This document shows positions 1 to 64,000 of a stretch of DNA of 64,000 bases, piece after piece. The stretch lies in NCBI RefSeq assembly GCF_013415885.1, contig NZ_CP058910.1, positions 558,001-622,000 on the forward strand. The letters are read 5' to 3'. The notes beneath the pieces are model-generated. The model was not told where the DNA came from, ran no database searches, and was given only the letters and a program-made list of their open reading frames with translations. Position numbers and translations under genes: made by a program. The stretch's first letter is position 1, and each line of letters begins with the position of its first letter. The stretch comes from Halosimplex rubrum (GTDB lineage Archaea; Halobacteriota; Halobacteria; Halobacteriales; Haloarculaceae).

Positions 1-47
1 CCTACGACATCGTCGGGACGATGGAACTGCGCGACGACGAGCGGTGA
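1..47 (+). CDS. C-terminal end of an unknown protein (partial)
   Basis: The reading frame starting at base 3 runs open to a TGA at 45-47 and encodes a short acidic tail ending in ELRDDER. Only about 14 codons are in the window, so no family can be assigned. The gap to the next start (158) contains its own TATA-like box, so this is a separate transcription unit. An in-frame coincidence cannot be excluded. Confidence 0.4.
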   Translation, partial: YDIVGTMELRDDER

Positions 48-157
48 CGAACGCGGACGGAACGGTGACAGATCGCGGTAGGGCGAGCGTACTCCGTGGT
101 AGCTCGCCGCACGCGAGCGCCCACAGACTTATCCTCGTGGACGGCCTGGAGTAGGCA

Positions 158-1027
158 ATGACTGCCGGAACCGGAACCGACCCGACCCGGACGATCACCC
201 TGGACGCCCACGTCCACACCGACGCCTCCTACGACTGCTCGACGGCGCCCGAGCGCGTCGTCGACGCGGCGCTGTCGGCCGGCCTCGACGCCGTGGCGAT
301 CACGGACCACGACGCCGTCGACGGCGCGCGCCGCGCGGTCACGGCTGCCGAGGGGACCGACCTGCTGGTCGTCCCGGGCGTCGAGGTGTCCACGGCCGAG
401 GGGCACCTCCTCGCGCTCGGCGTCGACCGGGCGCCCGCGCCCGACCGGCCGTTCGCCGAGACGGTCGAGACCGTCCGGTCGGCCGGCGGCGTCGCGGTCG
501 TCCCCCACCCCTTCCAGGTCAGCCGCCACGGCGCCCGCCGAGCGGCGATGGCCGACTGCGAACTCGACGGCGTGGAGACGCGCAACGCCGTCGCCGTCAC
601 CGGCTACGGGAACCGGCGCGCCCGTGCCTTCGCGGCGAGCGAGGGCTACCCGACGGTCGGCGGCAGCGACGCCCACCGCCCGGGCCTGATCGGGCGGGCG
701 TTCACGAGCGTCACGCTCCCCGCGGGCGTCGACTGGACGACCATGACGGCCGCGGACGTGCTGGCGGGGATCCGCGCGGGCGACGCCGCCGCACAGGGGA
801 CCATCACGACGCCCGTCGAGTTCGCGACGACCTACGCGTGGCACGCTCGCGACACGGCCGCGACGGCGGTCGACTCCGCCCGGACGGCCACGGCGACCGG
901 GCGCTCGGCGGCCGGCTCCCACCCCGCGGTCGGTGCCGGTGCGGTACTCGGCTCCGCGCTGTTGCTCGGCTCGCGCGCGGGGCGCTTCGGTCGCGTCCCG
1001 AGACGGATCGCCGGCCGCGTCCGGTAA
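158..1027 (+). CDS. PHP-domain metal-dependent phosphoesterase
   Basis: The 289-residue protein opens with the PHP signature. HVHTD near residue 18, ITDHD near 47, GVEVS near 74, a PHP-F motif near 119 and GSDAHRPG near 166 supply the His/Asp residues that bind the metal cluster in this superfamily. Members hydrolyse phosphate esters such as nucleotides or histidinol phosphate; this subgroup (YciV/TrpH-like) is usually nucleotide-directed, but the substrate cannot be read from sequence. The last 50 residues are Ala/Gly-rich with one hydrophobic stretch, possibly a weak membrane anchor. A TATA-like cttatcc lies at about 127-133, about 25-30 nt before the ATG, consistent with a leaderless message. 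Confidence 0.85.
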   Translation: MTAGTGTDPTRTITLDAHVHTDASYDCSTAPERVVDAALSAGLDAVAITDHDAVDGARRAVTAAEGTDLLVVPGVEVSTAEGHLLALGVDRAPAPDRPFAETVETVRSAGGVAVVPHPFQVSRHGARRAAMADCELDGVETRNAVAVTGYGNRRARAFAASEGYPTVGGSDAHRPGLIGRAFTSVTLPAGVDWTTMTAADVLAGIRAGDAAAQGTITTPVEFATTYAWHARDTAATAVDSARTATATGRSAAGSHPAVGAGAVLGSALLLGSRAGRFGRVPRRIAGRVR

Positions 1028-1110
1028 CCGGCCCGCTCCCGGCCGACCCCCGCGTCGCACCGCACGGGCGATGAGTGGCCTTTTTCCCGTCTCACCGCAA
1101 CAATTCGGAC

Positions 1111-2985
1111 GTGCCATTCGGGATCACCGCCGGCGCGACCTTCGTCTTCCTCGTCATCCTCGCCGCGCTGATCCTCTTCGCCACCGAACCCGTCCCCGTC
1201 GACATCACCGCTATCGGCGTCCTCGTCGCCCTACTGCTCGTCGAACCGCTGTCGGCGACCGCCGCCGACTGGGGCCTGCTCGCCGAGCCGCTGGTCGTGT
1301 TGAGCGACCCCGCCGAGGGCGTCTCGGCCACCGAGAACGGTCTCTCCGGGTTCGCCAGCTCGGCGACGCTGACCGTCCTCGCCATGTTCGTCCTCTCGGA
1401 GGGCGTCCAGCGCACGGGCGTCGTCCAGATCCTCGGGTCGAAGATCGCCGCCGTCACCCGCGACAGCGAGTCCCGCCAGCTCGGCGCCATCATCGGCGTC
1501 GTCAGCCCCATCTCGGGGTTCATCAACAACACCGCCGCCGTCGCCATCCTCCTGCCGATGGTCACCGACCTGGCCCACGAGGGGAAGACCTCCCCCTCGA
1601 AACTGCTCATCCCGCTGTCGTACGCCTCGATGTTCGGCGGGATGCTCACGCTGATCGGCACCTCGACGAACATCCTCGCCTCCGAGCTCTCCGGCCGGCT
1701 CATCGGCCGGACGTTCACCATGTTCGAGTTCACGCAGCTGGGAGTCGTCGTCTCGATCGTCGGCGCGGCGTACCTGCTGACGGTCGGCCGCTGGCTGACG
1801 CCCGAGCGCATCCCCGTCGCGCGTGACCTCACCGCCGAGTTCGAGATGGGCGAGTACCTCACCGAAGTCGTCGTCCGCGACGACTCGCCGCTCGTCGGAC
1901 GGACCGTCAGAGACGCGCTCCGCGAGACGGACTTCGACATCGACCTCGTCCAGTTGATCCGCGGCGACCGGGCGTTCACCGAACCGCTCGACCCGAAGAC
2001 GATCCAGGCCGGCGACGTGTTCGCGGTACGGACCGACCGCGACACGCTCGTGGAGATCTCCGACGCCGAGGGGCTCGACCTCCTCCCCGAAGTCGAAGTC
2101 ACCGAGGCCGAACTCGAAGAGCCCAACGAGCGCGACAACCTCGTCGAAGTCGTGATCGCGCCGGGGTCGAACCTCGTCGGCGAGACGCTCCGGACGACCA
2201 ACTTCCGCCAGCGCTACGACGCGACCGTCCTCGCCCTGCGGCGCGGACAGGAGCTGTTCCGCCAGCGCATGGACGACGTGCGCCTCCGCGTCGGCGACAC
2301 CCTCCTGATCCAGGGGCCGCCCGACAGCATCGAACGCCTCAACGTCAACCGCGACTTCATCGTCGCCCAGGAGATCGACCGCCCCGACTACCGCCGCTCG
2401 AAGATCCCCGTCGCCATCGGCATCGTCGGCGCCGTCGTCGGCGTCGCCGCCATCGGCGTCCTCCCCATCGTCGTCGCCGCGCTGACCGGCGCCCTGTTGA
2501 TGGTCCTCACCGGCTGTCTCAAGTCGACGGAGGTGTACGACGCCGTCCAGTGGGACGTGATCTTCCTACTCGCCGGCGTCATCCCGCTCGGCATCGCCCT
2601 GGAGAACACCGGCGGCGCCGACCTGATCGCCGACCTGGTCGTCCAGTCGGCCACGTTCCTCCCCCCGCTGGGCGTGCTCGCCCTGATGTACCTCGTCACC
2701 GCCCTCCTCACGAACATCATCAGCAACAACGCCAGCGTCGTCCTCATGATCCCCGTCGCCGTCGAGGCCGCCCGGCAGCTCCGCGTCGAGACCTTCTCCT
2801 TTATCCTCGCCGTCACCTTCGCGGCCTCGACGGCCTTCATGACCCCCATCGGCTACCAGACCAACCTCTTCGTCTACGGCCCCGGCGGCTACCGCTTCTC
2901 CGACTACCTCAAAGTGGGGACGCCGCTCCAGCTCATCTTCGCCGCCGTCACGACGCTCGGTATCTACGCGTTCTGGGGGCTGTGA
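1111..2985 (+). CDS. SLC13/DASS-type ion transporter with two TrkA-C domains
   Basis: This is a polytopic permease with two halves. Each has a re-entrant-loop signature: NNTAAVAILLPM followed by IGTSTN in the N half, and SNNASVVLMIPV followed by TPIGYQTN in the C half. These are typical of the SLC13/CitMHS ion transporter superfamily. Two cytosolic TrkA-C (RCK-C) domains sit between the halves, each with a V-G-T-L/V core, and they usually bind a small regulatory ligand. The likely substrate is an anion such as sulfate, phosphate or a dicarboxylate; it cannot be fixed from sequence. I chose the GTG at 1111 because a T-rich TATA-like stretch lies about 25-30 nt upstream. A GTG at 1075 in the same frame would add 12 residues. 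Confidence 0.85.
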   Translation: MPFGITAGATFVFLVILAALILFATEPVPVDITAIGVLVALLLVEPLSATAADWGLLAEPLVVLSDPAEGVSATENGLSGFASSATLTVLAMFVLSEGVQRTGVVQILGSKIAAVTRDSESRQLGAIIGVVSPISGFINNTAAVAILLPMVTDLAHEGKTSPSKLLIPLSYASMFGGMLTLIGTSTNILASELSGRLIGRTFTMFEFTQLGVVVSIVGAAYLLTVGRWLTPERIPVARDLTAEFEMGEYLTEVVVRDDSPLVGRTVRDALRETDFDIDLVQLIRGDRAFTEPLDPKTIQAGDVFAVRTDRDTLVEISDAEGLDLLPEVEVTEAELEEPNERDNLVEVVIAPGSNLVGETLRTTNFRQRYDATVLALRRGQELFRQRMDDVRLRVGDTLLIQGPPDSIERLNVNRDFIVAQEIDRPDYRRSKIPVAIGIVGAVVGVAAIGVLPIVVAALTGALLMVLTGCLKSTEVYDAVQWDVIFLLAGVIPLGIALENTGGADLIADLVVQSATFLPPLGVLALMYLVTALLTNIISNNASVVLMIPVAVEAARQLRVETFSFILAVTFAASTAFMTPIGYQTNLFVYGPGGYRFSDYLKVGTPLQLIFAAVTTLGIYAFWGL

Positions 2986-3042
2986 GAGTCCGTCCGCGGC
3001 TGACGGCGCACTGACGAAAGCGACGGCGGGCCGCAACGAAAC

Positions 3043-3050
3043 GCTTTACC
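3043..3050 (+). promoter_or_regulatory. TATA-like box of tRNA-Pro
   Basis: The AT-rich motif gctttacc lies about 26-33 nt before the tRNA 5' end in GC-rich surroundings, at the normal archaeal TATA distance. Inferred from position only. Confidence 0.5.
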
Positions 3051-3075
3051 CTGCGTCGCACCGAATATGGAACGC

Positions 3076-3148
3076 GGGATCGTGGGGTAGCTTGGTAACC
3101 TTCAGCGTTTGGGACGCTGTACCCCCAGTTCAAATCTGGGCGATCCCA
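3076..3148 (+). tRNA. tRNA-Pro (anticodon TGG)
   Basis: A complete cloverleaf can be folded by eye. The acceptor arms GGGATCG and CGATCCC are fully complementary. The anticodon stem CAGCG/CGCTG encloses the seven-base loop TTTGGGA, with anticodon TGG. The T stem CCCAG/CTGGG encloses TTCAAAT, and the discriminator base is A. The 3' CCA is not encoded and no intron interrupts the anticodon loop. TGG reads CCA and, with wobble, other Pro codons. Confidence 0.96.
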
Positions 3149-3330
3149 TCTCTCTTCCCGTCCGTGTCGACCTCGACGTGCGGAGTACGACATCCTCGCG
3201 GACGCGGACGGGACGACCGTCCGGCTGGGCGCCGAAACGGGATAGGTCGAAGACGGCCGAATTCGAGAAGCGCTAGCCCACTAAACCCGAAACCACGCGA
3301 GTCGACAGAGATAGATTCGACCGACTCCGC

Positions 3331-3456
3331 TCAGACCCTCTCGTTGCGCGAGTAGCCGCAAGTGGTACAGTAGTACTTCTTCGGCCCGTCTTGCACGAGT
3401 TCGGCCGAACAGTCCGGACACGTCTTTTCGCCTGAGGATTGCCCTTGACCCGACAT
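3331..3456 (-). CDS. Small zinc-ribbon protein (41 aa)
   Basis: The complementary strand encodes 41 residues starting MSGQGQSSGEK. There are two knuckles, CPDC near residue 13 and CTTCG near 30, separated by a short beta-hairpin-like segment (ELVQDGPKKYYC). This is a classic four-cysteine zinc ribbon of the very small haloarchaeal zinc-finger class. A TATA-like acaaaaatac at about 3481-3490 lies 25-34 nt upstream of the ATG, supporting leaderless expression. The domain usually mediates nucleic-acid or protein contact, but no specific function can be claimed. Confidence 0.75.
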   Translation of the reverse strand: MSGQGQSSGEKTCPDCSAELVQDGPKKYYCTTCGYSRNERV

Positions 3457-3754
3457 CAAGTCTGTGTCATCGATTCACACACAAAAATACATCGGAGGGT
3501 TATCACGGCGCGAAACAACCGACGAAGGGGCGAACGGACGATCAGTTCCCCCGATATTGAGGGCAGTGATTGATACTGTGGTGGCCCCTACTGCCGAGTG
3601 GCCGAGGGGCGCTCGGCCGCGGGGCGGACAGCGAGGGCGACCGTACCTCTGGTATCTCCTACCCTCCGATATCTCTCTCCGGAATCTGCGGGCGGTCCGC
3701 GCTCCTAACTGGTTTGGCCGTGTGCATTTTACGTACGAGGGACTCCCTAGAAGT

Positions 3755-4300
3755 ATGAATCCCGCACGCGGCGACCGACCCGTCACTGGGATCGAGGTGA
3801 GCGGGGAGTGGGTCCGGGCGGTCGTCGCCGGCGTGGAGAAGTTCTCGGCCGACTCGCGGGAGTCGGCGCTGCTCGTACTCGAAGCGGCCGGCCTCGCCGA
3901 CGCCGAACCCGGGGAGTGGTACGCGCTCGCGGGCTACGTCGACGCCGTGGCGGACATCCACGACATCGTCGGCGACCAGGCCGTCCACGCGCTCGGCCAG
4001 CGCATCGCCCGGGCGGTGTCGTTCCCGGACGGCGCCGGGAGCGTCCCGGCGGGACTGACGGCGCTCGACGACGTGTGTCGCGCCGGCCACCGCGGCGGCG
4101 ACCCCGGTGGCTACGCGTTCCGTCAGATCGGCGACGAGGACGGTCGCGTCGAGTGCCGGACGCCGTACCCCTGCGTGTTCGACCGCGGCATCGTCGAAGG
4201 GGCCGCCGTCGCCCACGCCGACGGCTTCGTCTGCGTCTGCGAGGTCGGCGCCTGCCGGACCGACGGCGCGGACCGATGCACCTACGAAGTAAGTTGGTGA
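3755..4300 (+). CDS. Conserved hypothetical protein with C-terminal Cys-rich (V4R-like) segment
   Basis: This 181-residue protein is mostly acidic and helical up to about residue 110. The C-terminal part carries repeated cysteines (YPCVFDRG, FVCVCEVGAC, RCTYEV). The G-A-C...C-T-Y-E-V ending resembles V4R/heme-NO-binding-like domains, a weak resemblance I hold with low confidence. The ATG at 3755 is preferred because the TATA-like cattttac at about 3724-3731 lies about 25-30 nt upstream. A longer in-frame opening to 3464 reads through low-complexity Arg/Gly sequence and is probably not translated. The 3457-3754 interval between it and the divergent zinc-ribbon gene holds only the two promoters as far as I can see. 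Confidence 0.6.
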   Translation: MNPARGDRPVTGIEVSGEWVRAVVAGVEKFSADSRESALLVLEAAGLADAEPGEWYALAGYVDAVADIHDIVGDQAVHALGQRIARAVSFPDGAGSVPAGLTALDDVCRAGHRGGDPGGYAFRQIGDEDGRVECRTPYPCVFDRGIVEGAAVAHADGFVCVCEVGACRTDGADRCTYEVSW

Positions 4301-4396
4301 GCGCGCGACTGCGAGGGCCTCGCCGACCGGGGGGTTCACTTCCGCTCCGGTTTGCGAACCTTCTTACCCGAGGGAGGGGTAAGCTGGGTTCACCCA

Positions 4397-7300
4397 ATGG
4401 CGCGCGCCGAGAACACCGAACTGATAGACTCCTTCGAGGAGCTCTATCGGGACTACTACCGCAACGAGATCGGCGAGCTCGCCCAGAAGTACCCGACCGA
4501 GCAGAAGTCGCTGTATCTCGACTGGGGGGACATCTATCGGTTCGACCCCGACCTGGCCGACGACGTGCGCTCCCATCCCGAGGACCTGCGCGACTACGCC
4601 GAGGAGGCCCTGCGACTGTACGACCTCCCCGTCGACGTGAAGCTCGGGCAGGCCCACGTCCGCATCCACAACCTCCCCGAGTCGACGGACATCCGCGAGA
4701 TCCGCGCCGACCACCGCGGCCAGCTCATCGCCGTCCAGGGCGTCGTCCGCAAGGCCACCGACGTCAAGCCCAAGATCACCCAGGCGGCCTTCGAGTGCCA
4801 GCGCTGTGGCACGCTCACGCGCATCCCTCAGCAGTCCGGCGACTTCCAGGAGCCCCACGAGTGCCAGGGCTGTGAGCGACAGGGCCCCTTCCGCGTCAAC
4901 TTCGACCAGTCGGAGTTCATCGACGCCCAGAAGATCCGCGTTCAGGAGTCTCCCGAGGGATTACGCGGCGGCGAGACCCCACAGAGCATCGACGTGAACA
5001 TCGAGGACGACATCACCGGCGAGGTGACGGCGGGCGACCACGTCCGCGTCAGCGGCGTTCTCAAGCTCGACCAGCAGGGCAACGACCAGGACCAGTCGCC
5101 CATGTTCGACACGTACATGGACGGCTTCTCGATCGAGATCGAGGACGAGCAGTTCGAGGAGATGGACATCACCGAGGAGGACAAACAGGAGATAATCGAA
5201 CTCTCGGGCCGCGAGAACATCTACGACGAGATGGTCGGCGCCATCGCCCCCTCGATCTACGGCTACGAGCGCGAGAAGCTCTCGATGATCCTCCAGCTGT
5301 TCTCGGGCGTGACAAAACACCTTCCTGACGAGTCGCGGATCCGTGGAGACCTGCACATGCTCCTGATCGGTGACCCGGGTACGGGTAAGTGCGTGCGCGG
5401 GGATACGAGAGTGACGCTCGCGGACGGATCGGAAGTACCGATCCGAGAGCTCGTCGAGGAGAACCTGGAGGATCCCAAGCCCGTCGACGACGGGGTGTGG
5501 GACACCGTCGACTTCGAGGTCCCGTCACTACAGGAGAACGGAGCTATCGCTCCCCAGCAAGCGACGAAAGTCTGGAAGCGAGAGGCCCCTGACCGGATGT
5601 ATCGCATTCGTACGTCGACGGGTCGCGAACTCGACGTGACGCCGTCACATCCGTTGTTCGTCCAGTCCGGTGGCCGGTTCGAGCCGACGAAAGCGGAGGA
5701 CCTGACAGAAGGAGACTTCGTCGCCGTTCCTCGGCGGCTTCCGGCCGAGGGCCAGACGGAGCTCGACGTGGATTTCAGAGAGTCTCGGGCACACAACCGG
5801 ATCGATCTCGATCTACCCGACGGGTGGACACCGGACCTCGCGCGGCTACTGGGCTACATCGTCGCCGAGGGGTACGTCGAACAGCGTGATGACAACACGG
5901 GATTCGTCTCGATCACGAACAACGATCGGGAGGTGCTCGACGACGCGACAGCGGTCATCGAATCGCTCAACCTGAACGTCACCGAACGAGCGTCCCACGA
6001 CGGGAAAGATGCCAGGGAGTTGCTGTGCTCTGCCGGTGAGTTCGTCAGTTTCCTTCGGCAGTTGGATGAGACGTTGCTCGAGTCTTCCAGCCAGCAGCGT
6101 GTACCACGGCCGTTAATGCAGGCGACAGAAGAAGTCAAGGTCGCGTTCCTCAAGGGGTACATCGAGGGCGAAGGCCACGTCTCGGCGTCACAACGGGAGA
6201 TAACCGTTGCTTCGATGAGCCAGCGACTTGTGGAAGAGGTCCGCTCGCTACTCCTCTCTCTCGGGATCTCCTCGCAGTTGCAGCCACGGGAGAACGGGAG
6301 CTGCCGTCTCAGGATCTCCGGTGAGTCGTTCGCGAAATACGTTCAGTGCGTCGGGTTCATCACCGAACGGAAGGCCGAAGCCTGCGCCGAATACGATGAC
6401 CATTCGGGCAACACGAATCTCGACGTGATCCCCGGCATTGGTACGGACCTCAAGCGGATCCGAGACGGGTTAGGTCTGACCCAGCACGACTGCGGAATCC
6501 CGCGGGCGACCTACCAACACTACGAACGTGGTCGAAGAAATCCCAGCCGCGAAAGTCTCTCGGCGGTCGTTCAGGCGTTCAAATCGAGACTCGAGGAGAT
6601 CGACTCGACCGACGGTTCGGCACCGGAGGCCCACGCGGACGGCGGGGGTGCCACCGCGCTAAGACAAGATCTCGAAGCTCTCGAAGCATTGGTCGAGGGC
6701 GACACTTCGTGGGACTGCATCGAGTCGATCGAACCCATCGAACCGAACGAGGAGTGGGTGTACGACCTCGAAATCGAGGGGACGCACAACTACGTGTCGA
6801 ACGGCGTCGTCTCGCACAACTCACAGATGTTGTCGTATATCAAAAACATCGCTCCGCGTTCGGTCTACACCTCGGGGAAGGGTAGTAGTTCGGCCGGGCT
6901 CACCGCGGCCGCCGTGCGAGACGACTTCGGCGACGGCCAGCAGTGGACGCTGGAAGCGGGCGCGCTCGTGCTGGCGGACCAGGGCATCGCGGCGGTCGAC
7001 GAGCTGGACAAGATGGCCGCCGACGACCGCTCGGCGATGCACCAGGCGCTCGAACAGCAGGAGATCAGCGTCTCGAAGGCCGGTATCAACGCGACGCTGA
7101 AGTCTCGGTGCTCGTTGCTCGGCGCGGCCAACCCGAAGTACGGCCGCTTCGACCAGTACGAGCCCATCAGCGAGCAGATCGACCTGGAACCGGCGCTCAT
7201 CTCGCGGTTCGACCTGATCTTCACGGTCACCGACCAGCCCAACGAGGAGAAAGACCGGAACCTGGCGGGCCACATCCTGCGGACGAACTACGCGGGGGAG

Positions 7301-7924
7301 CTGCACACCCACCGAGTGGAGTCGAACTCCTCGAACTTCAGCGACGAGGAGGTCGAGAACGTCACCGACGACGTGGCGCCGACGATCGAGCCGGAACTCC
7401 TCCGGAAGTACATCGCCTACGCGAAGCGAAACTGCTACCCGACGATGACCGAGGCGGCCCGCGAGGAGATCGAGGACTTCTACGTCGACCTGCGGACCCA
7501 GGGCGCAGACGAGGACGCGGCGGTGCCGGTCACCGCGCGGAAACTGGAGGCGACGGTGCGACTGGCCGAGGCCTCTGCGCGGGTCCGCCTGTCGGACAAG
7601 GTGACCGCCGAGGACTCCCAGCGGGTCATCGAGATCGTCCGCTCCTGTATGGAAGACGTGGGCGTCGACCCCGAAACGGGCGAACTCGACGCCGACATGA
7701 TCGAGGCCGGGACGACCAAGAGCCAGCGCGACCGCATCAAGAACATCAAGCAGCTCATCGAGGACCTCGAAGACGAGTACGACGAGGGCGCGCCGGTGGA
7801 CGTGGTGGCCGACCGCGCCGAGGAGATCGGCATGGACCAGACCAAGGCCGAACACGAGATCGAACAGCTCAAACAGAAAGGCGAGGTGTACGAACCCCGC
7901 ACGGACTACCTCCGGACCACGTGA
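4397..7924 (+). CDS. mcm: Replicative MCM helicase, interrupted by an intein
   Basis: The precursor is 1175 residues; removing the 477-residue intein leaves a 698-residue MCM, a normal archaeal length. MCM forms a hexameric 3'-5' replicative helicase. Visible elements are an N-terminal domain with a zinc site (CQRC near residue 134, CQGC further on), a Walker A motif GDPGTGK split from its Ser by the intein, Walker B AAVDELDKM, sensor GAANPKYG, arginine finger SRFDLIF, and a C-terminal winged helix after KNIKQLIEDL. The ATG at 4397 follows a TATA-like tcttac by about 30 nt. The next gene starts 7 nt after the stop, so the two are probably co-transcribed. Confidence 0.97.
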   Translation: MARAENTELIDSFEELYRDYYRNEIGELAQKYPTEQKSLYLDWGDIYRFDPDLADDVRSHPEDLRDYAEEALRLYDLPVDVKLGQAHVRIHNLPESTDIREIRADHRGQLIAVQGVVRKATDVKPKITQAAFECQRCGTLTRIPQQSGDFQEPHECQGCERQGPFRVNFDQSEFIDAQKIRVQESPEGLRGGETPQSIDVNIEDDITGEVTAGDHVRVSGVLKLDQQGNDQDQSPMFDTYMDGFSIEIEDEQFEEMDITEEDKQEIIELSGRENIYDEMVGAIAPSIYGYEREKLSMILQLFSGVTKHLPDESRIRGDLHMLLIGDPGTGKCVRGDTRVTLADGSEVPIRELVEENLEDPKPVDDGVWDTVDFEVPSLQENGAIAPQQATKVWKREAPDRMYRIRTSTGRELDVTPSHPLFVQSGGRFEPTKAEDLTEGDFVAVPRRLPAEGQTELDVDFRESRAHNRIDLDLPDGWTPDLARLLGYIVAEGYVEQRDDNTGFVSITNNDREVLDDATAVIESLNLNVTERASHDGKDARELLCSAGEFVSFLRQLDETLLESSSQQRVPRPLMQATEEVKVAFLKGYIEGEGHVSASQREITVASMSQRLVEEVRSLLLSLGISSQLQPRENGSCRLRISGESFAKYVQCVGFITERKAEACAEYDDHSGNTNLDVIPGIGTDLKRIRDGLGLTQHDCGIPRATYQHYERGRRNPSRESLSAVVQAFKSRLEEIDSTDGSAPEAHADGGGATALRQDLEALEALVEGDTSWDCIESIEPIEPNEEWVYDLEIEGTHNYVSNGVVSHNSQMLSYIKNIAPRSVYTSGKGSSSAGLTAAAVRDDFGDGQQWTLEAGALVLADQGIAAVDELDKMAADDRSAMHQALEQQEISVSKAGINATLKSRCSLLGAANPKYGRFDQYEPISEQIDLEPALISRFDLIFTVTDQPNEEKDRNLAGHILRTNYAGELHTHRVESNSSNFSDEEVENVTDDVAPTIEPELLRKYIAYAKRNCYPTMTEAAREEIEDFYVDLRTQGADEDAAVPVTARKLEATVRLAEASARVRLSDKVTAEDSQRVIEIVRSCMEDVGVDPETGELDADMIEAGTTKSQRDRIKNIKQLIEDLEDEYDEGAPVDVVADRAEEIGMDQTKAEHEIEQLKQKGEVYEPRTDYLRTT
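5390..6820 (+). mobile_element. Intein in MCM with LAGLIDADG homing endonuclease and HTH insert
   Basis: The element begins with Cys (CVRGDTRVTLADGS, block A) immediately after the Walker A Lys. It ends GVVSHN, followed by Ser as the +1 extein residue. Block B is TPSHPLF, with its conserved His. Two endonuclease motifs are intact, LLGYIVAEGY near 5845 and FLKGYIEGEGH near 6146, each with an acidic residue, so DNA cleavage is plausible. Between endonuclease and C-terminal splicing block lies a helix-turn-helix-like segment (6428-6603). Base composition is visibly less GC-biased than the flanking exteins, as expected for a horizontally moving element. All catalytic residues needed for splicing appear present. 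Confidence 0.95.
6428..6603 (+). other. XRE/Cro-like HTH segment inside the MCM intein
   Basis: The segment reads as a five-helix lambda-repressor-like unit: a DLKRIRDGLGLTQ first pair of helices, a recognition-like IPRATYQHYERGRRNPS, and a closing LSAVVQAFKSRLEE helix. T-Q...Y-x-x-Y-E-R-G-x-x-x-P is the standard HTH_3 pattern. It sits after the second LAGLIDADG motif and before block F. It probably adds DNA-site recognition to the endonuclease; that role is inference. Confidence 0.75.
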
Positions 7925-7930
7925 CCGGCC

Positions 7931-8236
7931 ATGGACCGTATCTCCGCGCTTCGCAACGTCGAGGACGCGCTCCGCCGGTTCGAGGACGGGGAGATGGACC
8001 TGTCGGGACTGGAGCGCGAAGTGCGGGGGACGCTGCGGACCTACGCCACGGAGTTCGAGGGCGACCTGGCGGCCTACCGGGTCGAGAGCGCCGAGGAGGC
8101 CGGGAGTGGGGACGGGAGCGCGGCGGTCGACGGGACGGTCGTGCTGGCGGGGTCGAAACAGGGCGCCCGCGAGCGGGTTCGCGAACTGGTCGACCGGCCC
8201 GGTCGGTTCGCCGTCGAGCGATTCGACGGGGAGTGA
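7931..8236 (+). CDS. Conserved haloarchaeal hypothetical protein downstream of mcm
   Basis: A 101-residue acidic protein with an N-terminal amphipathic helix (RNVEDALRRFEDGEMDL) and a C-terminal half containing VVLAGSKQGARERVRELV. There are no transmembrane segments or metal motifs. It starts 7 nt after the mcm stop codon and is likely in the same transcript. I recognise it only as a short protein that follows mcm in haloarchaea and cannot assign a function. Confidence 0.65.
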   Translation: MDRISALRNVEDALRRFEDGEMDLSGLEREVRGTLRTYATEFEGDLAAYRVESAEEAGSGDGSAAVDGTVVLAGSKQGARERVRELVDRPGRFAVERFDGE

Positions 8237-8324
8237 CGGGCGCAACCGTCGGGAGCGCCCTGCAACCCCCGGAACGGAAGGATTTTGAGCGCGCCGCGGC
8301 TAAGTCGGCTGAACGGACACTGGG

Positions 8325-8906
8325 ATGACCGACCTGCACACAGAACTGGCCGACGCCCGGAACGTCCTGCTGTGCGCGCCGTCGATGAGCGGCGGCGAGG
8401 CCGAGGCCTGTACGGACCTGCTGATCCCGTCGAACCCGGCGGGCGCGACCGCGCTGTGGGTGACCTTCCGGAGCGACGCGACCGACTGCGTCGACCAGTG
8501 GGTCGCCGAGACCGACGAGCGGCCAGCCGAGGCGGCGGTCGTCGTCGTCGGCGAATCGCCGGGGAGTCGGCCCGACGGCGTCACCGTCGAACACGTCTCC
8601 TCGCCGAGCGACCTGACGGGTCTGGGGATCACTATCGGCGAGTTGCTCTCGGGATGGGAGACGCCGCCGGTCGTCTGCTTCGACTCCCTGACGGCGTTGC
8701 TCCAGTACGTCGACGTGGAGACCGCCTACGAGTTCCTCCACGCGGTCACCGGCCAGCTGTACGCCGCCGACGCGCGGGCGCACTTCCACATCGACCCGAC
8801 CGCTCACGACCGCACGACCGTCGACAGCATCGCCTCGCTGTTCGACGCCGTCGTCGAGTTCGGCGACGACGGCCCCGAGACCCGCAAGCGCCACCTCCTG
8901 CAGTAA
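8325..8906 (+). CDS. RecA/KaiC-like fold protein lacking a Walker A motif (DUF7504-like)
   Basis: The 193-residue protein begins ARNVLLCAPSMSGGEAEACTDLL, where a P-loop GxxxxGKS would be expected in KaiC/RadA proteins. Here the loop is degenerate (APSMSGGEAEA) and has no Lys. Further on are alternating beta strands and a Walker B-like PPVVCFDSLTALLQYVD. This matches the haloarchaeal family of KaiC-like proteins that have lost ATP binding, often linked to signalling or regulation. The call rests on fold pattern only. The ATG is preceded by an AT-rich gattttga about 40 nt upstream. Confidence 0.6.
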   Translation: MTDLHTELADARNVLLCAPSMSGGEAEACTDLLIPSNPAGATALWVTFRSDATDCVDQWVAETDERPAEAAVVVVGESPGSRPDGVTVEHVSSPSDLTGLGITIGELLSGWETPPVVCFDSLTALLQYVDVETAYEFLHAVTGQLYAADARAHFHIDPTAHDRTTVDSIASLFDAVVEFGDDGPETRKRHLLQ

Positions 8907-8938
8907 CTTCTGACACCCGTTCGTTCTGTTCTTTCGAT

Positions 8939-8947
8939 AACTTTATG
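8939..8947 (+). promoter_or_regulatory. TATA-like box of the MinD-linked cluster
   Basis: The motif aactttatg stands out in GC-rich sequence 26-34 nt before the GTG at 8973, which fits leaderless transcription of the 8973-10186 gene pair. Confidence 0.5.
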
Positions 8948-8972
8948 TCGGGAGAGGATACAATCGCCGCCC

Positions 8973-9311
8973 GTGCTACTGGTGGTGACCTATTCGCGGG
9001 CGGCGCGGGGGACGCTCCGGAACATCTGCCGAACCCACGAGGAGGTCGTCGTCCGGCGGTTCGGGCGGGTGGCGCTTTTGGCCGAGACGGAGTTCGCGGC
9101 GTTCCAGGCGCTGCGGCTCCGCGAGAAACACGGGGGCGACGTGCAGGTCGAGCGGACGCGGCCGTTCAACGAGTACGAGGCCGTCGACGAGTCGATCAGG
9201 GAGGCCGCGACGGCCTACGAGGGTCGCGACCGGCCGGCGCTGCCCTACGCGACGTTCGCCGACGGGAGCGCCCATCCCGACCCCGATCGGATGCGCGACG
9301 TCGAATTATGA
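8973..9311 (+). CDS. Conserved haloarchaeal hypothetical protein (MinD-linked cluster, gene 1)
   Basis: A 112-residue protein with start GTG. It opens with a beta strand (LLVVTYSRAARGTLRNIC), then a basic helix region (HEEVVVRRFGRV), and ends in an acidic tail. There are no membrane segments. The stop codon overlaps the next ATG in an ATGA, so translation of the two is coupled. I know of no experimental function. The basic R-R-F-G patch could contact nucleic acid, but that is only a guess. Confidence 0.65.
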   Translation: MLLVVTYSRAARGTLRNICRTHEEVVVRRFGRVALLAETEFAAFQALRLREKHGGDVQVERTRPFNEYEAVDESIREAATAYEGRDRPALPYATFADGSAHPDPDRMRDVEL

Positions 9312-10186
9312 GCGAACGGGTGCGATTCACGCCGGGACCGGACGGCGAGTCCGCGAGCGGCCGGGTCGTGGACCTGCGCGACCGAGGGCTCGATCGCGAC
9401 CGGGTCGCCGCGGCGGTGCGGCGCGAGTCGCCGACCGGCGACGGCGAGGCCGAAGAGCCGCCCGGCCCGGTCGTCGACTGTCCGCGGCCGCGACCCGTCC
9501 ACGACCACGTCGGACTCCTGGGCCCGTCGATGTGTGTTCGGGTCCGGACCGCGCTGGCCGCGGCGGCGCGGTCGCGGGGCGGGGAGACACCCCAAGACGA
9601 GGCGCTCGCCGACGTACGCGAGGAACTGGCCGAGCTGACCGTCCCGGAGCCGCCGGATCTGGACGCGCCCAGGGAGCGGCTGGCGGGGACCGACGACGCC
9701 GTCGATCGGATCCGCGAGCGGGTGGCGGCGCTGCGCGGGCGGATCCAGGCCGGCCGCGAGGCGGGCCGGGACGTGAACGACCTGGAGGCCGAGCTGGCCG
9801 AGGCGACCCGCGAACTCAGCGAGCGCGAGACCGAGCGGGCCGCCGCGCGGGAGGCCGTCGAGCGGGCCGAGCGACTCGCTCGCGAGAGCCGCGACGCCCG
9901 CGAGCGCCGGCGGCGACTCGAAGACCGAAAGGCGAACCTCGAACGGCGCGCCCGCGCGCACCTCGTCGAGCGGATCCGCGAGGAGTACGAGCGGGCGCTC
10001 GCGGCGGTGCCCGGTGGGCCCGACGATACCGAGGACGAGGACCCGTTCGCGGTTCGGGGGGTCACCGCGGCGCTCGCAGTAGGGCGGGTCGCCGCGTTTC
10101 GAGCGCCGGTCGTGGTGGCCTGCGACCGGTTCGAGAGCGGTGCGGCGGCCGTCGAGTGGCTGGACGCGACCGTGATCCGGGTCTGA
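9308..10186 (+). CDS. Coiled-coil conserved haloarchaeal protein (MinD-linked cluster, gene 2)
   Basis: A 292-residue protein with a globular N-terminal region (VRFTPGPDGESASG, then VDCPRPRPVHDHVGLLGP). A long heptad-rich coiled coil follows from about residue 100 to 230, dominated by Glu/Arg/Ala (TRELSERETERAAAREAVE). A short C-terminal globular domain with hydrophobic strands closes it (VVVACDRFESGAAAVEWLD). The start is the ATG overlapping the previous stop; the frame is open further upstream but only as antisense-like sequence. The coiled coil suggests a scaffold or oligomerisation role with its neighbours. Confidence 0.7.
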   Translation: MSERVRFTPGPDGESASGRVVDLRDRGLDRDRVAAAVRRESPTGDGEAEEPPGPVVDCPRPRPVHDHVGLLGPSMCVRVRTALAAAARSRGGETPQDEALADVREELAELTVPEPPDLDAPRERLAGTDDAVDRIRERVAALRGRIQAGREAGRDVNDLEAELAEATRELSERETERAAAREAVERAERLARESRDARERRRRLEDRKANLERRARAHLVERIREEYERALAAVPGGPDDTEDEDPFAVRGVTAALAVGRVAAFRAPVVVACDRFESGAAAVEWLDATVIRV

Positions 10187-10243
10187 GCGGAGGCGGTCGC
10201 GCGGGCTCCGCCGGGAGGGCACGGAGTCGGGGACCGTCCGTGA

Positions 10244-10251
10244 GTTTATAT
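10244..10251 (+). promoter_or_regulatory. TATA-like box before the MinD-proximal gene pair
   Basis: The motif gtttatat lies 24-31 nt before the ATG at 10275 and is the only AT-rich stretch in the 88-nt gap. It suggests a second promoter within the cluster. Confidence 0.5.
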
Positions 10252-10274
10252 CGGAACGGGCGACCAGCGCCGCC

Positions 10275-11102
10275 ATGGTCACGCTCGAGTGGAGTTGCGA
10301 ACGGAGCGACGGAGTGACGCTCGTCTCGCTCGTCGTCGCGGCCGACCGTCCCTGTCGGGTACGCGTCGAGAACCGGCTGGACGGCCCGGTGTGGCCGCCG
10401 CGACGGCGCGGACAGCCGGCGGCCGGCTGGGACGGCGACGCGTTCGCCGGACGGGTCCCGGCCGACGGGCGGCTGACGGTCGGCTACGCGACACCGGCCC
10501 GGCCCGCGGACCCGCCCGCGGAGGTCGTCTCGACGGTCCCGGCGGCGGAAGTCGACGAGGAGTCCGAGCCTCGGTCTACGGAACCGGCGCCCGCGGTCGA
10601 GTCGACGCCGGCCGGCGTCGTCCGCGACCTCGGCGACCCCGTCGTCCCGCGGGACAGCGTTCCCGTCCCCGAAGTCGTCCCTCCGGAACCCTCGGACGGA
10701 GCCGCCACGGCACGGGAGGTCGGCGGTGAGGGCGGGACGGCGCGTGGACGGACACGGGCGGCCAGCGACACGACGCAGTCGACCGACGCGGCCGGGGACT
10801 CGGAACGGTTCGTCGTCCCGGGCGCCGTCCGGGCGTGGCTCCGCGATGTCGACGAGCGACTCGACGCGACTCCCGTCGAAACGGGACGACCGGACGGTGA
10901 CGCGAGCGCAGACGGTGGTCTCGAGGCGGCCGTCGCGGCGGACCGGCGAGCGTTGCGGCGGGTTCGCGACCGGATCGACGAGTTGCTCGCCCGTGCGGGT
11001 GAGAGCGGCCGTGACGGCCAGACCGCGGGTCGAGCCGGCGAACGGGTCGGCGGAGGCGGGGCCGACGGCCGCGAGACGCGGGTCGACGGCGGGGGGCCAT
11101 GA
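10275..11102 (+). CDS. Conserved haloarchaeal hypothetical protein (MinD-linked cluster, gene 3)
   Basis: A 275-residue protein. The first 80 residues form a beta-rich domain (VTLEWSCERSDGVTLVSLVV, VRVENRLDGPVWPPRR). A long Pro/Glu/Thr-rich, probably disordered linker (about 80-180) follows, then a helical C-terminal segment (LEAAVAADRRALRRVRDRIDELL). It ends CCATGA, overlapping the start of the MinD-like ATPase by 4 nt, so the two are translationally coupled. That coupling makes it a candidate partner or adaptor of the ATPase, which is inference. Confidence 0.65.
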   Translation: MVTLEWSCERSDGVTLVSLVVAADRPCRVRVENRLDGPVWPPRRRGQPAAGWDGDAFAGRVPADGRLTVGYATPARPADPPAEVVSTVPAAEVDEESEPRSTEPAPAVESTPAGVVRDLGDPVVPRDSVPVPEVVPPEPSDGAATAREVGGEGGTARGRTRAASDTTQSTDAAGDSERFVVPGAVRAWLRDVDERLDATPVETGRPDGDASADGGLEAAVAADRRALRRVRDRIDELLARAGESGRDGQTAGRAGERVGGGGADGRETRVDGGGP

Positions 11103-11779
11103 TCCTCGCCGTCGTCGGCGGGAAGGGCGGCGTCGGCAAGTCGACGGTGGCGTACAACCTCGGTGCGGAGCTGGACGCGGTCGTCGTCGACGCGGACCTG
11201 GCGATGGCGGACCTACCGGTCGACCGGGGACCGGACCTGCACGACGTACTCGCCGGCCGGGCCGACGCGGTCGAGGCCGTCAGGGAGAGCGGGCCGGTCG
11301 CGCTGCTGCCCTGCGGGCGCTCGCTGGCCGGCGCGCGGGCCTGCGAGCCGACGGAGCTCGTCGCGGCGGTCGAGACGGTCCGCGACGAGTACGGCCGCGT
11401 CGTCGTCGACTGTCCGGCGGGGATGTGCGGCGACGTGGGGCTGGGCCTGCTCGTCGCCGAGGCCTGCGTCCTCGTGACCCAGCCCGCGCCGCCGGCGCTG
11501 GGCGACGCCCTCCGTGCTCGGGCGCTCGCCCGCGAACTCGACGCCGGGCTGGCCGCCATCGTCCTGAACCGCGCGAGCGAGACGTCGCCGACGGAGCTGG
11601 TAGCCCGGGAACTCGGGGGTCCCGTCGCGACGGTCCCCGAATCGACCGCGGTCGCCGACGCGCAGGCCGCCGGCGTCCCGGTGGGGGTTCACCGCCCGGA
11701 ATCGCCGGCCGCGGACGCCTTCGCGGACCTCGCCGAGACCGTCGAACGAGCGTGTCGACCGCACGGGAGGGTCGCTTGA
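11099..11779 (+). CDS. MinD/ParA-superfamily ATPase (MinD1-like)
   Basis: A 226-residue P-loop ATPase with the deviant Walker A KGGVGKST at residues 8-15 including the signature Lys, a switch I-like DADLAMADLP and Walker B VVVDCPAGM. Such ATPases dimerise on ATP and position proteins or polar structures. Haloarchaea have several MinD paralogues that act in cell polarity rather than Z-ring placement. As I recall, Haloferax minD1 also lies a few genes from mcm, so this is probably its orthologue. I see no clear amphipathic membrane-targeting helix at the C terminus, which ends in RPHGRVA. Confidence 0.85.
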   Translation: MILAVVGGKGGVGKSTVAYNLGAELDAVVVDADLAMADLPVDRGPDLHDVLAGRADAVEAVRESGPVALLPCGRSLAGARACEPTELVAAVETVRDEYGRVVVDCPAGMCGDVGLGLLVAEACVLVTQPAPPALGDALRARALARELDAGLAAIVLNRASETSPTELVARELGGPVATVPESTAVADAQAAGVPVGVHRPESPAADAFADLAETVERACRPHGRVA

Positions 11780-11818
11780 AGCGGGCGAGAACGGACGAGG
11801 AACGTGAGACGCGCCCGG

Positions 11819-13759
11819 TCAGTCGTCGAGCGCGTCGGCGCGGCGTTCGATCCGGTCGACGAACGCTTCGGGCAGCGACTGCACGTCGCCGACCTGGACC
11901 TGCCAGAGCGTGGCGTAGAGACCGTCGCGGCCGAGCAGGTCCTCGTGAGAACCCTGCTCGACGACTTCGCCGTCGTCGAGGACGACGATGCGGTCGGCGT
12001 CCTTGACCGTCGAGAGGCGGTGAGCGACGACGAGCGTGGTGCGGTCGGCGACGACGGACTCGATGGAGCGCTGGATGAGCGCCTCGGTCTCGTTGTCGAC
12101 GTGGCTGGTCGCCTCGTCGAGGACGAGGATCGCCGGATCGTGGAGCATGACGCGGGCGAGACAGATCCGCTGGCGCTGGCCGCCCGAGAGTTTCACGCCG
12201 CGTTCGCCGATGGTCGTGTCGATGCCGTCCGGCAGGTCCGCGACGAACGCGTCGGCCTCGGCGCGTTCGAGCGCCGCCCGGACGGCGTCGGCGTCCGCCT
12301 CGGGACTCCCGTAGGCGACGTTCTCGCGGATCGTCCCCGAGAAGAGGAACGGGTCCTGGCCGATGAACCCGACCGCGCCGCGGAGGCTCTCCAGCGTCAG
12401 ATCGCGCACGTCCGTCCCGTCCACGCGGACCGACCCCTCGTCCACGTCGTAGAAGCGGACGAGCAGCTTGAGGAGGGTGGACTTGCCGGCGCCGGTCGGC
12501 CCGACGATGCCGACGGTCTCGCCGGGTTCGACGTCGAAGCTCACGTCCTCGACGACGGGGCCGGCGGCCGCGCCGTCCCCGCCGGGCGCGTCGTCGCGCT
12601 CGCTCTCCGGATAGCTGAAGGTCACGTCCTCGTAGCCGACGCGGCCGCGGACGTCGGTCAACCCGGTGGCGTCGTCGCGCTCCTCGACGGACTGGGCGGC
12701 GGTCCGGACGCCCAGCAGGCGCTGGGCGGAGGCGTCGGCGCTCGAATAGCTCTCGACGACGCTCGCGACCTCCTGGAGCGGCCAGCTGAGGTGCTGGACG
12801 TAGATCAGGTAGGTGACTAAGGCCCCGGTCGTCAGCGGCTCGGTGAACGGTCCGGGCGGCCCCTCGACCACCCAGAACGCACCGACGCCGAAGGTCAGCG
12901 CGACGGCGACGCCGGTCAGGAAGCGCATCATCGGGTAGTGGTACGACCCCAGGTCGATGGCGTCGAGGAAGGCGTCGACCACGTTCTGTGAGGACCGCTC
13001 GACGCGCTCGCGTTCGTGCGGTTCGGCGGTGTAGGCCTTCACGACCGAGATCCCGCTGATCGAGGCGCGCAGCTGGGCGTTGAGTTTGCCCTGGGTCTCG
13101 CGGACGCGGCCGTAGATCTCGCCGATGTACCGCGAGAAGACGTAGTTGGCGACGACGATGACGGGCGTGACGGCGAGCGCGACGATGGCGAACTGCCAGT
13201 TCAACAGCGCCATGAGGACGGCGTAGGCGGTCAGGCGGGTGACGACGGTCAGCGCGTCGTCGATGGTATCCGTGAAAAAGCCCTCCATCGCGTCGACGTC
13301 GTTGTTGAGGATGCTCATCACTTCGCCGGTCTGGTGGTCGTCGAAAAAGTCCATCTCCAGGCGCTGGACGGTGTCGTAGGCGTCGACGCGCACGTCGTGT
13401 TGGAGCCGGTAGGCGAACACCCCCCAGAGCAGCGAGCGGGTCCACTCGACGGCCTGCCCCACGACCGATATCGTCAGGATCAGGCCGACGAGGAGGGACA
13501 GCTGGCCGAGTTGAGTCTCGGGGACCAGCCCGGAGGAGACCAGCGGGAGCGTGAACGGGGTGGTGTCGCTGAAGACGGTGTCGAACAGGTAGCCGACGAT
13601 CAGCGGGTTGGCGTGGCCGGGGAGCATCCAGAGCAGTCGGACGACCAGTCCGGCCAGCGCGTAGGGGAGGTGCGGACGGCCGTACTCGCGCAGGAGCGCG
13701 AGCACCGGCCAATCGGCGTCGGCGCGGTAGGGGTCGCCGCCGTCCTCGGTGGCGCTCAT
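11819..13759 (-). CDS. ABC-type exporter half-transporter (membrane plus ATPase), subunit 2
   Basis: A 646-residue type I exporter half: six transmembrane helices in the first 340 residues, then a nucleotide-binding domain. The ATPase has Walker A GPTGAGKST, signature LSGGQRQR, Walker B ILVLDEATSHVDNE and H-loop VVAHRLSTV, all intact. Its start overlaps the stop of the upstream paralogue in an ATGA, so the two are made together, probably as a heterodimer of the MsbA/MDR/BmrCD type exporting lipids or hydrophobic compounds. Neither site is degenerate, so both could hydrolyse ATP. Confidence 0.9.
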   Translation of the reverse strand: MSATEDGGDPYRADADWPVLALLREYGRPHLPYALAGLVVRLLWMLPGHANPLIVGYLFDTVFSDTTPFTLPLVSSGLVPETQLGQLSLLVGLILTISVVGQAVEWTRSLLWGVFAYRLQHDVRVDAYDTVQRLEMDFFDDHQTGEVMSILNNDVDAMEGFFTDTIDDALTVVTRLTAYAVLMALLNWQFAIVALAVTPVIVVANYVFSRYIGEIYGRVRETQGKLNAQLRASISGISVVKAYTAEPHERERVERSSQNVVDAFLDAIDLGSYHYPMMRFLTGVAVALTFGVGAFWVVEGPPGPFTEPLTTGALVTYLIYVQHLSWPLQEVASVVESYSSADASAQRLLGVRTAAQSVEERDDATGLTDVRGRVGYEDVTFSYPESERDDAPGGDGAAAGPVVEDVSFDVEPGETVGIVGPTGAGKSTLLKLLVRFYDVDEGSVRVDGTDVRDLTLESLRGAVGFIGQDPFLFSGTIRENVAYGSPEADADAVRAALERAEADAFVADLPDGIDTTIGERGVKLSGGQRQRICLARVMLHDPAILVLDEATSHVDNETEALIQRSIESVVADRTTLVVAHRLSTVKDADRIVVLDDGEVVEQGSHEDLLGRDGLYATLWQVQVGDVQSLPEAFVDRIERRADALDD

Positions 13760-15666
13760 GCCGACTCACCTCGACGAACGCGCTCTAAGAACGCGTCGGG
13801 CAGCGCGGTCACGTCACCGACCTGGACGTGCCAGAGGTTGGCGTAGAGCCCGTCCCGCTCCAGTAGTTGCTCGTGTGTGCCGCGTTCGGCGATCTCGCCG
13901 TCGTCGACCACGAGGATGCGGTCGGCGTCGCGCACCGTCGAGAGCCGATGGGCGACGACGAAGGTGGTGCGGTCGGCCGCGAGTTCGTCCAGCGTCCGCT
14001 GGATCAGGACCTCGGTCTCGTTGTCGACGTGGCTGGTCGCCTCGTCGAGGACGAGGATCGCCGGGTCGCGGAGGATGGCGCGGGCGATGGCGATCCGCTG
14101 GCGCTGGCCGCCCGAGAGTTTCACGCCGCGTTCGCCGACCATCGTGTCGTACTCCTCCGGAAGGTCGACGACGAACTCGTGGGCGCCCGCGAGTTTCGCC
14201 GCCTCGACGACCGCCTCGTCGGCGGCCTCGGGCCTGGCGTAGGCGACGTTCTCCCGCACCGTGCCGTAGAACAGGAACGGGTCCTGGCTGACGTAGCCGA
14301 TCGAGTCGCGGAGGCTCTCGACGGTCACGTCGCGCACGTCCGTCCCGTCGACGCCGATCGTCCCCCGGTCGGCGTCGTAGTACCGGAGCAAGAGCTTCAG
14401 GACCGTCGACTTGCCCGCTCCCGTGGGGCCGACGATCCCGACCGTCTCTCCCGGGTCCGCGTCGAAGGAGACGTTCGAGAGCGTCGGTTCGTCACGGCTG
14501 GGGTAGGTGAACGTCACGTCGTCGTAGGTGACTGCGCCGTCGGGGTCGGCCAGCTCGCGGGTGTCGGGGCGGTCGACGACGGCGTCGTGTTCGACGACGC
14601 CCTGTAGCCTGGTCGCGGCGGCCTTGCCGGTCTGGTAGGCGTCGACCACCTCGGCGACGCCCTGCATCGCCACCATGAGCGAGCCGACGTAGCGGTAGAA
14701 GACGTACAGCGCGCCGGGCGTGAGCACGCCGGTGAAAAACAGCGGCGGGCCGGAGATGACCCAGACGCCGCCGAGAACGAGCGTGAGGACGCGGGCGAGC
14801 TGTGAGACCGCTCGCGTGACGGGGTCCATCGTCGCCGACGCCCAGTGGGCGTCCCACTGGGCCGCTCGGTGGTCGCGGGAGGCGTCGCGGACGCGCTCGC
14901 GCTCGGTCGACTCGGTGCCGAACGCCTTGATGACCGAGACGCCGTCGATGTTGTTGTTCAGCCGGCTGTTGAGGTCGCCGACGCGCTCGCGGACGGCGAG
15001 CTGTTTGGGCTCGATCCACCGCGAGAAGCCGTAGCTCATGCCGAACAGGACGACCGGGACGAACGAGAGGACGATCGCGAGTTGCCAGTTGAGCCACAGC
15101 AGGTAGGCGTAGGAGGCGACGGCGACGGTCACCAGCGAGAGCCCGCGCGCGAGGACGCCGCCGACGAGCGACTGCAGCTCCTGGACGTCGTCGTTGAGGA
15201 CGCTCATCACCTCGCCGGTGTCGTGGCTGTCGAAGTACTCCATCTCCAGGCGCTGGACGGTGTCGAACACCTCCGTCCGGACCTCGTGCTGGAACGCCTG
15301 GGTGAACCGACCCAACACTCGTCGGCTCGTGAAGTTCAGGACGGCGACGGCCGCGAAACTCCCGAACAGCAGGGCCAGCGACAGGCGCAACTGCGCGCCC
15401 TGTCTCGTCGGCAGCCAGGCGTCCGGCACCAGCGGCAGTCGGAACGGGCCGCTCCCGAGCAGGACGGCGTCGATGGCGACGCCGATGAGCACCGTCTGGA
15501 GCCGGGACGGGAACTGTTCCGACGTCGACAGCGCCAATCCGCCGGCGAACGACTTCCAGTAGGGCCGCGCGTACTCGTCGAACAACCACACCACCGGATG
15601 CCGCGAGTCGTCGCCCGCACCGTCGCCCGGCACCGGCTCGCTCGACCCCTCGGCGTTCACGCCCAT
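13756..15666 (-). CDS. ABC-type exporter half-transporter (membrane plus ATPase), subunit 1
   Basis: A 636-residue paralogue of the downstream gene with the same layout: acidic N-terminal 30 residues, six transmembrane helices, then an ATPase with GPTGAGKST, LSGGQRQR, DEATSHVDNE and VVAHRLSTV. The ATG at 15666 is chosen because a TATA-like gtttaac lies 26-33 nt upstream. The open frame that continues upstream is antisense to the TFB gene. Canonical motifs in both halves argue for a symmetric rather than degenerate-site heterodimer. The substrate is unknown. Confidence 0.9.
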   Translation of the reverse strand: MGVNAEGSSEPVPGDGAGDDSRHPVVWLFDEYARPYWKSFAGGLALSTSEQFPSRLQTVLIGVAIDAVLLGSGPFRLPLVPDAWLPTRQGAQLRLSLALLFGSFAAVAVLNFTSRRVLGRFTQAFQHEVRTEVFDTVQRLEMEYFDSHDTGEVMSVLNDDVQELQSLVGGVLARGLSLVTVAVASYAYLLWLNWQLAIVLSFVPVVLFGMSYGFSRWIEPKQLAVRERVGDLNSRLNNNIDGVSVIKAFGTESTERERVRDASRDHRAAQWDAHWASATMDPVTRAVSQLARVLTLVLGGVWVISGPPLFFTGVLTPGALYVFYRYVGSLMVAMQGVAEVVDAYQTGKAAATRLQGVVEHDAVVDRPDTRELADPDGAVTYDDVTFTYPSRDEPTLSNVSFDADPGETVGIVGPTGAGKSTVLKLLLRYYDADRGTIGVDGTDVRDVTVESLRDSIGYVSQDPFLFYGTVRENVAYARPEAADEAVVEAAKLAGAHEFVVDLPEEYDTMVGERGVKLSGGQRQRIAIARAILRDPAILVLDEATSHVDNETEVLIQRTLDELAADRTTFVVAHRLSTVRDADRILVVDDGEIAERGTHEQLLERDGLYANLWHVQVGDVTALPDAFLERVRRGESA

Positions 15667-15691
15667 ATCGTCACTCGATTGATACCCGCGT

Positions 15692-15699
15692 GGTTTAAC
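15692..15699 (-). promoter_or_regulatory. TATA-like box of the ABC exporter operon
   Basis: Read on the minus strand the motif is gttaaacc, 26-33 nt before the ATG at 15666. It is the only AT-rich block between this operon and the TFB gene. Confidence 0.5.
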
Positions 15700-15755
15700 A
15701 GGATCGGCGGTGTGCGACACCGTCTCAGGCCGGTGGGGCGGTCGCGGCCGGGGGC

Positions 15756-16619
15756 TCAGTCGTCGGTCAGCGCCTGGTAGGTCGCCCGCAGCGTGACCGG
15801 CGTCACGTCGGCGGCGTCGGCCGCTTCGGCCTGGGTGAGCGGGTAGGTCCGCTCGTCGGCGGCGGTGTAGAGACAGCCGGCGGCGACGCCGGCGGGGTTG
15901 CGGCCGTCGACGTGGCCCAGGTCGCGGGCGCGCTCGACCAGCTCGCGGGCGCGGCCCTCCAGATCCTGCGGGAGGTCCAGCTCGCTGGCGAACCGCGCGA
16001 GGTACTCCGCGGGGTCGATCGGGCCGGTCGGGAGGCCGAGTTCGCGATTCAGGGCGTCGTACGCCGCCGAGAGTTCGGCCTTCGACGCACGGGCGTCGGC
16101 GACGACCTCGTCGACGGTACGGGAGACCTCGGCCGTGCGGCAGGTGGCGTAGACGGTCGCGGCGGCGAACCCCTCCAACGAGCGCCCGCGGAGCAGGTCC
16201 TCGTCCTGGGCGGACTCGAAGAGGACACAGGCCCGGTCGCGGATGTGGTCGGAGAGGCCGAGCGAGCCGACGAGCCGGCGGATCTCCGTGAAGCCGTACA
16301 CCTGGTTGCGCTCGGCCTTCGAGCCGACCTTCGTGCGGTTGTGCTGACGGCGCAGGCGGGCCATCCGCCGGCGTTTGCGACCCTTGAGACGGGTCGACCG
16401 GCCGATCTCCGTCGAGAGTCCGCGGTCGTGGCGCGACCGGGTGAGCGGAGCGCCCGTGCGTTCGCGGTTGGTGTCGTCGTCTTCGAACGAGCGCCACTCC
16501 GGGCCGTGGTCGATGTTGTCCTCGGCCACGACGAGGCCGCAGTTGGCACAGACCGTCTCGCTGTCGTCGCTTCGCAGACTCCCCTCGCATTCCGGGCACG
16601 CGGTCACTGTCGTGCTCAT
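15756..16619 (-). CDS. tfb: Transcription initiation factor IIB (TFB paralogue)
   Basis: A 287-residue TFB that recruits RNA polymerase to TBP-bound promoters. The N-terminal zinc ribbon is CPEC...CANCG (residues 8-29). The B-reader/linker contains WRSFEDDD and RSRHDRGLSTEIG, then a basic KGRKRRRMARLRRQ stretch. Two cyclin-fold repeats follow (GFTEIRRLVGSLGLSDHIRD and EYLARFASELDLP). It is somewhat shorter than the roughly 310-330 residues I expect of haloarchaeal TFBs. Haloarchaea carry several TFBs that select different promoters; which one this is cannot be told. A strong TATA-like box lies 25-34 nt upstream. Confidence 0.95.
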   Translation of the reverse strand: MSTTVTACPECEGSLRSDDSETVCANCGLVVAEDNIDHGPEWRSFEDDDTNRERTGAPLTRSRHDRGLSTEIGRSTRLKGRKRRRMARLRRQHNRTKVGSKAERNQVYGFTEIRRLVGSLGLSDHIRDRACVLFESAQDEDLLRGRSLEGFAAATVYATCRTAEVSRTVDEVVADARASKAELSAAYDALNRELGLPTGPIDPAEYLARFASELDLPQDLEGRARELVERARDLGHVDGRNPAGVAAGCLYTAADERTYPLTQAEAADAADVTPVTLRATYQALTDD

Positions 16620-16643
16620 ACACGACGGTTGGCCCGGAAGGGG

Positions 16644-16653
16644 GTTAATAAAC
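16644..16653 (-). promoter_or_regulatory. TATA-like box of tfb
   Basis: The minus-strand sequence gtttattaac is a near-ideal archaeal TATA element 25-34 nt before the tfb ATG, with GC-rich sequence on both sides. Confidence 0.6.
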
Positions 16654-16775
16654 GGTGCGGTGACCCCCCGTCTCGGCCCCTGTCGCGGCCGATCCACCGA
16701 CCGGTTACCGGTAGGTGGTGAGTCGACGGGGCGACCGGCAGCGCGAGCCGACGGCGGGCCGGTGATCGGTCGGGG

Positions 16776-17177
16776 CTACTGCTCGTCGATCCACTCGCGG
16801 GCCTCGCCCATGTCGCCGGCCATGACGTTGGTGTACGGGTGGTCCTGGGTCTGGTCGACGAACTCCTCCATCTCCATCTCGGAGATGACGCTGTCGGAGG
16901 TGACGGTGACGCTGTACCCGATACCGGCCTCGATCACCTTGGGGATCCACTCCTCCTGGAGCCACTCTTTGTCCGCGTCGTCGTGGGCCTGGATCCCGCT
17001 GGTGTCGATGATCATCTTCGACTTGTCGTTGCGCCGGACCACGTCGAGCAACTCGTTGCAGCCGTCGCGGAACGCCTGACCGGCCGCGAAATCGTCCCAC
17101 GTGTGGATTATCGCGTCGATATTCTCGTCGATCTCGATCGTGTACTTCTCCGTGTCCGCTGCGACCTGGCGCGGCAT
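16776..17177 (-). CDS. STAS/SpoIIAA-like domain protein
   Basis: A 133-residue acidic single-domain protein. Its alternating beta/alpha pattern (KYTIEIDENIDAIIHTWDDF, KSKMIIDTSGIQAHDDADK, GYSVTVTSDSV) and the D-T-S-G segment at the phospho-acceptor position resemble STAS / SpoIIAA-like (DUF3478-type) proteins. These often act as regulatory partners or lipid-binding sensors. Whether Ser in DTSG is phosphorylated cannot be judged. It is monocistronic, with a TATA-like tttgaat about 27-34 nt upstream. The 17178-17327 gap contains only AT-rich promoter-type sequence. Confidence 0.6.
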   Translation of the reverse strand: MPRQVAADTEKYTIEIDENIDAIIHTWDDFAAGQAFRDGCNELLDVVRRNDKSKMIIDTSGIQAHDDADKEWLQEEWIPKVIEAGIGYSVTVTSDSVISEMEMEEFVDQTQDHPYTNVMAGDMGEAREWIDEQ

Positions 17178-17327
17178 ACCTCACTGACTCCGATGCCCGA
17201 TATTCAAACCTCCCCTCACAGTATCAGAATCGATAAAACTGGCGTTTCAGGCGATGATGTGGGCGATATTAACGGACACGCGGAGATGACATCTCTTCTT
17301 GTGATGCTGTAGACTGGAATGGCGCGA

Positions 17328-18368
17328 TCAGTCGCTCCGGACCTCGTCGAGGGCGACGCGCTCGCCGGTTTCGGCGGAGCGGTAGGCGGCGAGGACGATG
17401 TCGACGGCGGCGCGGGCCTCGCGGGCGGGGGCCTCGGGTTCGCGACCCTCGCGGACCGCGTCGACGAAGTCCCGGACGACGCCCTCGTGGTCGGTGCCGG
17501 CCGGGTGCGCCGCGCTCTCGACCGCCGGGTCCCGCGACTCGGTCTCGGCGCCCCACAGCGTCTCCTCGCCGGTGCCGACGCGGACCTCGATCCCGTTGCC
17601 GCCGAGCGCGAGCGACCCGTCGGTACCGTTGATCTCCGTGCGGTCGGTGCCGCCCTTGGTCGCCATCGTGACGGCGACGGTCCCGACGGCGCCGCTCTCG
17701 AAGCGCAGCGTCATGGCGCCGGTGTCCTCACATTCCAGGTCGCGGGCGAGCGCGGCCGCTTCGGCCTGCACGGACTCGACGCCGCCCATGACCCACTGCA
17801 GGGCGTCCAGCGAGTGGATCCCCTGGTTCATGAACGCGCCGCCGTCCATCTCGCGGGTGCCGCGCCACCCCGACGAATCGTAGTACGCCTGCGGACGGAA
17901 CCACTTGAGGTGGGTGTCCGCCAGCACCGGCCGGCCGATCTCGCCGTCCTCGACCGCGCGCTTCGCGCGACGGACCGCCGGGTCGAACCGCCGCTGGAAG
18001 ACGCCGGCCAGCGTGACGCCCGCCTCGTCGCAGGCCGCGACCATGCGATCGACCCGTTCGGCGGTCACGTCCAGCGGTTTCTCGCAGAGGACGTGCGCCC
18101 CGGCGTCGGCGAGGTCGGCCGTCACGTCGGCGTGGGTCCCGCTCGGCGTGCAGACGCTCGCGGCGTCGATATCCGCCTCGGCGACCATCGTCGCCGGGTC
18201 TTCGAAGGTGCGGGCCACGTCGTGGTCGTCGGCGAACGCCTCGGCGGCGTCGGCGTCCAGATCCGCGCAGGCGACCAGGTCGGCGCCGTCGACCTCGGCG
18301 ACCGCTTCGGCGTGGGTGTTGCCGATGCCGGCGCAGCCGACGATCCCGTATCGCAGTGAGTCAGCCAT
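17328..18368 (-). CDS. Gfo/Idh/MocA-family NAD(P)-dependent oxidoreductase
   Basis: A 346-residue protein with an N-terminal Rossmann fold: GIVGCAGIGNTHAEA binds NAD(P), and ADLDADAAEAF marks the end of beta-2. The family EKP motif is in HVLCEKPLD near residue 95, supplying the catalytic Lys. The C-terminal alpha/beta domain carries GGAFMNQGIHSLD with the conserved His-x-x-Asp. Family members oxidise or reduce sugars, inositols or related polyols; the substrate is not predictable. No sugar genes flank it. It is divergent from the gene at 18503. Confidence 0.9.
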   Translation of the reverse strand: MADSLRYGIVGCAGIGNTHAEAVAEVDGADLVACADLDADAAEAFADDHDVARTFEDPATMVAEADIDAASVCTPSGTHADVTADLADAGAHVLCEKPLDVTAERVDRMVAACDEAGVTLAGVFQRRFDPAVRRAKRAVEDGEIGRPVLADTHLKWFRPQAYYDSSGWRGTREMDGGAFMNQGIHSLDALQWVMGGVESVQAEAAALARDLECEDTGAMTLRFESGAVGTVAVTMATKGGTDRTEINGTDGSLALGGNGIEVRVGTGEETLWGAETESRDPAVESAAHPAGTDHEGVVRDFVDAVREGREPEAPAREARAAVDIVLAAYRSAETGERVALDEVRSD

Positions 18369-18469
18369 GGACTCTCTCGGCGCGGCCAGCCGTAAGTATC
18401 CCCCGTCGCCGGAGAGTCATGCTTCCGCTTCCGTCGACCGTCCGGCCGAGTGTCGTGTTCGTTTCCCAA

Positions 18470-18479
18470 CTATTAAACC
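18470..18479 (+). promoter_or_regulatory. TATA-like box of the 18503 gene
   Basis: The motif ctattaaacc lies 24-33 nt before the ATG at 18503 and supports that start over the upstream in-frame extension to 18356. Confidence 0.5.
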
Positions 18480-18502
18480 GGAGACGGGCGAAGCCGCTGG
18501 CA

Positions 18503-19009
18503 ATGGGGCTGTCGGACATCGCCGCGGGGATCGAGGTCGTCGACGAGCAGCGCGCGGGCGGGGTCGCCACCGTCGACCGCGTCGACGACCCGCTGGCCGA
18601 CCGGCTGGAGCCGTTCGCCGAGGAGTTGCCCTGCTCGCCCGGCGAAGCCGCGGCGCTCGTCGACGCCTACGCCGCCGGCAAGCGCGTCGGCGCCGCCGCT
18701 CGCGTCGCCGGCGTCGCGCCCACCGACGGGGCGAAGGCGCTGCACCTGTTCGGCGAGCACGTCTCCCCCGTCGGCCCGATGGGCCGGGAGATCGTCGCCG
18801 ACTGGCTGGCCGGGGAACTGCCCCGCACCGAAGCCGTCGAACTCGCCGGCGTGTCGGACGGGGAGTTCGCCCTCGCCGCCTTCGTCGAGACGCACGACCC
18901 CATCGACGGCGCGATGGAGGCCGTCGCGGGCGCGCTCTCGGTCGACGACGCGGACACGCGCGAGGCGCTCGGCGAGACGATGGACGGCCCCGGCGAGACG
19001 GACTTCTGA
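18503..19009 (+). CDS. Conserved haloarchaeal helical protein, function unknown
   Basis: A 168-residue, largely alpha-helical acidic protein. Two regions resemble HTH-like units: AAALVDAYAAGKRVGAAARV near residue 52, and LPRTEAVELAGVSDGEFALA near 110. The second has the alanine/valine spacing of a helix-turn-helix of the Trp-repressor or homeodomain-like kind. That suggests a DNA-binding or regulatory role, but it is an inference from pattern. It is monocistronic and divergent from the oxidoreductase. Confidence 0.6.
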   Translation: MGLSDIAAGIEVVDEQRAGGVATVDRVDDPLADRLEPFAEELPCSPGEAAALVDAYAAGKRVGAAARVAGVAPTDGAKALHLFGEHVSPVGPMGREIVADWLAGELPRTEAVELAGVSDGEFALAAFVETHDPIDGAMEAVAGALSVDDADTREALGETMDGPGETDF

Positions 19010-19082
19010 CCGCGTCTTCGGGCTGACAGCCACTGCGGGAGACGCGTGCGCCACCGCACCCACTCCGGCGATCGCCGACCGC

Positions 19083-19514
19083 TCACCGAACGACGGTCAC
19101 GGTCACGGGCGCCTCGCCGACGACGGTCGTCGCGACGGTCCCGAGGAGCCGGCGGCCGATATCGGAGCGGTCGCCCCCGTGGCCGCCCATGACGATCTGG
19201 TCGACGTCCATATCCTCGGCGGCCGCCAGGATCGTCTCGGCTGGGTCGCCGGTCTCGACGACCGTCTCGACGGTTCGGTCGCCCTCGGCGGCGGCCCCGC
19301 GGGCGCTCTCGACCAGCGACTGAGTACGCTCGCGGGCGTCTTCGCGGCGCCGCTCGTCGGGTTCGAGGACGCCGCCCTCGCTCATCGAGGCGTCGAGCGG
19401 CGTGACGACGTTCAGGACGGTGATCCGGCAGTCGAACGTCTCCAGCGCGTGGGCGAGCGCCTCGTCGGCCAGCGGTGACCCGTCGAGCGGGACGAGCACG
19501 TGCGAGGGGGTCAT
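19083..19514 (-). CDS. Universal stress protein, UspA family
   Basis: A 143-residue single USP domain. It starts HVLVPLDGSPLADEALAHAL and ends with the ATP-binding loop G-G-H-G-G-(9 residues)-G-T (MGGHGGDRSDIGRRLLGTVA), so it is probably the nucleotide-binding type. The C-terminal PVTVTVVR is the usual final strand. USP proteins dimerise and modulate stress responses; haloarchaea have many copies. Its divergent neighbour is an MDR dehydrogenase with about 108 nt between the two starts. Confidence 0.92.
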   Translation of the reverse strand: MTPSHVLVPLDGSPLADEALAHALETFDCRITVLNVVTPLDASMSEGGVLEPDERRREDARERTQSLVESARGAAAEGDRTVETVVETGDPAETILAAAEDMDVDQIVMGGHGGDRSDIGRRLLGTVATTVVGEAPVTVTVVR

Positions 19515-19622
19515 ACTCGACCAATGTACGCCCGAACGGAAGTACCTGCGCCGGCGGGGACAGCGGCGGCACGGATCGCCGCCGACGCCGGACTCTTGCC
19601 CGCAGACCACGGATCGCCACCC

Positions 19623-20630
19623 ATGCGAGCCGCAGCGTTCACCGACCTCGTCGGACCGGAGGGCGTGCGCGTCGTCGACCAGCCCGACCCCGAACCCGCC
19701 CGGGGCGAAGCCGTCGTCGACGTCGAGGCCTGTTCGATCAACCGCCACGACCTGTGGATCCTCGAAGGCGACTCCGCGATGGTCGACGCCGACGACCTCC
19801 CGTTCGTCTCGGGACTCGACGTCGCCGGGACGGTCCGCGAGGCGGCCCCCGACGTGACCGGCGTCGAACCGGGCGACCGCGTCGTCCTCTGTCCCAACGA
19901 GACGTGCGGGCGGTGTCGGTTCTGTCGCGAGGGGCCGGAGAACATGTGCGAGCGCTTCTCGCTGTACCACGGCGGGCTGGCCGAGCGGGCCCGGGTGACG
20001 GCCGACCGACTCGTCGCCCTCCCCGACGGCGTGGACACCACGACCGCCGCCGCGCTCCCGACGGCGTACATGACTGCCTACCGGATGTTGCGACGCGCCG
20101 ACGTGACGACCGGCGACCGCGTGTTCGTCCCCGGCGCGACCGGCGGCGTCGGCGTCGCGGCGGTCCAACTGTGCGACGCCCTCGGTATCGAGACGGTCGG
20201 CACCTCTCGCTCGGCCGCGAAACTCGACCGCGTCCGCGAGGTCGGGCTCGATCGCGGGATCGAATCGGCCGACACCGACGAGATCGAAGCCGCGATCGAC
20301 GAGCCGGTCGACGCCGTCGTCAACCACCTCGGCGGCGAGTACTCGAACCTGGGCCAGTCCGTCCTCCGTCGGGGCGGAACCATGGTCGTCTGCGGCCGCA
20401 CCGCCGGCGGGACCTCCGAGTTCGACGTGGCCGACCTCTTCCTCGGGCACAAGCGGATCGTCGGCTCGACGATGGGCACCCAGTCCGACCTGGAGCGGCT
20501 GGTCGCGTTCGTCGAAGACGGCCGTCTGGACCCCGTGGTCGACGAGACCTACCCGCTGGCCGAGACCGGCGCGGCCTTCGCGGCGATGCAAGAACGGGAG
20601 AGCGTCGGGAAGCTGGTGGTGGTATCGTAG
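19623..20630 (+). CDS. Medium-chain (zinc-type) alcohol dehydrogenase/quinone reductase family protein
   Basis: A 335-residue MDR protein with a GroES-like N-terminal domain and a Rossmann domain with FVPGATGGVGVAAVQ for NAD(P)H. The structural-zinc cluster is intact (CGRCRFC followed by ENMC, plus a Cys just before). At the catalytic site a Cys is present (ACSINRHD), but the usual G-H-E is G-L-D (PFVSGLDVAG), so catalytic zinc binding may be altered. This places it between zinc ADHs and quinone oxidoreductases. The ATG at 19623 is chosen over an upstream in-frame opening that runs through antisense USP sequence. Confidence 0.88.
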   Translation: MRAAAFTDLVGPEGVRVVDQPDPEPARGEAVVDVEACSINRHDLWILEGDSAMVDADDLPFVSGLDVAGTVREAAPDVTGVEPGDRVVLCPNETCGRCRFCREGPENMCERFSLYHGGLAERARVTADRLVALPDGVDTTTAAALPTAYMTAYRMLRRADVTTGDRVFVPGATGGVGVAAVQLCDALGIETVGTSRSAAKLDRVREVGLDRGIESADTDEIEAAIDEPVDAVVNHLGGEYSNLGQSVLRRGGTMVVCGRTAGGTSEFDVADLFLGHKRIVGSTMGTQSDLERLVAFVEDGRLDPVVDETYPLAETGAAFAAMQERESVGKLVVVS

Positions 20631-20674
20631 CGGGCCGACCGCTCCTCTCAGAACGTGACAGATGCCGAAAAGTA

Positions 20675-20747
20675 TAGTCCCGGGAAGATTCGAACTTCCG
20701 TCGTTGCCCCCAGAAGGCAACAGGATTGGCCACTACCCCACGGGACT
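20675..20747 (-). tRNA. tRNA-Gln (anticodon CTG)
   Basis: On the minus strand the acceptor arms AGTCCCG and CGGGACT pair fully, with discriminator A. The anticodon stem TTGCC/GGCAA encloses TTCTGGG with anticodon CTG. The T stem GGAAG/CTTCC encloses TTCGAAT. No intron and no encoded CCA. CTG reads CAG, the Gln codon preferred in a GC-rich genome. Confidence 0.96.
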
Positions 20748-20860
20748 TTGACATGTTTTCCGCCTGTTCGCTCAGCGACTCTACACCAATCGTAGGTGGG
20801 AGCCGCACTTGAGTGTTGCGGAGCAGCAGTCATTCGAGGGATGGTAACGTGCATACAGCA

Positions 20861-21445
20861 CTACGGGTCTGTCGTGGCCGAGGCCGGAACTTCGTAGTGT
20901 TCCTTTCGGTGGCAGTTGGCACAGAGCACTTCGCAGTTGTCGATCTCGTCGCGGATGCTCTCCTCCGCGTATCCGTAACTGATCATCTCGGAGACGCCCA
21001 GTTCCTTCTCGGTCGAATCGGTGTGGTGAAAGTCGAGACAGGCCGGATGACCGGCACCGCAGCGACGACACTCGCAGTGCTCGCGTTTGAACTCGTGGAG
21101 CCAGGCGCGCAGCGTCTCCCGCCGGTCTTCCTTCTTCTGTATCTCGGACTCCCTGTTTTTGTAGTACCAGCGCTGGTATCCCGACAGGTCTTCCCACACT
21201 TTGTCGTCCGGAAGGTCTACCCCGTTCGGTTTCGGCTGAACGGGGAAGCCACCGTTTTCGCCCTGCGAGTAGGTTTCCAGTCCTGCCCGCTCCTTGGCTT
21301 CGTTCCAACCGCCGAGTATCCGCATTATCGTCGAAGCCGCCGGCGTCAGTCCGAGTTCGACGTACTCCTTCTTCGTCGGAGAGTCACCCAGCCGCTTTGC
21401 GGCCTCCCGGAGCGATTCGATACACTCCCGTTCCGTTCTCGCCAT
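20861..21445 (-). CDS. HNH endonuclease with homing-endonuclease-associated repeat
   Basis: A 194-residue protein. Residues about 10-60 match the homing endonuclease associated repeat (S-P-T-K-K-E-Y, then a serine-rich turn and GGWNEAKERAGL), a small DNA-binding unit. The C-terminal part is an HNH nuclease with a zinc frame: CRRCG, then CLDFHHTD, then CEVLCANCHRKEH. The His-His and Asn/His residues needed for metal-dependent cleavage are present. A GTG six bases upstream (21451) is an alternative start. The gene lies about 114 nt from tRNA-Gln. It could be a free-standing selfish nuclease or part of a defence function. Confidence 0.85.
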   Translation of the reverse strand: MARTERECIESLREAAKRLGDSPTKKEYVELGLTPAASTIMRILGGWNEAKERAGLETYSQGENGGFPVQPKPNGVDLPDDKVWEDLSGYQRWYYKNRESEIQKKEDRRETLRAWLHEFKREHCECRRCGAGHPACLDFHHTDSTEKELGVSEMISYGYAEESIRDEIDNCEVLCANCHRKEHYEVPASATTDP

Positions 21446-21506
21446 GGACACGTCCGTTTGCTCCCGGTTTCCGTCAAGTATCTACGGACCCGAAGCGACG
21501 CCCCGG

Positions 21507-21669
21507 CTACAACTCCCGCTCGTAGAAGGTCATCGTCACGGCCGGCGTCGACTCCCGATGCGTCTCGGCGTACGGCACACCGAAACCTCGGTGGGACGAG
21601 AGAAACCGACGGTTCGAACGGCAACGTCTGGCGGACTTCGTCGGGGTCGGGCGCGCGTCGCCGGGAAAG
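21507..21669 (-). pseudogene. Frameshifted C-terminal gene remnant
   Basis: Minus-strand sequence reads as protein-like DPDEVRQTLPFEPSVSLVPP in one frame. One base later it continues in another frame as GVPYAETHRESTP...FYEREL, then stop. Removing one T from a TTT run near the junction joins the two frames into R-F-G-V-P-Y. No start codon is present and the 5' part is missing, since the LarE-like gene's stop at 21673 abuts. I read it as the 3' end of a decayed gene with a single-base insertion, family unknown. A sequencing error would explain the frameshift but not the missing 5' part. Confidence 0.4.
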
Positions 21670-21672
21670 CGC

Positions 21673-22584
21673 TCAGATCTCATCTGCGGTCGGGTAGTCG
21701 GTGCCGAACACGTCCTCGACGGCGGAATCGTCGTCGCCGTCGTCGTCGGTCTCCGGTTCGTCGGGTGCTTCCTCGTCGGCGGGGCTGACGCTGCCGGTGC
21801 GGTAGCCGTCGAGGTCCAGCGTCACGTGGTCGAAGCCGAGTTCGCCGATGTACTGGCGGGCGGCGCGGACGAACTCCGGGTCGAGCGCGTCTTCGAGTTC
21901 GTCCTCGCCGACCTCGATGCGGGCGATACCGTCGTGGTCGCGCACGCGGAACTGCTCGAAGCCCCACGTCCGCAGGACGGTCTCGGCCTGCTCGATGCGG
22001 CCGAGCCGCTCCTCGGTGACCTCCAGGCCGGTGGGGATGCGCGAGGAGAGACAGGCCATCGAGGGCTTGTCCGCGACGGAGAGGCCGTAGTCGTCGGCGA
22101 TCTCCCGGACTTCCGACTTGACGAGGTCGTGCTCCAGCAGCGGCGAGTAGGCGTCGAGCTCCTCGACGGCCTGGAGTCCCGGGCGGTGACCCTCGCCGGG
22201 GTCGGAGGCGTTGGTGCCGTCGCAGACCACGTCGATGCCCAGTTCCTCGGCGTGGTCGAACATCGCGCCCAGCCGCATGGTGCGGCAGTGATAACAGCGG
22301 TCGTCACCGTTCTCGACGAACGCCTGGCTGTCGAGCTCGGAGAACTCGACGACCTCGTGGCGGATGCCGATCTCCTCGGCGACGCGGCGGGCGTCGTCGA
22401 GTTCGGCGTCGGGGAGCGTCTCGCTTTTGGCCGTGCAGGCGACGGCGTCGTCGCCGAGCGCGTCGTGGGCGATGGCGGCGACTGCGCTGGAGTCCACGCC
22501 GCCGGAGAAGGCGACGAGGACGCCGTCGCGGTCGGCCAGGTCGGCGCGCGCGGCGGCGAGCTTGTCGGCGACCGAAGTGCTCAT
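21673..22584 (-). CDS. larE: LarE-like ATP-dependent sulfurtransferase (PP-loop)
   Basis: A 303-residue protein with the PP-loop AFSGGVDSSAVAAIA at about residues 24-38, which adenylates the substrate. Then come the LarE-typical KSETLPDAEL, RCYHCR, DGTNASD, and KPSMACLSSRIPTG. LarE donates sulfur to build the nickel-pincer nucleotide cofactor. The three cysteines (CxxC plus one in ACLSSR) resemble the class that carries an iron-sulfur cluster instead of sacrificing its own cysteine. LarB and LarC are not next to it here. The C-terminal 30 residues are an acidic, probably disordered tail. An 18-nt inverted repeat (AACGGGC-aaaa-GCCCGTT, 22603-22620) overlaps its promoter region. Confidence 0.85.
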   Translation of the reverse strand: MSTSVADKLAAARADLADRDGVLVAFSGGVDSSAVAAIAHDALGDDAVACTAKSETLPDAELDDARRVAEEIGIRHEVVEFSELDSQAFVENGDDRCYHCRTMRLGAMFDHAEELGIDVVCDGTNASDPGEGHRPGLQAVEELDAYSPLLEHDLVKSEVREIADDYGLSVADKPSMACLSSRIPTGLEVTEERLGRIEQAETVLRTWGFEQFRVRDHDGIARIEVGEDELEDALDPEFVRAARQYIGELGFDHVTLDLDGYRTGSVSPADEEAPDEPETDDDGDDDSAVEDVFGTDYPTADEI

Positions 22585-22602
22585 CGCCGGCGATTCGGTG
22601 TG

Positions 22603-22620
22603 AACGGGCAAAAGCCCGTT
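22603..22620. repeat. Perfect inverted repeat upstream of larE
   Basis: AACGGGC and GCCCGTT flank a four-A spacer, 19-36 nt before the larE start on the minus strand. The A-rich centre could be the TATA element, with the arms acting as an operator. Positional inference only. Confidence 0.4.
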
Positions 22621-22825
22621 GTTCGCCGCCGCGCGGGCGCCGTCGAACGCGACCGGACCGGCGAGTGCCGGGTCCAGACCTTTCGGTCCGGCGGTTCTCC
22701 CTCGGGTATGGAAGTCCCTTCTCGCGGTCGAGTACGGAGCCGACGGCTCGGGGCCGACGCCGCCCGGGATCCGTCGCGGGAGTCACGGCGGACGGTCGGT
22801 CGCGGTCGCCGGGCCGCGGTGGACG

Positions 22826-23818
22826 ATGGCCGGTAGCGAGGGGTCATCGGGCGGTTCGGACGCCGGGACGAGCGGCCTGCGCCACTGGGTGTTCCTCGAC
22901 GGGAACCGCTGGCTGATCACCGCCGTCGTCTGCGTCGCGGTCTTCGCCGTCACGCGCGGGCTCGTCGCCCTGGGGGTCCTCGCGGTCGGGCCGAGCGGCA
23001 ACGTACCGACGGTGTTCGGGAGCGGCATCACTTCCGGGGTGTTCACGCTCGTCACGCTGACGCTGACGGTCAACCAGCTCGTCTCCTCGCAGGTGTTCGG
23101 CAAGCCCGACTCGCTGCGACAGCGCTACGAGAAGGGCGCCCGGCTCCGCGACCGCGTCGCGGAGCTGAGCGGCCGGTCGACGGTGCCGGTCGACACCGCC
23201 GACTTCGTCGCGGTCGTCGGCGAGGCCCTCGACGACCGCGCCGACTCGCTCCGCGGATCGCGGCAGGGGACGGCGAGCGCCGACGCCGGGGGAGCGGGCG
23301 ACCTCGCGACGCTGGCGAGCGACCTCGGCGACTTCGCCGACCGGATCGCCCGCGTCTCCGGCGAGATGAAACCGGTCGAGGCCATCTCGGCGACCGCCGG
23401 GTCGGACTACGCGCGCTTCCGGCGGCGCGTCCGGGCCGAGACCGCGGGCGCGGAGCTGTCCGACCCCGTCGCCGACGACCTCGACGCGGTCGAGGAGTTA
23501 CTGGGCCACCTCTCGGTCGCCCGGCAGTACTTCAAGACGCTCGCGCTCCACCAGGAACTCGCGAAGCTCTCGCGGGAGATTATCTACCTGAGCGTCCCCT
23601 GCCTGCTCGTCGCGGTCTCCGTCCCGCTGCTGTATCGCTCGAACGGGGCGGCGGTCCCCGAACCGGCGCTCCCGTGGGTGATCAGCGCGGCGGTCGCGGT
23701 GGTGCTCGCGCCGCTGGTCGTGCTCGTGGTGCGACTGCTGCGCGTCTCGACGGTGATGCGCTACACCGTCTCGACGGGGCCGTTCGCGCCGCCCGAGGAC
23801 TGGCCCTGGAACGAGTGA
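22826..23818 (+). CDS. Four-helix haloarchaeal integral membrane protein, function unknown
   Basis: A 330-residue protein with two transmembrane helices near the N terminus (WLITAVVCVAVFAVTRGLVA and SGVFTLVTLTLTVNQLV). A large soluble helical middle (about 95-255, SLRQRYEKGARLRDRVAEL onward) follows, then two more helices (IIYLSVPCLLVAVSVPLL and WVISAAVAVVLAPLVVLVV). The order TM-TM-soluble-TM-TM loosely recalls bestrophin/DUF2254-like channels, but I cannot confirm it. The ATG at 22826 is the most N-terminal start consistent with the acidic Gly/Ser-rich leader; a longer frame to 22619 looks spurious. No clear operon partner. Confidence 0.6.
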   Translation: MAGSEGSSGGSDAGTSGLRHWVFLDGNRWLITAVVCVAVFAVTRGLVALGVLAVGPSGNVPTVFGSGITSGVFTLVTLTLTVNQLVSSQVFGKPDSLRQRYEKGARLRDRVAELSGRSTVPVDTADFVAVVGEALDDRADSLRGSRQGTASADAGGAGDLATLASDLGDFADRIARVSGEMKPVEAISATAGSDYARFRRRVRAETAGAELSDPVADDLDAVEELLGHLSVARQYFKTLALHQELAKLSREIIYLSVPCLLVAVSVPLLYRSNGAAVPEPALPWVISAAVAVVLAPLVVLVVRLLRVSTVMRYTVSTGPFAPPEDWPWNE

Positions 23819-23943
23819 GGACCCGCCGGCGCCGTCGCTCGCGACGCCGCTTCGGCGGCCGACCGACGGTCTCGATGGCTCCCAGCGACCGGCCCGCGGC
23901 CGGCCGCGGGATTTTTCTCCGCCGGTAGCAATGTGGCGGGTAG

Positions 23944-25926
23944 ATGGACATCGAGACGATCCCCGGGGTCGGCGAGAAGACGGCCGCGGCGCTGTCGGAA
24001 CTCGACGACCCCGAGCGGGCGCTCCGCGACGGGGACGTGGCCGCGCTGGGCCGGGCCCCGGGCATCAGCGACGGCCGCGCCGCCCGCATCGCCCGCGCCG
24101 CCATCCGCCGCGAGCACGGCGATCCGGGGGGGTTCGCCGCCACGCCGCGCGCCCAGGAGATCTACCGCGACGCCCTCGATCTGGTCGGCGACCACGCCGT
24201 CACCCGCTACGCCGAGCGCCGCCTGGAGACGTTCTACCCCTCCCCCTCCCGCACCCGGGTCGAGGAGGCCCGCGAGTTCGCGGCTCGCGCGATGGAACGC
24301 GACCCCGACGACGAGGTCCGCGGCGCGCTGGCCGGGGTCGAACCCCTCGAATCACCGCCGAGCGTCCGCGTCCGGGACCGCTGTCTCGCCACGACCGACG
24401 CCGAGACCTACGCCCGCGCCCAGGACGCGCTCCCCGAGGTCAGCGTCGAGATCGTCGACGACGCCCGCGGCCTCGCTGACCTCGCCCGGGGGTACGCCAC
24501 CGTCGTCGCGCTCGACGACGCCTTCACCGGCGTCGAGGTCGACGGCGACGTGCGCGTCGAGCCCGACGCGCTGGACGACCCCGCCACCGTCGTCCCCGAG
24601 CGCACCCTCGCCTTCTTCGCCCACAACCGCGATCGCCTGCGGGCGGCCGTCGAGGTCCACCGCGTCGCCGAGATGGACCCGCCCTGCGACCTGGACGAAC
24701 TCGCCGACGCGCTCGCCCGCATCGACGACGACGGCGACGTCGCCGACGACGACCGTCTCGAGCGGTTGCAGACCGCCGTCGACGACCTCGACGCCGCCGT
24801 CTCGACCGCCGAGAGCGTCGCCAACGACCGCCTCCGGGCGGCCATCGAGGAGCGCGACGTGACCATCGAGGGCGCCGACCTCCTCTCGCTGGTCGAGCAG
24901 GGCGCCGGCGTCGACTCCCTGCTCCAGCGCGAGCTCGCCGACGAGTACGCCGAAGCGGTCGACGACGCCCGCGACCACCTCGTCGACGCCCTCGGCCTGG
25001 ACGACTACGCCGACATGGCTCGTCGGGCGTTCCCCGACCAGCCCACCTTCCCCGTCGAGCGCGACGAGGCGGTCGTCTCGCGGCTGCGCGAGGAACTCAC
25101 CACCGCCCGCGACCGCCGCGCGACCCGCCTCAAGCGGGAGGTCGCGACCGACCTGGCCGACGCCCGCGAGGACGCCGAGGCGCTGGCCGAGGCCGCGCTC
25201 GAACTCGACGTCGAACTCGCGATCGCCCGGTTCGCCCGCGAGTACGACTGTACGATGCCGGAAGTCGGCGGCGAGGGGATCGCCATCGAGGGCGGCCGCT
25301 CGCCGCTTTTGGACGTGGCCTACGGGGAAGTCGACCCCGTCGACTACGGCGTCGAGGGCGTCGCCCTGTTGACGGGCGTCAACAGCGGCGGGAAGACGTC
25401 CGTGCTCGACCTGGTCGCGCTGACCGTCACGCTCGCGCACATGGGGTTGCCCGTCCCCGCCGACTCTGCCCGCGTCGAACACGTCGAGGAGTTGCACTAC
25501 CACGCCAAGACTCAGGGGACGCTGGACGCCGGCGCCTTCGAGTCCACCCTCCGGGAGTTCGGGAGCCTGGTCGACGATATCCGGTCGGGCGACGGGGGGA
25601 GCGTGGTCGTCCTCGTCGACGAACTGGAGAGCATCACCGAGCCCGGCGCCAGCGCGAAGATCATGGCCGGCATCCTCGAAGCGTTCGACGCCACGGACGC
25701 CACCGCCGTCTTCGTCACCCACCTCGCCCGCGAGATCCGGGACGCCGCCCGCACCGAGCTGGCCGTCGACGGCATCGAAGCCGAGGGCCTGGTCGACGGC
25801 GAACTCGTGGTCGACCGCTCGCCGGTGAAGGACGTGCTCGCCCGCTCGACCCCGGAACTCATCGTCGAGAAGCTCGCCGACGAGCGCGACGGGTTCTACG
25901 TGGAACTGCTGGAGAAGTTCGAGTGA
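23944..25926 (+). CDS. MutS-like DNA-repair ATPase with N-terminal HhH (archaeal MutS5-type)
   Basis: A 660-residue protein. The N terminus has a helix-hairpin-helix (ETIPGVGEKTAAAL) and a second, GISDGRAARIARAAI, for DNA backbone binding. A helical clamp/lever region follows. The C-terminal MutS-type ABC ATPase has Walker A GVNSGGKTS, a signature-like region, Walker B VVVLVDELESITEPG and VFVTHLA. The mismatch-recognition domain with its Phe-x-Glu motif is absent, so it is not a classical MutS. It belongs to the archaeal MutS-related group suggested to act on branched or recombining DNA. A TATA-like atttttc lies about 28-34 nt upstream. Confidence 0.85.
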   Translation: MDIETIPGVGEKTAAALSELDDPERALRDGDVAALGRAPGISDGRAARIARAAIRREHGDPGGFAATPRAQEIYRDALDLVGDHAVTRYAERRLETFYPSPSRTRVEEAREFAARAMERDPDDEVRGALAGVEPLESPPSVRVRDRCLATTDAETYARAQDALPEVSVEIVDDARGLADLARGYATVVALDDAFTGVEVDGDVRVEPDALDDPATVVPERTLAFFAHNRDRLRAAVEVHRVAEMDPPCDLDELADALARIDDDGDVADDDRLERLQTAVDDLDAAVSTAESVANDRLRAAIEERDVTIEGADLLSLVEQGAGVDSLLQRELADEYAEAVDDARDHLVDALGLDDYADMARRAFPDQPTFPVERDEAVVSRLREELTTARDRRATRLKREVATDLADAREDAEALAEAALELDVELAIARFAREYDCTMPEVGGEGIAIEGGRSPLLDVAYGEVDPVDYGVEGVALLTGVNSGGKTSVLDLVALTVTLAHMGLPVPADSARVEHVEELHYHAKTQGTLDAGAFESTLREFGSLVDDIRSGDGGSVVVLVDELESITEPGASAKIMAGILEAFDATDATAVFVTHLAREIRDAARTELAVDGIEAEGLVDGELVVDRSPVKDVLARSTPELIVEKLADERDGFYVELLEKFE

Positions 25927-26492
25927 GAGGGTTGGCAGTTTTGATCTCCGACGTGGTGCGGTTGCGGTGGCGTGCGCTGTCGCGCGCTCTCGTGCGCGCG
26001 ACGACAACCGCGCGAGGGATGAGACGCGCAGGAGCCTGCGACGAGCGTCGAATCGGCTGGGGAGGCTCGTGGCCGTCTGCGGTGCTGTGCTGTCCTGGTG
26101 GACTGAAAGGGCGAGGCGCGCTCGCGCCAATAGTCGCCTGAGCGGGCACTATCCGCGCGGGCGGTGCCGAGAGCGCGGATATCCCGCCTCAGCGACCGCG
26201 AGCGCGGCGAGGGCTTTCAACGCCTGCTGTCTCGTGCTGTCGATCCAACTCCTAGCGAGCGCGGCGAGGGCTTTCAACGCCTGCTGTCTCGTGCTGTCGA
26301 TCCAACTCCTAGCGAGCGCGGCGAGGGCTTTCAACGCCTGCTGTCTCGTGCTGTCGATCCAACTCCTAGCGAGCGCGGCGAGGGCTTTCATCGTCTGTCG
26401 TCGAGTGCGGTGGAGTCAGTTCAGAGCGAGCGGGTCGACGGTGTCCACCGATTACCGTCTCCTGCGGTCAGAGCGAATCCGACGCTCCGAAC
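25927..26492. other. Non-coding interval with tandem repeats
   Basis: No convincing gene occurs between the MutS-like gene and the transporter. The first part (25930-26190) is GC-rich with many short cgcgc/gcgag inverted motifs around gaggcgcgctcgcgcc. The second part is the 57-bp tandem repeat block. Long open frames here exist only because a 57-bp unit keeps all frames open. Confidence 0.6.
26200..26474. repeat. 57-bp tandem repeat block (three near-identical units plus two degenerate)
   Basis: Each unit begins gagcgcggcgagggctttca and ends with ctcctagc. Units 26200-26256, 26257-26313 and 26314-26370 are essentially identical. 26371-26427 is a diverged 57-bp copy, and 26428-26474 a shorter, more diverged one. 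There are no spacers, so it is not a CRISPR. The period is 19 codons: the plus strand would read GEGFQRLLSRAVDPTP repeatedly and the minus strand ALKALAALARSWIDSTRQQ. Neither has a credible start context. Identical inner units with degenerate outer ones suggest recent expansion by slippage or unequal recombination. Confidence 0.9.
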
Positions 26493-27206
26493 TCACTCCG
26501 AGCCGGCGTACGCGGTCGCGGAGGCGGTCTTCCGCGAGCGGACGGCGGCGACGACGGCGTAGACGAAGGGAGTGTCGGCGACGGCGACCAAGAGCTTGAA
26601 GAGGTACTGTCCGGCGACGAGCGCGACGGCGCCCGACAGCGGCGTCGAGCCGAGGAAGTAGAAGCCGACGAAGACGAATATGACCGTGTCGACGAGCTGG
26701 CTGGTGGCCGTCGAACCGATGTTTCTGAGCCAGAGGTACTTCCCGTCGGTGGCCTCGCGGATCCAGTGGAAGACGAAGACGTCCCAGTTCTGGCTGACGA
26801 CGTACGCCGAGAGGCTGGCGACGACGATGGCGGTGCTGGAGCCGAGCACGTTCCGGAACGCCGCCAGGTCGATCTGGCCGGGTTCGGTCTGGGGGAGCGC
26901 CGGCGCCTCGATGGTGGTCCAGACGAGCACGAGCATGACGACGTTCATCGCGAACCCGACGTTGACGACGACGGTGGCGGCCTTCCGGCCGTAGAGCTCC
27001 GAGTAACAGTCCGAGGCGAAGAAGGTCAGCGCGTACGCCAGCGCCGCGCCCGGGAGGACGAGGGCGCCGCCGACGACCGGCAACTCGAACGGGAGCCCGA
27101 ACTGCAGCAGCTTCGAGGCGGTCAGCTGCGCGGTCACGATGGCGGTGACGAACAGGCCGATCAGGCCGACCTGTGCCGGCGAGAGCGCGGGACGGGGCTC
27201 GCTCAC
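26493..27206 (-). CDS. Queuosine-precursor transporter (YhhQ/VUT family)
   Basis: A 237-residue protein with six or seven hydrophobic helices. Family hallmarks are LIGLFVTAIVTAQLTASK at the N terminus, FFASDCYSELYGRKAA, FHWIREATDGKYLWLRNIGS and TSQLVDTVIFVF. These are typical of COG1738 transporters that take up 7-deazaguanine bases. In Archaea such bases feed archaeosine in tRNA, so import of preQ0 or a related base is the likely role. The start GTG overlaps the stop of the upstream RHH gene in GTGA, so both are translated together. Confidence 0.88.
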   Translation of the reverse strand: MSEPRPALSPAQVGLIGLFVTAIVTAQLTASKLLQFGLPFELPVVGGALVLPGAALAYALTFFASDCYSELYGRKAATVVVNVGFAMNVVMLVLVWTTIEAPALPQTEPGQIDLAAFRNVLGSSTAIVVASLSAYVVSQNWDVFVFHWIREATDGKYLWLRNIGSTATSQLVDTVIFVFVGFYFLGSTPLSGAVALVAGQYLFKLLVAVADTPFVYAVVAAVRSRKTASATAYAGSE

Positions 27207-27379
27207 TCGTCGTCCTCCAGGCGGCCCTGCCGGGCGTCGATGTCGTCGAGCATGTCGAGGGTCTTTCGCATCGACGCCCGGATCGCCTCGCTCCGGTTGA
27301 CGAACTTGCCGTCCTCCCCGACGTGCTCGTCCATGTCGTCCAGCAACTCCTCGGGCACCTCCACGCTGATCTTGGGCAT
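27203..27379 (-). CDS. Ribbon-helix-helix (CopG/NikR-N-like) transcription factor, 58 aa
   Basis: The complementary strand encodes 58 residues starting MPKISVEVPEELLDDMDEHV. The N-terminal strand (KISVEVP) and two helices joined by NRSEAIRASMRKTL are the standard RHH dimer fold. The acidic C-terminal tail ends RLEDDE. It precedes and overlaps the queuosine-precursor transporter by 4 nt, so it may control that operon. A TATA-like gataatag lies at 27403-27410, 24-31 nt upstream. There is no metal-binding ACT domain, so it is not a full NikR. Confidence 0.8.
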   Translation of the reverse strand: MPKISVEVPEELLDDMDEHVGEDGKFVNRSEAIRASMRKTLDMLDDIDARQGRLEDDE

Positions 27380-27402
27380 TAGTTTCTCACCTTCTAGAGA
27401 CT

Positions 27403-27410
27403 CTATTATC
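27403..27410 (-). promoter_or_regulatory. TATA-like box of the RHH-transporter operon
   Basis: Minus-strand gataatag lies 24-31 nt before the ATG at 27379. It marks the left edge of the AT-richer region that follows. Confidence 0.45.
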
Positions 27411-27520
27411 TACTACCTGAACAACGACGGTTCGTGCTGGCTGTCTGAATGCTCGCATAGTATTCTCGTGGGAATATCTACGGTGGGTGATTAAAAGCTC
27501 GCCGCTCGCCGACGATGACC

Positions 27521-28183
27521 TCAGTCTTCTAAATGCCAAAGAATCCGGTTGTCCAGTTGCGTACTCATATCCTCTAAGTCAAGCGAATATTGTGTCTGTA
27601 CCACTTCTCCATCTGGATCCTCTCCTCTGACTTCTATGATGGCTTCGTCCCACTGTGTGTCTTCTATCGTCTGCTTCGTCAGTTCTGTTTCCGTAGTCGG
27701 TGTATCAAGACCCAGATTGTGGATCTGAATCCGTGAAGGCTCACTCCATCCCCCAGCGGCAGGGAAAATGACTTTGAAGTCCGACTCCGGATCGAACCCT
27801 CGTCCAGCTGAATAATCTTGAATCAGTCGAAAAACCTCAACCCATTCAGCTTCGCCACCAATGAGATCTATCGATTCATTCGAGTTCTCTCTTGCCCACA
27901 CACAGGTCGTGTCTACTGTTATTTCAGTATCTGAATCGTCAGATTCCCGAGTCCCTGTCAGTCTAAGCTTAGGCGTACAATTGTAGACAGTCTTCCGTCC
28001 GAAGTTTTCGACTCTCGCTCGATAAACGGCGGAGAGGACTTCCTTTTCCGCAAAGTCACTTCCGTAGAGGGCTATCCCGCGTGTCGAGGTCACCCCGAGT
28101 GATCCCCGTTTGAATCGGCCAACGAGAATTTGGCCCAATCGAAGGAGCGGAGAGAGAAGCTTTGCTAGGATTCCGCCGTCCAT
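27521..28183 (-). CDS. Hypothetical protein in the AT-richer island
   Basis: A 220-residue protein not recognised. A short amphipathic or hydrophobic N terminus (ILAKLLSPLLRLGQILVGRF) could bind membrane. The rest is a beta-rich domain (AVYRARVENFGRKTVYNCTP, TEITVDTTCVWAR) with the look of an immunoglobulin-like or C2-like sandwich. Codon use is plainly less GC-biased than in neighbouring core genes. It lies just downstream of the lipoprotein gene on the same strand with a 44-nt gap, so co-transcription is possible. Confidence 0.6.
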   Translation of the reverse strand: MDGGILAKLLSPLLRLGQILVGRFKRGSLGVTSTRGIALYGSDFAEKEVLSAVYRARVENFGRKTVYNCTPKLRLTGTRESDDSDTEITVDTTCVWARENSNESIDLIGGEAEWVEVFRLIQDYSAGRGFDPESDFKVIFPAAGGWSEPSRIQIHNLGLDTPTTETELTKQTIEDTQWDEAIIEVRGEDPDGEVVQTQYSLDLEDMSTQLDNRILWHLED

Positions 28184-28227
28184 AGACGACAGTTGTGATG
28201 ACGAGTTATAGTACCAACTGAACTCAA

Positions 28228-29421
28228 CTACGTATTGCCATACCCAACAGCCACGTGTTCACTGACTCGATCTATTCGATCCCGAGCGTCCCACTGAATC
28301 TCGAATTGCCAAGTCTCTTCTGCCGGAATATCGGTCTCCTGATCGTGGCCTCCTGCGAGAACGACACCATCTCCATCGTAGATCTTACTATACGCTGAAG
28401 CAGAGAGCAATTCTTGTCCGCTGGTGTTCGCAAGCTCCCCAGTTATTGTGACGGTCGTTCCGTTGGTCTGTAACTCGCTATTTTGGACCTCAACGTTTTC
28501 ATCGGAGGGGATGGGGTAGCCTTCGGCGTCGATTTCGATCTCGGCGTCCCCAATTGAAGCTTGTTCTTTGCTCGCGTACACTCGCGCCTCCCACGTCTCC
28601 TCTACAGCAAGCGAGACAAGTTCTGCTTGGCCGCCACCCTCATAGAGGAAATTACCATCGTCATCGTACCAGCGTACGACAAGTTCTGCTGGACCTGATT
28701 GCCCATCCCCACGGTTCACGATAGTAGCAGCCACGTACGGCGCTGGTTCATCACTACTATCATCGACCGAAAACCCACGGCTCACAATCTGGAGATCGGA
28801 CGTAGGTGTCTCCTCCGAAGTTTCTGTCTCTGCCGAGCTTGGTGTCTCCATTGGCGTCCCTTCATCGAGAGGAGTGTAGGACTCCGTTGGTCTGCCCAAT
28901 ATCCGATCCAACAGTTGCGCAGGAGGAAGCGGGGAGTCAGCCCGTTTTGCTTCATTATGTCGTTGGGTAAACCAGTCCCTCGATGGACCACCTAAGTCAC
29001 CAAACATACTGAGAGCATCAAGATGTGCCTGAGTCCAGTCGACGGCACGTACACACGGCTCGTTGAACTCTGGAGATTCGCTTAGTTGTCTGGATTCTTC
29101 GAACAGGTCGGCTGCTTCTCCGAAATATTCAGACGCACTCTCCATTGTATCCGATAGGGTCTGCCAGTCGAACGGGTAGTCCTCAAGATTGGACTCCCCC
29201 TCAGGTAGATTCTCAAAGAACAACTGTCGGCCAGTATTGTACTCAGCAAGTGCATCCTCCGAGAGGTTGTACGCTTCTTCGTATTTCTGTAGTCCCTGCT
29301 CGTCGTGTTCGGAGAGATCGGAGCGACCACTACTCTCCATCGTGTCTAATGACCCAGTACAGCCCGCAATGGTAACGATCCCGACCGGGATAACTGACCG
29401 TATCGCGGTTCTGCGCTTCAT
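28228..29421 (-). CDS. Secreted lipoprotein with FxLYD-like C-terminal domains
   Basis: A 397-residue protein. The N terminus KRRTAIRSVIPVGIVTIAGC has a twin-arginine start and a lipobox (I-A-G-C), the pattern of Tat-exported haloarchaeal lipoproteins. Residues about 40-170 form a helical region. An acidic Thr/Glu linker follows, then two beta-sandwich units of FxLYD type (APYVAATIVNRGDGQSGPAE and TTVTITGELANTSGQELLSA, each with a V-x-N or E-x-x-N-T-S core). Role at the cell surface unknown. Several strongly AT-rich TATA-like stretches lie immediately upstream (29425-29455). Confidence 0.75.
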   Translation of the reverse strand: MKRRTAIRSVIPVGIVTIAGCTGSLDTMESSGRSDLSEHDEQGLQKYEEAYNLSEDALAEYNTGRQLFFENLPEGESNLEDYPFDWQTLSDTMESASEYFGEAADLFEESRQLSESPEFNEPCVRAVDWTQAHLDALSMFGDLGGPSRDWFTQRHNEAKRADSPLPPAQLLDRILGRPTESYTPLDEGTPMETPSSAETETSEETPTSDLQIVSRGFSVDDSSDEPAPYVAATIVNRGDGQSGPAELVVRWYDDDGNFLYEGGGQAELVSLAVEETWEARVYASKEQASIGDAEIEIDAEGYPIPSDENVEVQNSELQTNGTTVTITGELANTSGQELLSASAYSKIYDGDGVVLAGGHDQETDIPAEETWQFEIQWDARDRIDRVSEHVAVGYGNT

Positions 29422-29731
29422 ATATGAATATTGAAATTTATATTTCTATGAAATAAGTAGCTTGCGTTCACTAACGTGGATGGAAACGAGGAGAGTACCG
29501 TCATTGGATGATACAAGAGTACAGAATTACTTATAGCTGGCCACAATATATTGTGGCTCTAAATCAGGATACAGGATATGGACTCCCGTCTTCTTTCGAT
29601 GACAAGTGTTGCGTTAGTACGGTTAGCGTATTCTCATTAACCAAAGTCCTGTCAAGACAACATCCGAACTATCGAGGACTCATAATTCGATGTACGAGAG
29701 CTAAGACTGCGTAAAATGAGCCGCTATACGG
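29422..29731. other. AT-rich intergenic region within the island
   Basis: About 310 bp without a supported gene. It contains the promoter of the lipoprotein (ttcatatatg and aatttatattt elements). A plus-strand open frame at 29508-29714 has no promoter-like spacing, no recognisable domain and unbalanced composition, so I do not call it. Confidence 0.5.
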
Positions 29732-30001
29732 TCAATCTGCGATTTGAAGATCTTCGGCGTCAAGTTCTCCCTTGAGATACCGTTCACCTTTCTCTGTGAT
29801 CCGATAATTCGTAGCATCGGCTCGTTGAACGAGTCCTGCGTCGGCCAGCTTCCGACATCGTCGAGAGATGTATTCGCCGGTATAGTCGATGTTTGCGCCG
29901 ATGACGCTGGGTGACGCGATTATCTCCTTCTCGTGGAGAAACTCTAAGACACGTTCATCGGCCTGAGTCATCCAGTCTACGCGAGCCCGCATCCAATCCA
30001 T
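29732..30001 (-). CDS. PhiH1-repressor-like winged-helix regulator
   Basis: An 89-residue winged-helix protein. DWMTQADERVLEFLHEKEI forms helix 1, SPSVIGANIDYTGEYISRRC the recognition unit and AGLVQRADATNYRITEKGER the wing. This D-W-M-x-x-A-D-x-x-I/V-L opening is the family I know from the phage phiH1 repressor and many haloarchaeal proviruses and plasmids. It is divergent from the 30139 gene, with inverted repeats between them, so it most likely represses itself and/or that gene. Confidence 0.8.
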   Translation of the reverse strand: MDWMRARVDWMTQADERVLEFLHEKEIIASPSVIGANIDYTGEYISRRCRKLADAGLVQRADATNYRITEKGERYLKGELDAEDLQIAD

Positions 30002-30037
30002 ATCTATGCTTGAACCGGCCTAAGAGGGAGCGAGGAT

Positions 30038-30051
30038 GTGTCTAGAGACAC
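30038..30051. promoter_or_regulatory. Candidate repressor operator: GTGTCT-AG-AGACAC
   Basis: Six-base arms are perfectly complementary around a 2-nt spacer, 37 nt upstream of the phiH1-like repressor start. A further AGACAC half-site occurs at about 30067-30072. Position between divergent genes suggests an operator. Confidence 0.5.
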
Positions 30052-30060
30052 CTGAAACTG

Positions 30061-30090
30061 ACCTGTAGACACAAGATTTTGTGGACAGGT
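30061..30090. promoter_or_regulatory. Nested inverted repeat in the divergent promoter region
   Basis: Outer arms ACCTGT (30061-30066) and ACAGGT (30085-30090) enclose an inner CACAA-gatt-TTGTG (30070-30083). The whole lies about 50-80 nt before the ATG at 30139. It is a second likely binding site for the neighbouring repressor or for another dimeric regulator. Confidence 0.5.
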
Positions 30091-30138
30091 TCAAGTGAGG
30101 CGAAGGAGTACGCGAATCCAATCGCCTTTCCGACATCA

Positions 30139-31023
30139 ATGAGTACCCCTGCTAACAATCCAGAAGAGGCGCTTTTGAGTATTGTAGACGACTACGAGCA
30201 GTCACAGGCTCTCTTTGAGAAGAAAGACCCAGAGGATGATGTCGATCTCCCGCTCAAAGAGGCCCTACACGAACTAGATACAGCGGGTGAATTTGCCGAT
30301 GACCGAGCACGGTGTCTCTATCTGACCTTCACTCTAACACTCAACTTCAGTAGGCCTGCTGATCGTCTCAGCCAACGTCTTCAGAGTCTCTGGGTCGCTG
30401 AACCGTGGGTCTTCGATCCGCAAACAATTGTAGCAGAGCAGAGATACCACGATCTATTGGACCTGTTCAAGGGACACAACGACTTCCAAGACCACCCCGT
30501 GATGAACGAGTACGGGCTAATGGAGTACGGGAAACAGGACGCCGCCTTCTGGTACACAGTCGCGCACACCCTCTATCACGAGTTCGAGTCTAATCCTCTG
30601 TCGCTTATTGATGACCACGACGGCGACGCCCACGCTATATATCAGTATGTGAGCAACGAGCGATTGGATGAACCCGCCCACGAGGAGATCCAAACGACAA
30701 AGAAGTTTCCTGGTCTCGGCGGCGAGAAGATCGCTCCGTTATGGCTTCGTGCGATTGATGACTATATCCGTCCGCTCGATAACATCGCTCTGCTTCCGAT
30801 CCCGGTGGATGTCCAAGTTGCTCGTGTTACGAACAGTCTATTCGGAACCAAGTACACGGCGGACAGCGACGAAGATCGAGAGGCGATCCGAAACCTATAT
30901 CGGCAGTTCTGCGAGGAGTACAATCGGACATCGACACGACTCGATAAGGCGATCTGGCTGATTGGGGAAAACTGGAATGACGGCGGCCGCGATTATTTGA
31001 ATGAAAAGAGAGGTCAACACTAA
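30139..31023 (+). CDS. HhH-GPD (DNA glycosylase)-superfamily-like protein in the integrated element
   Basis: A 294-residue protein that I would not place by global similarity. Residues about 190-275, however, match the catalytic core of HhH-GPD glycosylases. The hairpin FPGLGGEKIAPLWLRAI parallels the G-x-G-x-K-T-A hairpin including the catalytic Lys. Some 20 residues later PIPVDVQVARVTNSLFG parallels the V-D-T/V-H-x-x-R-V strand with the catalytic Asp. DKAIWLIGENW then fits the final helix. There is no iron-sulfur cysteine cluster. The role would be base removal from DNA, unproven. The ATG at 30139 is preferred; an in-frame GTG at 30079 would lie inside the inverted repeat. Confidence 0.6.
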   Translation: MSTPANNPEEALLSIVDDYEQSQALFEKKDPEDDVDLPLKEALHELDTAGEFADDRARCLYLTFTLTLNFSRPADRLSQRLQSLWVAEPWVFDPQTIVAEQRYHDLLDLFKGHNDFQDHPVMNEYGLMEYGKQDAAFWYTVAHTLYHEFESNPLSLIDDHDGDAHAIYQYVSNERLDEPAHEEIQTTKKFPGLGGEKIAPLWLRAIDDYIRPLDNIALLPIPVDVQVARVTNSLFGTKYTADSDEDREAIRNLYRQFCEEYNRTSTRLDKAIWLIGENWNDGGRDYLNEKRGQH

Positions 31024-31035
31024 GGACTGGAGGGG

Positions 31036-31236
31036 TCAGCCTCTGTTTTCCTTATCGCCTTTCTCACGAGCGTTCTGGAAGCCCTCGGTCACCGCCCACC
31101 CAAAGTCCTCCTCCATCCACTTGGCTATCTCGTCCGCGCCAGCGTCGGAATCGGGGCGGTCAGGACGAGTCATCACCTCTTGTTTCGGAGGGGGCGCACT
31201 TATCAACTGGGCTTCAGCATTCGTCGGGGGCGACAT
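31036..31236 (-). CDS. Small hypothetical protein (66 aa)
   Basis: An acidic 66-residue protein. The first 30 residues are Pro-rich and probably disordered (AQLISAPPPKQEVMTRPDRP). The rest is an amphipathic helix (ADEIAKWMEEDFGWAVTEGF) and a basic tail. Its 3' end faces that of the HhH-GPD-like gene with a 12-nt gap. A second in-frame ATG at 31173 would give 45 residues. Family unknown. Confidence 0.5.
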   Translation of the reverse strand: MSPPTNAEAQLISAPPPKQEVMTRPDRPDSDAGADEIAKWMEEDFGWAVTEGFQNAREKGDKENRG

Positions 31237-31928
31237 AATCTGTCAGAAGCGCGATTTGTCTAAGCCGTCCGCCAACGTCAAGATCGGGGCTCTATTCAAG
31301 ATTCTTTCTGGCGTCTAAAGCTCTGAAGTCTCCAAGGAGGTTTGTATAGGCCCTAACAGCGTTTGTACACTGTTCCGGGAGACTGAGGTTAAAGCCCTAT
31401 GCGTAGCGTTGGACCACAATCTAACCCCCACTCCACGCTGTCTACACGCTGTCTGCCAGTTAGCGGTTGTTCTGACTCGACAACTTGGGACGGCACTTAT
31501 ATTTTTTATTGGCCAACGACACTTACAGACGACCAGTAGAGATACCACGAATTAGAAGCCGCAGATTGGGGTTTTGCTAAATTGGTGAGATCGTCTCAAG
31601 GGTGGCCGAACGGGAATCTGAGATCGATGGATTGGCAGAGAACCCCTACCCATAGGGATCGAAGTCAAAACGCCGTATAACTCACCCTCTGTCTCGATAC
31701 CACAAAATCAAGGAGGTACTATTTGATCGCCTCAGTAATCGACTGAAGGAGCAATAGTCGGCATTCCAGTCCTTGATTTGGGTCTCAAAAAGTTATTTTG
31801 GAGACCGGAAGACACACAAAACAGCTACGACTCTCAAATTACTTTCTGAGATCCCAATCAAGGACTAGTCGATTAAATCGGTAGATGTCGCGCGATTTAT
31901 CGAATCAGGTCCTTGATCTTCTACTGTC
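31237..31928. other. Long non-coding interval with iteron-like repeats, candidate origin
   Basis: Nearly 700 bp without a supported gene. Part one (31320-31560) has a strong TATA-like ttatattttttatt at 31497-31510 but no plausible gene on either strand. Part two (31700-31925) has four copies of the TCCTTGATT core in both orientations. It lies directly downstream of the replicative-helicase-like gene, a common place for an origin in small haloarchaeal replicons. Confidence 0.5.
31706..31918. repeat. Four inverted/direct copies of a TCCTTGATT motif
   Basis: Copies are at 31706-31714 (reverse), 31770-31778 (forward), 31856-31864 (reverse) and 31910-31918 (forward, ending in C). The middle two extend to 20-nt arms, AGTCCTTGATTtGGGTCTCA at 31768-31787 and its near-complement at 31847-31866, differing only by one inserted base on each side. 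The spacing and symmetry suit binding of an initiator or regulator. Confidence 0.7.
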
Positions 31929-33575
31929 TTAGATGCCGAGATCTTGTACGACTTCTTTTGAATCGAGGTCACGGAGCATTATCCCTGTGAAGCAACCGGC
32001 AGAATTGCCTTTTCGAGGATCCCACTCTCTCGTGTACTCGGCGATACCGCGCTCTTTGAGTTCTGCCGTGAGTTGATGCTGTTCTCGAGCTACTTCCCGT
32101 CCAGTCCTCGCACAGAACTCTTCGTAGTGGCTGTGGAGGTCATCAGTGAATACAGTGCTTCCTGATTGATTCGCAATAGCAACGTCAATAAACTCACTAA
32201 CTACGTCTCCAAATCCAGTCCAGAGTTGGTGTGTTTCGCTCGGACTTCGTGAATCAGTAAAGCTATCTTGAGCGCGAAGTCGATCAAGCCCGTCTAACGC
32301 CCAGTTTAGGATACCCGCAGCCTCATCCTCAAATTGGGATATGATTTGATCCTGAGAGACCCGATTGTCCTTTGGAATCTGTTCTTCAAACACAACAGTA
32401 ACCCATCGACTCCAGAATGCGTCCTCTGTGATAGATGCCTTGAGTGATTTGTTCGATGCGAAAATGTGCTTACAGGTCGGGGTGAAACGATATTCCTGTT
32501 CGTATTTCGGTTCAGCAGCCATGGGATCACCTGAGATAGCCTTCTTAATCTTGTCAGTTCTGTTGAGGTGATGGCCATCTAGCTCGTCAACGATATTGAC
32601 CGTCTTATGCTCTAAATTTGCGGCTGTATGCTTACTCAATTGTAACTTCTCGGGAGAGACACTTGCGATGTCTTGATCTCTGAAGAGTTGCTCGATGGCC
32701 CGCAGGAACGTCGATTTTCCTGTACTTGTCTCTCCCAACAGCATTAGCCCCTTCTTGTACGGAACCTGTGGCAGCAGACAGTACCCTGCGAACTCCTGTA
32801 GTTTCTGTTGTTTCTCTGCCTCCGGAACTACTGTATCTAGGAGGCTCTGAAACTCTGGACACTCTGCTTCGGAGTCGTACGAGATTGGAAGCTGCTCAGT
32901 GATATAGTCGTCCGGTTGGATTGGTTTCAATTCGCGGTTGCGTAGCTCAAAGAGGCCATTCTGAAGAGGAAGCGTCCCGGCAGGAACACCGAATCTCTGC
33001 CGCGGAATCGCCCAGTTAGCCCGGATATTCACTTCCGCTGCCGAGAGCACGCTCTTAGAATAGGAGCGGTCCATATAATCGGACAACCTCTCGCGAAGTA
33101 CCTGTTCACTGTCGTTATGCCAAACACCACTATGGCAGGCGTACAATTCGCCTGTATCACGGAGCGCAACTATCTGAAGCTCATTGGATAGTTCTTCTAA
33201 TGCGTAGCTTGCTCGCTCGTTCGCTCTCGTCGGTTCCTCCTGAGCTACGACCTGTTGCCAACTTCGTTCTGGACCTCTTGGTTCGAGCCAGATTTCGCAG
33301 TTCCTTGGATCAGATTCATCCGTTGACTTGACCCAGCCGTCTAAAACGGCCTTCATTAGGAGTGTTTGATAGGGTATCTCCGAGAATCCCTCCTCAACGA
33401 GAGCCGCACGCAGTTGGTCAAACGGAACTCTCTCGCCGCGGTTTAGATCAAGTCCATTGGTGTAGATCCATCTCAGATCTCGCTCGAACGTCTCAACTTC
33501 GTCCTTGTCGGCTGAATGTTTTTGTGCCGCCTCCACTATGTTTCGACTGGGTCGTTTAATTGACATTGTTGTCAT
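31929..33575 (-). CDS. D5/P4-type SF3 helicase (phage/plasmid primase-helicase family)
   Basis: A 548-residue protein. The C-terminal half is a superfamily 3 helicase: Walker A GETSTGKSTFLRAI near residue 275, Walker B VNIVDELDGHHL, and motif C with HIFASNKSLKASITEDAFWSRW. Upstream lies the D5_N-type domain (SYDSEAECPEFQSLLDTVVP, GLMLLGE). No catalytic primase (DxD, HxH) motif is evident in the N-terminal 200 residues, so priming may be missing or provided elsewhere. Such proteins unwind origins of viruses and plasmids. The element therefore probably could replicate on its own. Confidence 0.9.
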   Translation of the reverse strand: MTTMSIKRPSRNIVEAAQKHSADKDEVETFERDLRWIYTNGLDLNRGERVPFDQLRAALVEEGFSEIPYQTLLMKAVLDGWVKSTDESDPRNCEIWLEPRGPERSWQQVVAQEEPTRANERASYALEELSNELQIVALRDTGELYACHSGVWHNDSEQVLRERLSDYMDRSYSKSVLSAAEVNIRANWAIPRQRFGVPAGTLPLQNGLFELRNRELKPIQPDDYITEQLPISYDSEAECPEFQSLLDTVVPEAEKQQKLQEFAGYCLLPQVPYKKGLMLLGETSTGKSTFLRAIEQLFRDQDIASVSPEKLQLSKHTAANLEHKTVNIVDELDGHHLNRTDKIKKAISGDPMAAEPKYEQEYRFTPTCKHIFASNKSLKASITEDAFWSRWVTVVFEEQIPKDNRVSQDQIISQFEDEAAGILNWALDGLDRLRAQDSFTDSRSPSETHQLWTGFGDVVSEFIDVAIANQSGSTVFTDDLHSHYEEFCARTGREVAREQHQLTAELKERGIAEYTREWDPRKGNSAGCFTGIMLRDLDSKEVVQDLGI

Positions 33576-33629
33576 ACCGCTGGGATGTACCAGTGAAGAT
33601 CGGAGCTACGCTCGGCATTGGTAGGTGAG

Positions 33630-33785
33630 TTACTGCTCCGATTGTAACTGGTCTGTATCTTCTATATCCGATTCCTCAAGAGCAGCATTAACCAGCTCAT
33701 CGAAGGTCATACCCTTCGGCTTCAGGGTCTTCAGTCGTTCGTGGGTCTCTGCTTGAATCCAGATCGTTGTCGGATCACCCGTCAC
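33630..33785 (-). CDS. Small ribbon-helix-helix-like protein (51 aa)
   Basis: Minus-strand GTG start, 51 residues. TTIWIQAETHERLKTLKPKG has the strand-helix start of RHH/antitoxin-like proteins, and MTFDELVNAALEESDIED forms the second helix. The pattern T-x-I-x-I-x-x-x-T-x-x-x-L-K-x-L is frequent in plasmid-borne haloarchaeal DNA-binding proteins. It sits between the integrase and the helicase on the same strand. No toxin partner adjoins it, so regulation of the element is more likely than a toxin-antitoxin role. Confidence 0.65.
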   Translation of the reverse strand: MTGDPTTIWIQAETHERLKTLKPKGMTFDELVNAALEESDIEDTDQLQSEQ

Positions 33786-33854
33786 GAGCAATTGTCTATA
33801 GAATCCCCAGCCAATAAAGTATAACGAGTTTTACAAATTTACATTTCGATATAT

Positions 33855-34814
33855 TTATACGGATTTTGTATCGCCGAACTGCTGGTAGGCATCTTTGACA
33901 TCATCGTCGAGGATTCTGAGATAGCGTTCAGTCGTATCGAGGTTCTTGTGACCGAGATGCTTCTGGAGCGTCCGAATGTCGACACCGGACTTCAGAGCGT
34001 GGATCGCGTGTCCGTGGCGTAAGCTATGAGTCGTGATTCGCCATTTCGGCTTCCCGCCGGCGTCCGTGTACATCTGCTCTTGACAACCCGCGTTCTTGGC
34101 TGCCTGAACGACTAACTTCCCGATTGTCTGTCTCGAAATCTGCTCTGACCGCTGACTGGGAAAGAGGTACGGCGACGTGGTCGATGGCCCATACGCATCA
34201 CGATACCCGCTATCGATCCACTGGTCGAGAAGGAAATCAAGAGATGGCTGGTAGTAGACCGTCCGCCAGTCGTCCGTCTTACTGGAATAGACCCGAATGC
34301 TCCGCTCTTCTCGGTCGATATTCTCTAGCTCCATACCGGCGAGTTCGTGACCTCTGACTCCGGTCTGCCACAGCAGTCGGATGATCAGTCGGTTTCGGAG
34401 CTGTGGCGACGGAGCGTGTTCGACCATCGCCTCCTTCTCGTCCTCGGTAACGTAGACGACATCGGCTTCATTGTGCTTCTTCGTCCCGTTCGTGAGCGAC
34501 CGTAGGTTACTCTGGTCGATCTCGTCGGCCGGGTTCTCCTCGATGACGTCCTTCCGGTCGAGGAATTTGTAGAACAGGCGAACACCGGACAGGGAGCTGT
34601 CGATTGAATTGGGTGCGTACCCCTTGTTCGCCAAGTGAGCGAGGAAGTCCTCGATTTCGAGCGGTCCGATCTCAGTCGGCTCGTATCCCGTCTCCTCTAA
34701 CCATTCGTTGAATCGGCGAAGCGCGTTCTTCCGTGCTTCGTGCGTGCCCGCTGACTTCATGCCCTTGACCCGCTTGAGAAAGCGGTTCATATGCTCGTTC
34801 TCGAACTCGGACAT
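33855..34814 (-). CDS. Tyrosine recombinase/integrase (XerC/D-like)
   Basis: A 319-residue phage-type integrase. The N-terminal SAM-like core-binding domain (residues about 8-95) contains KNALRRFNEWLEETGYEP. The catalytic domain holds the first Arg in QTGVRGHELAG, Lys in VYSSKTDDWR, the His-x-x-Arg box HSLRHGHAIHAL and LGHKNLDTTERYLRI with the nucleophilic Tyr. All catalytic residues are present, so it is probably active. It lies four bases after the stop of the upstream DNA-binding gene in a three-gene overlapping array at the right side of the island. Confidence 0.93.
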   Translation of the reverse strand: MSEFENEHMNRFLKRVKGMKSAGTHEARKNALRRFNEWLEETGYEPTEIGPLEIEDFLAHLANKGYAPNSIDSSLSGVRLFYKFLDRKDVIEENPADEIDQSNLRSLTNGTKKHNEADVVYVTEDEKEAMVEHAPSPQLRNRLIIRLLWQTGVRGHELAGMELENIDREERSIRVYSSKTDDWRTVYYQPSLDFLLDQWIDSGYRDAYGPSTTSPYLFPSQRSEQISRQTIGKLVVQAAKNAGCQEQMYTDAGGKPKWRITTHSLRHGHAIHALKSGVDIRTLQKHLGHKNLDTTERYLRILDDDVKDAYQQFGDTKSV

Positions 34815-34817
34815 CGA

Positions 34818-35366
34818 TCACACCTCCTTGTAATAGCGGCCGTCGTCGGTCTGGCTGACTGCGTAGGTCGTCTCTTGTAGGTGGTCGAGAGCGGCCTGTA
34901 TCTGATACCGAGGGACGTCAAGCCGCTCTGACAGCCACTCAATCGACCCTTGTTCCGGGGCAGGGACACCGTCTGCCGTTTCGGAAATGACCGGCTCCGT
35001 ATGGGCCTCCTTCTTCGAGGGAAGCATCTCGAAGATGTCGTCCGCAAGGGCCTCCGTTTCGGGTCCAACCGCCTCGCCAGTGACGGCTTCCCGAACGTCC
35101 GTGAGTTGCCCTTTGATCCCGTCGAGATGTTGTGCGAGTTGCTCCTGTTGGGTGTTTAGTTCCGTTAGCTGTTCGTGAATCTCCTGTGAGACCTCTCCGC
35201 TGGAGCCGTTAGCTCGGTCGCGGAGGTATCGATTGACGGCTACGCGAACGAGTTGCGAAAGCGAATCGGCGTCGGGATCGTCCTGTGCCGCCGACTCCCA
35301 CTGGTCTTTGGTGTCGGGATATACGGCGAGGGTGACGATCTCGTTTCGACGATCCTCGTCGCTCAT
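34818..35366 (-). CDS. Integrase-linked DNA-binding protein (RHH, coiled coil, wHTH)
   Basis: A 182-residue protein in three parts. An N-terminal RHH-like segment (NEIVTLAVYPDTKDQWESAA, then SLSQLVRVAVNRYLRDRA) comes first. A coiled coil at about 60-95 (IHEQLTELNTQQEQLAQHLD) follows, then a C-terminal winged-helix-like unit (GSIEWLSERLDVPRYQIQAA, LDHLQETTYAVSQTDDGR). The start overlaps the previous stop in ATGA. Its place directly before the integrase suggests an excision/segregation factor or regulator of the recombinase, which is inference. Confidence 0.75.
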   Translation of the reverse strand: MSDEDRRNEIVTLAVYPDTKDQWESAAQDDPDADSLSQLVRVAVNRYLRDRANGSSGEVSQEIHEQLTELNTQQEQLAQHLDGIKGQLTDVREAVTGEAVGPETEALADDIFEMLPSKKEAHTEPVISETADGVPAPEQGSIEWLSERLDVPRYQIQAALDHLQETTYAVSQTDDGRYYKEV

Positions 35367-35554
35367 TCTGACTGCCCCACGTTGTAGTCCTGTTCGAGAT
35401 CGAAACACTCGAAGCACGGGAGATCGTCGCCGGTTGGCCCGTCGCACCATTCCTCACCGTTCGGACAAGTATCGTCTTCCTCGTCAATAACTGGTTTAGC
35501 GAACTGGTCGATAGTCGTGACAGCGCGGCCGCTGTAAGGCGTTTCTGAAGCCAT
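35363..35554 (-). CDS. Small Cys-rich (zinc-finger-like) protein of the integrase operon
   Basis: A 63-residue acidic protein with a four-cysteine cluster in the middle (TCPNGEEWCDGPTGDDLPC then FEC), a probable zinc site. The rest lacks obvious structure. It is first of three overlapping genes (this, RHH-coil-wHTH, integrase). I know similar short Cys-rich proteins upstream of haloarchaeal integrases but no function for them. The AT-rich run at 35565-35615 is the likely promoter. Confidence 0.7.
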   Translation of the reverse strand: MASETPYSGRAVTTIDQFAKPVIDEEDDTCPNGEEWCDGPTGDDLPCFECFDLEQDYNVGQSE

Positions 35555-35829
35555 CTCTACATAGCATACTAAGACTGATAGGATATTAATTGTATTGGAT
35601 AGTTGACACTATATCTTGGGCATGATAGTATCCAGGGGTTCGTCGAGGAGTATAGGCGGTTCGATCCCGCCGATGGGGCCCGCCGCCTCCGAGAGGACGA
35701 CCGCGAGCGATCCGCGGGCGTCCGCGGACCGCTCGGCGCCGCCGCTCCGTGGACAGTTCGATCGATCACATTTCGAAGCGGACTGTCCGGTCGGGAAGTA
35801 TTTCACAGGGCCGAGCGAAGACGCGGCAA

Positions 35830-37698
35830 ATGCAGGGGACGCGGGACGAACCAGTCAGGACCGCGGTGGTCGGGTCGGCCGACGACCGCGAGCGCCTCGC
35901 GGCGGCGCTGTCGGGGGACGACGCCGTCGCGGTCGTCGAGCACGGGGGGCTCGACAGGCTCGCCGAGGGTTCGACGACCGAGGTCGATTGCATCGTCTGT
36001 CCGACGGGAGCGGACTACGAGCGGACCAGAGAGACCGACCCGGCGGTCGGGGTCGTCGTCGTCGCCGAGGGGGTGGAGCGGGCGGTCCTCGAGCGGGTCG
36101 TCGGCGACCCCCGCGCCGTCCACGTCCACCCGGGCGGCGACCTCGCGACGATACTCCCGTTGCAGGTCGACCGACTCGCCGACCGGCCCGCCTCGACGAC
36201 CGCCTGGCGACTGGCCGACTTCGCCGACGAGGCCGTCGTCGAGTTCGACCCCGAGACGCTCGCGCTCCGGGACGCCAACGAGCGGTTCCACGACCGGTGG
36301 GGGTGGGACCCAGCGGACCTGACCGACGCGACCGTCCGGGACCTGCTCGTGACCGACATCACCGAGGAGCTCCGCGGCCGGGGCCGCGGCGCCGACGGCG
36401 AGGAACACCTCGAGTGGATCGACCCGGACGCGGACCCGGTCGAGACGATGGTCGAACGCGCGCGCGGCGGCAACTACGAGACCCGCGAGTGGCACTGCAC
36501 CGACGCCGACGGTGCCGCGTTCAAGACGGCGGTCGACCTGCTCGTCGACGACCGCGCGGGCACCGGCTACCTCGTCGCCGACGTTCCCACGCCCGAATCC
36601 GGGCGGGAGGCCGACCCGCACGCCCGCGACGAGGCCGCGATGTTGCGCTCGCTCGTCGAACACGTCCCGATGTCGGTGTACTTCAAGGACACCCGGAGCC
36701 GTCACGTCCTCGTCAGCGAGGACGTGGTCGAGCCGTTCATCGAATCGCCGGAGGGGAAGATCCTCCACACCCCCGAGGACGTGGTGGGCAAGACCGACTT
36801 CGACCTCTACGAGGGGGACAACGCCGCCGCGGCGGTCGCCGACGACCGCGCGGTGATCGAGAGCGGGGAGCCGATCCGCGACCGGGCCGAGCACGCACAG
36901 CCGCCGAACGGCCAGGATCTCTTCTTCCGGACCACCAAGGCGCCGTGGTACGACAGCGAGGGCCGCGCCCGGGGCATCGTCGGCGTCACCGTCGACGTGA
37001 GCGAGCAGAAGCGCCGCGAGCGGGAACTCGACCGCCAGAACGAGCGGTTAGAGGAGTTCGCCGGCATCCTCAGCCACGACCTGCGCAACCCGCTCAACGT
37101 CGCCAAGAGCCGGCTCGACCTGTACTGGCGGTCGGGCGACGAGTCGGAACTCGAGGAGGTCGCGGCGATGCACGACCGCATCGAGGCCATCGTCGACGAG
37201 GTGCTCACCTACGCCCGCGAGGGCAGCCACATCGACGAGCTGGAGTGGATCACGGGCGTCGACCAGGCCGAGACCGCCTGGAACGCCGTCGACACCGGCG
37301 ACGCCGCCCTGACCACCGACTGGGCGTACTCGATCCGCGGCGACGCCGACCGCCTCGGCCGCCTCTTCGAGAACTGCTTCCGCAACGCGGTGGAACACGG
37401 CTCCACGAGCGGTCGACCGGGGGGCGACGACGCCGTCACCGTCCGCGTCGGCACGCTCGCCGAGACCGATCCCGGGTTCTACGTCGAGGACGACGGCCCC
37501 GGCGTCCCCGAAGACGTGCGCGAGCGGGTGTTCGAACGCGGCGTGTCGAGCGAGGAGGGCGGTACCGGCTTCGGGCTCGCGATCGTCGCCGAGATCGCCG
37601 ACGCTCACGGCTGGGAGGTGCGGGCGACCGAGAGCGAGACCGGCGGCGCCCGGTTCGAGGTGACCGGGGTCACGCGCGGCGACGAACTGGAGTCGTAG
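35830..37698 (+). CDS. PAS-domain sensor histidine kinase
   Basis: A 622-residue soluble kinase. Residues 1-125 form a receiver-like fold (RTAVVGSADDRERLAAALSG) in which the usual phospho-Asp strand reads VDCIVCPTG, so it is probably not phosphorylated. Two PAS domains follow (about 135-255 and 275-395, the second with YFKDTRSRHVLVS). Then come HisKA (FAGILSHDLRNPLNVAKSRL, phospho-His near 415) and HATPase_c (N box FENCFRNAVEHGS, G1 DDGPGVPED, G2 GGTGFGLAIV). It lacks transmembrane helices, so it senses a cytoplasmic signal. The ATG at 35830 lies about 24-31 nt after tatttcac. No response regulator adjoins it. Confidence 0.9.
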   Translation: MQGTRDEPVRTAVVGSADDRERLAAALSGDDAVAVVEHGGLDRLAEGSTTEVDCIVCPTGADYERTRETDPAVGVVVVAEGVERAVLERVVGDPRAVHVHPGGDLATILPLQVDRLADRPASTTAWRLADFADEAVVEFDPETLALRDANERFHDRWGWDPADLTDATVRDLLVTDITEELRGRGRGADGEEHLEWIDPDADPVETMVERARGGNYETREWHCTDADGAAFKTAVDLLVDDRAGTGYLVADVPTPESGREADPHARDEAAMLRSLVEHVPMSVYFKDTRSRHVLVSEDVVEPFIESPEGKILHTPEDVVGKTDFDLYEGDNAAAAVADDRAVIESGEPIRDRAEHAQPPNGQDLFFRTTKAPWYDSEGRARGIVGVTVDVSEQKRRERELDRQNERLEEFAGILSHDLRNPLNVAKSRLDLYWRSGDESELEEVAAMHDRIEAIVDEVLTYAREGSHIDELEWITGVDQAETAWNAVDTGDAALTTDWAYSIRGDADRLGRLFENCFRNAVEHGSTSGRPGGDDAVTVRVGTLAETDPGFYVEDDGPGVPEDVRERVFERGVSSEEGGTGFGLAIVAEIADAHGWEVRATESETGGARFEVTGVTRGDELES

Positions 37699-37737
37699 GG
37701 GTCTTCGACCCGGCTACGAGAGAGGACCGACGACCCG

Positions 37738-39939
37738 TCAGTCGGCGGCTTCGCCCTCGCGGCTGGGTGTGCGGCGGCCGCCGAGGGTGTACAGCCACAG
37801 CAGTCCCAGACCGATCATGTAGGCGACGGCGACGGGGATGGCGAACACGAGCATCGTCAGTAGGCTGGAGGGCGTGATGAACGCGGCGACGACGACGATG
37901 GCCATGACGACGGTCCGCCAGCGGTCGAACATCGTCTGGAAGGAGATCAGGTTGCCGCGGTGGAAGAGGAACATCGTCACCGGGACCTCGACGAGCAGGC
38001 CGAAGCCGACGGTCGTCAGCACGACCAGCCACCCGAACTTGTTGATCCGGTAGTAGATGACCATGCTCGACTCGATGGCGTCGGCCGCCAGCCAGGAGAT
38101 GATCGCCGGCGCGACGTAGAGGAAGCCGACGATCGACCCGCCGACGATGCCGACGACTAAGGTGACGGCCCACGCGCCGAGCACGCGGCGGTCGCCGCCG
38201 ACCAGCCCGCGCTCTTTCAGCCGGGGCCAGGCGTAGTAGAGGATCAGCGGGAACGTCGCGACCAGGCCCAGAAGCGTCGCGAACTTGATCTCGAAGATGA
38301 GCGCCTCCGCCGGGTGCAGCGTCACGATGTCGGCCTGGGCGATCTGGCTCTCGGGCATCTGCCCGAAGAAGGCCTTCCGCAGCGTGTTGATCCCGCCCTG
38401 GTAGAGGAAGACGAACGTGGCGGCCATGATGATACCGAACAGGCCGACGATGCGGAACGCCCGCGAGGTGAGGCTCTCGAGGATGAACGCGATGTCGTAG
38501 TAGTAGCCGCCGATGTCGTCCTCGGTGGTCTCCTCCTCGGTGAACGAGTCGACGACGCCAGCGGTCGTCGAGGTGAGGAGCCCGCCCTCCTCGTCCTCGG
38601 TGGCGGCACCCTCACCGTCAGCGGCGTCGCCGCCCTCCTCCGCCGTGGCTTCGGCGCGGGCCTCCTGAGCCTCTTGGACCTCGTCGAAGCGGTCGAGGAT
38701 GGCCTGGGCCTTGTCGGGGTCCTCCTGTTCCTGGAGGGCCTCGCGGGCGAGTTCGGTCGCCTCGCTCTCGTCCATCTCCTCGAAGCGCTCGGGCGGGGCG
38801 GCGGGGATGGCCGCCGCCGACAGCGCCAGCAGGTCGATGTCGGTCGGCGAGCCCTGCGGTTCGGCGGGGTCCCGCGCGGCGTCGAGTTCCTTGATCGAGA
38901 AGTAGAAGATCGCGGCCCCGGCGGCGACGGCGGCGACGACCAGACCGACGAGCGCGGCGACGAGCTGGGTGTCCAGCCCCGTGAGTTCGGTGAGCGTCGG
39001 GTAGGGCCCGTACTGGAAGTTCTCGGGGAGGGTGGCGAGGGTCTCGTTGACGGCGGCGACGCCGTAGCGGGTGACGAAGAGGTAGCCGGCGCCGGCGGCG
39101 ACCAGCGCGACGGCGAGGAGCTTGTTCCAGTAGCGGCGGGCGACCATGCCGGCCGAGACCTCGTCGGCCGAGCGCCGGAGCAGTTCGGCGAAGCGGGCGA
39201 GCGCGAGGCTGAAGCCGTAGAGGCCGATCAGCGGGATGGCCCACATGAGCTGGGTGAGCGGGTCCGGCGGCGAGAAGAAGGCGCCGAACGTGACGATCCC
39301 GAGGACGGCGTAGCGCCAGCGGTCGCGCATCGCCTGGTAGCTCACGATTCGCAGGTAGGCGAGCGAGCTCATCGCCAGCGGCAGCTGCGCGGCGAGGCCG
39401 AAAGAGAGGCCGAGGAAGGCGATGAACTGCGTCCACTTGACGATCGACCACGCGGGCTCGAAGCCGGCGTTGACGGCGTTGCCGGCGAGGAACCCGAGCA
39501 TGAGCGGGAAGAAGAGGTAGTAGGCGTAGGCGAGGCCGGCCGCGAACAGGACCACCGAGAGCAGCGTCGGGACCGCGAGTTTCCACCTGGGCACGTCCTC
39601 GGCGGGCCACCAGCCCCGCGCTCGCAGGGCGTCGCGGCCGAAGTAGACGACGACGGGCAGTGCCATGAGGACGCCGACGAACATGCCGATCTTCGCCTGC
39701 AGGAGGATCACGTCGAACGGCGTGGTCGCGACGATCTGGATGTCCGGGTTCTGGTTCAGGTCGGCTTTGAGCTGGTCCCAGACGTAGAGCCGAAGCGCGT
39801 AGAACGTCCCCATGAACCCGATGACGAAGACCATGAACGCCTTCTGGAGGTCCTCGCGGGCGCTGCCGATCATGGACCCGAGGGTCGCGCGACCCTGTGC
39901 GACGGTCCGCTTCGTGTCCTCGTCGATCGCGGCAGCCAT
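37738..39939 (-). CDS. tatC2: Double TatC protein (TatCt) of the twin-arginine translocase
   Basis: A 733-residue membrane protein with two TatC modules. Module 1 (about 15-300) includes FDVILLQAKIGMFVGVLMAL and FGAFFSPPDPLTQLMWAIPL. An acidic linker rich in Glu/Ala (about 380-470, including ERFEEMDESEATELARE) follows. Module 2 (about 475-715) includes EALIFEIKFATLLGLVATFP and AFITPSSLLTMLVFAIPV. Natural TatC fusions of this type are known from haloarchaea as TatCt. TatC recognises Tat signal peptides, and haloarchaea export most secreted proteins folded through Tat. It is divergent from tatCo; ATG 39939 is chosen because upstream extension enters the shared promoter. Confidence 0.92.
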   Translation of the reverse strand: MAAAIDEDTKRTVAQGRATLGSMIGSAREDLQKAFMVFVIGFMGTFYALRLYVWDQLKADLNQNPDIQIVATTPFDVILLQAKIGMFVGVLMALPVVVYFGRDALRARGWWPAEDVPRWKLAVPTLLSVVLFAAGLAYAYYLFFPLMLGFLAGNAVNAGFEPAWSIVKWTQFIAFLGLSFGLAAQLPLAMSSLAYLRIVSYQAMRDRWRYAVLGIVTFGAFFSPPDPLTQLMWAIPLIGLYGFSLALARFAELLRRSADEVSAGMVARRYWNKLLAVALVAAGAGYLFVTRYGVAAVNETLATLPENFQYGPYPTLTELTGLDTQLVAALVGLVVAAVAAGAAIFYFSIKELDAARDPAEPQGSPTDIDLLALSAAAIPAAPPERFEEMDESEATELAREALQEQEDPDKAQAILDRFDEVQEAQEARAEATAEEGGDAADGEGAATEDEEGGLLTSTTAGVVDSFTEEETTEDDIGGYYYDIAFILESLTSRAFRIVGLFGIIMAATFVFLYQGGINTLRKAFFGQMPESQIAQADIVTLHPAEALIFEIKFATLLGLVATFPLILYYAWPRLKERGLVGGDRRVLGAWAVTLVVGIVGGSIVGFLYVAPAIISWLAADAIESSMVIYYRINKFGWLVVLTTVGFGLLVEVPVTMFLFHRGNLISFQTMFDRWRTVVMAIVVVAAFITPSSLLTMLVFAIPVAVAYMIGLGLLWLYTLGGRRTPSREGEAAD

Positions 39940-40100
39940 CTCGGGGAGTGGTAACCGAGTGACTGTTATCAATCTATTCATCACGAGAGCGCGCGCGGGC
40001 CGAGACGGCCGTCCGAGCGCCCGAGCGCCGACCGCTTCGCCCCGCCGACGGGACGGGCGAAAAGAAGGCTTACAATAGGGGAGCGCAAACCCGGCCACGA

Positions 40101-41870
40101 ATGACTGACGAGCGGCCCGGCGACGGCGACGACGAGGAGGGAGCCGCCGGTCCGCGCGACGACGAACGGGGGTCGGACGGCTCCGTTGACGAAACAGCGG
40201 AGCCGTCCGACGACGGACGGGGGGCGAGCGACTCGCCCGACGAGTCGATCTCGGGGAGTGCCGACGACCCCGATCGCTACGACCCGGCCGCCGAGCGGCG
40301 GACCGACGCCAACCCCTCGCCGCGGCCGGACAACCTCCCCGGCGACGACGACCGGTCCGACCGGGACGACGGCGAGGGCGACACCTCGGACTCCCTGGGC
40401 TACCCCGGGGCCGACGATGACGAGACGCCCGGCGACCCCTCCGAGTGGGTCGACGACGGGGAAGACACCGACGCCGACGCCGGCGACACCGACGCCGGCG
40501 ATACCGACGCCGTACCCGCCGACACGGTCGAGGGCGGCGCCGCCGCCGACGGCGGCTCGGACGCCACCGAGTTCGGCGGCGACATCAACCCGCACGCAGA
40601 CCCCTCCTCGGGCGGGCCGGCGGAGGGCGCACCGACCGCACCGGTCGACGAGGGCATCGGCGGCGCCCCGGACGACCAGGAGATGCCGCTGGCCCAGCAC
40701 ATCGAAGAGATGGTCCGCCGGCTGGGCGTCGTCGTCGTCGTGATGGCGCTGGTCAGCGGGCTCACGTTCCCCTTCGCCGACCGACTCATCACGTTTCTGT
40801 GGTACTCCTTCCTCGAGGGGTCGCCGCAGGTCTGTCCGACGACTTCCCCGTCCGCCGACGCGGCCTGTCCGTACCTGTTCCAGCCGCTCGCACTGATGTT
40901 CGCCCGGCTGAAGGTCGCCTCGCTGGTCGGGTTCGTCATCGCCCTACCGGTCACCGTCTACGAGTCGTATCTGTTCATGCGCCCCGGCCTCTACCCCCGC
41001 GAGCGCCGCTACTACCTCGCGTCCGTCCCGACGAGTCTGGTCCTCGCCGGCGTCGGCATCCTCTTCGCGTACCTGCTCGTCCTCCCGACGCTGTTCGTCT
41101 ACTTCACCGGCTACACCGCACAGGCCGCCGAGGTCACCTTCAGCCTCACCGAGACGTTCAACCTCATCGTGATGATGCTGGGCTTTTTCGCACTGGTCTT
41201 CCAGATCCCGCTGCTCATCATGCTCGCGGTGATGATGGGCGTCACCTCCCGCGCGTGGCTGGCCGCCCGCCGCATCTACTTCTGGGGCGGGTTCGCCACC
41301 GTCGCCTTCCTCTTCAGCCCGGACCCGACCGGCATGGCGCCCATCCTCGTCGCCGCGACGATGATCGTCCTCTTCGAGGGCACCCTGCTCCTGCTGTACT
41401 GGACCGGCGAGGCCGCGGGGGTCACGGCCGAAGACCTCGCCGCTCGACGGCCGTTCGTCTGGCTCGGCGCTCTCGTCGTCGGCTACGTCGTCTCCACCGC
41501 GCCGCTGCCGAGCGGCTACTACGACCAGTTGCCCGCGGCGTTCACGTCGATACTCGCCGACCTGAGCGCCACCCGGTTGACGCCGCTCGTCATCGGCCTC
41601 GGCCTCGTCGCCGTCTACGAGGCGGTCCTCTACCTCGACCGGAACGTGGGCGGGCGGTCGAGCGTCTACAGCTACCTCGCCCGCGGTCGCGTCGCCGTCT
41701 GGCCGCTCTCGCTGTTCGTCGGCTACCTCGGCAGCCCCGACCCCGCGCTCCTCCAGCGGATCGACGCCGTCGACCTCTCGACGGCGGAGTCGGCCGGCGT
41801 CGTCGTCGGGCTGATCGTCACCTACGAGTTCCTCCTCGTGGTCGTCGACTGGATCGAGAACCGCGGATGA
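40101..41870 (+). CDS. tatC1: TatC with long acidic N-terminal extension (TatCo)
   Basis: A 589-residue protein. Residues 1-190 are almost entirely Asp/Gly/Glu/Ser and probably disordered. The TatC module starts at EMPLAQHIEEMVRRLGVVVV and runs to about residue 430 (VKVASLVGFVIALPVTVYES-like loop, FLFSPDPTGMAPILVAATM). A further C-terminal membrane region of three or four helices follows. It forms the signal-peptide receptor of the twin-arginine pathway with the divergent TatCt. The intergenic region of about 160 nt contains both promoters. TatA is not in the window. Confidence 0.9.
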   Translation: MTDERPGDGDDEEGAAGPRDDERGSDGSVDETAEPSDDGRGASDSPDESISGSADDPDRYDPAAERRTDANPSPRPDNLPGDDDRSDRDDGEGDTSDSLGYPGADDDETPGDPSEWVDDGEDTDADAGDTDAGDTDAVPADTVEGGAAADGGSDATEFGGDINPHADPSSGGPAEGAPTAPVDEGIGGAPDDQEMPLAQHIEEMVRRLGVVVVVMALVSGLTFPFADRLITFLWYSFLEGSPQVCPTTSPSADAACPYLFQPLALMFARLKVASLVGFVIALPVTVYESYLFMRPGLYPRERRYYLASVPTSLVLAGVGILFAYLLVLPTLFVYFTGYTAQAAEVTFSLTETFNLIVMMLGFFALVFQIPLLIMLAVMMGVTSRAWLAARRIYFWGGFATVAFLFSPDPTGMAPILVAATMIVLFEGTLLLLYWTGEAAGVTAEDLAARRPFVWLGALVVGYVVSTAPLPSGYYDQLPAAFTSILADLSATRLTPLVIGLGLVAVYEAVLYLDRNVGGRSSVYSYLARGRVAVWPLSLFVGYLGSPDPALLQRIDAVDLSTAESAGVVVGLIVTYEFLLVVVDWIENRG

Positions 41871-41883
41871 CCGGGCGGGCACC

Positions 41884-42504
41884 GTGACCGGGCGGGTGCT
41901 GTTGGTCCGCCACGGCGAGACCACCTGGAACCGCGCCGGCCGGATCCAGGGGTGGGCCGACGCCACGCTCACCGAGACGGGCCGCGAACAGGCCCGTGCG
42001 GTCGGGTCGCGTCTGGTCGACTCCCACGGCGTCGACCGACTCGTGGTCTCGGATCTGAAGCGGACGCTGGAGACCGCCGACGTGCTTCGGGCGGTCGGCG
42101 TCGGGGCCGACCCCGAGCGCGCCCGCGCCTGGCGCGAGCGGAACTTCGGCGAGCTACAGGGGCTCACCCGGACCGCCATCGCGAGCCGTCACCCCGAGTA
42201 CCACCGCGGCGGGTCGCTGCTGAGCGTGCGCTCCGTGGCGGGCGGCGAGTCGCTCTCGGCGTTCGAGACCCGGGTCCGCGAGGGCTGGAACCGGCTGGTC
42301 GACGGACTGGGTGAGAACGAGACCGCGGCGGTCGTCACCCACGGCGGGCCGATCCGGGCGGTGTTGGCGGCTGTGAGCGACCGCGAGTTGGCGACGCTCG
42401 CCTCGGAGTTCTCGCCCGCGAACTGCGGGCTGACGGAGATCGAACTGTCGGCGTCGGGCCCCGAGGTCGTCGGCCGGGACGGCACCGACCACCTCCCGGT
42501 CTAG
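41884..42504 (+). CDS. Histidine phosphatase (phosphoglycerate mutase-like) family protein
   Basis: A 206-residue protein starting with GTG. The RHG motif is in LLVRHGETTWNRAGRIQG at residues 6-23 with the catalytic His. VSDLKRTLETADVL supplies the second Arg, WRERNFGELQG the proton-donor Glu, and VVTHGGPIRAVLAA the C-terminal His. Members dephosphorylate phosphoesters such as phosphosugars, alpha-ribazole phosphate or 3-phosphoglycerate; which one here is unclear. It starts 13 nt after tatCo. Confidence 0.9.
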   Translation: MTGRVLLVRHGETTWNRAGRIQGWADATLTETGREQARAVGSRLVDSHGVDRLVVSDLKRTLETADVLRAVGVGADPERARAWRERNFGELQGLTRTAIASRHPEYHRGGSLLSVRSVAGGESLSAFETRVREGWNRLVDGLGENETAAVVTHGGPIRAVLAAVSDRELATLASEFSPANCGLTEIELSASGPEVVGRDGTDHLPV

Positions 42505-42512
42505 CCGTCCGC

Positions 42513-42667
42513 TCAGGTCGCGGTCTCGACCTTCGAGAGCCGCCAGAGCCCGTACAGCACCAGCGCGAGAATCGACGCTGCGAGCGCCAGCCAGACACCC
42601 CCAGGACCGCGGCGGCGACGTTCGAAGGACGAGCCACTGCCGGGTCGCGCTCACCGTGGCCCGACAC
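42513..42667 (-). pseudogene. Small single-TM protein with an apparent one-base frameshift
   Basis: From a GTG at 42667 the first frame reads MSGHGERDPAVARPSNVAAA and then leaves the frame. One base off, the sequence continues as a perfect membrane helix, VWLALAASILALVLYGLWRL, then SKVETAT and stop at 42513. Adding one G to a run of five Gs restores a single reading frame of about 52 codons. Either the gene is freshly broken or the base is a sequencing slip in a homopolymer. Unknown small membrane protein. Confidence 0.45.
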
Positions 42668-42711
42668 ACGACCGCACCCGTGAAATCGGTTGTGGCGGCC
42701 GGAGTCGACCC

Positions 42712-43263
42712 TCAGTCCGCGTCGAGGCCGAGCGCGGCGAACGCGCGGGCTGAGTCCCCGTCCATCCGGCCGAGGAGGTCGACGACGCGCTCGCGGGTGT
42801 CGGTGTCGACGGTGACGTGGACGACGCCCTCGCCGGGCTGGCCGTAGCAGACACTGGCGCCGTCTGGCGCCGCGGCGATAGCGGGCAGGGCGGCCAGGTC
42901 CTCCTCGCCGTCGACGCGGACGAGCGTCCGCTCGCCGGACGCGAGCGCGTCGTCGAGCGCCGAAAGCAGCGCGGCGGTGAGCGTCCCGGGCGGGTTGTCG
43001 ATGGCGCGGACGCGGTCGAAGCGGTCGTCCTCGATCCCGGCGCTGACCTCGTCGTCGACGGCGGCGCGCTCGGTGCGCTCGTCGACGAACGCGAGGTCGG
43101 GCACCCGGCCCGCGTCGAGGATGTGGTAGGTGACGATGTCGCCGACGGCGACGAGCGGGTCGCCGGCGGCGTCGAGAACGGCGGCCGTGTCGGTGGACAC
43201 GGGCCCGAAGGGGTCTTTGAGCTCCGAGCGGAGCGCGGACTGGAGTTCGAGGACGACGGTCAC
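42712..43263 (-). CDS. GTP-dependent dephospho-CoA kinase (archaeal DPCK, DUF359)
   Basis: A 183-residue protein matching the archaeal DUF359 family: FGPVSTD at the N terminus, VAVGDIVTYHILDAGRVPDL, AFVDERTERA and AIDNPPGTLTAALLSAL. The family phosphorylates dephospho-CoA using GTP, the last step of CoA synthesis in Archaea, and is unrelated to bacterial CoaE. It lies one base after spt4 and closes the eIF2-gamma operon, an arrangement conserved in many euryarchaea. Confidence 0.9.
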   Translation of the reverse strand: MTVVLELQSALRSELKDPFGPVSTDTAAVLDAAGDPLVAVGDIVTYHILDAGRVPDLAFVDERTERAAVDDEVSAGIEDDRFDRVRAIDNPPGTLTAALLSALDDALASGERTLVRVDGEEDLAALPAIAAAPDGASVCYGQPGEGVVHVTVDTDTRERVVDLLGRMDGDSARAFAALGLDAD

Positions 43264-43264
43264 G

Positions 43265-43462
43265 TTAGCGGACCTTCAGCGCGTACCGGCCGGCCTCGGT
43301 GACGCCCATCTCCTCGGCGATCTCGCTGCGGTCGGGGTGCGTGATGACGACGAAGCCCGCCCAGTCCTCCGTGAGCGACGACGACCCGCAGGAGACGCAG
43401 GTCTCGGCCTCCTCGGAGTCCTGCACGCGGTGGCACTCGCGACAGACCAGTCGGTCGGCCAT
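43265..43462 (-). CDS. spt4: Transcription elongation factor Spt4 (RpoE'')
   Basis: A 65-residue zinc protein with CREC near residue 7 and CVSC near 22, followed by SSLTEDWAGFVVITHPDRSE. This W-x-G-x-x-x-x-x-x-P-x-x-S is the Spt4 signature. Spt4 pairs with Spt5 (NusG-like) on RNA polymerase for processive elongation. Its start overlaps the rpoE' stop by one base (43462), so the two are coupled. Confidence 0.95.
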   Translation of the reverse strand: MADRLVCRECHRVQDSEEAETCVSCGSSSLTEDWAGFVVITHPDRSEIAEEMGVTEAGRYALKVR

Positions 43463-44040
43463 CAGTCCTCACCCGCTTCCGTCGTGGGCTCGCGCTTCTG
43501 GCGGTCCTCTTCGAGCCAGCCGTGCTTGCCGAGGCCGACCTGTTTCGCGGTGAGGCCGATCTTCGAGTCCCGGGGGTTGCGCTCGTCGATGCTCTTGGTG
43601 ACGATGCGCGCCCGGACGGCGTCGCCGACACCGAGGGTGCGATTCGAGTCCCGCGAGGAGAGCATCTGGCCCTCCTCGTCGTAGGCGAGGTACTCGTCGG
43701 AGATCTGCGAGACGTGCAGCAGACCGTCGACGGGGCCGATCCCGACGAAGGCGCCGAAGTTGACGACCTCGACGATCTCCCCGTCGACGACCTCCTGCAT
43801 CTGCGGATCGAAGGTCAGCGCGTCGAACTCGGCGGTGAAGTAGACGCCCTCCTGTCCGGGGACGACCGCCCCCTCGCCGATGTCGTCGACGTCGATCACG
43901 GAGACGACCGAGCCCACGTCTTCGTCCATCCGTCCCTCGAGCTTGTCCTGCAGGAGCCGTTTGACCAGCCCCGGCGTCACCTCGGCCAGGTGCGCCGGCG
44001 GCACTTCGACCGTGTCGCGGAGTGTAACCCGTTTGTACAT
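43462..44040 (-). CDS. rpoE1: DNA-directed RNA polymerase subunit E' (Rpo7)
   Basis: A 192-residue Rpo7. MYKRVTLRDTVEVPPAHLAE is the SHS2-type N-terminal domain. The S1/OB domain has VVNFGAFVGIGPVDGLLHVS and the motif SKIGLTAKQ. It forms the polymerase stalk with Rpo4 and contacts nascent RNA. Acidic C-terminal tail. Directly precedes spt4. Confidence 0.96.
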   Translation of the reverse strand: MYKRVTLRDTVEVPPAHLAEVTPGLVKRLLQDKLEGRMDEDVGSVVSVIDVDDIGEGAVVPGQEGVYFTAEFDALTFDPQMQEVVDGEIVEVVNFGAFVGIGPVDGLLHVSQISDEYLAYDEEGQMLSSRDSNRTLGVGDAVRARIVTKSIDERNPRDSKIGLTAKQVGLGKHGWLEEDRQKREPTTEAGED

Positions 44041-44041
44041 G

Positions 44042-44422
44042 TTATGGTTGAGTGACTGTGAGTTTGTTCTCGGCCCGTAAACTAACTACCGGAACGCCGG
44101 CGTCGAGCAGCCGGCGCTTGAGCGGACCGTCGTTCGTGACCGCGTGCGTGACGCCCTCGCGCCCGGCGACTTCGACCACCGCGTCGTCGGCGTAGCCCTC
44201 CTCGTGGCCGACCGACTCACAGCGGTCGGCCGCGAGATCCAGCCCGACGCTGGCCGCCGTCGCCTCTTCGCCCCGCCCGTCGGCGAGCTTCGCGAGCTCG
44301 TCGCGGACCGCCTCGGGGACCAACAGATCGGACCCACCGAGCAGCCGCTCCAGCTCCTCGAACACGCGAACGTCGCATTCGACGGGCATCATCAGTGCGT
44401 TCGTGTCCATGACGACGCTCAT
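44042..44422 (-). CDS. PIN-domain ribonuclease-like protein
   Basis: A 126-residue PIN domain. The acidic triad or tetrad is visible: [11 protein letters not shown] (first Asp), [11 protein letters not shown] (Glu), [10 protein letters not shown] (Asp) and [12 protein letters not shown] (fourth acidic residue). This resembles Fcf1/Utp24-like archaeal PIN proteins linked to ribosomal or other RNA processing, rather than VapC toxins. No antitoxin is adjacent. The start overlaps the eIF2-gamma stop in ATGA. Its conserved neighbourhood with translation and transcription genes supports housekeeping RNA maturation. Confidence 0.88.
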
Positions 44423-45651
44423 TCCCGCAGCGTGCCGATGCCGATGAGCCGCCAGCGGCCGCCCAGCCGTCGGTTGATGGCGATCTTCGCGCCCTCGCGG
44501 GCGCAGACCGGTCGCTGGAGCGCGACCTCGGCCTCGCCGCCCCGGGCGCTGGTGACCGACCCGACCGTCGTGGCCGTGCCGATGGTCATCATCAGCGGCT
44601 CGCCCGTCGAGATCTCCTCGACGTCGCTGGCGTTCTCGCCGACGATGCGGTCCAGGAGATCGACGTCCATCGTGAACTGCTCGTGGGTCGGCGGCAGCGT
44701 CCCCGGCGGTCCCGCGACCTGCCCGGCGAGCGCGTCGCCCTTCGTGATGGCGGGGTCGAGTCCCGTGCCGACGCCCAGCAGGCCGCCGGGCGTGGCCGTC
44801 TCGACGGTGTCGCCGCCCGCTTGCAGCGACCTGACGGTCGTCTCGACGGGCTGCCACTCGGACTGGCCGCCCTCCTCGACCTCGCGGCCGGGGCGGAGCT
44901 GGATCTCGTCGTCGGCCTCGAGTTCGCCCTCGACGAGCGACCCGCCGAGGACGCCGCCCAAAAGCGAGTCCCAGGTCGTCCCCGGGCGGTTGATGTCGAA
45001 GCTGCGGGCGACGAGCATCTCCGCGTCCGCGTCGGGGTCCCGATCGGGCGTCGGGATCTCCCGCTCGACGGCGTCGATGAGGAGATCCATGTTGACGCCC
45101 TGTCCGGCGCTGATCGGGACGATGGGAGCGTCCTCGGCGACGGTTCCCTCGACGAACTCCTGGATCTGCTGGTAGTTCTCGCGGGCCTGCTCGGCGTCGA
45201 CCAGGTCGATCTTGTTCTGGGCGACGACGATGTTGTCGATGCCGATGATGTCCAGCGCCATCAGGTGTTCCTCGGTCTGTGCCTGTGGGACGTCCTCGTT
45301 GGCGCTGACCACCAGCACCGCGCCGTCCATGATCGCCGCACCGGAGAGCATCGTCGCCATCAGCGTCTCGTGACCCGGCGCGTCCACGAACGAGACCGTG
45401 CGCAGCACGTCCGTCTCCGTATCGTGCTCGCCGCAGGTCTCGTCGACGGTGTACGCGTCGGGGACCTCCCCCTCCGGACACTGCCGGAACGTCGCGTCGG
45501 CGTAGCCGAGGCGGATCGAGATCCCGCGTTTCATCTCTTCGGAGTGTTGGTCCGTCCATTCGCCCGACAGAGCTTGCACCAGCGTCGTCTTGCCGTGGTC
45601 GACGTGACCGACGAGTCCGATGTTCACCTCCGGTTGTGTGTTCGTCGTCAT
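44419..45651 (-). CDS. eif2g: Translation initiation factor 2 subunit gamma (eIF2-gamma)
   Basis: A 410-residue translational GTPase. G1 is [10 protein letters not shown] at residues 16-25, switch [12 protein letters not shown]4 QNKIDL and G5 ISAGQ. A zinc-knuckle region lies between ([19 protein letters not shown]) with fewer Cys than some orthologues. Domains II and III end with the K-I-A-I-N-R-R family motif ([20 protein letters not shown]). It delivers initiator Met-tRNA to the ribosome with alpha and beta subunits encoded elsewhere. It leads a five-gene operon to DPCK. Confidence 0.97.
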
Positions 45652-45754
45652 CTCGAGAGTAATCTTGGGGAATCTTCGCCCTCTGCGACTGATAAACCTA
45701 CTGTTTGCGCCCGTGGAACGCGCCGCGGTGGCACCCGCCACCGCCCGCGCCGCC

Positions 45755-46177
45755 TCAGTCGTCGAGCGCGTCCTCGACGGCCGCGACCAGACCGTCGAAC
45801 CCCCCCGCCGAGACGCCTTTCCGGACGAACTCCGCGCCCCGCTCGCGAGCGCGCTCGGCGAGACCGTCCTCCGCCGCGCCGGTGAACAGCACCAGGTCCA
45901 CGTCCGGGTGGGCCGCGTCGACGGCGTCGAGCAGCGCGAGCCCGTCCATGCCGGGCATCTCGTAGTCGCTCACCACGCAGTCGACCGTCTCGTCGACCCG
46001 GGCGAGCGCGTCGTTCGCGTCGGTCGCCGTCCGGACGGCTACGTCGTCGATCCGACCCAGATAGGCGCCCGCCAGCGCCGTCAGATCCGGGTCGTCGTCG
46101 ACGACCAGTACCGTGCGCGTCTCACAGCATCCCGTCGACCGGTAGCGGGGCCCCGACTCACGCGATGCACACATCAC
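45755..46177 (-). CDS. Stand-alone response-regulator receiver protein
   Basis: A 140-residue single REC domain (about residues 22-138). The acidic pocket is [18 protein letters not shown], the phospho-acceptor Asp is in [15 protein letters not shown], then LFTGAAEDG (Thr/Ser) and [10 protein letters not shown] (Lys). There is no output domain, so it works as a phosphate relay or by protein contact, as is common in haloarchaea. The histidine kinase partner is not obvious. A TATA-like cattaac lies 27-33 nt upstream. Confidence 0.92.
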
Positions 46178-46314
46178 TCGCCGATTGACCCCTGTCCGTG
46201 TTAATGATCCACGAGCGTTTTCTGACGCTGAAGTCGCCGTCTGACGGGTGACATATAGGTTACAAAAAACCGCTTCAGGGAACGATTTAGGTCGGTCCCG
46301 CCGATCGATCGGGT

Positions 46315-47214
46315 ATGAGCGGAGCCAGCGACGAGGCCGGCGAAGAGGGCGACGCCGCCGAGGTCGACCCCGCGGAGGCGTTCGGCGTCGTCGCCAACGA
46401 GACCCGTCTGGACATCCTGGAGGCGCTGTGGCGCGCCGACGACCGCCCCGTGAGCTTCTCGGCGCTGCACGACGACGTGGCGATGCGAGACAGCGCGCAG
46501 TTCAACTACCACCTCCAGCAGCTCACCGACCAGTTCGTCGCGAAATCCGACGAGGGCTACGACCTGCGCCACGCCGGCGCCCAGGTCGTCCGCGCGGTCC
46601 GCGCGGGCACGTTCACCCGCACGCCGGACGTCGACCCCTTCGCGGTCGAGGGCGCCTGCACCCGCTGTGGCGGCGGCCTCGAAGCCCGCTACGCCGACGA
46701 GCAGTTCCGCGTCGACTGCGTCGACTGCGGGAAGTCCCACGGCGAGTACGAGTTCCCGCCCGGCGGACTGGTCGACCGCACCGACGCGGAGATCGCGACC
46801 GCCTTCGACGAGCGGGTCCGCCACCTTCACTGTCTCGCGGCCGACGGCGTCTGCCCCGCCTGCGCCGGCCGCATCCACACCGAGATCGTCCGCGGTGGCG
46901 ACTGCTGTCTCGACGTCGCCCTGCGCGTCGAACACGTCTGCGAGCGCTGTCGCAACGAACTCTGTTCGCCGGTAGGGCTCGTCCTGCTGGACGAATCGGT
47001 GGTCTCGGCGTTCTACGAGGACCACGGTATCGATCTGTCCTCGCGTCCGTACTGGACGCTCCCGTGGTGCGTCGACGACGAGTACACGACCGTCGAGAGC
47101 GTCGACCCCTGGCGGGTCACCGTCGAGATCCCGCTGGCCGACGACCGCCTGACGGTCACGCTGGACGGCGACCTCGACGTGGTCGACAGCCAGTGCCACT
47201 CCTGCGAGGGGTGA
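46315..47214 (+). CDS. ArsR-like winged-helix regulator with zinc-ribbon C-terminal region
   Basis: A 299-residue protein. The N-terminal wHTH (about 18-95) has FGVVANETRLDILEALW, DSAQFNYHLQQLTDQFV and a wing GYDLRHAGAQV. This is the haloarchaeal family that joins an ArsR/HTH_20-like domain to treble-clef or zinc-ribbon modules. CTRCGGG...CVDCGKSH, CPACAGR, CERCRNELC and the final C-H-S-C-E form several Cys pairs. The C-terminal part probably binds a ligand or metal. It lies directly upstream of the pilin-like operon (gap 162 nt, same strand), so it is a candidate regulator of it. Confidence 0.8.
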   Translation: MSGASDEAGEEGDAAEVDPAEAFGVVANETRLDILEALWRADDRPVSFSALHDDVAMRDSAQFNYHLQQLTDQFVAKSDEGYDLRHAGAQVVRAVRAGTFTRTPDVDPFAVEGACTRCGGGLEARYADEQFRVDCVDCGKSHGEYEFPPGGLVDRTDAEIATAFDERVRHLHCLAADGVCPACAGRIHTEIVRGGDCCLDVALRVEHVCERCRNELCSPVGLVLLDESVVSAFYEDHGIDLSSRPYWTLPWCVDDEYTTVESVDPWRVTVEIPLADDRLTVTLDGDLDVVDSQCHSCEG

Positions 47215-47287
47215 CCACCCCCCGTCCCGCGCCGTGTCCACCGCCCCGTTTCGACGCGGTCCCCGCCACTGGGCGGGAGAAGGGATC

Positions 47288-47338
47288 CGTTACTCGCAGT
47301 AAGCCGGCGTTACTAGCGAACCGACGTTACGCCGTAAC
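47288..47338. promoter_or_regulatory. Triple CGTTAC motif upstream of the pilin-like operon
   Basis: CGTTAC occurs at 47288-47293, 47308-47313 and 47325-47330 (20 and 17 nt apart). The last forms the palindrome GTTAC-gcc-GTAAC to 47338. Spacing near two helical turns puts the copies on one DNA face, 40-90 nt before the GTG/ATG region of the operon. Likely binding sites of a regulator or activator. Confidence 0.5.
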
Positions 47339-47376
47339 AATCATACTGGTGGACATCAAACCCACGCGGTATTCGA

Positions 47377-47895
47377 ATGGTGGATCGCGAACGGAGACAG
47401 GCGGGGGAATCGCCGGGAGGGGGGTCGCGACTCGGGGCGGCCGACCGGGGGCAGACACTGCACGATTACACGGTCGGTATCAGTCTGTTCATCATCACCG
47501 TCAGCACCGTGCTCGTCGGGCTGTTCGGCTTCGTCGGCCCGCTGTCGACGGGCGTGGGGAGCGAGGAGGTCTCGCAGTCCGAACGGATCTCGACGGCGCT
47601 GGTCCAGAACCTCTCGACCGGCCGGCAGCCGAACGAACTGCGGGCCGGCCTGTTGACGACGGCCCTCTCGCGCCCGGAGACGCAGTTGCGGACGCGATGG
47701 GGACTCGAACGGTCGACGCGGTTCAACGTCACGTTCACGACGCTGAACGGGAGTCGGATCGTGACCGGCGGCGGGACGAAGCTCGCGGCCGGTTCGAACT
47801 ACGAGGGGAACGCGGCCGGCTCCACCGCCCGGATCGTACAGTTCGACGACGGAACCTGTCGACCGGCGTGTCGGCTCACCGTGAGGACGTGGTAA
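47377..47895 (+). CDS. Pilin-like exported protein 1 (class III-type signal)
   Basis: A 172-residue protein. A polar Gly/Ser-rich leader of about 27 residues ends in ADRGQTLHDYTVGI, followed by the hydrophobic helix SLFIITVSTVLVGLFGFV. This is the pattern of archaeal type IV pilin-like proteins cleaved by the PibD peptidase. The C-terminal domain has N-linked glycosylation sequons (NLS, NVT, NGS) and a short disulfide-type loop, TCRPACRLTV. It is first of five closely packed genes in one direction. A haloarchaeal DUF family; role unknown. Confidence 0.7.
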   Translation: MVDRERRQAGESPGGGSRLGAADRGQTLHDYTVGISLFIITVSTVLVGLFGFVGPLSTGVGSEEVSQSERISTALVQNLSTGRQPNELRAGLLTTALSRPETQLRTRWGLERSTRFNVTFTTLNGSRIVTGGGTKLAAGSNYEGNAAGSTARIVQFDDGTCRPACRLTVRTW

Positions 47896-47896
47896 C

Positions 47897-48526
47897 GTGT
47901 TCGACGACGCGCGCGGACAGGCGTTCACGCTCGAAGGGCTCGCGGCGTCGCTCGTGTTGCTCGGCGCGCTGCTCTTCGCGCTCCAGGCGGTCGTCGTGAC
48001 CCCGACCACCAGCGGCGATGTCGACCAGTCCAGTCAGGTCGACCTCCGGCAACAGGCCGACGACATCCTCCTGTTGAGCGCCCGCTCCGACGACACGGAC
48101 CTCTCGTCGCTCGTCCGCAACTGGTCTCAGAGCCAGCGGACGTTCGCCGGTGCCGTCAACCCCCGGATCGGGTACGGTCCGGAGCCGCTCCCCGGGAGAG
48201 TCGGGGTCATGCTGAACCGGACGTTCACCCAGCGGTCGCACTTCTTCAACCTCGAGATCACGTACCGCCCCGGTGACCTCGGGAACGAGACCGAGTCCAT
48301 CCCGGTGGCCTACCGCGGCGAACCGTCCGACGACGCCGTCTCAGCGAGCTACACCGTCACGCTCTACGACAACCAGACGCTGACCGCGCCCAACGTGTCG
48401 CGAAACGTCGAGCTCTGGCAGTACGACACGAACGCCACGAACAGCGCGGACGGCTACTACCCGATCCCCAACGCCGTCGAGGGACCGATCTACAACGTGG
48501 TGGAGGTGCGCATCGTCGTATGGTGA
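47897..48526 (+). CDS. Pilin-like exported protein 2
   Basis: A 209-residue protein, start GTG one base after the previous stop. The N terminus MFDDARGQAFTLEGLAASLV leads straight into a hydrophobic helix (LLGALLFALQAVVV), the prepilin-like layout, with Glu near position +5 of the mature form as in pilins (TLEG). The ectodomain is beta-rich and has NRT, NQT, NVS and NAT glycosylation sequons. The stop overlaps the next gene by 7 nt. Confidence 0.7.
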   Translation: MFDDARGQAFTLEGLAASLVLLGALLFALQAVVVTPTTSGDVDQSSQVDLRQQADDILLLSARSDDTDLSSLVRNWSQSQRTFAGAVNPRIGYGPEPLPGRVGVMLNRTFTQRSHFFNLEITYRPGDLGNETESIPVAYRGEPSDDAVSASYTVTLYDNQTLTAPNVSRNVELWQYDTNATNSADGYYPIPNAVEGPIYNVVEVRIVVW

Positions 48527-49485
48527 GCGAGGTCACGCGCCGGCGAGCGCAGATGATACTGATCGGCGCCGTCACGTTCGCGGCCGTCATCATCGGACTG
48601 ACCGTCATCATCAACAGCTACTTCGTGACCCAGAGCGGCGTCGTGTCGGACGTCTCCCCGCAGATAGACGAGGCCAACGAGTTCGAGTACGAGTCGCGCA
48701 AGGGCGTCCGCTCGCTCGTCGTGCGGCTCAACCACCGCCACCGGAACCTCTCGGCGACGGACCTCGCCACGGTCATCTCCCGCAACACGACCGTCTACAG
48801 GGACCTGATGGCCGAGTCGTACGCGAGTTCACGCGGCGAGTACGTCACGGTATCGTACGTCAACGACAGCTCCCAGTTCGGGTCGCGGGTCGTCCAGAGC
48901 GCCGACGCCAACGTCACGTCGAACCCACCCGCAAACCAGAGCGAGTGGGTGATCGGCCGCCCCGCCGAGACGAGCAACCTCGGCTGGTTCACGATGAACG
49001 TGAACGTCCAGGAGACGAGCGAGACGCCGATGTGGATCAACGTCACCAACGCGAGTTCCCACTGGGTCAACGTCTCGATGCACAGGACGACCGCGGGGTC
49101 GGGGGAGAACCTCAGAGTCACGTCGAACGTCAGCAGCGCGGGCAACACCTCGACGCTCTGTGACCCCTCGCGCGACCGCGTGCTGCTCGACCTGGTCGAC
49201 GGGTCCGCGTTCACCAGCGACTGCCGGTTCAACGCGACGACGGCCATCGCGCCGCCCTACCGGGTCTCGGTGTCCGGCGGCGAGAACGCGGTCGCCAAGT
49301 ACGAACTCGTCTACAACGAGACGGCCGACTCCGCGCACTACGAGGTGTGTGACTCGTCGGTCGCGCGGACCCAGCCCTGCCGGACCCCGGCGGTCTGGGT
49401 CGCGAACGTGACGACGCAGTTCAGCGGGAGCGAGCTCACGTACGCGAACGAGTACAACATCACGGTGTACGAGGAGGCACGATGA
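48520..49485 (+). CDS. Pilin-like exported protein 3
   Basis: A 321-residue protein. Basic leader VSEVTRRRAQMILIGAVTFA precedes one N-terminal membrane helix (AAVIIGLTVIINSYFV). A large glycosylation-rich ectodomain follows with many N-x-S/T sites (NLS, NTT, NVT, NVS, NTS). Two paired cysteines (TLCDPSRD...SDCRF, and VCDSSVARTQPC) probably form disulfides. It overlaps both neighbours, 7 nt at the start and 4 nt at the stop. Confidence 0.65.
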   Translation: MVSEVTRRRAQMILIGAVTFAAVIIGLTVIINSYFVTQSGVVSDVSPQIDEANEFEYESRKGVRSLVVRLNHRHRNLSATDLATVISRNTTVYRDLMAESYASSRGEYVTVSYVNDSSQFGSRVVQSADANVTSNPPANQSEWVIGRPAETSNLGWFTMNVNVQETSETPMWINVTNASSHWVNVSMHRTTAGSGENLRVTSNVSSAGNTSTLCDPSRDRVLLDLVDGSAFTSDCRFNATTAIAPPYRVSVSGGENAVAKYELVYNETADSAHYEVCDSSVARTQPCRTPAVWVANVTTQFSGSELTYANEYNITVYEEAR

Positions 49486-52130
49486 CCCACGGATTCACCG
49501 ATCGAGGCGTCTCGACACAGATCTCGCACGTGTTCGGTATCGCGATCACCACGCTCCTCATCGTCGTGCTGGTGAGCGGCGTCACCGGGTTCGTCCATGA
49601 CGAACGGGCGACCATCGCCGACTCGCAACTCGAGACGGTCGGAAACCAGCTCGCCTCACAGGTCGAACGCGTCGACGAACTCGGACAGCACGGCGGGAAC
49701 GTCTCCGTCGAGACCTCGGTCGACTCGACCGTCGTCGGGACCGACTACCGGGTGCGGATAGCCGACGGGGAGGCGTGTCAGACCGGCACCTTCCACACCG
49801 ATTCCTGTCTCGTCCTCGCCGGGACCGACATCGACGCGAGCGCGAAAGTCCCGCTGAATCTCACGACCGACGTGGGGATCGAGGCGAACGCCGGCGGTCG
49901 GTTCCGGCTCAGCGTCGTCGACTCCCCCGCGAGCACCGGGACGGTCCAACCGCTCGTCGACCGCCAGCCCAGGATCGGGATCGGCAGTTCGTTCGAGGTC
50001 GACCGCTTCGGGACGGTCGTCAGCCCGGTCAACCGCCCGCCGATCGCGAAGTTCACGTTCTCGCCCGGGATGCCCCGGAGCGGCAGCGAAGTACGCTTCG
50101 AGGCGGGCGAGTCGTTCGACGCCGACGGCGAGATCGTCGCCTACAAGTGGGACTTCGGCGCCGACGGGACGTTCGACGCCCTCGGGCGGAACCTCTCGCG
50201 GTCGCTCGATCCCGGCCCCCACGAGGTGACGCTGCGGGTCGTCGACAACGAGGGCGGGACCACCAACGTCACGCGGCGGCTCAGGGTCTCCGGCCTGGCG
50301 TACGGCGGCGACCTGGACGACACGAACGACGGCGCGGACGGCGGCGGCGAGAGCGCGCTCACGTTCTCCGTCACCAACGAGTACCCCGACACGGTCGACA
50401 CGTCGGTCGAGATCGTCGAGATCCTCGTCGACCCGAAAGACGACTCGCTGACCGAGCTGGAGAACGACTGTGACGACGGGGGTAACGACTGCCTGTTCGG
50501 CGAGTGGGACAACGACGAGGAGATCCTCGTCGACGACGGAGACGACGGGACCGTCGATTCGAGGACCGCGACGGACGACTACATCCCCGCTGGAGGGCAG
50601 ATCATCGAACTCGAGGACCCGGTGCGCGTGTCCGACGGCGATAGCGCCCGGTTCTGGATCGGGCAGTTCGCCGAGGGCGACCTGACCGACGCCTTCGATA
50701 TCGGGGTCAGATACCGGGTCGACGGCCGGATGAACTCGACCCTGGTCACCGACGTTCCCGGGAGCCCCAACGTCGACGACGTCCAGATCGAACACGAGGC
50801 CGACGACGACGTCAACCTCGTCGTCCTCGCGGACCGGCAGCTCGATACGGTCGAATTCGACCTCGGCGGCGACCTGAGCGGGACCGCGACGGGTATCGAC
50901 AGTACGACCGCTACCGGCGACCTGTACCGCCACGAGCTGAACGTCGTCGGATCGCTGTCCAGCGGGACCGTGAAGGCGAACCTCACTGTCGCCGAGGCGG
51001 GCGGCGTCCCCGCCTTCGAGACGCGCGGGTCGAAGACGATAAACGAGTCGCTGGCGGTCCTGAGTGGTGACTACGTCTGGCAGTCCCCCGGCGACTGGGA
51101 CGGGGCGACCGACTCCGAGGGCGTCGTCCACGCGTCGTTCGGCGACCGCCAGAGCGACCGGCTCGCGCTGGGCTACCCCGCCGCCGACCAGTTCGGGTCG
51201 GGGCTCGCGGGCTACTGGTCGCTGGACGGGACCGCAGACGATGCCACGGGGTCGGGACTCTCGGGTTCGATGGTCGGCGGCCCGGGAAGCGACCTGGGTG
51301 TCTTCGGGACGGCGAGCTACCAGTTCGACGGGGACGACGACTACGTCGACATCGGAGACGACCTCGGGGACGTCCACCGAGGCACGTCGTCGCTCTCGGC
51401 GTGGGTCCAGACGGCCGCTTCCGGGAACCCGCAGACGTGGCAGTCGCCCGGTATCCTCGGCATCGAAGAGAACGGGGGCACTGACGACATCTTCTGGGGA
51501 TGGGTCGACCAGTTCGGCCAGATAGGCATTCAGGCGGGCGACAGCGCAGCCGCGATGAGTTCGACGGAGATCGACGACGGGCAGTGGCACCACGTCGCCA
51601 TGACCTACAACGCGTCGACGGGCCAGGAACAGGTGTTCGTCGACGGCGACCTCGAGGACTCGGTGACGACCAGAACGGGACCGACAGGTACCGACTTCGG
51701 CAGTATCGGCCGCATCGAGGACACCGCCGGCTCCGAGGAGTACTTCGACGGGAACCTCGACGAGGTCCGGTCGTACGACAGGGTGCTTTCGGCGTCGGCG
51801 GTCGAGGAACTCGCCGACCTGAACGGGACGCTGACGACGGGATGGCAGTCGGGGACGCAACCGCTCGGCCCGTCGAACGCCTCGCTCCAGTACGCGGCGG
51901 ACATCCCGTCGGCGACGGGTATCAACGTCACCGTCGCGGCCGATTACGACGGCGACGGCACTGCGGAGGAACGCAGCGACGTGATCGAACTCCGCGACGG
52001 ACAGAACGCGGTCGACGTGACCGGCCTCTCGGGCACGGCCCGTGACTTCCGGATCGAGGTCGAACTCGAGACGGGGTCTGTGGTCAAATCACCGACGCTC
52101 AAGCGGGTCGGCCTCACGGAGGACGCATGA
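49482..52130 (+). CDS. Large pilin-like surface protein with PKD and LamG-type domains
   Basis: An 882-residue protein. After a leader FTDRGVSTQISHVFGIAITT and a membrane helix (LLIVVLVSGVTGFV) comes a pilin-type ectodomain with a Cys pair (EACQTG...DSCLVLAG). A PKD domain follows at about 185-265 (AKFTFSPGMPRSGSEVRFEA, then KWDFGADGTF). A concanavalin-A/LamG domain occupies about 565-770 (GYWSLDGTADDATGSGLSGS, QFDGDDDYVDIGDD, WHHVAMTYNASTG, NLDEVRSYDRVLS). LamG folds typically bind glycans or proteins. Together these suggest an adhesive tip or surface anchor. Confidence 0.85.
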   Translation: MTHGFTDRGVSTQISHVFGIAITTLLIVVLVSGVTGFVHDERATIADSQLETVGNQLASQVERVDELGQHGGNVSVETSVDSTVVGTDYRVRIADGEACQTGTFHTDSCLVLAGTDIDASAKVPLNLTTDVGIEANAGGRFRLSVVDSPASTGTVQPLVDRQPRIGIGSSFEVDRFGTVVSPVNRPPIAKFTFSPGMPRSGSEVRFEAGESFDADGEIVAYKWDFGADGTFDALGRNLSRSLDPGPHEVTLRVVDNEGGTTNVTRRLRVSGLAYGGDLDDTNDGADGGGESALTFSVTNEYPDTVDTSVEIVEILVDPKDDSLTELENDCDDGGNDCLFGEWDNDEEILVDDGDDGTVDSRTATDDYIPAGGQIIELEDPVRVSDGDSARFWIGQFAEGDLTDAFDIGVRYRVDGRMNSTLVTDVPGSPNVDDVQIEHEADDDVNLVVLADRQLDTVEFDLGGDLSGTATGIDSTTATGDLYRHELNVVGSLSSGTVKANLTVAEAGGVPAFETRGSKTINESLAVLSGDYVWQSPGDWDGATDSEGVVHASFGDRQSDRLALGYPAADQFGSGLAGYWSLDGTADDATGSGLSGSMVGGPGSDLGVFGTASYQFDGDDDYVDIGDDLGDVHRGTSSLSAWVQTAASGNPQTWQSPGILGIEENGGTDDIFWGWVDQFGQIGIQAGDSAAAMSSTEIDDGQWHHVAMTYNASTGQEQVFVDGDLEDSVTTRTGPTGTDFGSIGRIEDTAGSEEYFDGNLDEVRSYDRVLSASAVEELADLNGTLTTGWQSGTQPLGPSNASLQYAADIPSATGINVTVAADYDGDGTAEERSDVIELRDGQNAVDVTGLSGTARDFRIEVELETGSVVKSPTLKRVGLTEDA

Positions 52131-52876
52131 GACTCCACGACGACGACCGCGGCGTCCGGAACCTGGTCGGATTCACGCTCACGTTCGCTATCATCGTCGT
52201 CGCCGTCGGATTCGTGGCGACGACCGGGTATCAGCAACTCGGCGACCTGAGCCGGAACGAACAGCTCGACAACGCGGAGTCGGCGATGGAGCTGGTCGCC
52301 TCGGACGTTCGGCAGCTCGAGGGGAGCCAGGCCGTCGTCCGGACGAACGACCTGTCGCTGTCGGGCGGGTCGCTGACGGTGCTCGACGGACCGACGATGC
52401 GCGTCAGGGCGGAGAACACCGACTTCGACCGGACGTTCGACATCGGTGGCCTCCAGTACGCCTACGGACGGTCGACGATCACCGTCGAGAACGGCGGCGT
52501 GTTCTGGACGAACGGCGAGGGGAACACGGCGACCGTCGACCGCCCGGCGCTCACCTGCACCGACGAGCACGCGATGGTGTCGGTCGTCCGCCTGACGCCG
52601 GCGTCGACCGCCCAGACCGGCGCCGACTACGTCTCGGTCACCACCGAGCGCCAGTCGAGCGAGCTCCGGTTCCCGATGAACCGGACCGGACCGGACAGCG
52701 CGGCCGCCGCCGACGAACTTCGGGTGACGGTCTCGTCGCCGCGGTCGGCGGCCTGGGGACGATACTTCGAGAGCGCGGGGAACTGGACCGCCGCGGCCTC
52801 GCCCGACACCTATCGCTGTGACGGGATCGACGCCATGTACGTCCGCGAAACGGTCGTGTCGGTGTCGATCCGATAG
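52127..52876 (+). CDS. Pilin-like exported protein 5
   Basis: A 249-residue protein. The leader RLHDDDRGVRNLVGFTLTFA gives the R-G-V cleavage-type motif, followed by the helix AIIVVAVGFVATTG and the heptad-like NEQLDNAESAMELVASDVRQ. The beta-rich ectodomain has two cysteines (LTCTDEH and YRCDG). It begins in an ATGA overlap and closes the operon. Gene 6 on the other strand converges on it. Confidence 0.7.
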   Translation: MRLHDDDRGVRNLVGFTLTFAIIVVAVGFVATTGYQQLGDLSRNEQLDNAESAMELVASDVRQLEGSQAVVRTNDLSLSGGSLTVLDGPTMRVRAENTDFDRTFDIGGLQYAYGRSTITVENGGVFWTNGEGNTATVDRPALTCTDEHAMVSVVRLTPASTAQTGADYVSVTTERQSSELRFPMNRTGPDSAAAADELRVTVSSPRSAAWGRYFESAGNWTAAASPDTYRCDGIDAMYVRETVVSVSIR

Positions 52877-52967
52877 CCGAGCGGAGCGCGCACGAGCGGA
52901 TAGCCCGTCGGTGGGTCTCGATCCGGTGGCCCGCGGTAGAAGCGCCGATCCGGAACCCCGGTGGTTC

Positions 52968-55178
52968 TCAGCCGGCGACCCGAACGTCGTTGACTCTGAC
53001 GTTGACGATCCCTTCCGGTGTCGCCTCGGACTCCGCCAGCCCGACCTGATACAGCAGGACCAGACGGTTCGTGGAGTTGGTCCCGTCGGGGTACTCGAGG
53101 ACGACCAGCGCCTGGTTGCTCTTCATGTGGGTGATGTTGGAGGTGGTGTTGAGTCGCACGTCCGACCGGGAGTCGATCGCGTCTCTGACCGACTCCTGCC
53201 ACCAGGCGGGGTCGTCGCGCTCGAAGAACGTGGTCATGTTTTTACCGTCGAGGAACACCGACGCGTTGCCGGCGCCGACGGCGTCATCGCGCGTGGTCAT
53301 GTTCGAACATCTGGTGACCTGATAGGTCGAGCCGTTGTGCGACCGGGTGATCCCCGTCCCGCGCCACTCGGCGCAGTTGTACGTCGAGGCGTTGAACGAG
53401 ACCGTCTCGTTGTCGGTGACCGCGAAGGCGTGACTGAACAGCGTCGGTGACGTCGGGTCGTTGATGTTGAGGTACCGCGTCCCGTCGGTGACGTTGACCG
53501 CGACCCGGTCGGTGTCGCCGGCGATCTGGGGCGCGTACGCCCCCCCGGCGCCGGTCTGGAGACTCGTCGACGTGGGGAGCCGCGCGATCTGCTTGGTGCT
53601 GGAGATGCGGGTCGCGATATTGACGAACACTTCCGAGAGGTCGTCCTTGTCGCTGGCGTAGTAGTACTCCCCGCCGGTCGTCGTAGCAATCTCCTGTAGC
53701 ACGGATTCGTTGAAGTCGCCGGTCGACTGCCCGAACCCGACGGTGTACACAGCTGCATCCTGCTGAGCGGACGTGGAAGCTCGCTGTTCTGCCGCCTCGT
53801 TGGGATCGCCTGAGTCGATCCCGTCCATCGTGTGCCCGTTGAACTCTCCGTCGGAGAGGAAGACGACGATGCTTTCTCGGGTTTGGTTGCTCTTGAGGTG
53901 TTGCAGGACGTTCGCCACGTCAACGCCGGCGCTCCCGTAGGTCGACACATACGAGTTCGCCGGTCCGGTTGTATCGACAGTCGAGTTGAACGCGTCGCTC
54001 GGCGGGGTCAGGTATCTCCCGTGAGTCAGGTACGGCCACGCCGCATCCGATCCGTCGGTGTACGACGGACCGGCACCCGGCTGGGAGTAACCGACCAGAC
54101 CGACTCTGTCCTTTGACGCGTTCAGTTGCCCGGTGAACTGTTTTATCGCGTCCTGTGCGGCTTGGATCTTTCTGACCCCGTCCGATGTCGTACTCAGCAT
54201 CGATCCGGACTCGTCGACGACGAACACCACATCCAGCGGCGGTCCGGTGACGTTCTGGGCGTCCTCGATGCGTCGGATCTGGCCGATGTCGACGCGGTTC
54301 TTCGAGAGCGCCTCGACGTAGACGCTGTACTGGTTGCTGGTGTTTTTAGTGACGCGGACGGTGTTGCCGTCGATCTCGACGTCGTCCATGTACGGCGCCC
54401 CCGACATGTTGATGACGTGGTTGCGGCTATCGTCGACGCGCCGGGGGAGTCGATCCTGCGTCAGCGTGACCCGGACCGTCCGGTTCGAGTCGAACGTCTC
54501 GGGTTCGGTCCCGAGTTCCGCCGCCAGATACTGGCCCCACGCCTCGTAGAAGTCGCTCCGGACCTCGACCGTGACGTTGTTCGGCCGGGCGCAGGTTCCC
54601 GTGATGACCTGCTGGGACCGCCGCACCGACTCGCGCTGGGAGGTCGTCGCGTTGTAGAACGCCCGGTTGTTGGCGTTCGAGACCTCGCCGGTCATGTTCG
54701 TCACCGCGATGTCGAGGCTCCCGTTGCGGAACTGGAAGTCCGGTGCCGTCTGCATCGCGCTCCCCTCGTCGCCGCCGACCCAGACGCCGCCCGCCTCGTA
54801 GGCGACGGTCTCGTCGTCGGCGTTCTCGTATCGTATCGAACTCAGCGGGATGTTCGTCGCGCACGTCGCGTTCTCGTTGACGGTGACGTTCAGGAACCCG
54901 TCGCGGACGAGTCGGGCCCTGTTTCGTTCCAGTTCGCCGAGCGAGAACCGCTCGCGGGCCGAGTACTCCGAGTTGGTCAGCGTCGCGAGTTTCGAGTCGG
55001 CCCCCTCCATGACGACGCGTGCGCTCGTATCGGCCCGGTCCTGCTGGAGCGACTCGATGACCGTCGATCCGCCGTACAGGACCAGCATCGCCCCCACCAA
55101 CACCAGCCCGATCAGTATCACCATCCCGATGATGCCCGTCTGCCCCCTCGCGTCCGCGCTCTTCCGGTTCGTTCCCAT
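52968..55178 (-). CDS. Pilin-like VWA-domain surface protein
   Basis: A 736-residue protein. The leader KSADARGQTGIIGMVILIGL is prepilin-like (R-G-Q before a hydrophobic helix). A VWA domain is embedded at about 300-510. Its MIDAS motif is intact (VVFVVDESGSMLSTTSDG, then a downstream Thr-rich region, YGSAGVDVANVLQHL and VFLSDGEFNGHT). VWA domains bind ligands through a divalent metal. The ectodomain has Cys pairs and many N-x-S/T sites. It converges on the pilin-like operon and shares its N-terminal architecture. The ATG at 55178 is chosen; a TTG at 55187 would add three residues. Confidence 0.88.
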   Translation of the reverse strand: MGTNRKSADARGQTGIIGMVILIGLVLVGAMLVLYGGSTVIESLQQDRADTSARVVMEGADSKLATLTNSEYSARERFSLGELERNRARLVRDGFLNVTVNENATCATNIPLSSIRYENADDETVAYEAGGVWVGGDEGSAMQTAPDFQFRNGSLDIAVTNMTGEVSNANNRAFYNATTSQRESVRRSQQVITGTCARPNNVTVEVRSDFYEAWGQYLAAELGTEPETFDSNRTVRVTLTQDRLPRRVDDSRNHVINMSGAPYMDDVEIDGNTVRVTKNTSNQYSVYVEALSKNRVDIGQIRRIEDAQNVTGPPLDVVFVVDESGSMLSTTSDGVRKIQAAQDAIKQFTGQLNASKDRVGLVGYSQPGAGPSYTDGSDAAWPYLTHGRYLTPPSDAFNSTVDTTGPANSYVSTYGSAGVDVANVLQHLKSNQTRESIVVFLSDGEFNGHTMDGIDSGDPNEAAEQRASTSAQQDAAVYTVGFGQSTGDFNESVLQEIATTTGGEYYYASDKDDLSEVFVNIATRISSTKQIARLPTSTSLQTGAGGAYAPQIAGDTDRVAVNVTDGTRYLNINDPTSPTLFSHAFAVTDNETVSFNASTYNCAEWRGTGITRSHNGSTYQVTRCSNMTTRDDAVGAGNASVFLDGKNMTTFFERDDPAWWQESVRDAIDSRSDVRLNTTSNITHMKSNQALVVLEYPDGTNSTNRLVLLYQVGLAESEATPEGIVNVRVNDVRVAG

Positions 55179-55284
55179 ATGACCCAAATCTTGTTCCCAG
55201 TTGCGGATGGCCGATCAAAAGTGTATCGGTGAGATGACTCGTCCCCGCCTGCGTCGCCGACGGCGCGGGGATCGCCGTCAGCGC

Positions 55285-55292
55285 GCTTATGT
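55285..55292 (+). promoter_or_regulatory. TATA-like box of the 55315 gene
   Basis: The motif gcttatgt lies 23-30 nt before GTG 55315 and supports that start over the longer in-frame opening at 55201. Confidence 0.45.
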
Positions 55293-55314
55293 CCGTTCGC
55301 GCCAACCACTGCCC

Positions 55315-56325
55315 GTGCAGGAGTTCGCGTTCGAACTCGCGCTGTGTGCCCATCTGGAAGGCCCCGAGCGGGTGGTCGGCCGCCAGCTCGGCGCCGCGGT
55401 CCACGGTCGCCGCGTCGCGGACGTGTGTCTGGTCGAGCCGGGCCCCGAGTTCGAGGGCCGCGCGGCGATCACGCCCGAGACGATCCCCCCGTTGGCGATC
55501 GAGAGCGCCGTCGGGCCGGGCACCGCCCGGTCGGTCACCGACGCCTTCGACTGCCACCCCGACCGCGCCCGCGCGGTCGCCCAGCGGGCGGTCGAACTGG
55601 GCTTCTTCGAGCGCGAACGGGCGGGCGCGAGCACGGCCGTCCGCGCGACCGTCCGCTATCCCGACGACTGGTTCGACTCGCTGGTCGGCATCGAGAACAA
55701 GCCCGACCTGAACCGGCCGGGCGACCTCCGGGACCAGCTGCGGATCGACGCCTCGCTGGGCGTCTTCGACGAGGTGATACTCGCGACGGAGACGTACGTC
55801 ACCGGCGCCCACCTCAACCGCCTGCCCGACGCGGTCGGGGTCTGGCGGTTCGACCCCGAGACCGGCGAGCGCGAGGTCGTCCGCGAGCCCGAGTCGCTGG
55901 AGACCGACGGACCGGGCATCGAACTCCTCGACCGCGAGCCGGGCCGCGCCGAGGTGCGGCCGGTCACCGCCGCCGAGAAGCGCCGCCAGCGCCGACGGAT
56001 CGCCGAACGGGCCTACGGGAAGGGATGGCGGACCTACGAGCTGCCCGACTGCGAGCGGTGCGCCCCGGGCGACGCCGAACCGGCCGAAGTCGCCGACGCG
56101 GGGCTGCCGTGGTGCGCGTGGGGCGAGGAACTCGTCCGCCCGGTGGCCGACTGCGGGCCGGCGTGTCCGGGGTACGAGCCGGTCGACGGCGACGGCGAAC
56201 ACGGAGACGCGGGCGACGACCCGCCGACGGGCGACCGGGACGCCATCCGCGCCCGGCGGAGCGCCTGGGAGCCGGACCCGGCGGGTGTCGACCGCCGACA
56301 GGCCGGCCTCGACCGCTTTCTCTGA
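55315..56325 (+). CDS. Conserved haloarchaeal protein, DUF5787-like
   Basis: A 336-residue protein beginning QEFAFELALCAHLEGPERVV with the VVGRQLGAAVHGRRVADVC motif I associate with DUF5787. The middle has DDWFDSLVGIENKPDLNRPG and DLRDQLRIDASLGVFDEVIL. This D...E-N/x-K arrangement with an E-x-K core is nuclease-like (restriction-endonuclease fold), though this is inference. The C-terminal part has Cys pairs (CERCAPG, WCAWG, CGPACPGY) that may bind zinc. The start GTG at 55315 is set by the TATA-like box. Confidence 0.75.
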   Translation: MQEFAFELALCAHLEGPERVVGRQLGAAVHGRRVADVCLVEPGPEFEGRAAITPETIPPLAIESAVGPGTARSVTDAFDCHPDRARAVAQRAVELGFFERERAGASTAVRATVRYPDDWFDSLVGIENKPDLNRPGDLRDQLRIDASLGVFDEVILATETYVTGAHLNRLPDAVGVWRFDPETGEREVVREPESLETDGPGIELLDREPGRAEVRPVTAAEKRRQRRRIAERAYGKGWRTYELPDCERCAPGDAEPAEVADAGLPWCAWGEELVRPVADCGPACPGYEPVDGDGEHGDAGDDPPTGDRDAIRARRSAWEPDPAGVDRRQAGLDRFL

Positions 56326-56326
56326 G

Positions 56327-56566
56327 TCACTCGGCCGCGTCGCCGGTCGCGTCGTCGCCGGTGTCGTTCGTCCGCTCGCGCAGGTAGCGGGCCCCGGCGA
56401 CGTACACGAGCGTGAAGATCAGGACAAACGACGCCGTCTCTGCGGGCGCGACCGCCCCGTCGAGGACGAGTTGCACCCCGACGTAGGCCACCGCCGCGAC
56501 CGCCGCGACGACGACCGTCGCGAGGACGGGGCGCTCGACCGCGATATCGTCCGATTCCATGTTCAT
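56327..56566 (-). CDS. Small two-helix membrane protein
   Basis: A 79-residue protein starting MNMESDDIAVERPVLATVVV. Two hydrophobic segments (about 14-33 and 43-60) are separated by a short loop, and an acidic tail ends TGDDATGDAAE. Upstream in-frame sequence is not credible. It converges on the DUF5787-like gene with one base between the stops. Function unknown. Confidence 0.6.
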   Translation of the reverse strand: MNMESDDIAVERPVLATVVVAAVAAVAYVGVQLVLDGAVAPAETASFVLIFTLVYVAGARYLRERTNDTGDDATGDAAE

Positions 56567-56752
56567 GGCACGCCCCACGGCCTCGATCCGCATAGCTGTG
56601 TGGGAGCGTGCTCCCCGGCGCCGACGGCCCGTACGCTCGTTCCATGCGAAACAGGGGGCGCCGCCGCGAAACGCTCGACGCCGCCGTGTCGCGACCGTCG
56701 AGCCGCACGGGACGGGCCAAGCGTTTAGACGTGTGAACACGACACACATCAC

Positions 56753-57286
56753 ATGGACAGCCGCGAGTACGCGTTCGAGGGGCAGCGACCGGAGGTCCAC
56801 GGATACGCCCACGTGAGTCGGGAGGCGACGCTGGTCGGTGACGTGACCGTCGAGGCGAACGCGAGCGTCTGGCCGGGGACGGTCCTACGCGGGGACGTGG
56901 GACCGGTTCGAGTCGGTCGCGAGTCGGCCGTCGGCGACAACGCCACCGTCCACGCCTCGGCGATCGGCGGGAAAGCGATGGTCGGCCACAGCGCGGTGCT
57001 GAACGACACGACCGTCGAGGACGGCGCGCTGGTCGGGTTCAACTCCACCGTCAGCGACGCCGTCATCGGCGCGGGGAGCATCGTCGCGATGGGTACCGTC
57101 GTCCCGGCGGGCTACGAGGTGCCGCCGGAGTCGTTCGTCCGCGGGACCCCCGCCACGGTCACGCCGCTCTCGGAGACGAACATCGACCCCGGCGCCGTCT
57201 TCGAGGCGTTCAGCTCCGGCGACTACGCCAACCTCGCCGACCGCCACGAGGAGCTGTTCGGTGGTCCCGACCCGGGCGGGGAGTAG
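56753..57286 (+). CDS. Gamma-carbonic-anhydrase-like hexapeptide-repeat protein
   Basis: A 177-residue left-handed beta-helix. Hexapeptide turns run from about residue 18 to 130 (VSREATLVGDVTVEANASVW, TVLRGDVGPVRVG). Two of the three zinc-ligand His are in place (NATVHAS and MVGHSAVL). The third His position (H-x-x-x-x-H in GHxAxxH) is Asn here: GHSAVLN. Metal binding or catalysis may therefore be weak or altered. A TATA-like cgtttag lies about 27 nt upstream. Confidence 0.9.
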   Translation: MDSREYAFEGQRPEVHGYAHVSREATLVGDVTVEANASVWPGTVLRGDVGPVRVGRESAVGDNATVHASAIGGKAMVGHSAVLNDTTVEDGALVGFNSTVSDAVIGAGSIVAMGTVVPAGYEVPPESFVRGTPATVTPLSETNIDPGAVFEAFSSGDYANLADRHEELFGGPDPGGE

Positions 57287-57390
57287 TCACTCCCGGTCGG
57301 TCGAGCGCCTCGACGACGGTCCGGACCATCCCCTCGTTGACAATCCAGCGGAAAACGACGCGGCCGCGCGAGGACCCGGTTTGCGACCCC

Positions 57391-57840
57391 TCAGAGGCCG
57401 TTCGTGTTCACCGCGGTGGTCACGTCGCGCCAGTTGCGGACGGTCCAGTAGCCGAGGCCGGAGGCGATCATCGCGGCCGACAGCAGGTACACCGAGAGGT
57501 GCGAGGCGACCACGGCGTCGGGGTGGGTCAGCCCGTAGACGACGCCTTCGGTGCCCAGCCCGATCATGACGAAGCCGACGACGCCGACGCCCGCCGCGGT
57601 GACGAGCGCGGGCCGCCCGTAGTACTCGGAGTGTTCGGCCGCCAGCACGGCGGCGACGAAGCCGACCGACCCGGCGAGCACGTAGAGGGGCAGTCGCCCG
57701 ACCAGCCCCGCCGCGTCGCCCGACGCGATCCCGACGATCCCCAGAAAGGCCGCCGTCAGCGCGAGCGTCGTCGCGCAGATGAGCGGCCCCGCCCGTGCCA
57801 GTACGTCCCGTTCGAGATACCCGTTCGCCGACGTAGCCAT
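57391..57840 (-). CDS. Four-helix integral membrane protein, unknown function
   Basis: A 149-residue protein with four hydrophobic segments (LICATTLALTAAFLGIVGIA, LPLYVLAGSVGFVAAVLA, ALVTAAGVGVVGFVMIGLG and VYLLSAAMIASGLGYW). A poly-A/T TATA-like element (gtttttg) lies about 23-31 nt upstream. A GTG three bases upstream is an alternative start. No family recognised. Confidence 0.65.
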   Translation of the reverse strand: MATSANGYLERDVLARAGPLICATTLALTAAFLGIVGIASGDAAGLVGRLPLYVLAGSVGFVAAVLAAEHSEYYGRPALVTAAGVGVVGFVMIGLGTEGVVYGLTHPDAVVASHLSVYLLSAAMIASGLGYWTVRNWRDVTTAVNTNGL

Positions 57841-57961
57841 CACTACAGAGACGGCCGTCTCCCTACAAAAACACCCGTCAGCCGGGCGTCTGACCCCTGT
57901 GAACGGAGTGATGGATCTCGTTCGTCGTCCGACCGCCCGTACCAGCCCCTTCCCTCCGAAA

Positions 57962-57968
57962 CCTATTT
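57962..57968 (+). promoter_or_regulatory. TATA-like box upstream of the trpS leader ORF
   Basis: cctattt lies 27-33 nt before the ATG at 57995, the spacing seen for leaderless genes elsewhere in the window. It is the only AT-rich element in the 57900-58167 region. Confidence 0.4.
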
Positions 57969-57994
57969 GCCCGCCAGCGGGCTACCGGTAGGTG

Positions 57995-58078
57995 ATGACG
58001 CGGTCCGCTCTCGCGTGGCGCTGGCGCTCGCCCGCTCCGAGAGCGGACGGTACCGCGAGCGCGGTCGGTCGGGCCTAA
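57995..58078 (+). CDS. Candidate 27-codon leader ORF with two Trp codons
   Basis: An ATG at 57995 opens a short frame, MTRSALAWRWRSP onward, ending in TAA at 58076-58078. Codons 8 and 10 are Trp, separated by one Arg, just upstream of the Trp-tRNA synthetase gene. The start is at leaderless distance from the TATA-like box. Evidence is position and content only; it may be chance in GC-rich sequence. Confidence 0.3.
   Translation: MTRSALAWRWRSPAPRADGTASAVGRA
58003..58048 (+). other. Stem-loop overlapping the trpS leader ORF
   Basis: GTCCGCTCTCG (58003-58013) pairs perfectly with CGAGAGCGGAC (58038-58048) around a 24-nt loop that contains both Trp codons (58016-58018 and 58022-58024). The loop could open or close with ribosome position. 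Confidence 0.45.
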
Positions 58079-58167
58079 CCCGGCCGCCCGGGACGCGGTG
58101 CTCACTCGTTCTCCCGCTCGCTCGCCCGCCAGCCACCGCACACCCACCGACACACCCACCGACACAC

Positions 58168-59406
58168 ATGCACGACGACAGCGCCACCGACGCACAGCCC
58201 GCCGACCAGTCCGCAGATTCGACCCAGGAATCCGACGGGACCGACGGCGACGAGCCCGCCGACGCCGACGAGTTCACCGTCACGCCCTACGACGTGGACG
58301 GGACCGTCGACTACGACCGCCTGCTGGAGCAGTTCGGCGCCGACCGGCTCACCGACGAGCAGGTCGAACGGTTCCCCGACCACCCGATGCTGCGCCGACG
58401 GGTCTTCTACGCCGGCCGCGACGCCGACCGTTACCTCGCGGCCGCCGAGGCCGGCGACACGCACTCGATCGTCACCGGGATCGGCCCCTCCGGCCCGATG
58501 CACCTGGGCCACGTCCTCGTCTTCTACCTCGCCAAGCGACTGCAGGACGAGACGGGAGCGCACGTCTACGTCCCGCTCTCGGACGACGAGAAGTTCTACG
58601 CGAAGGACCTGTCCTTTCCGGAGATCGAGGACGCGACTCGCTCGAACCTGCGGGACCTCCTGGCCGTCGGGTTCGACCCCGAGCGCACCCGTATCGTCGT
58701 CGACCGCCTCGACGCCGACGCGGTGTATCCGCAGGCCGCCCGCGTGGCCGCCGACATCACGCAGTCGACCGTCGACGCGACCTACGGCGACCCCGACAAC
58801 GTCGGGCTATCGTTCTACCCGGCGGTGCAGGCCACCCACCTGCTGCTCCCGCAACTCGTCCACGGTCGCCACCCGACGCTGGTCCCCATCGCCGTCGACC
58901 AGGACCCCCACGTCCGGGTCTGTCGCGACGTGGCCGCCAAGGAACGGTTCGACGTGGACAAGCCGGGCGCCCTGCTCGGAAAGTTCCTCCCCGCGCTCGA
59001 CGGCCCCGGGAAGATGTCCTCCTCCTCGGACGCACCGGCCATCGAGCTGACCGACGACCGCGAGACCGTCCGGGCGAAGATCATGCAGCACGCTCACTCC
59101 GGCGGTCGCGTCGATATCGACGACCACCGCGAGCACGGCGGCGACCCGAGCGTCGACGTGGCCTACCAGTACCTCCACACGTTCTTCGAGCCCGACGACG
59201 AGCGCGTCGAGGGGCTCGCGGCCCAGTATCGCTCGGGCGAGTTGCTCTCCGGTGAACTGAAGGGGATCGCCGCCGAGCGGATCGGCGACTTCCTCGCCGA
59301 GCATCGCGAACGCAGGGACGCGCTCGGCGACCTGGAGTCGGAGCTGGCGCCGTATCGGTTGACCGAAAAAGAGCGGTCACGGCTGCGACCGTCGGTGTTC
59401 GCGTAG
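58168..59406 (+). CDS. trpS: Tryptophanyl-tRNA synthetase
   Basis: A 412-residue class I synthetase of the archaeal/eukaryal type. After an acidic N-terminal tail (about 1-45) comes the HIGH-equivalent GIGPSGPMHLGHVLVFYLAK, the Trp pocket region SDDEKFYAKDLSF and DQDPHVRVCRD. The KMSKS-equivalent is GPGKMSSSSDAPAIEL. It charges tRNA-Trp. The ATG at 58168 fits the conserved start and ends a 5' region with tandem CA-rich repeats. Confidence 0.96.
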   Translation: MHDDSATDAQPADQSADSTQESDGTDGDEPADADEFTVTPYDVDGTVDYDRLLEQFGADRLTDEQVERFPDHPMLRRRVFYAGRDADRYLAAAEAGDTHSIVTGIGPSGPMHLGHVLVFYLAKRLQDETGAHVYVPLSDDEKFYAKDLSFPEIEDATRSNLRDLLAVGFDPERTRIVVDRLDADAVYPQAARVAADITQSTVDATYGDPDNVGLSFYPAVQATHLLLPQLVHGRHPTLVPIAVDQDPHVRVCRDVAAKERFDVDKPGALLGKFLPALDGPGKMSSSSDAPAIELTDDRETVRAKIMQHAHSGGRVDIDDHREHGGDPSVDVAYQYLHTFFEPDDERVEGLAAQYRSGELLSGELKGIAAERIGDFLAEHRERRDALGDLESELAPYRLTEKERSRLRPSVFA

Positions 59407-59416
59407 CCGAGCCGCG

Positions 59417-60613
59417 CTACGTCGCGACCGACTCGGCCAGCGCGACAAGCTCGTCGCGCGGCAGGTCGGCGACCACGGCGCGCGTCACGCCGTCGTCCTC
59501 CCAGACCACGGCCGCCCCGTCGTCGCGGTCGACGTAGGTCGCGTTCGCGCCGGCGACGGTGACGGACTCGCCGTCGGTCGCGTTCCCGCCCGCGGTGGCG
59601 TTCAGCATCGGCAGGTCCTCGGCCGTCGCGACGACGGTCACGTTCGCCGCGCCGACGTAGCTCCCGGCGGCGACCGTCCGGCCCGCCCGGGTCACGACGA
59701 CCGCTCCGTCGAACTCGTAGCCCTCGCTGTCGAGGCGCTGGAGGGTCACGTCGGTACCCGCTTGCGCGGCGTCGAACGTCTCGTAGCGCTCCTGGCCGAC
59801 GGTGTTCACCGACGCGGCGTCGGGCGGCCGGAACGTGCTCTCGTGGACGCTCGCGTTGAACTGGAGGGTGTCGAAGGCGACGGTCGTCCGGTTGTCGCCG
59901 TAACTCGCGCGCAGTTGGTGGACGCGATAGTCGGCGGTGTCGACCCACAGCGTCGCCTCGCCCCGGTCGGACTCGTTGGTCGGCTCGACCCCGACGACGT
60001 ACACCTCCGCGCCGTCGAGCGTCGTCGTCTCGCGCAGTTCGGCGGTGACGTTCTCGGCGAGCCACTCGGAGACGGAGGCGTTCGCCGAGCCGTTCCAGTC
60101 GGCCCAGGAGGTGCCGTTCCAGGTGTGGTTCCCGGCGTCCGACCAGTTACCGGCCCGAGCGGTGTCGTTGCCAGCGAGCGCGGCGCCGTCGGCGGCCATC
60201 GCCGACCCGTTCCAGTCCGAGGCGTTGTCGGGCAGGTCCCAGACGCGGGCGGTGTCGTTCGCGCCGTCGTAGACCCACGCGACCGAGCCGTTCGTGCCGG
60301 CGGCGTACTCGCTGCCGTCGTAGCTGGTACTCAGCTTCGTCCGATTCGGGCGGTCGAGGACGAACGAGACGGGCTCCGAGCGCTCCGCGGTGGCGTTGGC
60401 GACGGTGACGGTCGCCTCGCCGGTCAGCGTCTCGGCGCTCTCGTAGCGCTGCTCGACCCGGTCGAGGACCTCGTCGCCGTCCGGCTGCGCGTCGCCGTCC
60501 AGGCTGCCCGCGGGCATCGCGCCGGTCGCGACGGCCGCCGCGAGCGCCACGGCGAGGACGCCGACGGCGACCAGCGCGGACCGCATCGGGAGGGACCCGC
60601 TGTCGTCTGTCAT
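59417..60613 (-). CDS. LolA-like exported lipoprotein-carrier-fold protein
   Basis: A 398-residue protein. The N-terminal helix ALVAVGVLAVALAAAVATGA is a signal anchor. The LolA-like half-barrel comes next (EVLDRVEQRYESAETLTGEA, then VSFVLDRPNRTKLSTSYDG). The C-terminal domain resembles DUF4367-type (DLPMLNATAGG, ATYVDRDDGAAVVWEDDG). Many N-x-S/T sites show it is outside the cell. A Trp/Asn-rich insert in the middle (about 125-175) may be disordered. The family shields acyl chains or senses the envelope; the role in Archaea is unknown. Confidence 0.8.
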   Translation of the reverse strand: MTDDSGSLPMRSALVAVGVLAVALAAAVATGAMPAGSLDGDAQPDGDEVLDRVEQRYESAETLTGEATVTVANATAERSEPVSFVLDRPNRTKLSTSYDGSEYAAGTNGSVAWVYDGANDTARVWDLPDNASDWNGSAMAADGAALAGNDTARAGNWSDAGNHTWNGTSWADWNGSANASVSEWLAENVTAELRETTTLDGAEVYVVGVEPTNESDRGEATLWVDTADYRVHQLRASYGDNRTTVAFDTLQFNASVHESTFRPPDAASVNTVGQERYETFDAAQAGTDVTLQRLDSEGYEFDGAVVVTRAGRTVAAGSYVGAANVTVVATAEDLPMLNATAGGNATDGESVTVAGANATYVDRDDGAAVVWEDDGVTRAVVADLPRDELVALAESVAT

Positions 60614-60665
60614 TGACGCCGCTTAGGGTCGGAGACTCATAACGGCACGGTCGCCGGTGAGCGCG

Positions 60666-60678
60666 GTGTTCAGATAAG
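60666..60678 (+). repeat. IS6-type left terminal inverted repeat
   Basis: GTGTTCAGATAAG, exactly complementary to the right end at 61343-61355. Confidence 0.9.
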
Positions 60679-60715
60679 GTTTGAAGGGTGAGGCGTAGCG
60701 TTTTCTGAGTGATTC

Positions 60716-61351
60716 ATGCCCGAAAACGCTAGCCTCGGCGGTAATCTCGACCAATTCGACTTAGATTTTGTGGAGCGAGAAGCGACACCACGACTGTTGA
60801 TGAAGCTGAGTATTCAGTTGCATCTGGCTGGACTCTCACTTTCGAATACTGTTTCTATTCTTGAGGTATTCGGTGTCAAACGTGCTCGCTCAACTATTCA
60901 TAATTGGGTTCACAAGGCTGATTTACAGCCCGAAGGTGGACACTCACCGGATCACGTCGCGGTTGACGAGACCGTGATCCGACTCAACGACGAGCAGTAT
61001 TGGCTGTACGCTGCTGTCGATCCGGAAACGAACAAACTGCTGCATACAAAGCTAAGACCAACTACAACGAAGGTTCTCGCCCATTCATTTCTCGCCGAAC
61101 TCAGCGAGAAACACGATGTTGACGACGCCGTGTTTCTCATCGATGGCTCCAAATCGTTAGAAGCTGCGTGTCACCGACATGGCTTCGATTTCAGATACGA
61201 AAAACATGGAAATCGGAACGCTGTTGAACGTGTCTTTAGAGAAGTAAAACGACGAACTGTATGTTTCTCAAACTGTTTTAGCAATGCCGAAGCAGAAACA
61301 GCCGACGATTGGCTCAGATCGTTCAGCTTCGCATGGAATCAGCTTATCTGA
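60716..61351 (+). CDS. IS6-family (haloarchaeal type) DDE transposase
   Basis: A 211-residue transposase. An N-terminal HTH (LHLAGLSLSNTVSILEVFGV, RARSTIHNWVHK) recognises the ends. The catalytic triad is VDETVIRLND (D), FLIDGSKSLEAACHRHG (D), and NAVERVFREVKRRT (E). Length and motif spacing match complete haloarchaeal IS6 relatives. No frameshift, so probably active. The last codons run into the right inverted repeat. Confidence 0.95.
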   Translation: MPENASLGGNLDQFDLDFVEREATPRLLMKLSIQLHLAGLSLSNTVSILEVFGVKRARSTIHNWVHKADLQPEGGHSPDHVAVDETVIRLNDEQYWLYAAVDPETNKLLHTKLRPTTTKVLAHSFLAELSEKHDVDDAVFLIDGSKSLEAACHRHGFDFRYEKHGNRNAVERVFREVKRRTVCFSNCFSNAEAETADDWLRSFSFAWNQLI

Positions 61352-61355
61352 ACAC
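61343..61355 (-). repeat. IS6-type right terminal inverted repeat
   Basis: CTTATCTGAACAC, exactly complementary to the left end. The transposase stop lies inside this right end. Confidence 0.9.
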
Positions 61356-61356
61356 G

Positions 61357-61938
61357 ATGCCGGTGAGCGTCGAATCGCTGCGGGCGGACGCGACCGAGGC
61401 GCCCGTGACGACCCTCGGCAGGCTCGCCGTCCGCCTGCACCCCGACGACTGGCACTGGGAGCTCGTCGACGCCGACCGCGAGCCGGTGGCGACCGGCCGC
61501 GTGACCCACGACTCCCGCGAGGCCGTCGAATCGGCCGTCTCAGACCTCCAGGCGTCGGCCGCCGAGACGACCGTCTACGAGATCCGCGACGCCGCCTTCG
61601 ACTGCTATCGCTCCGAGAGCGGCTGGACGTGGCGGCTCGTCGACGCCGACCACGAGCCGCTGGCTCGCGCCTCGGCGACCTACGACGACCGCGCGGCCGT
61701 GCAGTCGGCGGTCGAGCGCGTCAGCGCGCTCGCGCCGGACGCGGACGTGGTCGACTACGACGACGTGGCCTTCGAGCTGCGGTCGGCGGCCGACGGCTGG
61801 ACGTGGCGCCTCGTCGACGAGGACGGCGAGGAACTCGCCCGGAGCATCGCGACGTTCGAGAGCCGCGTCGAGGCCCAGGAGGACCTCTCGACCGTCAAGT
61901 CGCTCGGACCGGACGCCTGGGTCTCGACGGCCGAGTAG
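61357..61938 (+). CDS. Triple-repeat DUF1508-like (YegP/UPF0339 fold) protein
   Basis: A 193-residue protein with three homologous units of about 55 residues. Each carries a W-T/H-W-R/E-L-V-D-x-D core (DDWHWELVDADREPVATG, GWTWRLVDADHEPLARA, GWTWRLVDEDGEELARS) and a following E/Q-x-A helix. This is the DUF1508 fold, usually a dimer of two such motifs; three in a row is unusual. The ATG at 61357 is two bases past the insertion-sequence end, so the start region was altered by the insertion. A GTG at 61363 (same frame) lies within the flanking direct repeat and may be the ancestral start. Confidence 0.75.
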   Translation: MPVSVESLRADATEAPVTTLGRLAVRLHPDDWHWELVDADREPVATGRVTHDSREAVESAVSDLQASAAETTVYEIRDAAFDCYRSESGWTWRLVDADHEPLARASATYDDRAAVQSAVERVSALAPDADVVDYDDVAFELRSAADGWTWRLVDEDGEELARSIATFESRVEAQEDLSTVKSLGPDAWVSTAE

Positions 61939-62010
61939 ACGGGCCGAGTAGGTCCGTCTCTCCTTCGAGCGACGACAACCGCTTTCCCGACGGGCGTCGA
62001 ACCCGCGACC

Positions 62011-62409
62011 GTGAACGCGGACGCCGGAGCGGGCGCGACGGTGAACGTTCGTGAGGTCGCGGTCAGTGCCGTCTTCGCCGTCGTCACGGGTATCGTCCTC
62101 TGGCCGCCCGGGGCCGTCTACTGGACCGCGGTGGCCGCGGCGGTCGGCGAAGCCGCGACGCTGGCGCTGGTCGTCGTCGCGGCGCTGGCGCTCGGCGCCG
62201 CGTTCGGGGCGCTCACCGGCGTCCGAGTCCGCGAGTTCGCCGCAGGTGGCGCGGTCGCCTACGCGGTCGGTATGGCCGCCGTCGCAGTCGCCGTCTCGCC
62301 GGACAGTCCCGCGCACCTCGTCCTCTACGGCGCCCTCGCCGTTTGCCTCGTCGTCGGCGTCGCCGCCGCGCGCGTTCGGGCCGTCCCGGCGCGACCGTCC
62401 GATCATTAA
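62011..62409 (+). CDS. Small four-helix membrane protein
   Basis: A 132-residue protein starting GTG, with four Ala/Val-rich transmembrane segments (EVAVSAVFAVVTGIVLWPPG, EAATLALVVVAALALGAAFG, GGAVAYAVGMAAVAVAV, LVLYGALAVCLVVGVAA). A downstream GTG at 62041 is an alternative start. No functional motif. It lies 25 nt upstream of the ABC ATPase and may be part of that transcription unit, but the ABC genes have their own TATA-like element. Confidence 0.6.
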   Translation: MNADAGAGATVNVREVAVSAVFAVVTGIVLWPPGAVYWTAVAAAVGEAATLALVVVAALALGAAFGALTGVRVREFAAGGAVAYAVGMAAVAVAVSPDSPAHLVLYGALAVCLVVGVAAARVRAVPARPSDH

Positions 62410-62410
62410 T
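62401..62410 (+). promoter_or_regulatory. TATA-like box of the MacB-like operon
   Basis: gatcattaat lies 25-34 nt before GTG 62435, overlapping the end of the previous gene, in otherwise GC-rich sequence. Confidence 0.5.
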
Positions 62411-62434
62411 CTCCGTGCGCCCCCTGGGACGGGT

Positions 62435-63186
<752 letters not shown>

Positions 63187-63187
<1 letters not shown>

Positions 63188-64000
63188 TGGACCTGACCGA
63201 GACCCTGCGGATCAGCGTCCGCTCGCTGCGCTCGCACCGGTTGCGGGCGGCGCTGACGGTGGTCGGCATCGTCATCGGCATCGCCGCGGTCGTCACCTTC
63301 GCGACGTTCGGCGCGAGCCTGAAGGCCGACGTGGTCTCGGAGATCGAGGGGTCGAGCGCCAACGAGGTGTACCTCGTCGCCAGCGAAGCCGACGAGGGCG
63401 GCGGGTTCGGCGGCGCCGGTCAGCCGGTCTTCACCGAGTACGACCTCTCGCAGTTGCGCGAGATCGAAGGCGTCCAGCGGGTCGTCCCCCGCGGGATCGT
63501 CCCCGTCAGCGCCGTGAGCCACGACAACGAGACGATTGCCCAGCGGCAGGTCACGGCCACCAACGCCACCGCCTTCGACACCGCGACCTTCGAGTCCGGG
63601 CGAGCCTTCGAAAACGGCGCGAGCGAGGCGGTCGTCAACCGTCCGGCCGCGCGGCTGTTCCCGGGCAATCTCTCGACCGGCGACGACCTCTCGATCACCC
63701 GTTCGTCGGGCGAGGAGTTCGACGTCACCGTCGTCGGGATCGTCAACGGCACCGGCGGGCAGCTGCCGTTCAGCTCCTTCACCGACCAGCCGCGGGTGTT
63801 CGTCCCTGCCGACCCGTTCTACCAGTCGGTCGTCGAGAGCCCCAACGCGGTGAGCAACCAGCGAGTCTACTCGCAGGTGACCGTCGTCACCGACCCGGCC
63901 GACACCACCGCGACCCAGGAGCGCGTCCGCGAGTACTTCGCCAGCCCCCGCTCGGACGCCGCACAGCTTCTCCCCCAGGGCTACGAGGTGAGCGCTCGGA
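63187..64000 (+). CDS. ABC transporter permease, MacB/FtsX-like (N-terminal part)
   Basis: A 271-codon fragment cut by the window end. Start ATG overlaps the ATPase stop by one base (TGATG). The first TM helix is RLRAALTVVGIVIGIAAVVT, preceded by the LRISVRSLRSHRL cytosolic stretch typical of MacB_PCD proteins. An extracellular beta/alpha domain follows (VQRVVPRGIVPVSAV, EEFDVTVVGIVNGTGGQ). The three C-terminal helices would lie beyond 64000. Together with the ATPase it forms a mechanotransmission-type transporter, substrate unknown. Confidence 0.9.

Follow-up and report, generated by a model that had tools for sequence, protein, structure and literature searches.

A 2016 survey described PilB loci of Euryarchaeota that carry pilin sets of their own, as well as motors that more than one such set has in common (Makarova, Koonin and Albers, PMC4858521). 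The PilB4-type pili of H. volcanii combine an ATPase that is specific to Halobacteria and has extra domains with PilC/TadC and a number of dedicated pilins; their motor and pilin sets evolve separately, and one minor pilin, arCOG02911, is prone to duplication and length variation (PMC4858521). In the bacterium S. sanguinis, PilC is a pilin followed by an Ig-like module and then a ConA-like lectin, and PilB, encoded in the same locus, is a pilin with a MIDAS-bearing vWA domain; their heads bind glycans and proteins (PMC9934059, PMC8179133). In the R64/TP114 PilV shufflon, a minor type IV pilin binds a different partner once its adhesive C-terminal part has been exchanged (PMC9045228), and in Sulfolobus Ups pili a variable region of an archaeal type IV pilin sets species-specific recognition of surface N-glycans (PMC7064770). 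Here we describe a haloarchaeal locus that resembles each of these systems in part.

The locus lies in a 64,000-nucleotide stretch of the Halosimplex rubrum genome (NZ_CP058910.1, positions 558,001 to 622,000; hereafter the window). Block 47377-55187 comprises six pilin-like genes, five overlapping ones on the plus strand and a convergent one on the minus strand, and we consider it likely that it forms a motor-less tip-adhesin cassette of a long-PilB (PilB4-like) pilus, using a distant PilB/PilC pair and carrying exchangeable heads. Its genes are:

47377..47895, plus strand: gene 1, DUF7287 prepilin-like protein, 172 aa (PF23958, E=2e-28; leader ..ADRG/QTLHDY, hydrophobic helix next)
47897..48526, plus strand: gene 2, DUF7288 prepilin-like protein, 209 aa, GTG start (PF23959, E=3e-54)
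48520..49485, plus strand: gene 3, DUF7261-like prepilin-like protein, 321 aa, 14 sequons (PF23922, only E=0.15)
49482..52130, plus strand: gene 4, giant modular pilin, 882 aa (DUF7266, PKD and LamG/ConA-like lectin)
52127..52876, plus strand: gene 5, DUF7289 prepilin-like protein, 249 aa (PF23960, 5.4e-40)
52968..55187, minus strand: gene 6, convergent modular pilin, 739 aa, DUF7289 and VWA (PF23960, 8e-19; VWA, 1.7e-13)

The five plus-strand genes and their tight spacing had been proposed in an earlier note on this DNA, and both are real: genes 1 and 2 are separated by one base, and the later junctions overlap by 7, 4 and 4 bases. The fixed-ratio complex that the note deduced is not implied by gene overlap. 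By family, the order DUF7287-DUF7288-DUF7261-like-DUF7266-DUF7289 is that of a haloarchaeal pilin set. In 72 of 76 cassettes a profile grown from gene 3 picked up the gene at the corresponding position, and DUF7288 was found in 138 of 145 Halobacteria genomes and in the H. volcanii control genome. Since the DUF7266 and DUF7289 profiles drifted to all pilin N-termini on iteration, genes of these families were assigned by best score and position. Gene 6, absent from the operon as first drawn, keeps its place beside the set in window-type orthologs, and we therefore count it as part of the unit.

On inspection, all six products carry a short charged leader ending in G or A ahead of a hydrophobic helix, with RG in five and RRA in gene 3. 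An R-G/x motif, claimed for all five plus-strand products, is thus present in four of them (DRG/QT, ARG/QA, DRG/VS, DRG/VR) and replaced in gene 3 by RRA/QM, while the single N-terminal hydrophobic stretch after a short charged leader is found in each of the five. Genes 1-5 had no match to curated archaeal pilin N-terminal models; gene 6 scored 15.7 bits against one of these, TIGR02537 (cut-off 20), and the ortholog L110 scored 23.2 bits against Pilin_N (threshold 25.2). The structural model of gene 5 (DUF7289; pLDDT 87.7) consists of a helix at 7-65 and a beta domain. Foldseek found no significant match to this model in the PDB, so our assignment of a pilin fold relies on its long N-terminal helix together with context; a DUF7289 profile search of the PDB found nothing either. 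The AlphaFold model of the 882-aa gene 4 product was of low confidence (pLDDT 61.9). With class-III-type leaders, the helix-plus-beta architecture of DUF7289 and a position of these families beside pilBC in 58 of 88 cassettes, the description ‘pilin-like’ is upheld. The genome has one candidate prepilin peptidase ORF (~790.7-791.6 kb), whose product would cut all six proteins, with QTLHDY, QAFTLE, QMILIG, VSTQIS, VRNLVG and QTGIIG as the predicted mature N-termini.

The same proteins had been called heavily N-glycosylated. Counts of N-x-S/T sequons against shuffled sequences agree with this for genes 2, 3 and 4 (6, 14 and 11 observed versus 1.7, 5.0 and 4.5) and not for gene 1 (3 versus 1.2, with 110 of 1000 shuffles equally high) or gene 5 (2 versus 1.9). 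Gene 6 has 24 versus 9.1.

Two cassette members are built as a functional module grafted onto a pilin moiety, with LamG/PKD on DUF7266 and VWA on DUF7289:

49497-49889, plus strand: DUF7266 pilin part of gene 4 (PF23928, 4.8e-16)
50031-50282, plus strand: PKD of gene 4 (PKD_4, 7.6e-12)
51327-51803, plus strand: LamG/ConA-like lectin of gene 4 (Laminin_G_3, 1.9e-20)
53628..54233, minus strand: VWA head of gene 6, complete MIDAS (D-x-S-x-S, T, D), block-replaced relative to the sister species

Ordinary DUF7266 orthologs are ~145-200 aa long versus 882 aa in the window, lengths in relatives being approximate as their ORF starts were set mechanically. Across relatives the lectin slot is occupied by LamG or ricin-B, and the ricin-type lectin in one relative, together with PKD and LamG here, bears out as a prediction the ‘adhesive giant’ of the earlier note. 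Because one member reaches 882 aa and genome G089 has an enlarged DUF7266 within its only cassette, the products most likely form a minor-pilin tip complex and not the shaft. In such a complex PKD-LamG may bind glycans, and VWA-MIDAS may bind protein or metal-dependent ligands.

All six frames are intact and, outside the VWA head, 92-98% identical to those of the sister species. At fourfold sites the head diverges by 0.64 (29/45) and its flanks by 0.107 (18/168) and 0.107 (13/121). As 64% fourfold divergence in the head stands against 11% on both sides, sequence comparison shows that the head of the window, relative to that of the sister species, has been replaced by recombination. Fast point evolution under selection, with no block replacement, would be in keeping with the quick evolution often seen in surface adhesins and with divergence boundaries that match a domain, but synonymous fourfold sites are saturated within the head and not in the flanks, which makes this explanation very unlikely. 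The head exchange is observed between species and not as an inversion within one genome. Neither of the two genomes (G000, G149) contains a close second copy of either VWA head, and no long near-perfect inverted repeats were found. An invertible, shufflon-like element, suggested by an alternative cassette in opposite orientation (below), was rejected because neither silent copies nor strong inverted repeats at the flanks were found.

Exchange also extends to the whole cassette, which occupies a defined slot and is preceded there by a conserved element:

47215..55270, no strand: exchangeable slot, flanked by a DUF7351 regulator gene (ends 47214) and a DUF5787 gene (starts 55201)
47326..47376, plus strand: conserved upstream element, GTTACGCCGTAAC palindrome and ACAATcATACTGgTGGA (aligned upstream regions of four congeners)

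Other congeners have an unrelated, distant pilin cassette at the same slot in opposite orientation, and the distribution of slot contents in the genus, as read from the genomes, needs at least two whole-cassette replacements. The GTTACGCCGTAAC palindrome occurs once in the window, and the element is probably the promoter/operator of the cassette.

The earlier note had seen no pilus ATPase nearby, and indeed, in this 4.48-Mb genome with seven PF00437 matches, the nearest are separated from the two ends of the window by ~469 and 512 kb. The only PilB/PilC pair of the long type is found ~1.5 Mb from the window cassette, at 2.09 Mb, in a full paralogous cassette operon; the window copy is an orphan. 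The gene-set search across Halobacteria that the note had called for shows the same gene order recurring, in most cases immediately after the genes for PilC and a long ATPase of the PilB type, as in the own genome: 56 of 88 cassettes have this arrangement, two more face pilBC, and every linked cassette examined pairs with the long PilB type. Although the window copy itself is unlinked, its orthologs lie behind pilBC at L029, L035, L039 and L048, and also in Halapricum hydrolyticum, two Halorhabdus and Halorientalis salina, the last with LamG and hence the same giant lectin pilin. Exactly one long PilB is present in 19 of 28 own-family genomes, yet these have two or three cassettes. While pilBC sits at a fixed Lrp-aminotransferase anchor, the adjoining cassette varies, and in trees made by a quick search, for which SH-aLRT is the only support measure, the own PilBC is placed among the motors that go with the window’s cassette clade. 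Linkage has thus shifted between cassettes, since the own genus links a different one to pilBC. The pairing of motor and cassette is not strictly obligate, because G044 and G073 (L086, L087) have long PilBC and no detectable DUF7288 cassette.

Of the two possibilities that had been offered, a distant machine or a stand-alone surface assembly, comparative genomics supports the former and points to the PilB/PilC pair at 2.09 Mb. A stand-alone, membrane-anchored (bindosome-like) complex, for which PilB/PilC would not be needed, would account for the ~469 kb free of motor genes, for the orphan cassettes that persist in many genomes and for G002, whose sole cassette is unlinked. However, G002 has retained pilBC as well (L085), linkage in the own genus has passed to a different cassette, and window-type orthologs, one bearing the giant lectin pilin, are co-directional with pilBC in several other genera of Haloarculaceae; a shared distant motor is therefore the best reading and the stand-alone complex quite unlikely. 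The cassette could also be served by another PilB, such as the PilB3-like protein encoded at 3.72 Mb; by analogy this one builds PilA pili, which the cassette would then only decorate. The seven PF00437 matches leave room for this, sharing of pilin sets among motors is known from euryarchaea (PMC4858521), and in H. volcanii the loss of pilB1-C1 is rescued by PilB3-C3 (PMC6491452), but the consistent pairing with long PilB, and its absence from 5 of the 7 genomes lacking DUF7288, render it unlikely. Finally, a lack of own motor genes and the gain and loss of cassettes might be expected of a decaying, functionless duplicate of the 2.09-Mb operon. Given six intact frames at 92-98% identity outside the VWA head, MIDAS residues invariant in nine orthologs down to 32% identity and a promoter region conserved in four species, we regard decay as highly improbable; a recent duplication is ruled out, as each of the two cassettes belongs to a different clade with good support.

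We therefore favor the view that the block is an additional pilin cassette for the haloarchaeal type IV pilus of the long-PilB kind, one that lacks a motor and whose products would be fed into the pilus in trans by the distant PilB/PilC pair beside the paralogous cassette. It would act as an interchangeable grip: sequence comparison shows species trading the whole cassette at one fixed slot and replacing the VWA head through recombination, and such exchange would presumably alter what the pilus binds. More tentatively, haloarchaea of this family might each keep a single long-PilB motor and draw on a range of interchangeable tip cassettes with swappable lectin/VWA heads. Together these would serve to recognise species or partners, be it in aggregation, mating or contact with substrates or viruses, and recombination at a dedicated slot would diversify them. 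The cassette gives function hypotheses for five haloarchaeal families of unknown function, one near-universal in the class. Sister species differing mainly in one head offer a natural head-swap experiment for archaeal pilus recognition, and two-cassette species allow a direct test of the question whether a single pilus motor works with more than one pilin set.

The system had been called undescribed. Its families are named Pfam DUFs, and the 2016 survey covers PilB loci with own pilin sets and shared motors (PMC4858521), but our literature search found no description of a lectin/VWA cassette or of its exchange, and no paper mentioning these DUF numbers. With its lectin and MIDAS-bearing vWA pilins in one locus, and the tip-located adhesion that is the proposed role of S. 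sanguinis PilB/PilC predicted here too, the cassette is an archaeal counterpart to that bacterial pair; the likeness is one of architecture, with a putative binding role, since the window has the archaeal families DUF7266 and DUF7289 and an archaeal PilB. In contrast to R64/TP114, neither silent copies of the heads nor inverted arrays of the shufflon kind were found. Whereas recognition by Ups pili depends on a short region of a presumed major pilin, whole lectin/VWA domains on presumed minor pilins would have this role here. As for the PilB4-type pili, DUF7289 may correspond to their arCOG02911; the window cassette differs from them in being detached from its motor, in bearing lectin and VWA heads on two members and in being exchanged as a block.

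The window holds six pilin-like genes. We found the five overlapping ORFs proposed in the earlier note at their claimed positions, with a gap of 1 base followed by overlaps of 7, 4 and 4 bases, and a sixth, adjoining gene on the opposite strand is a member of the same unit:

47377-47895, + strand: gene 1, DUF7287 (Pfam 2e-28)
47897-48526, + strand: gene 2, DUF7288 (Pfam 3e-54)
48520-49485, + strand: gene 3, DUF7261 (Pfam 0.15, a sub-threshold match)
49482-52130, + strand: gene 4, DUF7266, PKD and Laminin_G_3 (LamG) by Pfam
52127-52876, + strand: gene 5, DUF7289 (Pfam 5e-40)
52968-55187, - strand: gene 6, DUF7289 and VWA, 739 aa

All five products had been ascribed an RG/x leader and heavy N-glycosylation. 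The leader holds for four and fails for gene 3, which has RRA/QM; sequon enrichment holds for genes 2, 3 and 4 (and for gene 6), not for genes 1 and 5. We expect the products to be processed by prepilin peptidase, and they may mediate adhesion from a pilus tip. The predicted structure of the gene 5 protein (pLDDT 87.7) has one helix (residues 7-65) and then beta strands, a modeled layout that would be as expected of a pilin; Foldseek searches of the PDB with this model gave no significant match. The 882-aa gene 4 protein was modeled poorly as a whole; its N terminus forms a helix (8-69) in the model, and the PKD region is well predicted. Upstream of gene 1 (47326-47376) lie the palindrome GTTACGCCGTAAC and the string ACAATcATACTGgTGGA, and four congeners have conserved the core of this region, including two whose coding sequence is only ~76% alike.

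DUF7288 is present in 138 of 145 sampled Halobacteria genomes and twice in the window's own genome, in the window and at 2,099,555. The operon at 2,099,555 starts with an Lrp regulator, an aminotransferase, pilB (840 aa), pilC and an opposite-strand gene, followed by DUF7287, DUF7288, DUF7261-like, DUF7266 (195 aa), DUF7289 and a convergent DUF7289-type gene. In gene content, homology and synteny the window therefore repeats this pilin set in unchanged order, convergent gene included; it lacks pilB and pilC, and two of its pilins are enlarged. The gene-set search across Halobacteria suggested in the note, run on the DUF7288-sampled loci with profiles grown from the own-genome proteins, recovered the set, the DUF7261-like gene being absent from a few loci. 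With congeners included, 56 of 88 cassettes lay directly behind the motor pair pilBC, 2 faced it and 30 were orphans, in a sample intentionally enriched for the own family, so that these fractions are not class-wide frequencies; L091 was scored as linked, its pilB lying just beyond the edge of the stretch examined. Elsewhere in Haloarculaceae (L077, L078, L022/L080), proteins of 1874-2267 aa with a DUF7289-type pilin N-terminus adjoin pilBC; both giants scanned (L077 and L078) carry CARDB repeats, and that of L077 also PPC and VWA domains.

A concatenated tree divides the cassettes into two main clades, and both occur at the window's slot between the DUF7351 regulator gene and a DUF5787 gene. 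Among eight genomes of the genus, H. rubrum, H. pelagicum (its sister species), H. aquaticum and G151 carry the window type, and the other four a distant cassette of the other clade, in opposite orientation. In these four, the flanks match the window at 87-93% identity as far as base 47215, and again from near 55270 at 80-89%. A tree of flank DNA requires three changes between the two slot types, of which two or more fall on well-supported branches, and neither type formed one clade in any of 200 bootstraps. At the level of sequence, these changes show exchange of cassettes as whole blocks, at least twice among the eight species, and the joint exchange of all six genes supports their being a functional unit. 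The slot-border gene (46315-47214) encodes a DUF7347/DUF7351 HTH (ArsR-like) regulator; all eight congeners retain it irrespective of the cassette that follows, and it possibly regulates the slot. A few genes away, what we take from its sequence to be the translation factor aIF2 gamma gene (44419-45741) is a conserved anchor for locating the slot in other species.

Each of the 19 own-family genomes (28 sampled) with two or three DUF7288 cassettes has exactly one long PilB; the remaining nine have a single cassette. In G002 the sole cassette is unlinked (L015) and pilBC stands alone (L085). Five of seven genomes without DUF7288 also lack long PilB. The other two, G044 and G073, retain it, with pilB-pilC at the usual anchor (L086, L087) and no DUF7288 cassette detected genome-wide. 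All 19 multi-cassette genomes combine one second-clade cassette with at least one first-clade cassette. In 18, pilBC adjoins a first-clade cassette; in the own genome, and likewise in its congeners, it adjoins the second-clade one, and in the PilBC tree the own motor falls among those tied to first-clade cassettes. Most family members retain the Lrp-aminotransferase neighbors of pilBC regardless of the cassette behind it, and PilBC of G041 is ~0.01-0.02 substitutions per site from that of its sisters, yet a different cassette adjoins. The motor thus stays while adjacent cassettes change, which is our main argument that the window cassette would be assembled in trans by a distant motor. Motor sharing between pilin sets has been proposed in euryarchaea (PMC4858521) and partly shown by cross-complementation (PMC6491452).

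The linked cassette of G041 is adjoined by a remnant of a second (L079, 12614-16300; a DUF7287 gene, still intact, plus a fragment of DUF7289), which looks like deletion following cassette replacement. The own genome also contains a PF00437 secretion ATPase match with two in-frame stops (L007, C1:1639790-1640050), probably the decayed remains of a pilB-like or VirB11-like gene.

Window-type orthologs form one supported clade, with named matches that include Halosimplex pelagicum, H. aquaticum, Halapricum, Halorhabdus and Halorientalis; we take the last three to be Haloarculaceae, the placement of Halosimplex having been checked. All orthologs checked have DUF7266 and PKD (the DUF7266 part of L111 being undetected by Pfam), and DUF7289 with VWA was found wherever scanned. 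The domain after PKD is LamG in Halosimplex-type loci, L106, L110 and L111 and a ricin-B lectin in L035; none was recognized in L029, L034, L039, L048, L107, L108 or L109. Since two unrelated carbohydrate-binding folds occupy this position, its conserved role may be glycan binding. In Halorientalis salina (L110), the LamG pilin and pilBC lie within one co-directional block.

Exchange extends to single domains. Between the window and H. pelagicum, genes 1, 2 and 5 are 95-98% and genes 3 and 4 are 92-94% identical. Gene 6 is 95-96% identical over residues 1-320 and 522-739 and only 47% over the VWA domain (324-518); in these three parts, fourfold sites differ at 18/168, 13/121 and 29/45 positions, respectively. 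Saturated synonymous change with such sharp edges shows, in sequence terms, replacement of the VWA domain by recombination. MIDAS residues D325, S327, S329, a T and D446 are invariant across nine orthologs. The fall in VWA identity was the strongest interior drop among 35 pairs of similar cassettes; one other low value, at an ORF start, is likely a start-site artefact. Within-genome switching of VWA heads was rejected because neither genome contains a close silent copy of either head, which argues for exchange between species. The LamG domain of G151 is 28% identical, compared with 59-76% for its neighbors, and still scores as LamG; its synonymous comparison (6/19) involves few sites.

We regard the window genes as a pilin cassette of a haloarchaeal type IV pilus system, detached from the motor genes, open to exchange and equipped with putatively adhesive heads. 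No archaeal pilin with a lectin or vWA domain turned up in our literature search, which did not reach most subscription papers. A published survey identified modular pilins by a bacterial N-terminal signature, and looking for the word archaea in its text gave no match (PMC8179133). Genes 4 and 6 share their pair of domain architectures with S. sanguinis PilC, a glycan-binding pilin with an Ig-like module and a ConA-like lectin, and PilB, a protein-binding pilin with a MIDAS-bearing vWA domain; binding has been demonstrated for both, and a joint tip complex has been proposed (PMC9934059, PMC8179133). The PilV shufflon is a known case of head exchange in a minor pilin (PMC9045228), and variable pilin regions set species recognition in Sulfolobus Ups pili (PMC7064770); the window cassette may likewise serve in recognition.

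Follow-up and report, generated by a model that had tools for sequence, protein, structure and literature searches.

Leader-peptide attenuation is a textbook mechanism of gene control in bacteria, with trp and pheST of E. coli as examples. In T-box riboswitches, tRNA charging controls aminoacyl-tRNA synthetase genes, and a codon-like triplet is located in a hairpin. The attenuator of trpS2 in Streptomyces coelicolor has reportedly been studied experimentally. For trpS2 of Streptomyces avermitilis, a Trp leader together with a candidate attenuator has been predicted (PMC1262725). When the open-access literature was searched, no archaeal leader-peptide attenuation was found, most subscription papers lying beyond the reach of that search.

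In the 64,000-nucleotide stretch of Halosimplex rubrum DNA analyzed here (the window), the region 57957-58167 is probably a ribosome-stalling leader-peptide attenuator of trpS, in which in-frame Trp codons serve as the sensor and a set of competing helices as the switch; as read from the sequence and its relatives, both sensor and switch are well supported. The preliminary description of this DNA had suggested attenuation-like control of trpS by a Trp-codon leader, and the comparison presented here supports that reading, while the helix H2, the competing pyrimidine tail, the leaders of trpS1 genes and the variants at other genes go beyond it. The features of the locus, with the evidence for each, are as follows.

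57957..57968, + strand: core promoter, BRE-like CGAAAC plus TATA-like TATTT (sequence; placement kept in 87 leaders)
57995..58078, + strand: leader peptide ORF MTRSALAWRWRSPAPRADGTASAVGRA followed by a stop, 27 codons, predicted leaderless (homologous mini-ORFs, frame test)
58003..58013, + strand: strand 1, the 5' arm of helix H1, GTCCGCTCTCG (covarying helix)
58016..58024, + strand: putative regulatory codons TGG-CGC-TGG (Trp-Arg-Trp) (TGG invariance, frame counts)
58038..58048, + strand: strand 2, the 3' arm of H1, CGAGAGCGGAC, predicted partner of either strand 1 or the tail
58049..58102, + strand: helix H2, adjoining H1 (covariation, helices 2 and 3 of the test)
58103..58116, + strand: strand 3, the pyrimidine-rich tail (arm:tail complementarity, occlusion folding, T content)
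58168..59406, + strand: trpS2, tryptophan--tRNA ligase of 412 aa (NCBIfam, Pfam and PDB matches)

The TATA-like box had been described at a leaderless distance from the mini-ORF, and TATTT (57964-57968) is indeed centered 29 nt 5' of the leader ATG, with the BRE-like CGAAAC (57957-57962) in front of it. The mini-ORF starts with the ATG at 57995, for which a GTG at 57992 is an alternative, and ends with the stop codon at 58076-58078, located in the apical loop CCTAA of H2 (58074-58078). As had been described, it comprises 27 codons with two for Trp (58016-58018 and 58022-58024), and these are enclosed in the loop of a perfect 11-bp stem (58003-58013/58038-58048), which is H1. The distance from its stop to the trpS2 start ATG (58168) is 89 nt, close to the 90 nt given before. 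By itself, the window leader folds with an unremarkable energy (z -1.07), and the evidence for it is therefore conservation rather than energy. A search against Rfam left the leader itself unmatched, the single weak, sub-threshold match being elsewhere and on the opposite strand.

The trpS2 product is an archaeal/eukaryotic-type tryptophan--tRNA ligase, matching NCBIfam NF008927 with 540 bits (cut-off 478 bits), PF00579, and TrpRS structures in the PDB at E 2e-72. It is a second TrpRS of this genome, which carries a longer canonical TrpRS gene elsewhere. Its closest relatives in named records are found in Halosimplex pelagicum, H. salinum, H. aquaticum and H. carlsbadense, and orthologues are present in 136 of the 391 sampled Halobacteria. 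A truncated second trpS2 copy (L313) was also observed in the same genome (G000:C1:2892300-2894400, minus strand), with an open frame of 279 residues and 67% identity over residues 155-409. Within the window, an open frame at 60716-61351 appears from its sequence to resemble an insertion-sequence transposase.

Compared with bacterial amino-acid operon attenuators, the haloarchaeal leader shares a short leader ORF, a run of regulatory codons, three strands with mutually exclusive pairing, and a presumed signal, the supply of aminoacyl-tRNA. It differs from them in its archaeal promoter and predicted leaderless leader peptide, in the C/U-rich tail that replaces a clear hairpin and U-run terminator, and in the enclosure of the whole helix H2 within the alternative fold. 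With the S. avermitilis system it has in common a TrpRS gene named trpS2 behind a predicted Trp leader, a likeness by description, whereas it belongs to another domain of life and is also located before the canonical trpS1 in other genomes.

A comparison of 150 trpS2 regions, with trpS2 proteins spanning 58-100% identity, revealed a short ORF containing W.W or WW 5' of 137 genes, while the chance level was 1.6% (24 of 1500 stretches of 300 nt drawn at random from the window). Among the 13 regions without such an ORF, eight keep the leader RNA and have either only one Trp codon nearby or an additional one located behind a stop or in another frame, two give partial matches, and three (L149, L150 and L158) have no leader. 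Both the stem and the Trp codons are kept across Halobacteria, in line with the conservation that had been named as a check on the initial reading. The promoter precedes the short ORF at a conserved position as well; over 87 leaders, counted from the leader ATG, the BRE CGAAAC occupies -38 to -33 and a T-rich box spans -31 to -25. Given this fixed distance and the haloarchaeal promoter spacing rule, transcription is predicted to begin at or just 5' of the leader ATG. A start further downstream would have spoken against the leader, and no TATA-like box was read between the mini-ORF and trpS2.

To describe the RNA structure, an alignment of 75 diverse leaders (A1) was used for the covariation of H1 and H2. 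The two helices are paired in 81.9% of cells, where shuffling gives 75.3% (sd 0.5) and sliding by one to three columns gives about 40%, and double-change cells numbered 199 against 87 (sd 11) in the shuffles. The variants of H1 include TCCGCTC/GAGCGGA, TCCACTT/AAGTGGA and CGCTG/CAGCG. H2 starts directly 3' of H1, and its apex GGCNTMACC is kept in most clades and lost in one trpS1 clade. Downstream of H2 follow GCTCMC and then the tail, a stretch with 79% pyrimidine, in which the tail has 40% T versus 13% T immediately downstream.

The 3' arm of H1 is complementary to the tail motif CGYTYTC as well, a pairing that would enclose H2. In 87 trpS2 leaders the longest arm:tail helix has a mean of 8.5 bp, whereas shuffling the tails gives 5.9 (sd 0.14); for a further 17 leaders (mostly of trpS1), which played no part in defining this pairing, the values are 9.1 and 5.7 (sd 0.28). 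AGTG arms occur with CACT tails in four leaders and CAGCG arms with CGCTG tails in three, and no AGCG leader has a CACT or CGCTG tail; few lineages carry this arm-tail covariation. Swapping tails between species gave no significant difference (p 0.07), because G-U pairs let most tails fit most arms. GCTCMC had also been considered as the third strand and was dropped, the pairs 61:128 and 67:122 being found in only 9% and 27% of sequences, respectively; instead, GCT is assigned to the base of H2, where it pairs with the AGT that follows H1, and CGYTYTC is taken as the third strand.

A stalled ribosome was simulated by deleting the 5' part of the RNA as far as 13 nt beyond the beginning of the final Trp codon. 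Arm:tail pairing then increased to 4.6 bp, compared with 2.0 bp before the deletion, H2 remained in place, and the predicted unpairedness of the tail differed modestly between the two states (0.445 versus 0.344). In folding of the window leader with strand 1 blocked in this way, 58039-58046 (GAGAGCGG) pairs with 58106-58113 (TCGTTCTC). Covariation, arm:tail pairing and simulated occlusion together provide computational support for mutually exclusive helices.

In the proposed mechanism, the transcript would begin at or just 5' of the ATG, and a ribosome would start on the leaderless mini-ORF. When charged tRNA-Trp is ample, the ribosome would clear the Trp codons, H1 (strand 1:strand 2) would form, and the pyrimidine tail would be left single-stranded, which represents the OFF state. 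When charged tRNA-Trp is short, the ribosome would halt within the H1 loop, at the Trp codons, and mask strand 1, so that strand 2 could pair with the tail around H2, and trpS would be expressed (ON). The comparison establishes that promoter placement, in-frame Trp codons and arm:tail complementarity are conserved and that H1 and H2 covary. Stalling, output and the direction of control are what we infer, the last of these because a shortage of Trp should, on physiological grounds, raise trpS.

With respect to the output, we consider premature transcription termination at the exposed tail, either intrinsic or by FttA/aCPSF1, the likeliest candidate, and give it roughly even credence. Transcripts of archaea have U-rich 3' ends, and U-tracts are bound by aCPSF1; the aCPSF1 of Methanococcus maripaludis required U4-tracts to bind efficiently (PMC8716108). 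In the leaders, what could correspond to a hairpin and U-run terminator is the T-rich, pyrimidine-rich tail, in which a U4 run is found in only 12 of 75 cases, and the window tail has no U run longer than 2. Since most tails are without a strong U-run, translational attenuation deserves consideration, in which the sensor is unchanged and the stall frees the trpS start or hands the ribosome on, without termination. The trpS start is predicted to become slightly more accessible when the 5' part is blocked (predicted unpairedness 0.518 to 0.561, p 1e-4), and the tail-to-start distance is fairly constant, with the trpS start located 52-92 nt 3' of GCTC in nearly all leaders. However, this change in start-site accessibility, which is what could be found of a sequestered start, is small, no conserved element beyond composition is present at the trpS start codon, and the T enrichment of the tail has a fixed place, as for a termination or processing signal. 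We regard translational output as a credible though somewhat doubtful alternative.

The attenuator reading presumes that a ribosome reads the leader. In each of 85 testable leaders, the reading frame was examined from the ATG nearest upstream of the last TGG, whichever frame that ATG was in. The ATG is in frame with the last TGG in 81 of them, at distances of 21, 24, 27, 30, 33, 36, 39 or 45 nt, and between the start and the 3' arm TGG occurs 196 times in frame 0, 22 times in frame 1 and three times in frame 2. The in-frame codons thus match the amino acid of the regulated gene. Trp makes up 9.6% of leader residues, two or more Trp codons are usual, and one TGG is invariant in A1. Since the frame is kept despite the varying distance and an RNA element alone would need no common frame, translation of the leader matters. 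Sensing independent of the ribosome was also considered, in which uncharged tRNA-Trp reads the loop UGG in a T-box-like manner, or TrpRS acts, through binding to H2, as a repressor of its own gene in a thrS-like manner. Although the UGG is indeed in a hairpin loop and the apex GGCNTMACC of H2 is kept as RNA even where it is not a stop codon, the ATG-TGG frame and the usual multiple Trp codons would be needless for an element bound by tRNA or protein, the apex is missing in one trpS1 clade, and no Rfam match supports such an element, which makes this explanation improbable. The leader resembles T-boxes in its synthetase gene target and in the codon-like triplet in a hairpin, and differs from them in keeping a reading frame and a start codon, which points to the ribosome as the reader; no Rfam T-box match was obtained at E<=5, and the conserved frame implies translation. 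That the mini-ORF encodes a functional microprotein, or is conserved incidentally to an RNA element, is very improbable, since the ADS segment of the peptide, though kept in many clades, is encoded by a conserved RNA arm, the peptide length ranges from 13 to 38 residues with stops at differing places, and several lineages have lost the C-terminal part or carry it out of frame. Because the stop may be located in H2, in the 3' arm or in the loop with the Trp codons, the conserved trait of the proposed attenuator is the reading through Trp codons and not a defined peptide.

A covariance model of the leader (R1) gave one strong match in the genome of the window, and no Trp leader was found before trpC or trpS1 of this genome. 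Between a TATA-like box and the start of trpC, a palindrome, TGTCC-GTTAGT-GGACA (L300), was observed, which may be an operator. At E<=0.01 and with weak matches counted in, R1 matched 179 of 391 Halobacteria, and outside Halobacteria only weak matches were obtained. In genomes without trpS2, the leader can precede the canonical trpS1, which ties it to function and not to one gene copy. On large plasmids, trpS2 with the leader is present in Haloferax mediterranei, H. larsenii and Natronorubrum aibiense, and the leader is absent from a Halobaculum plasmid copy of trpS2. On pHME505 of Haloferax mediterranei ATCC 33500 (L301), where R1 matches the leader at L301:1323-1456 with E 1e-31, trpS2 and its leader are flanked by integrase and transposase genes, which suggests that they move between replicons.

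Leaders of the same H1-H2-tail architecture were found at other genes. GNAT acetyltransferase genes are preceded by leaders without Trp codons in L226 and its relative L305 and, with another GNAT, in L306; the peptides, each followed by a stop, are MSAPNASAGRSRERTVRSAA, MSALSTFAVTSRERTVRSAA and MRVASHPNMCGRHTEKRPVSR, respectively. A leader in another Halosimplex genome (L224, G002:C1:1344111-1344242, minus strand), with the peptide MMSATGLGPVLWHGSTVADSALA before its stop and one Trp codon, lies upstream of an ABC-exporter-like gene, whose product is an ABC transporter carrying a membrane domain of the exporter type. In L236 (G192), the leader MVALSGWRRRVPGRATSVVSSR, also ending in a stop, has one Trp codon; a small ORF comes next, and a GNAT gene lies about 300 nt downstream. 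A wide class of non-Trp leaders had been looked for by a pattern search and by a model of the 3' half of the leader alone (R2), independent of Trp codons, and was given up, the searches yielding almost only trpS loci and few GNAT or ABC loci. Tentatively, the leader might be a modular haloarchaeal ribosome-sensing switch, with Trp codons at trpS1 and trpS2 and other codons at GNAT and ABC exporter genes, possibly as part of an inhibitor response that includes an auxiliary, sometimes plasmid-carried TrpRS.

If the proposed attenuator is confirmed, an archaeal gene would be controlled by the movement of a ribosome on the leader in front of it, with archaeal machinery and a leaderless leader peptide, and cultured haloarchaea would offer a defined RNA for dissecting the link between translation and transcription.
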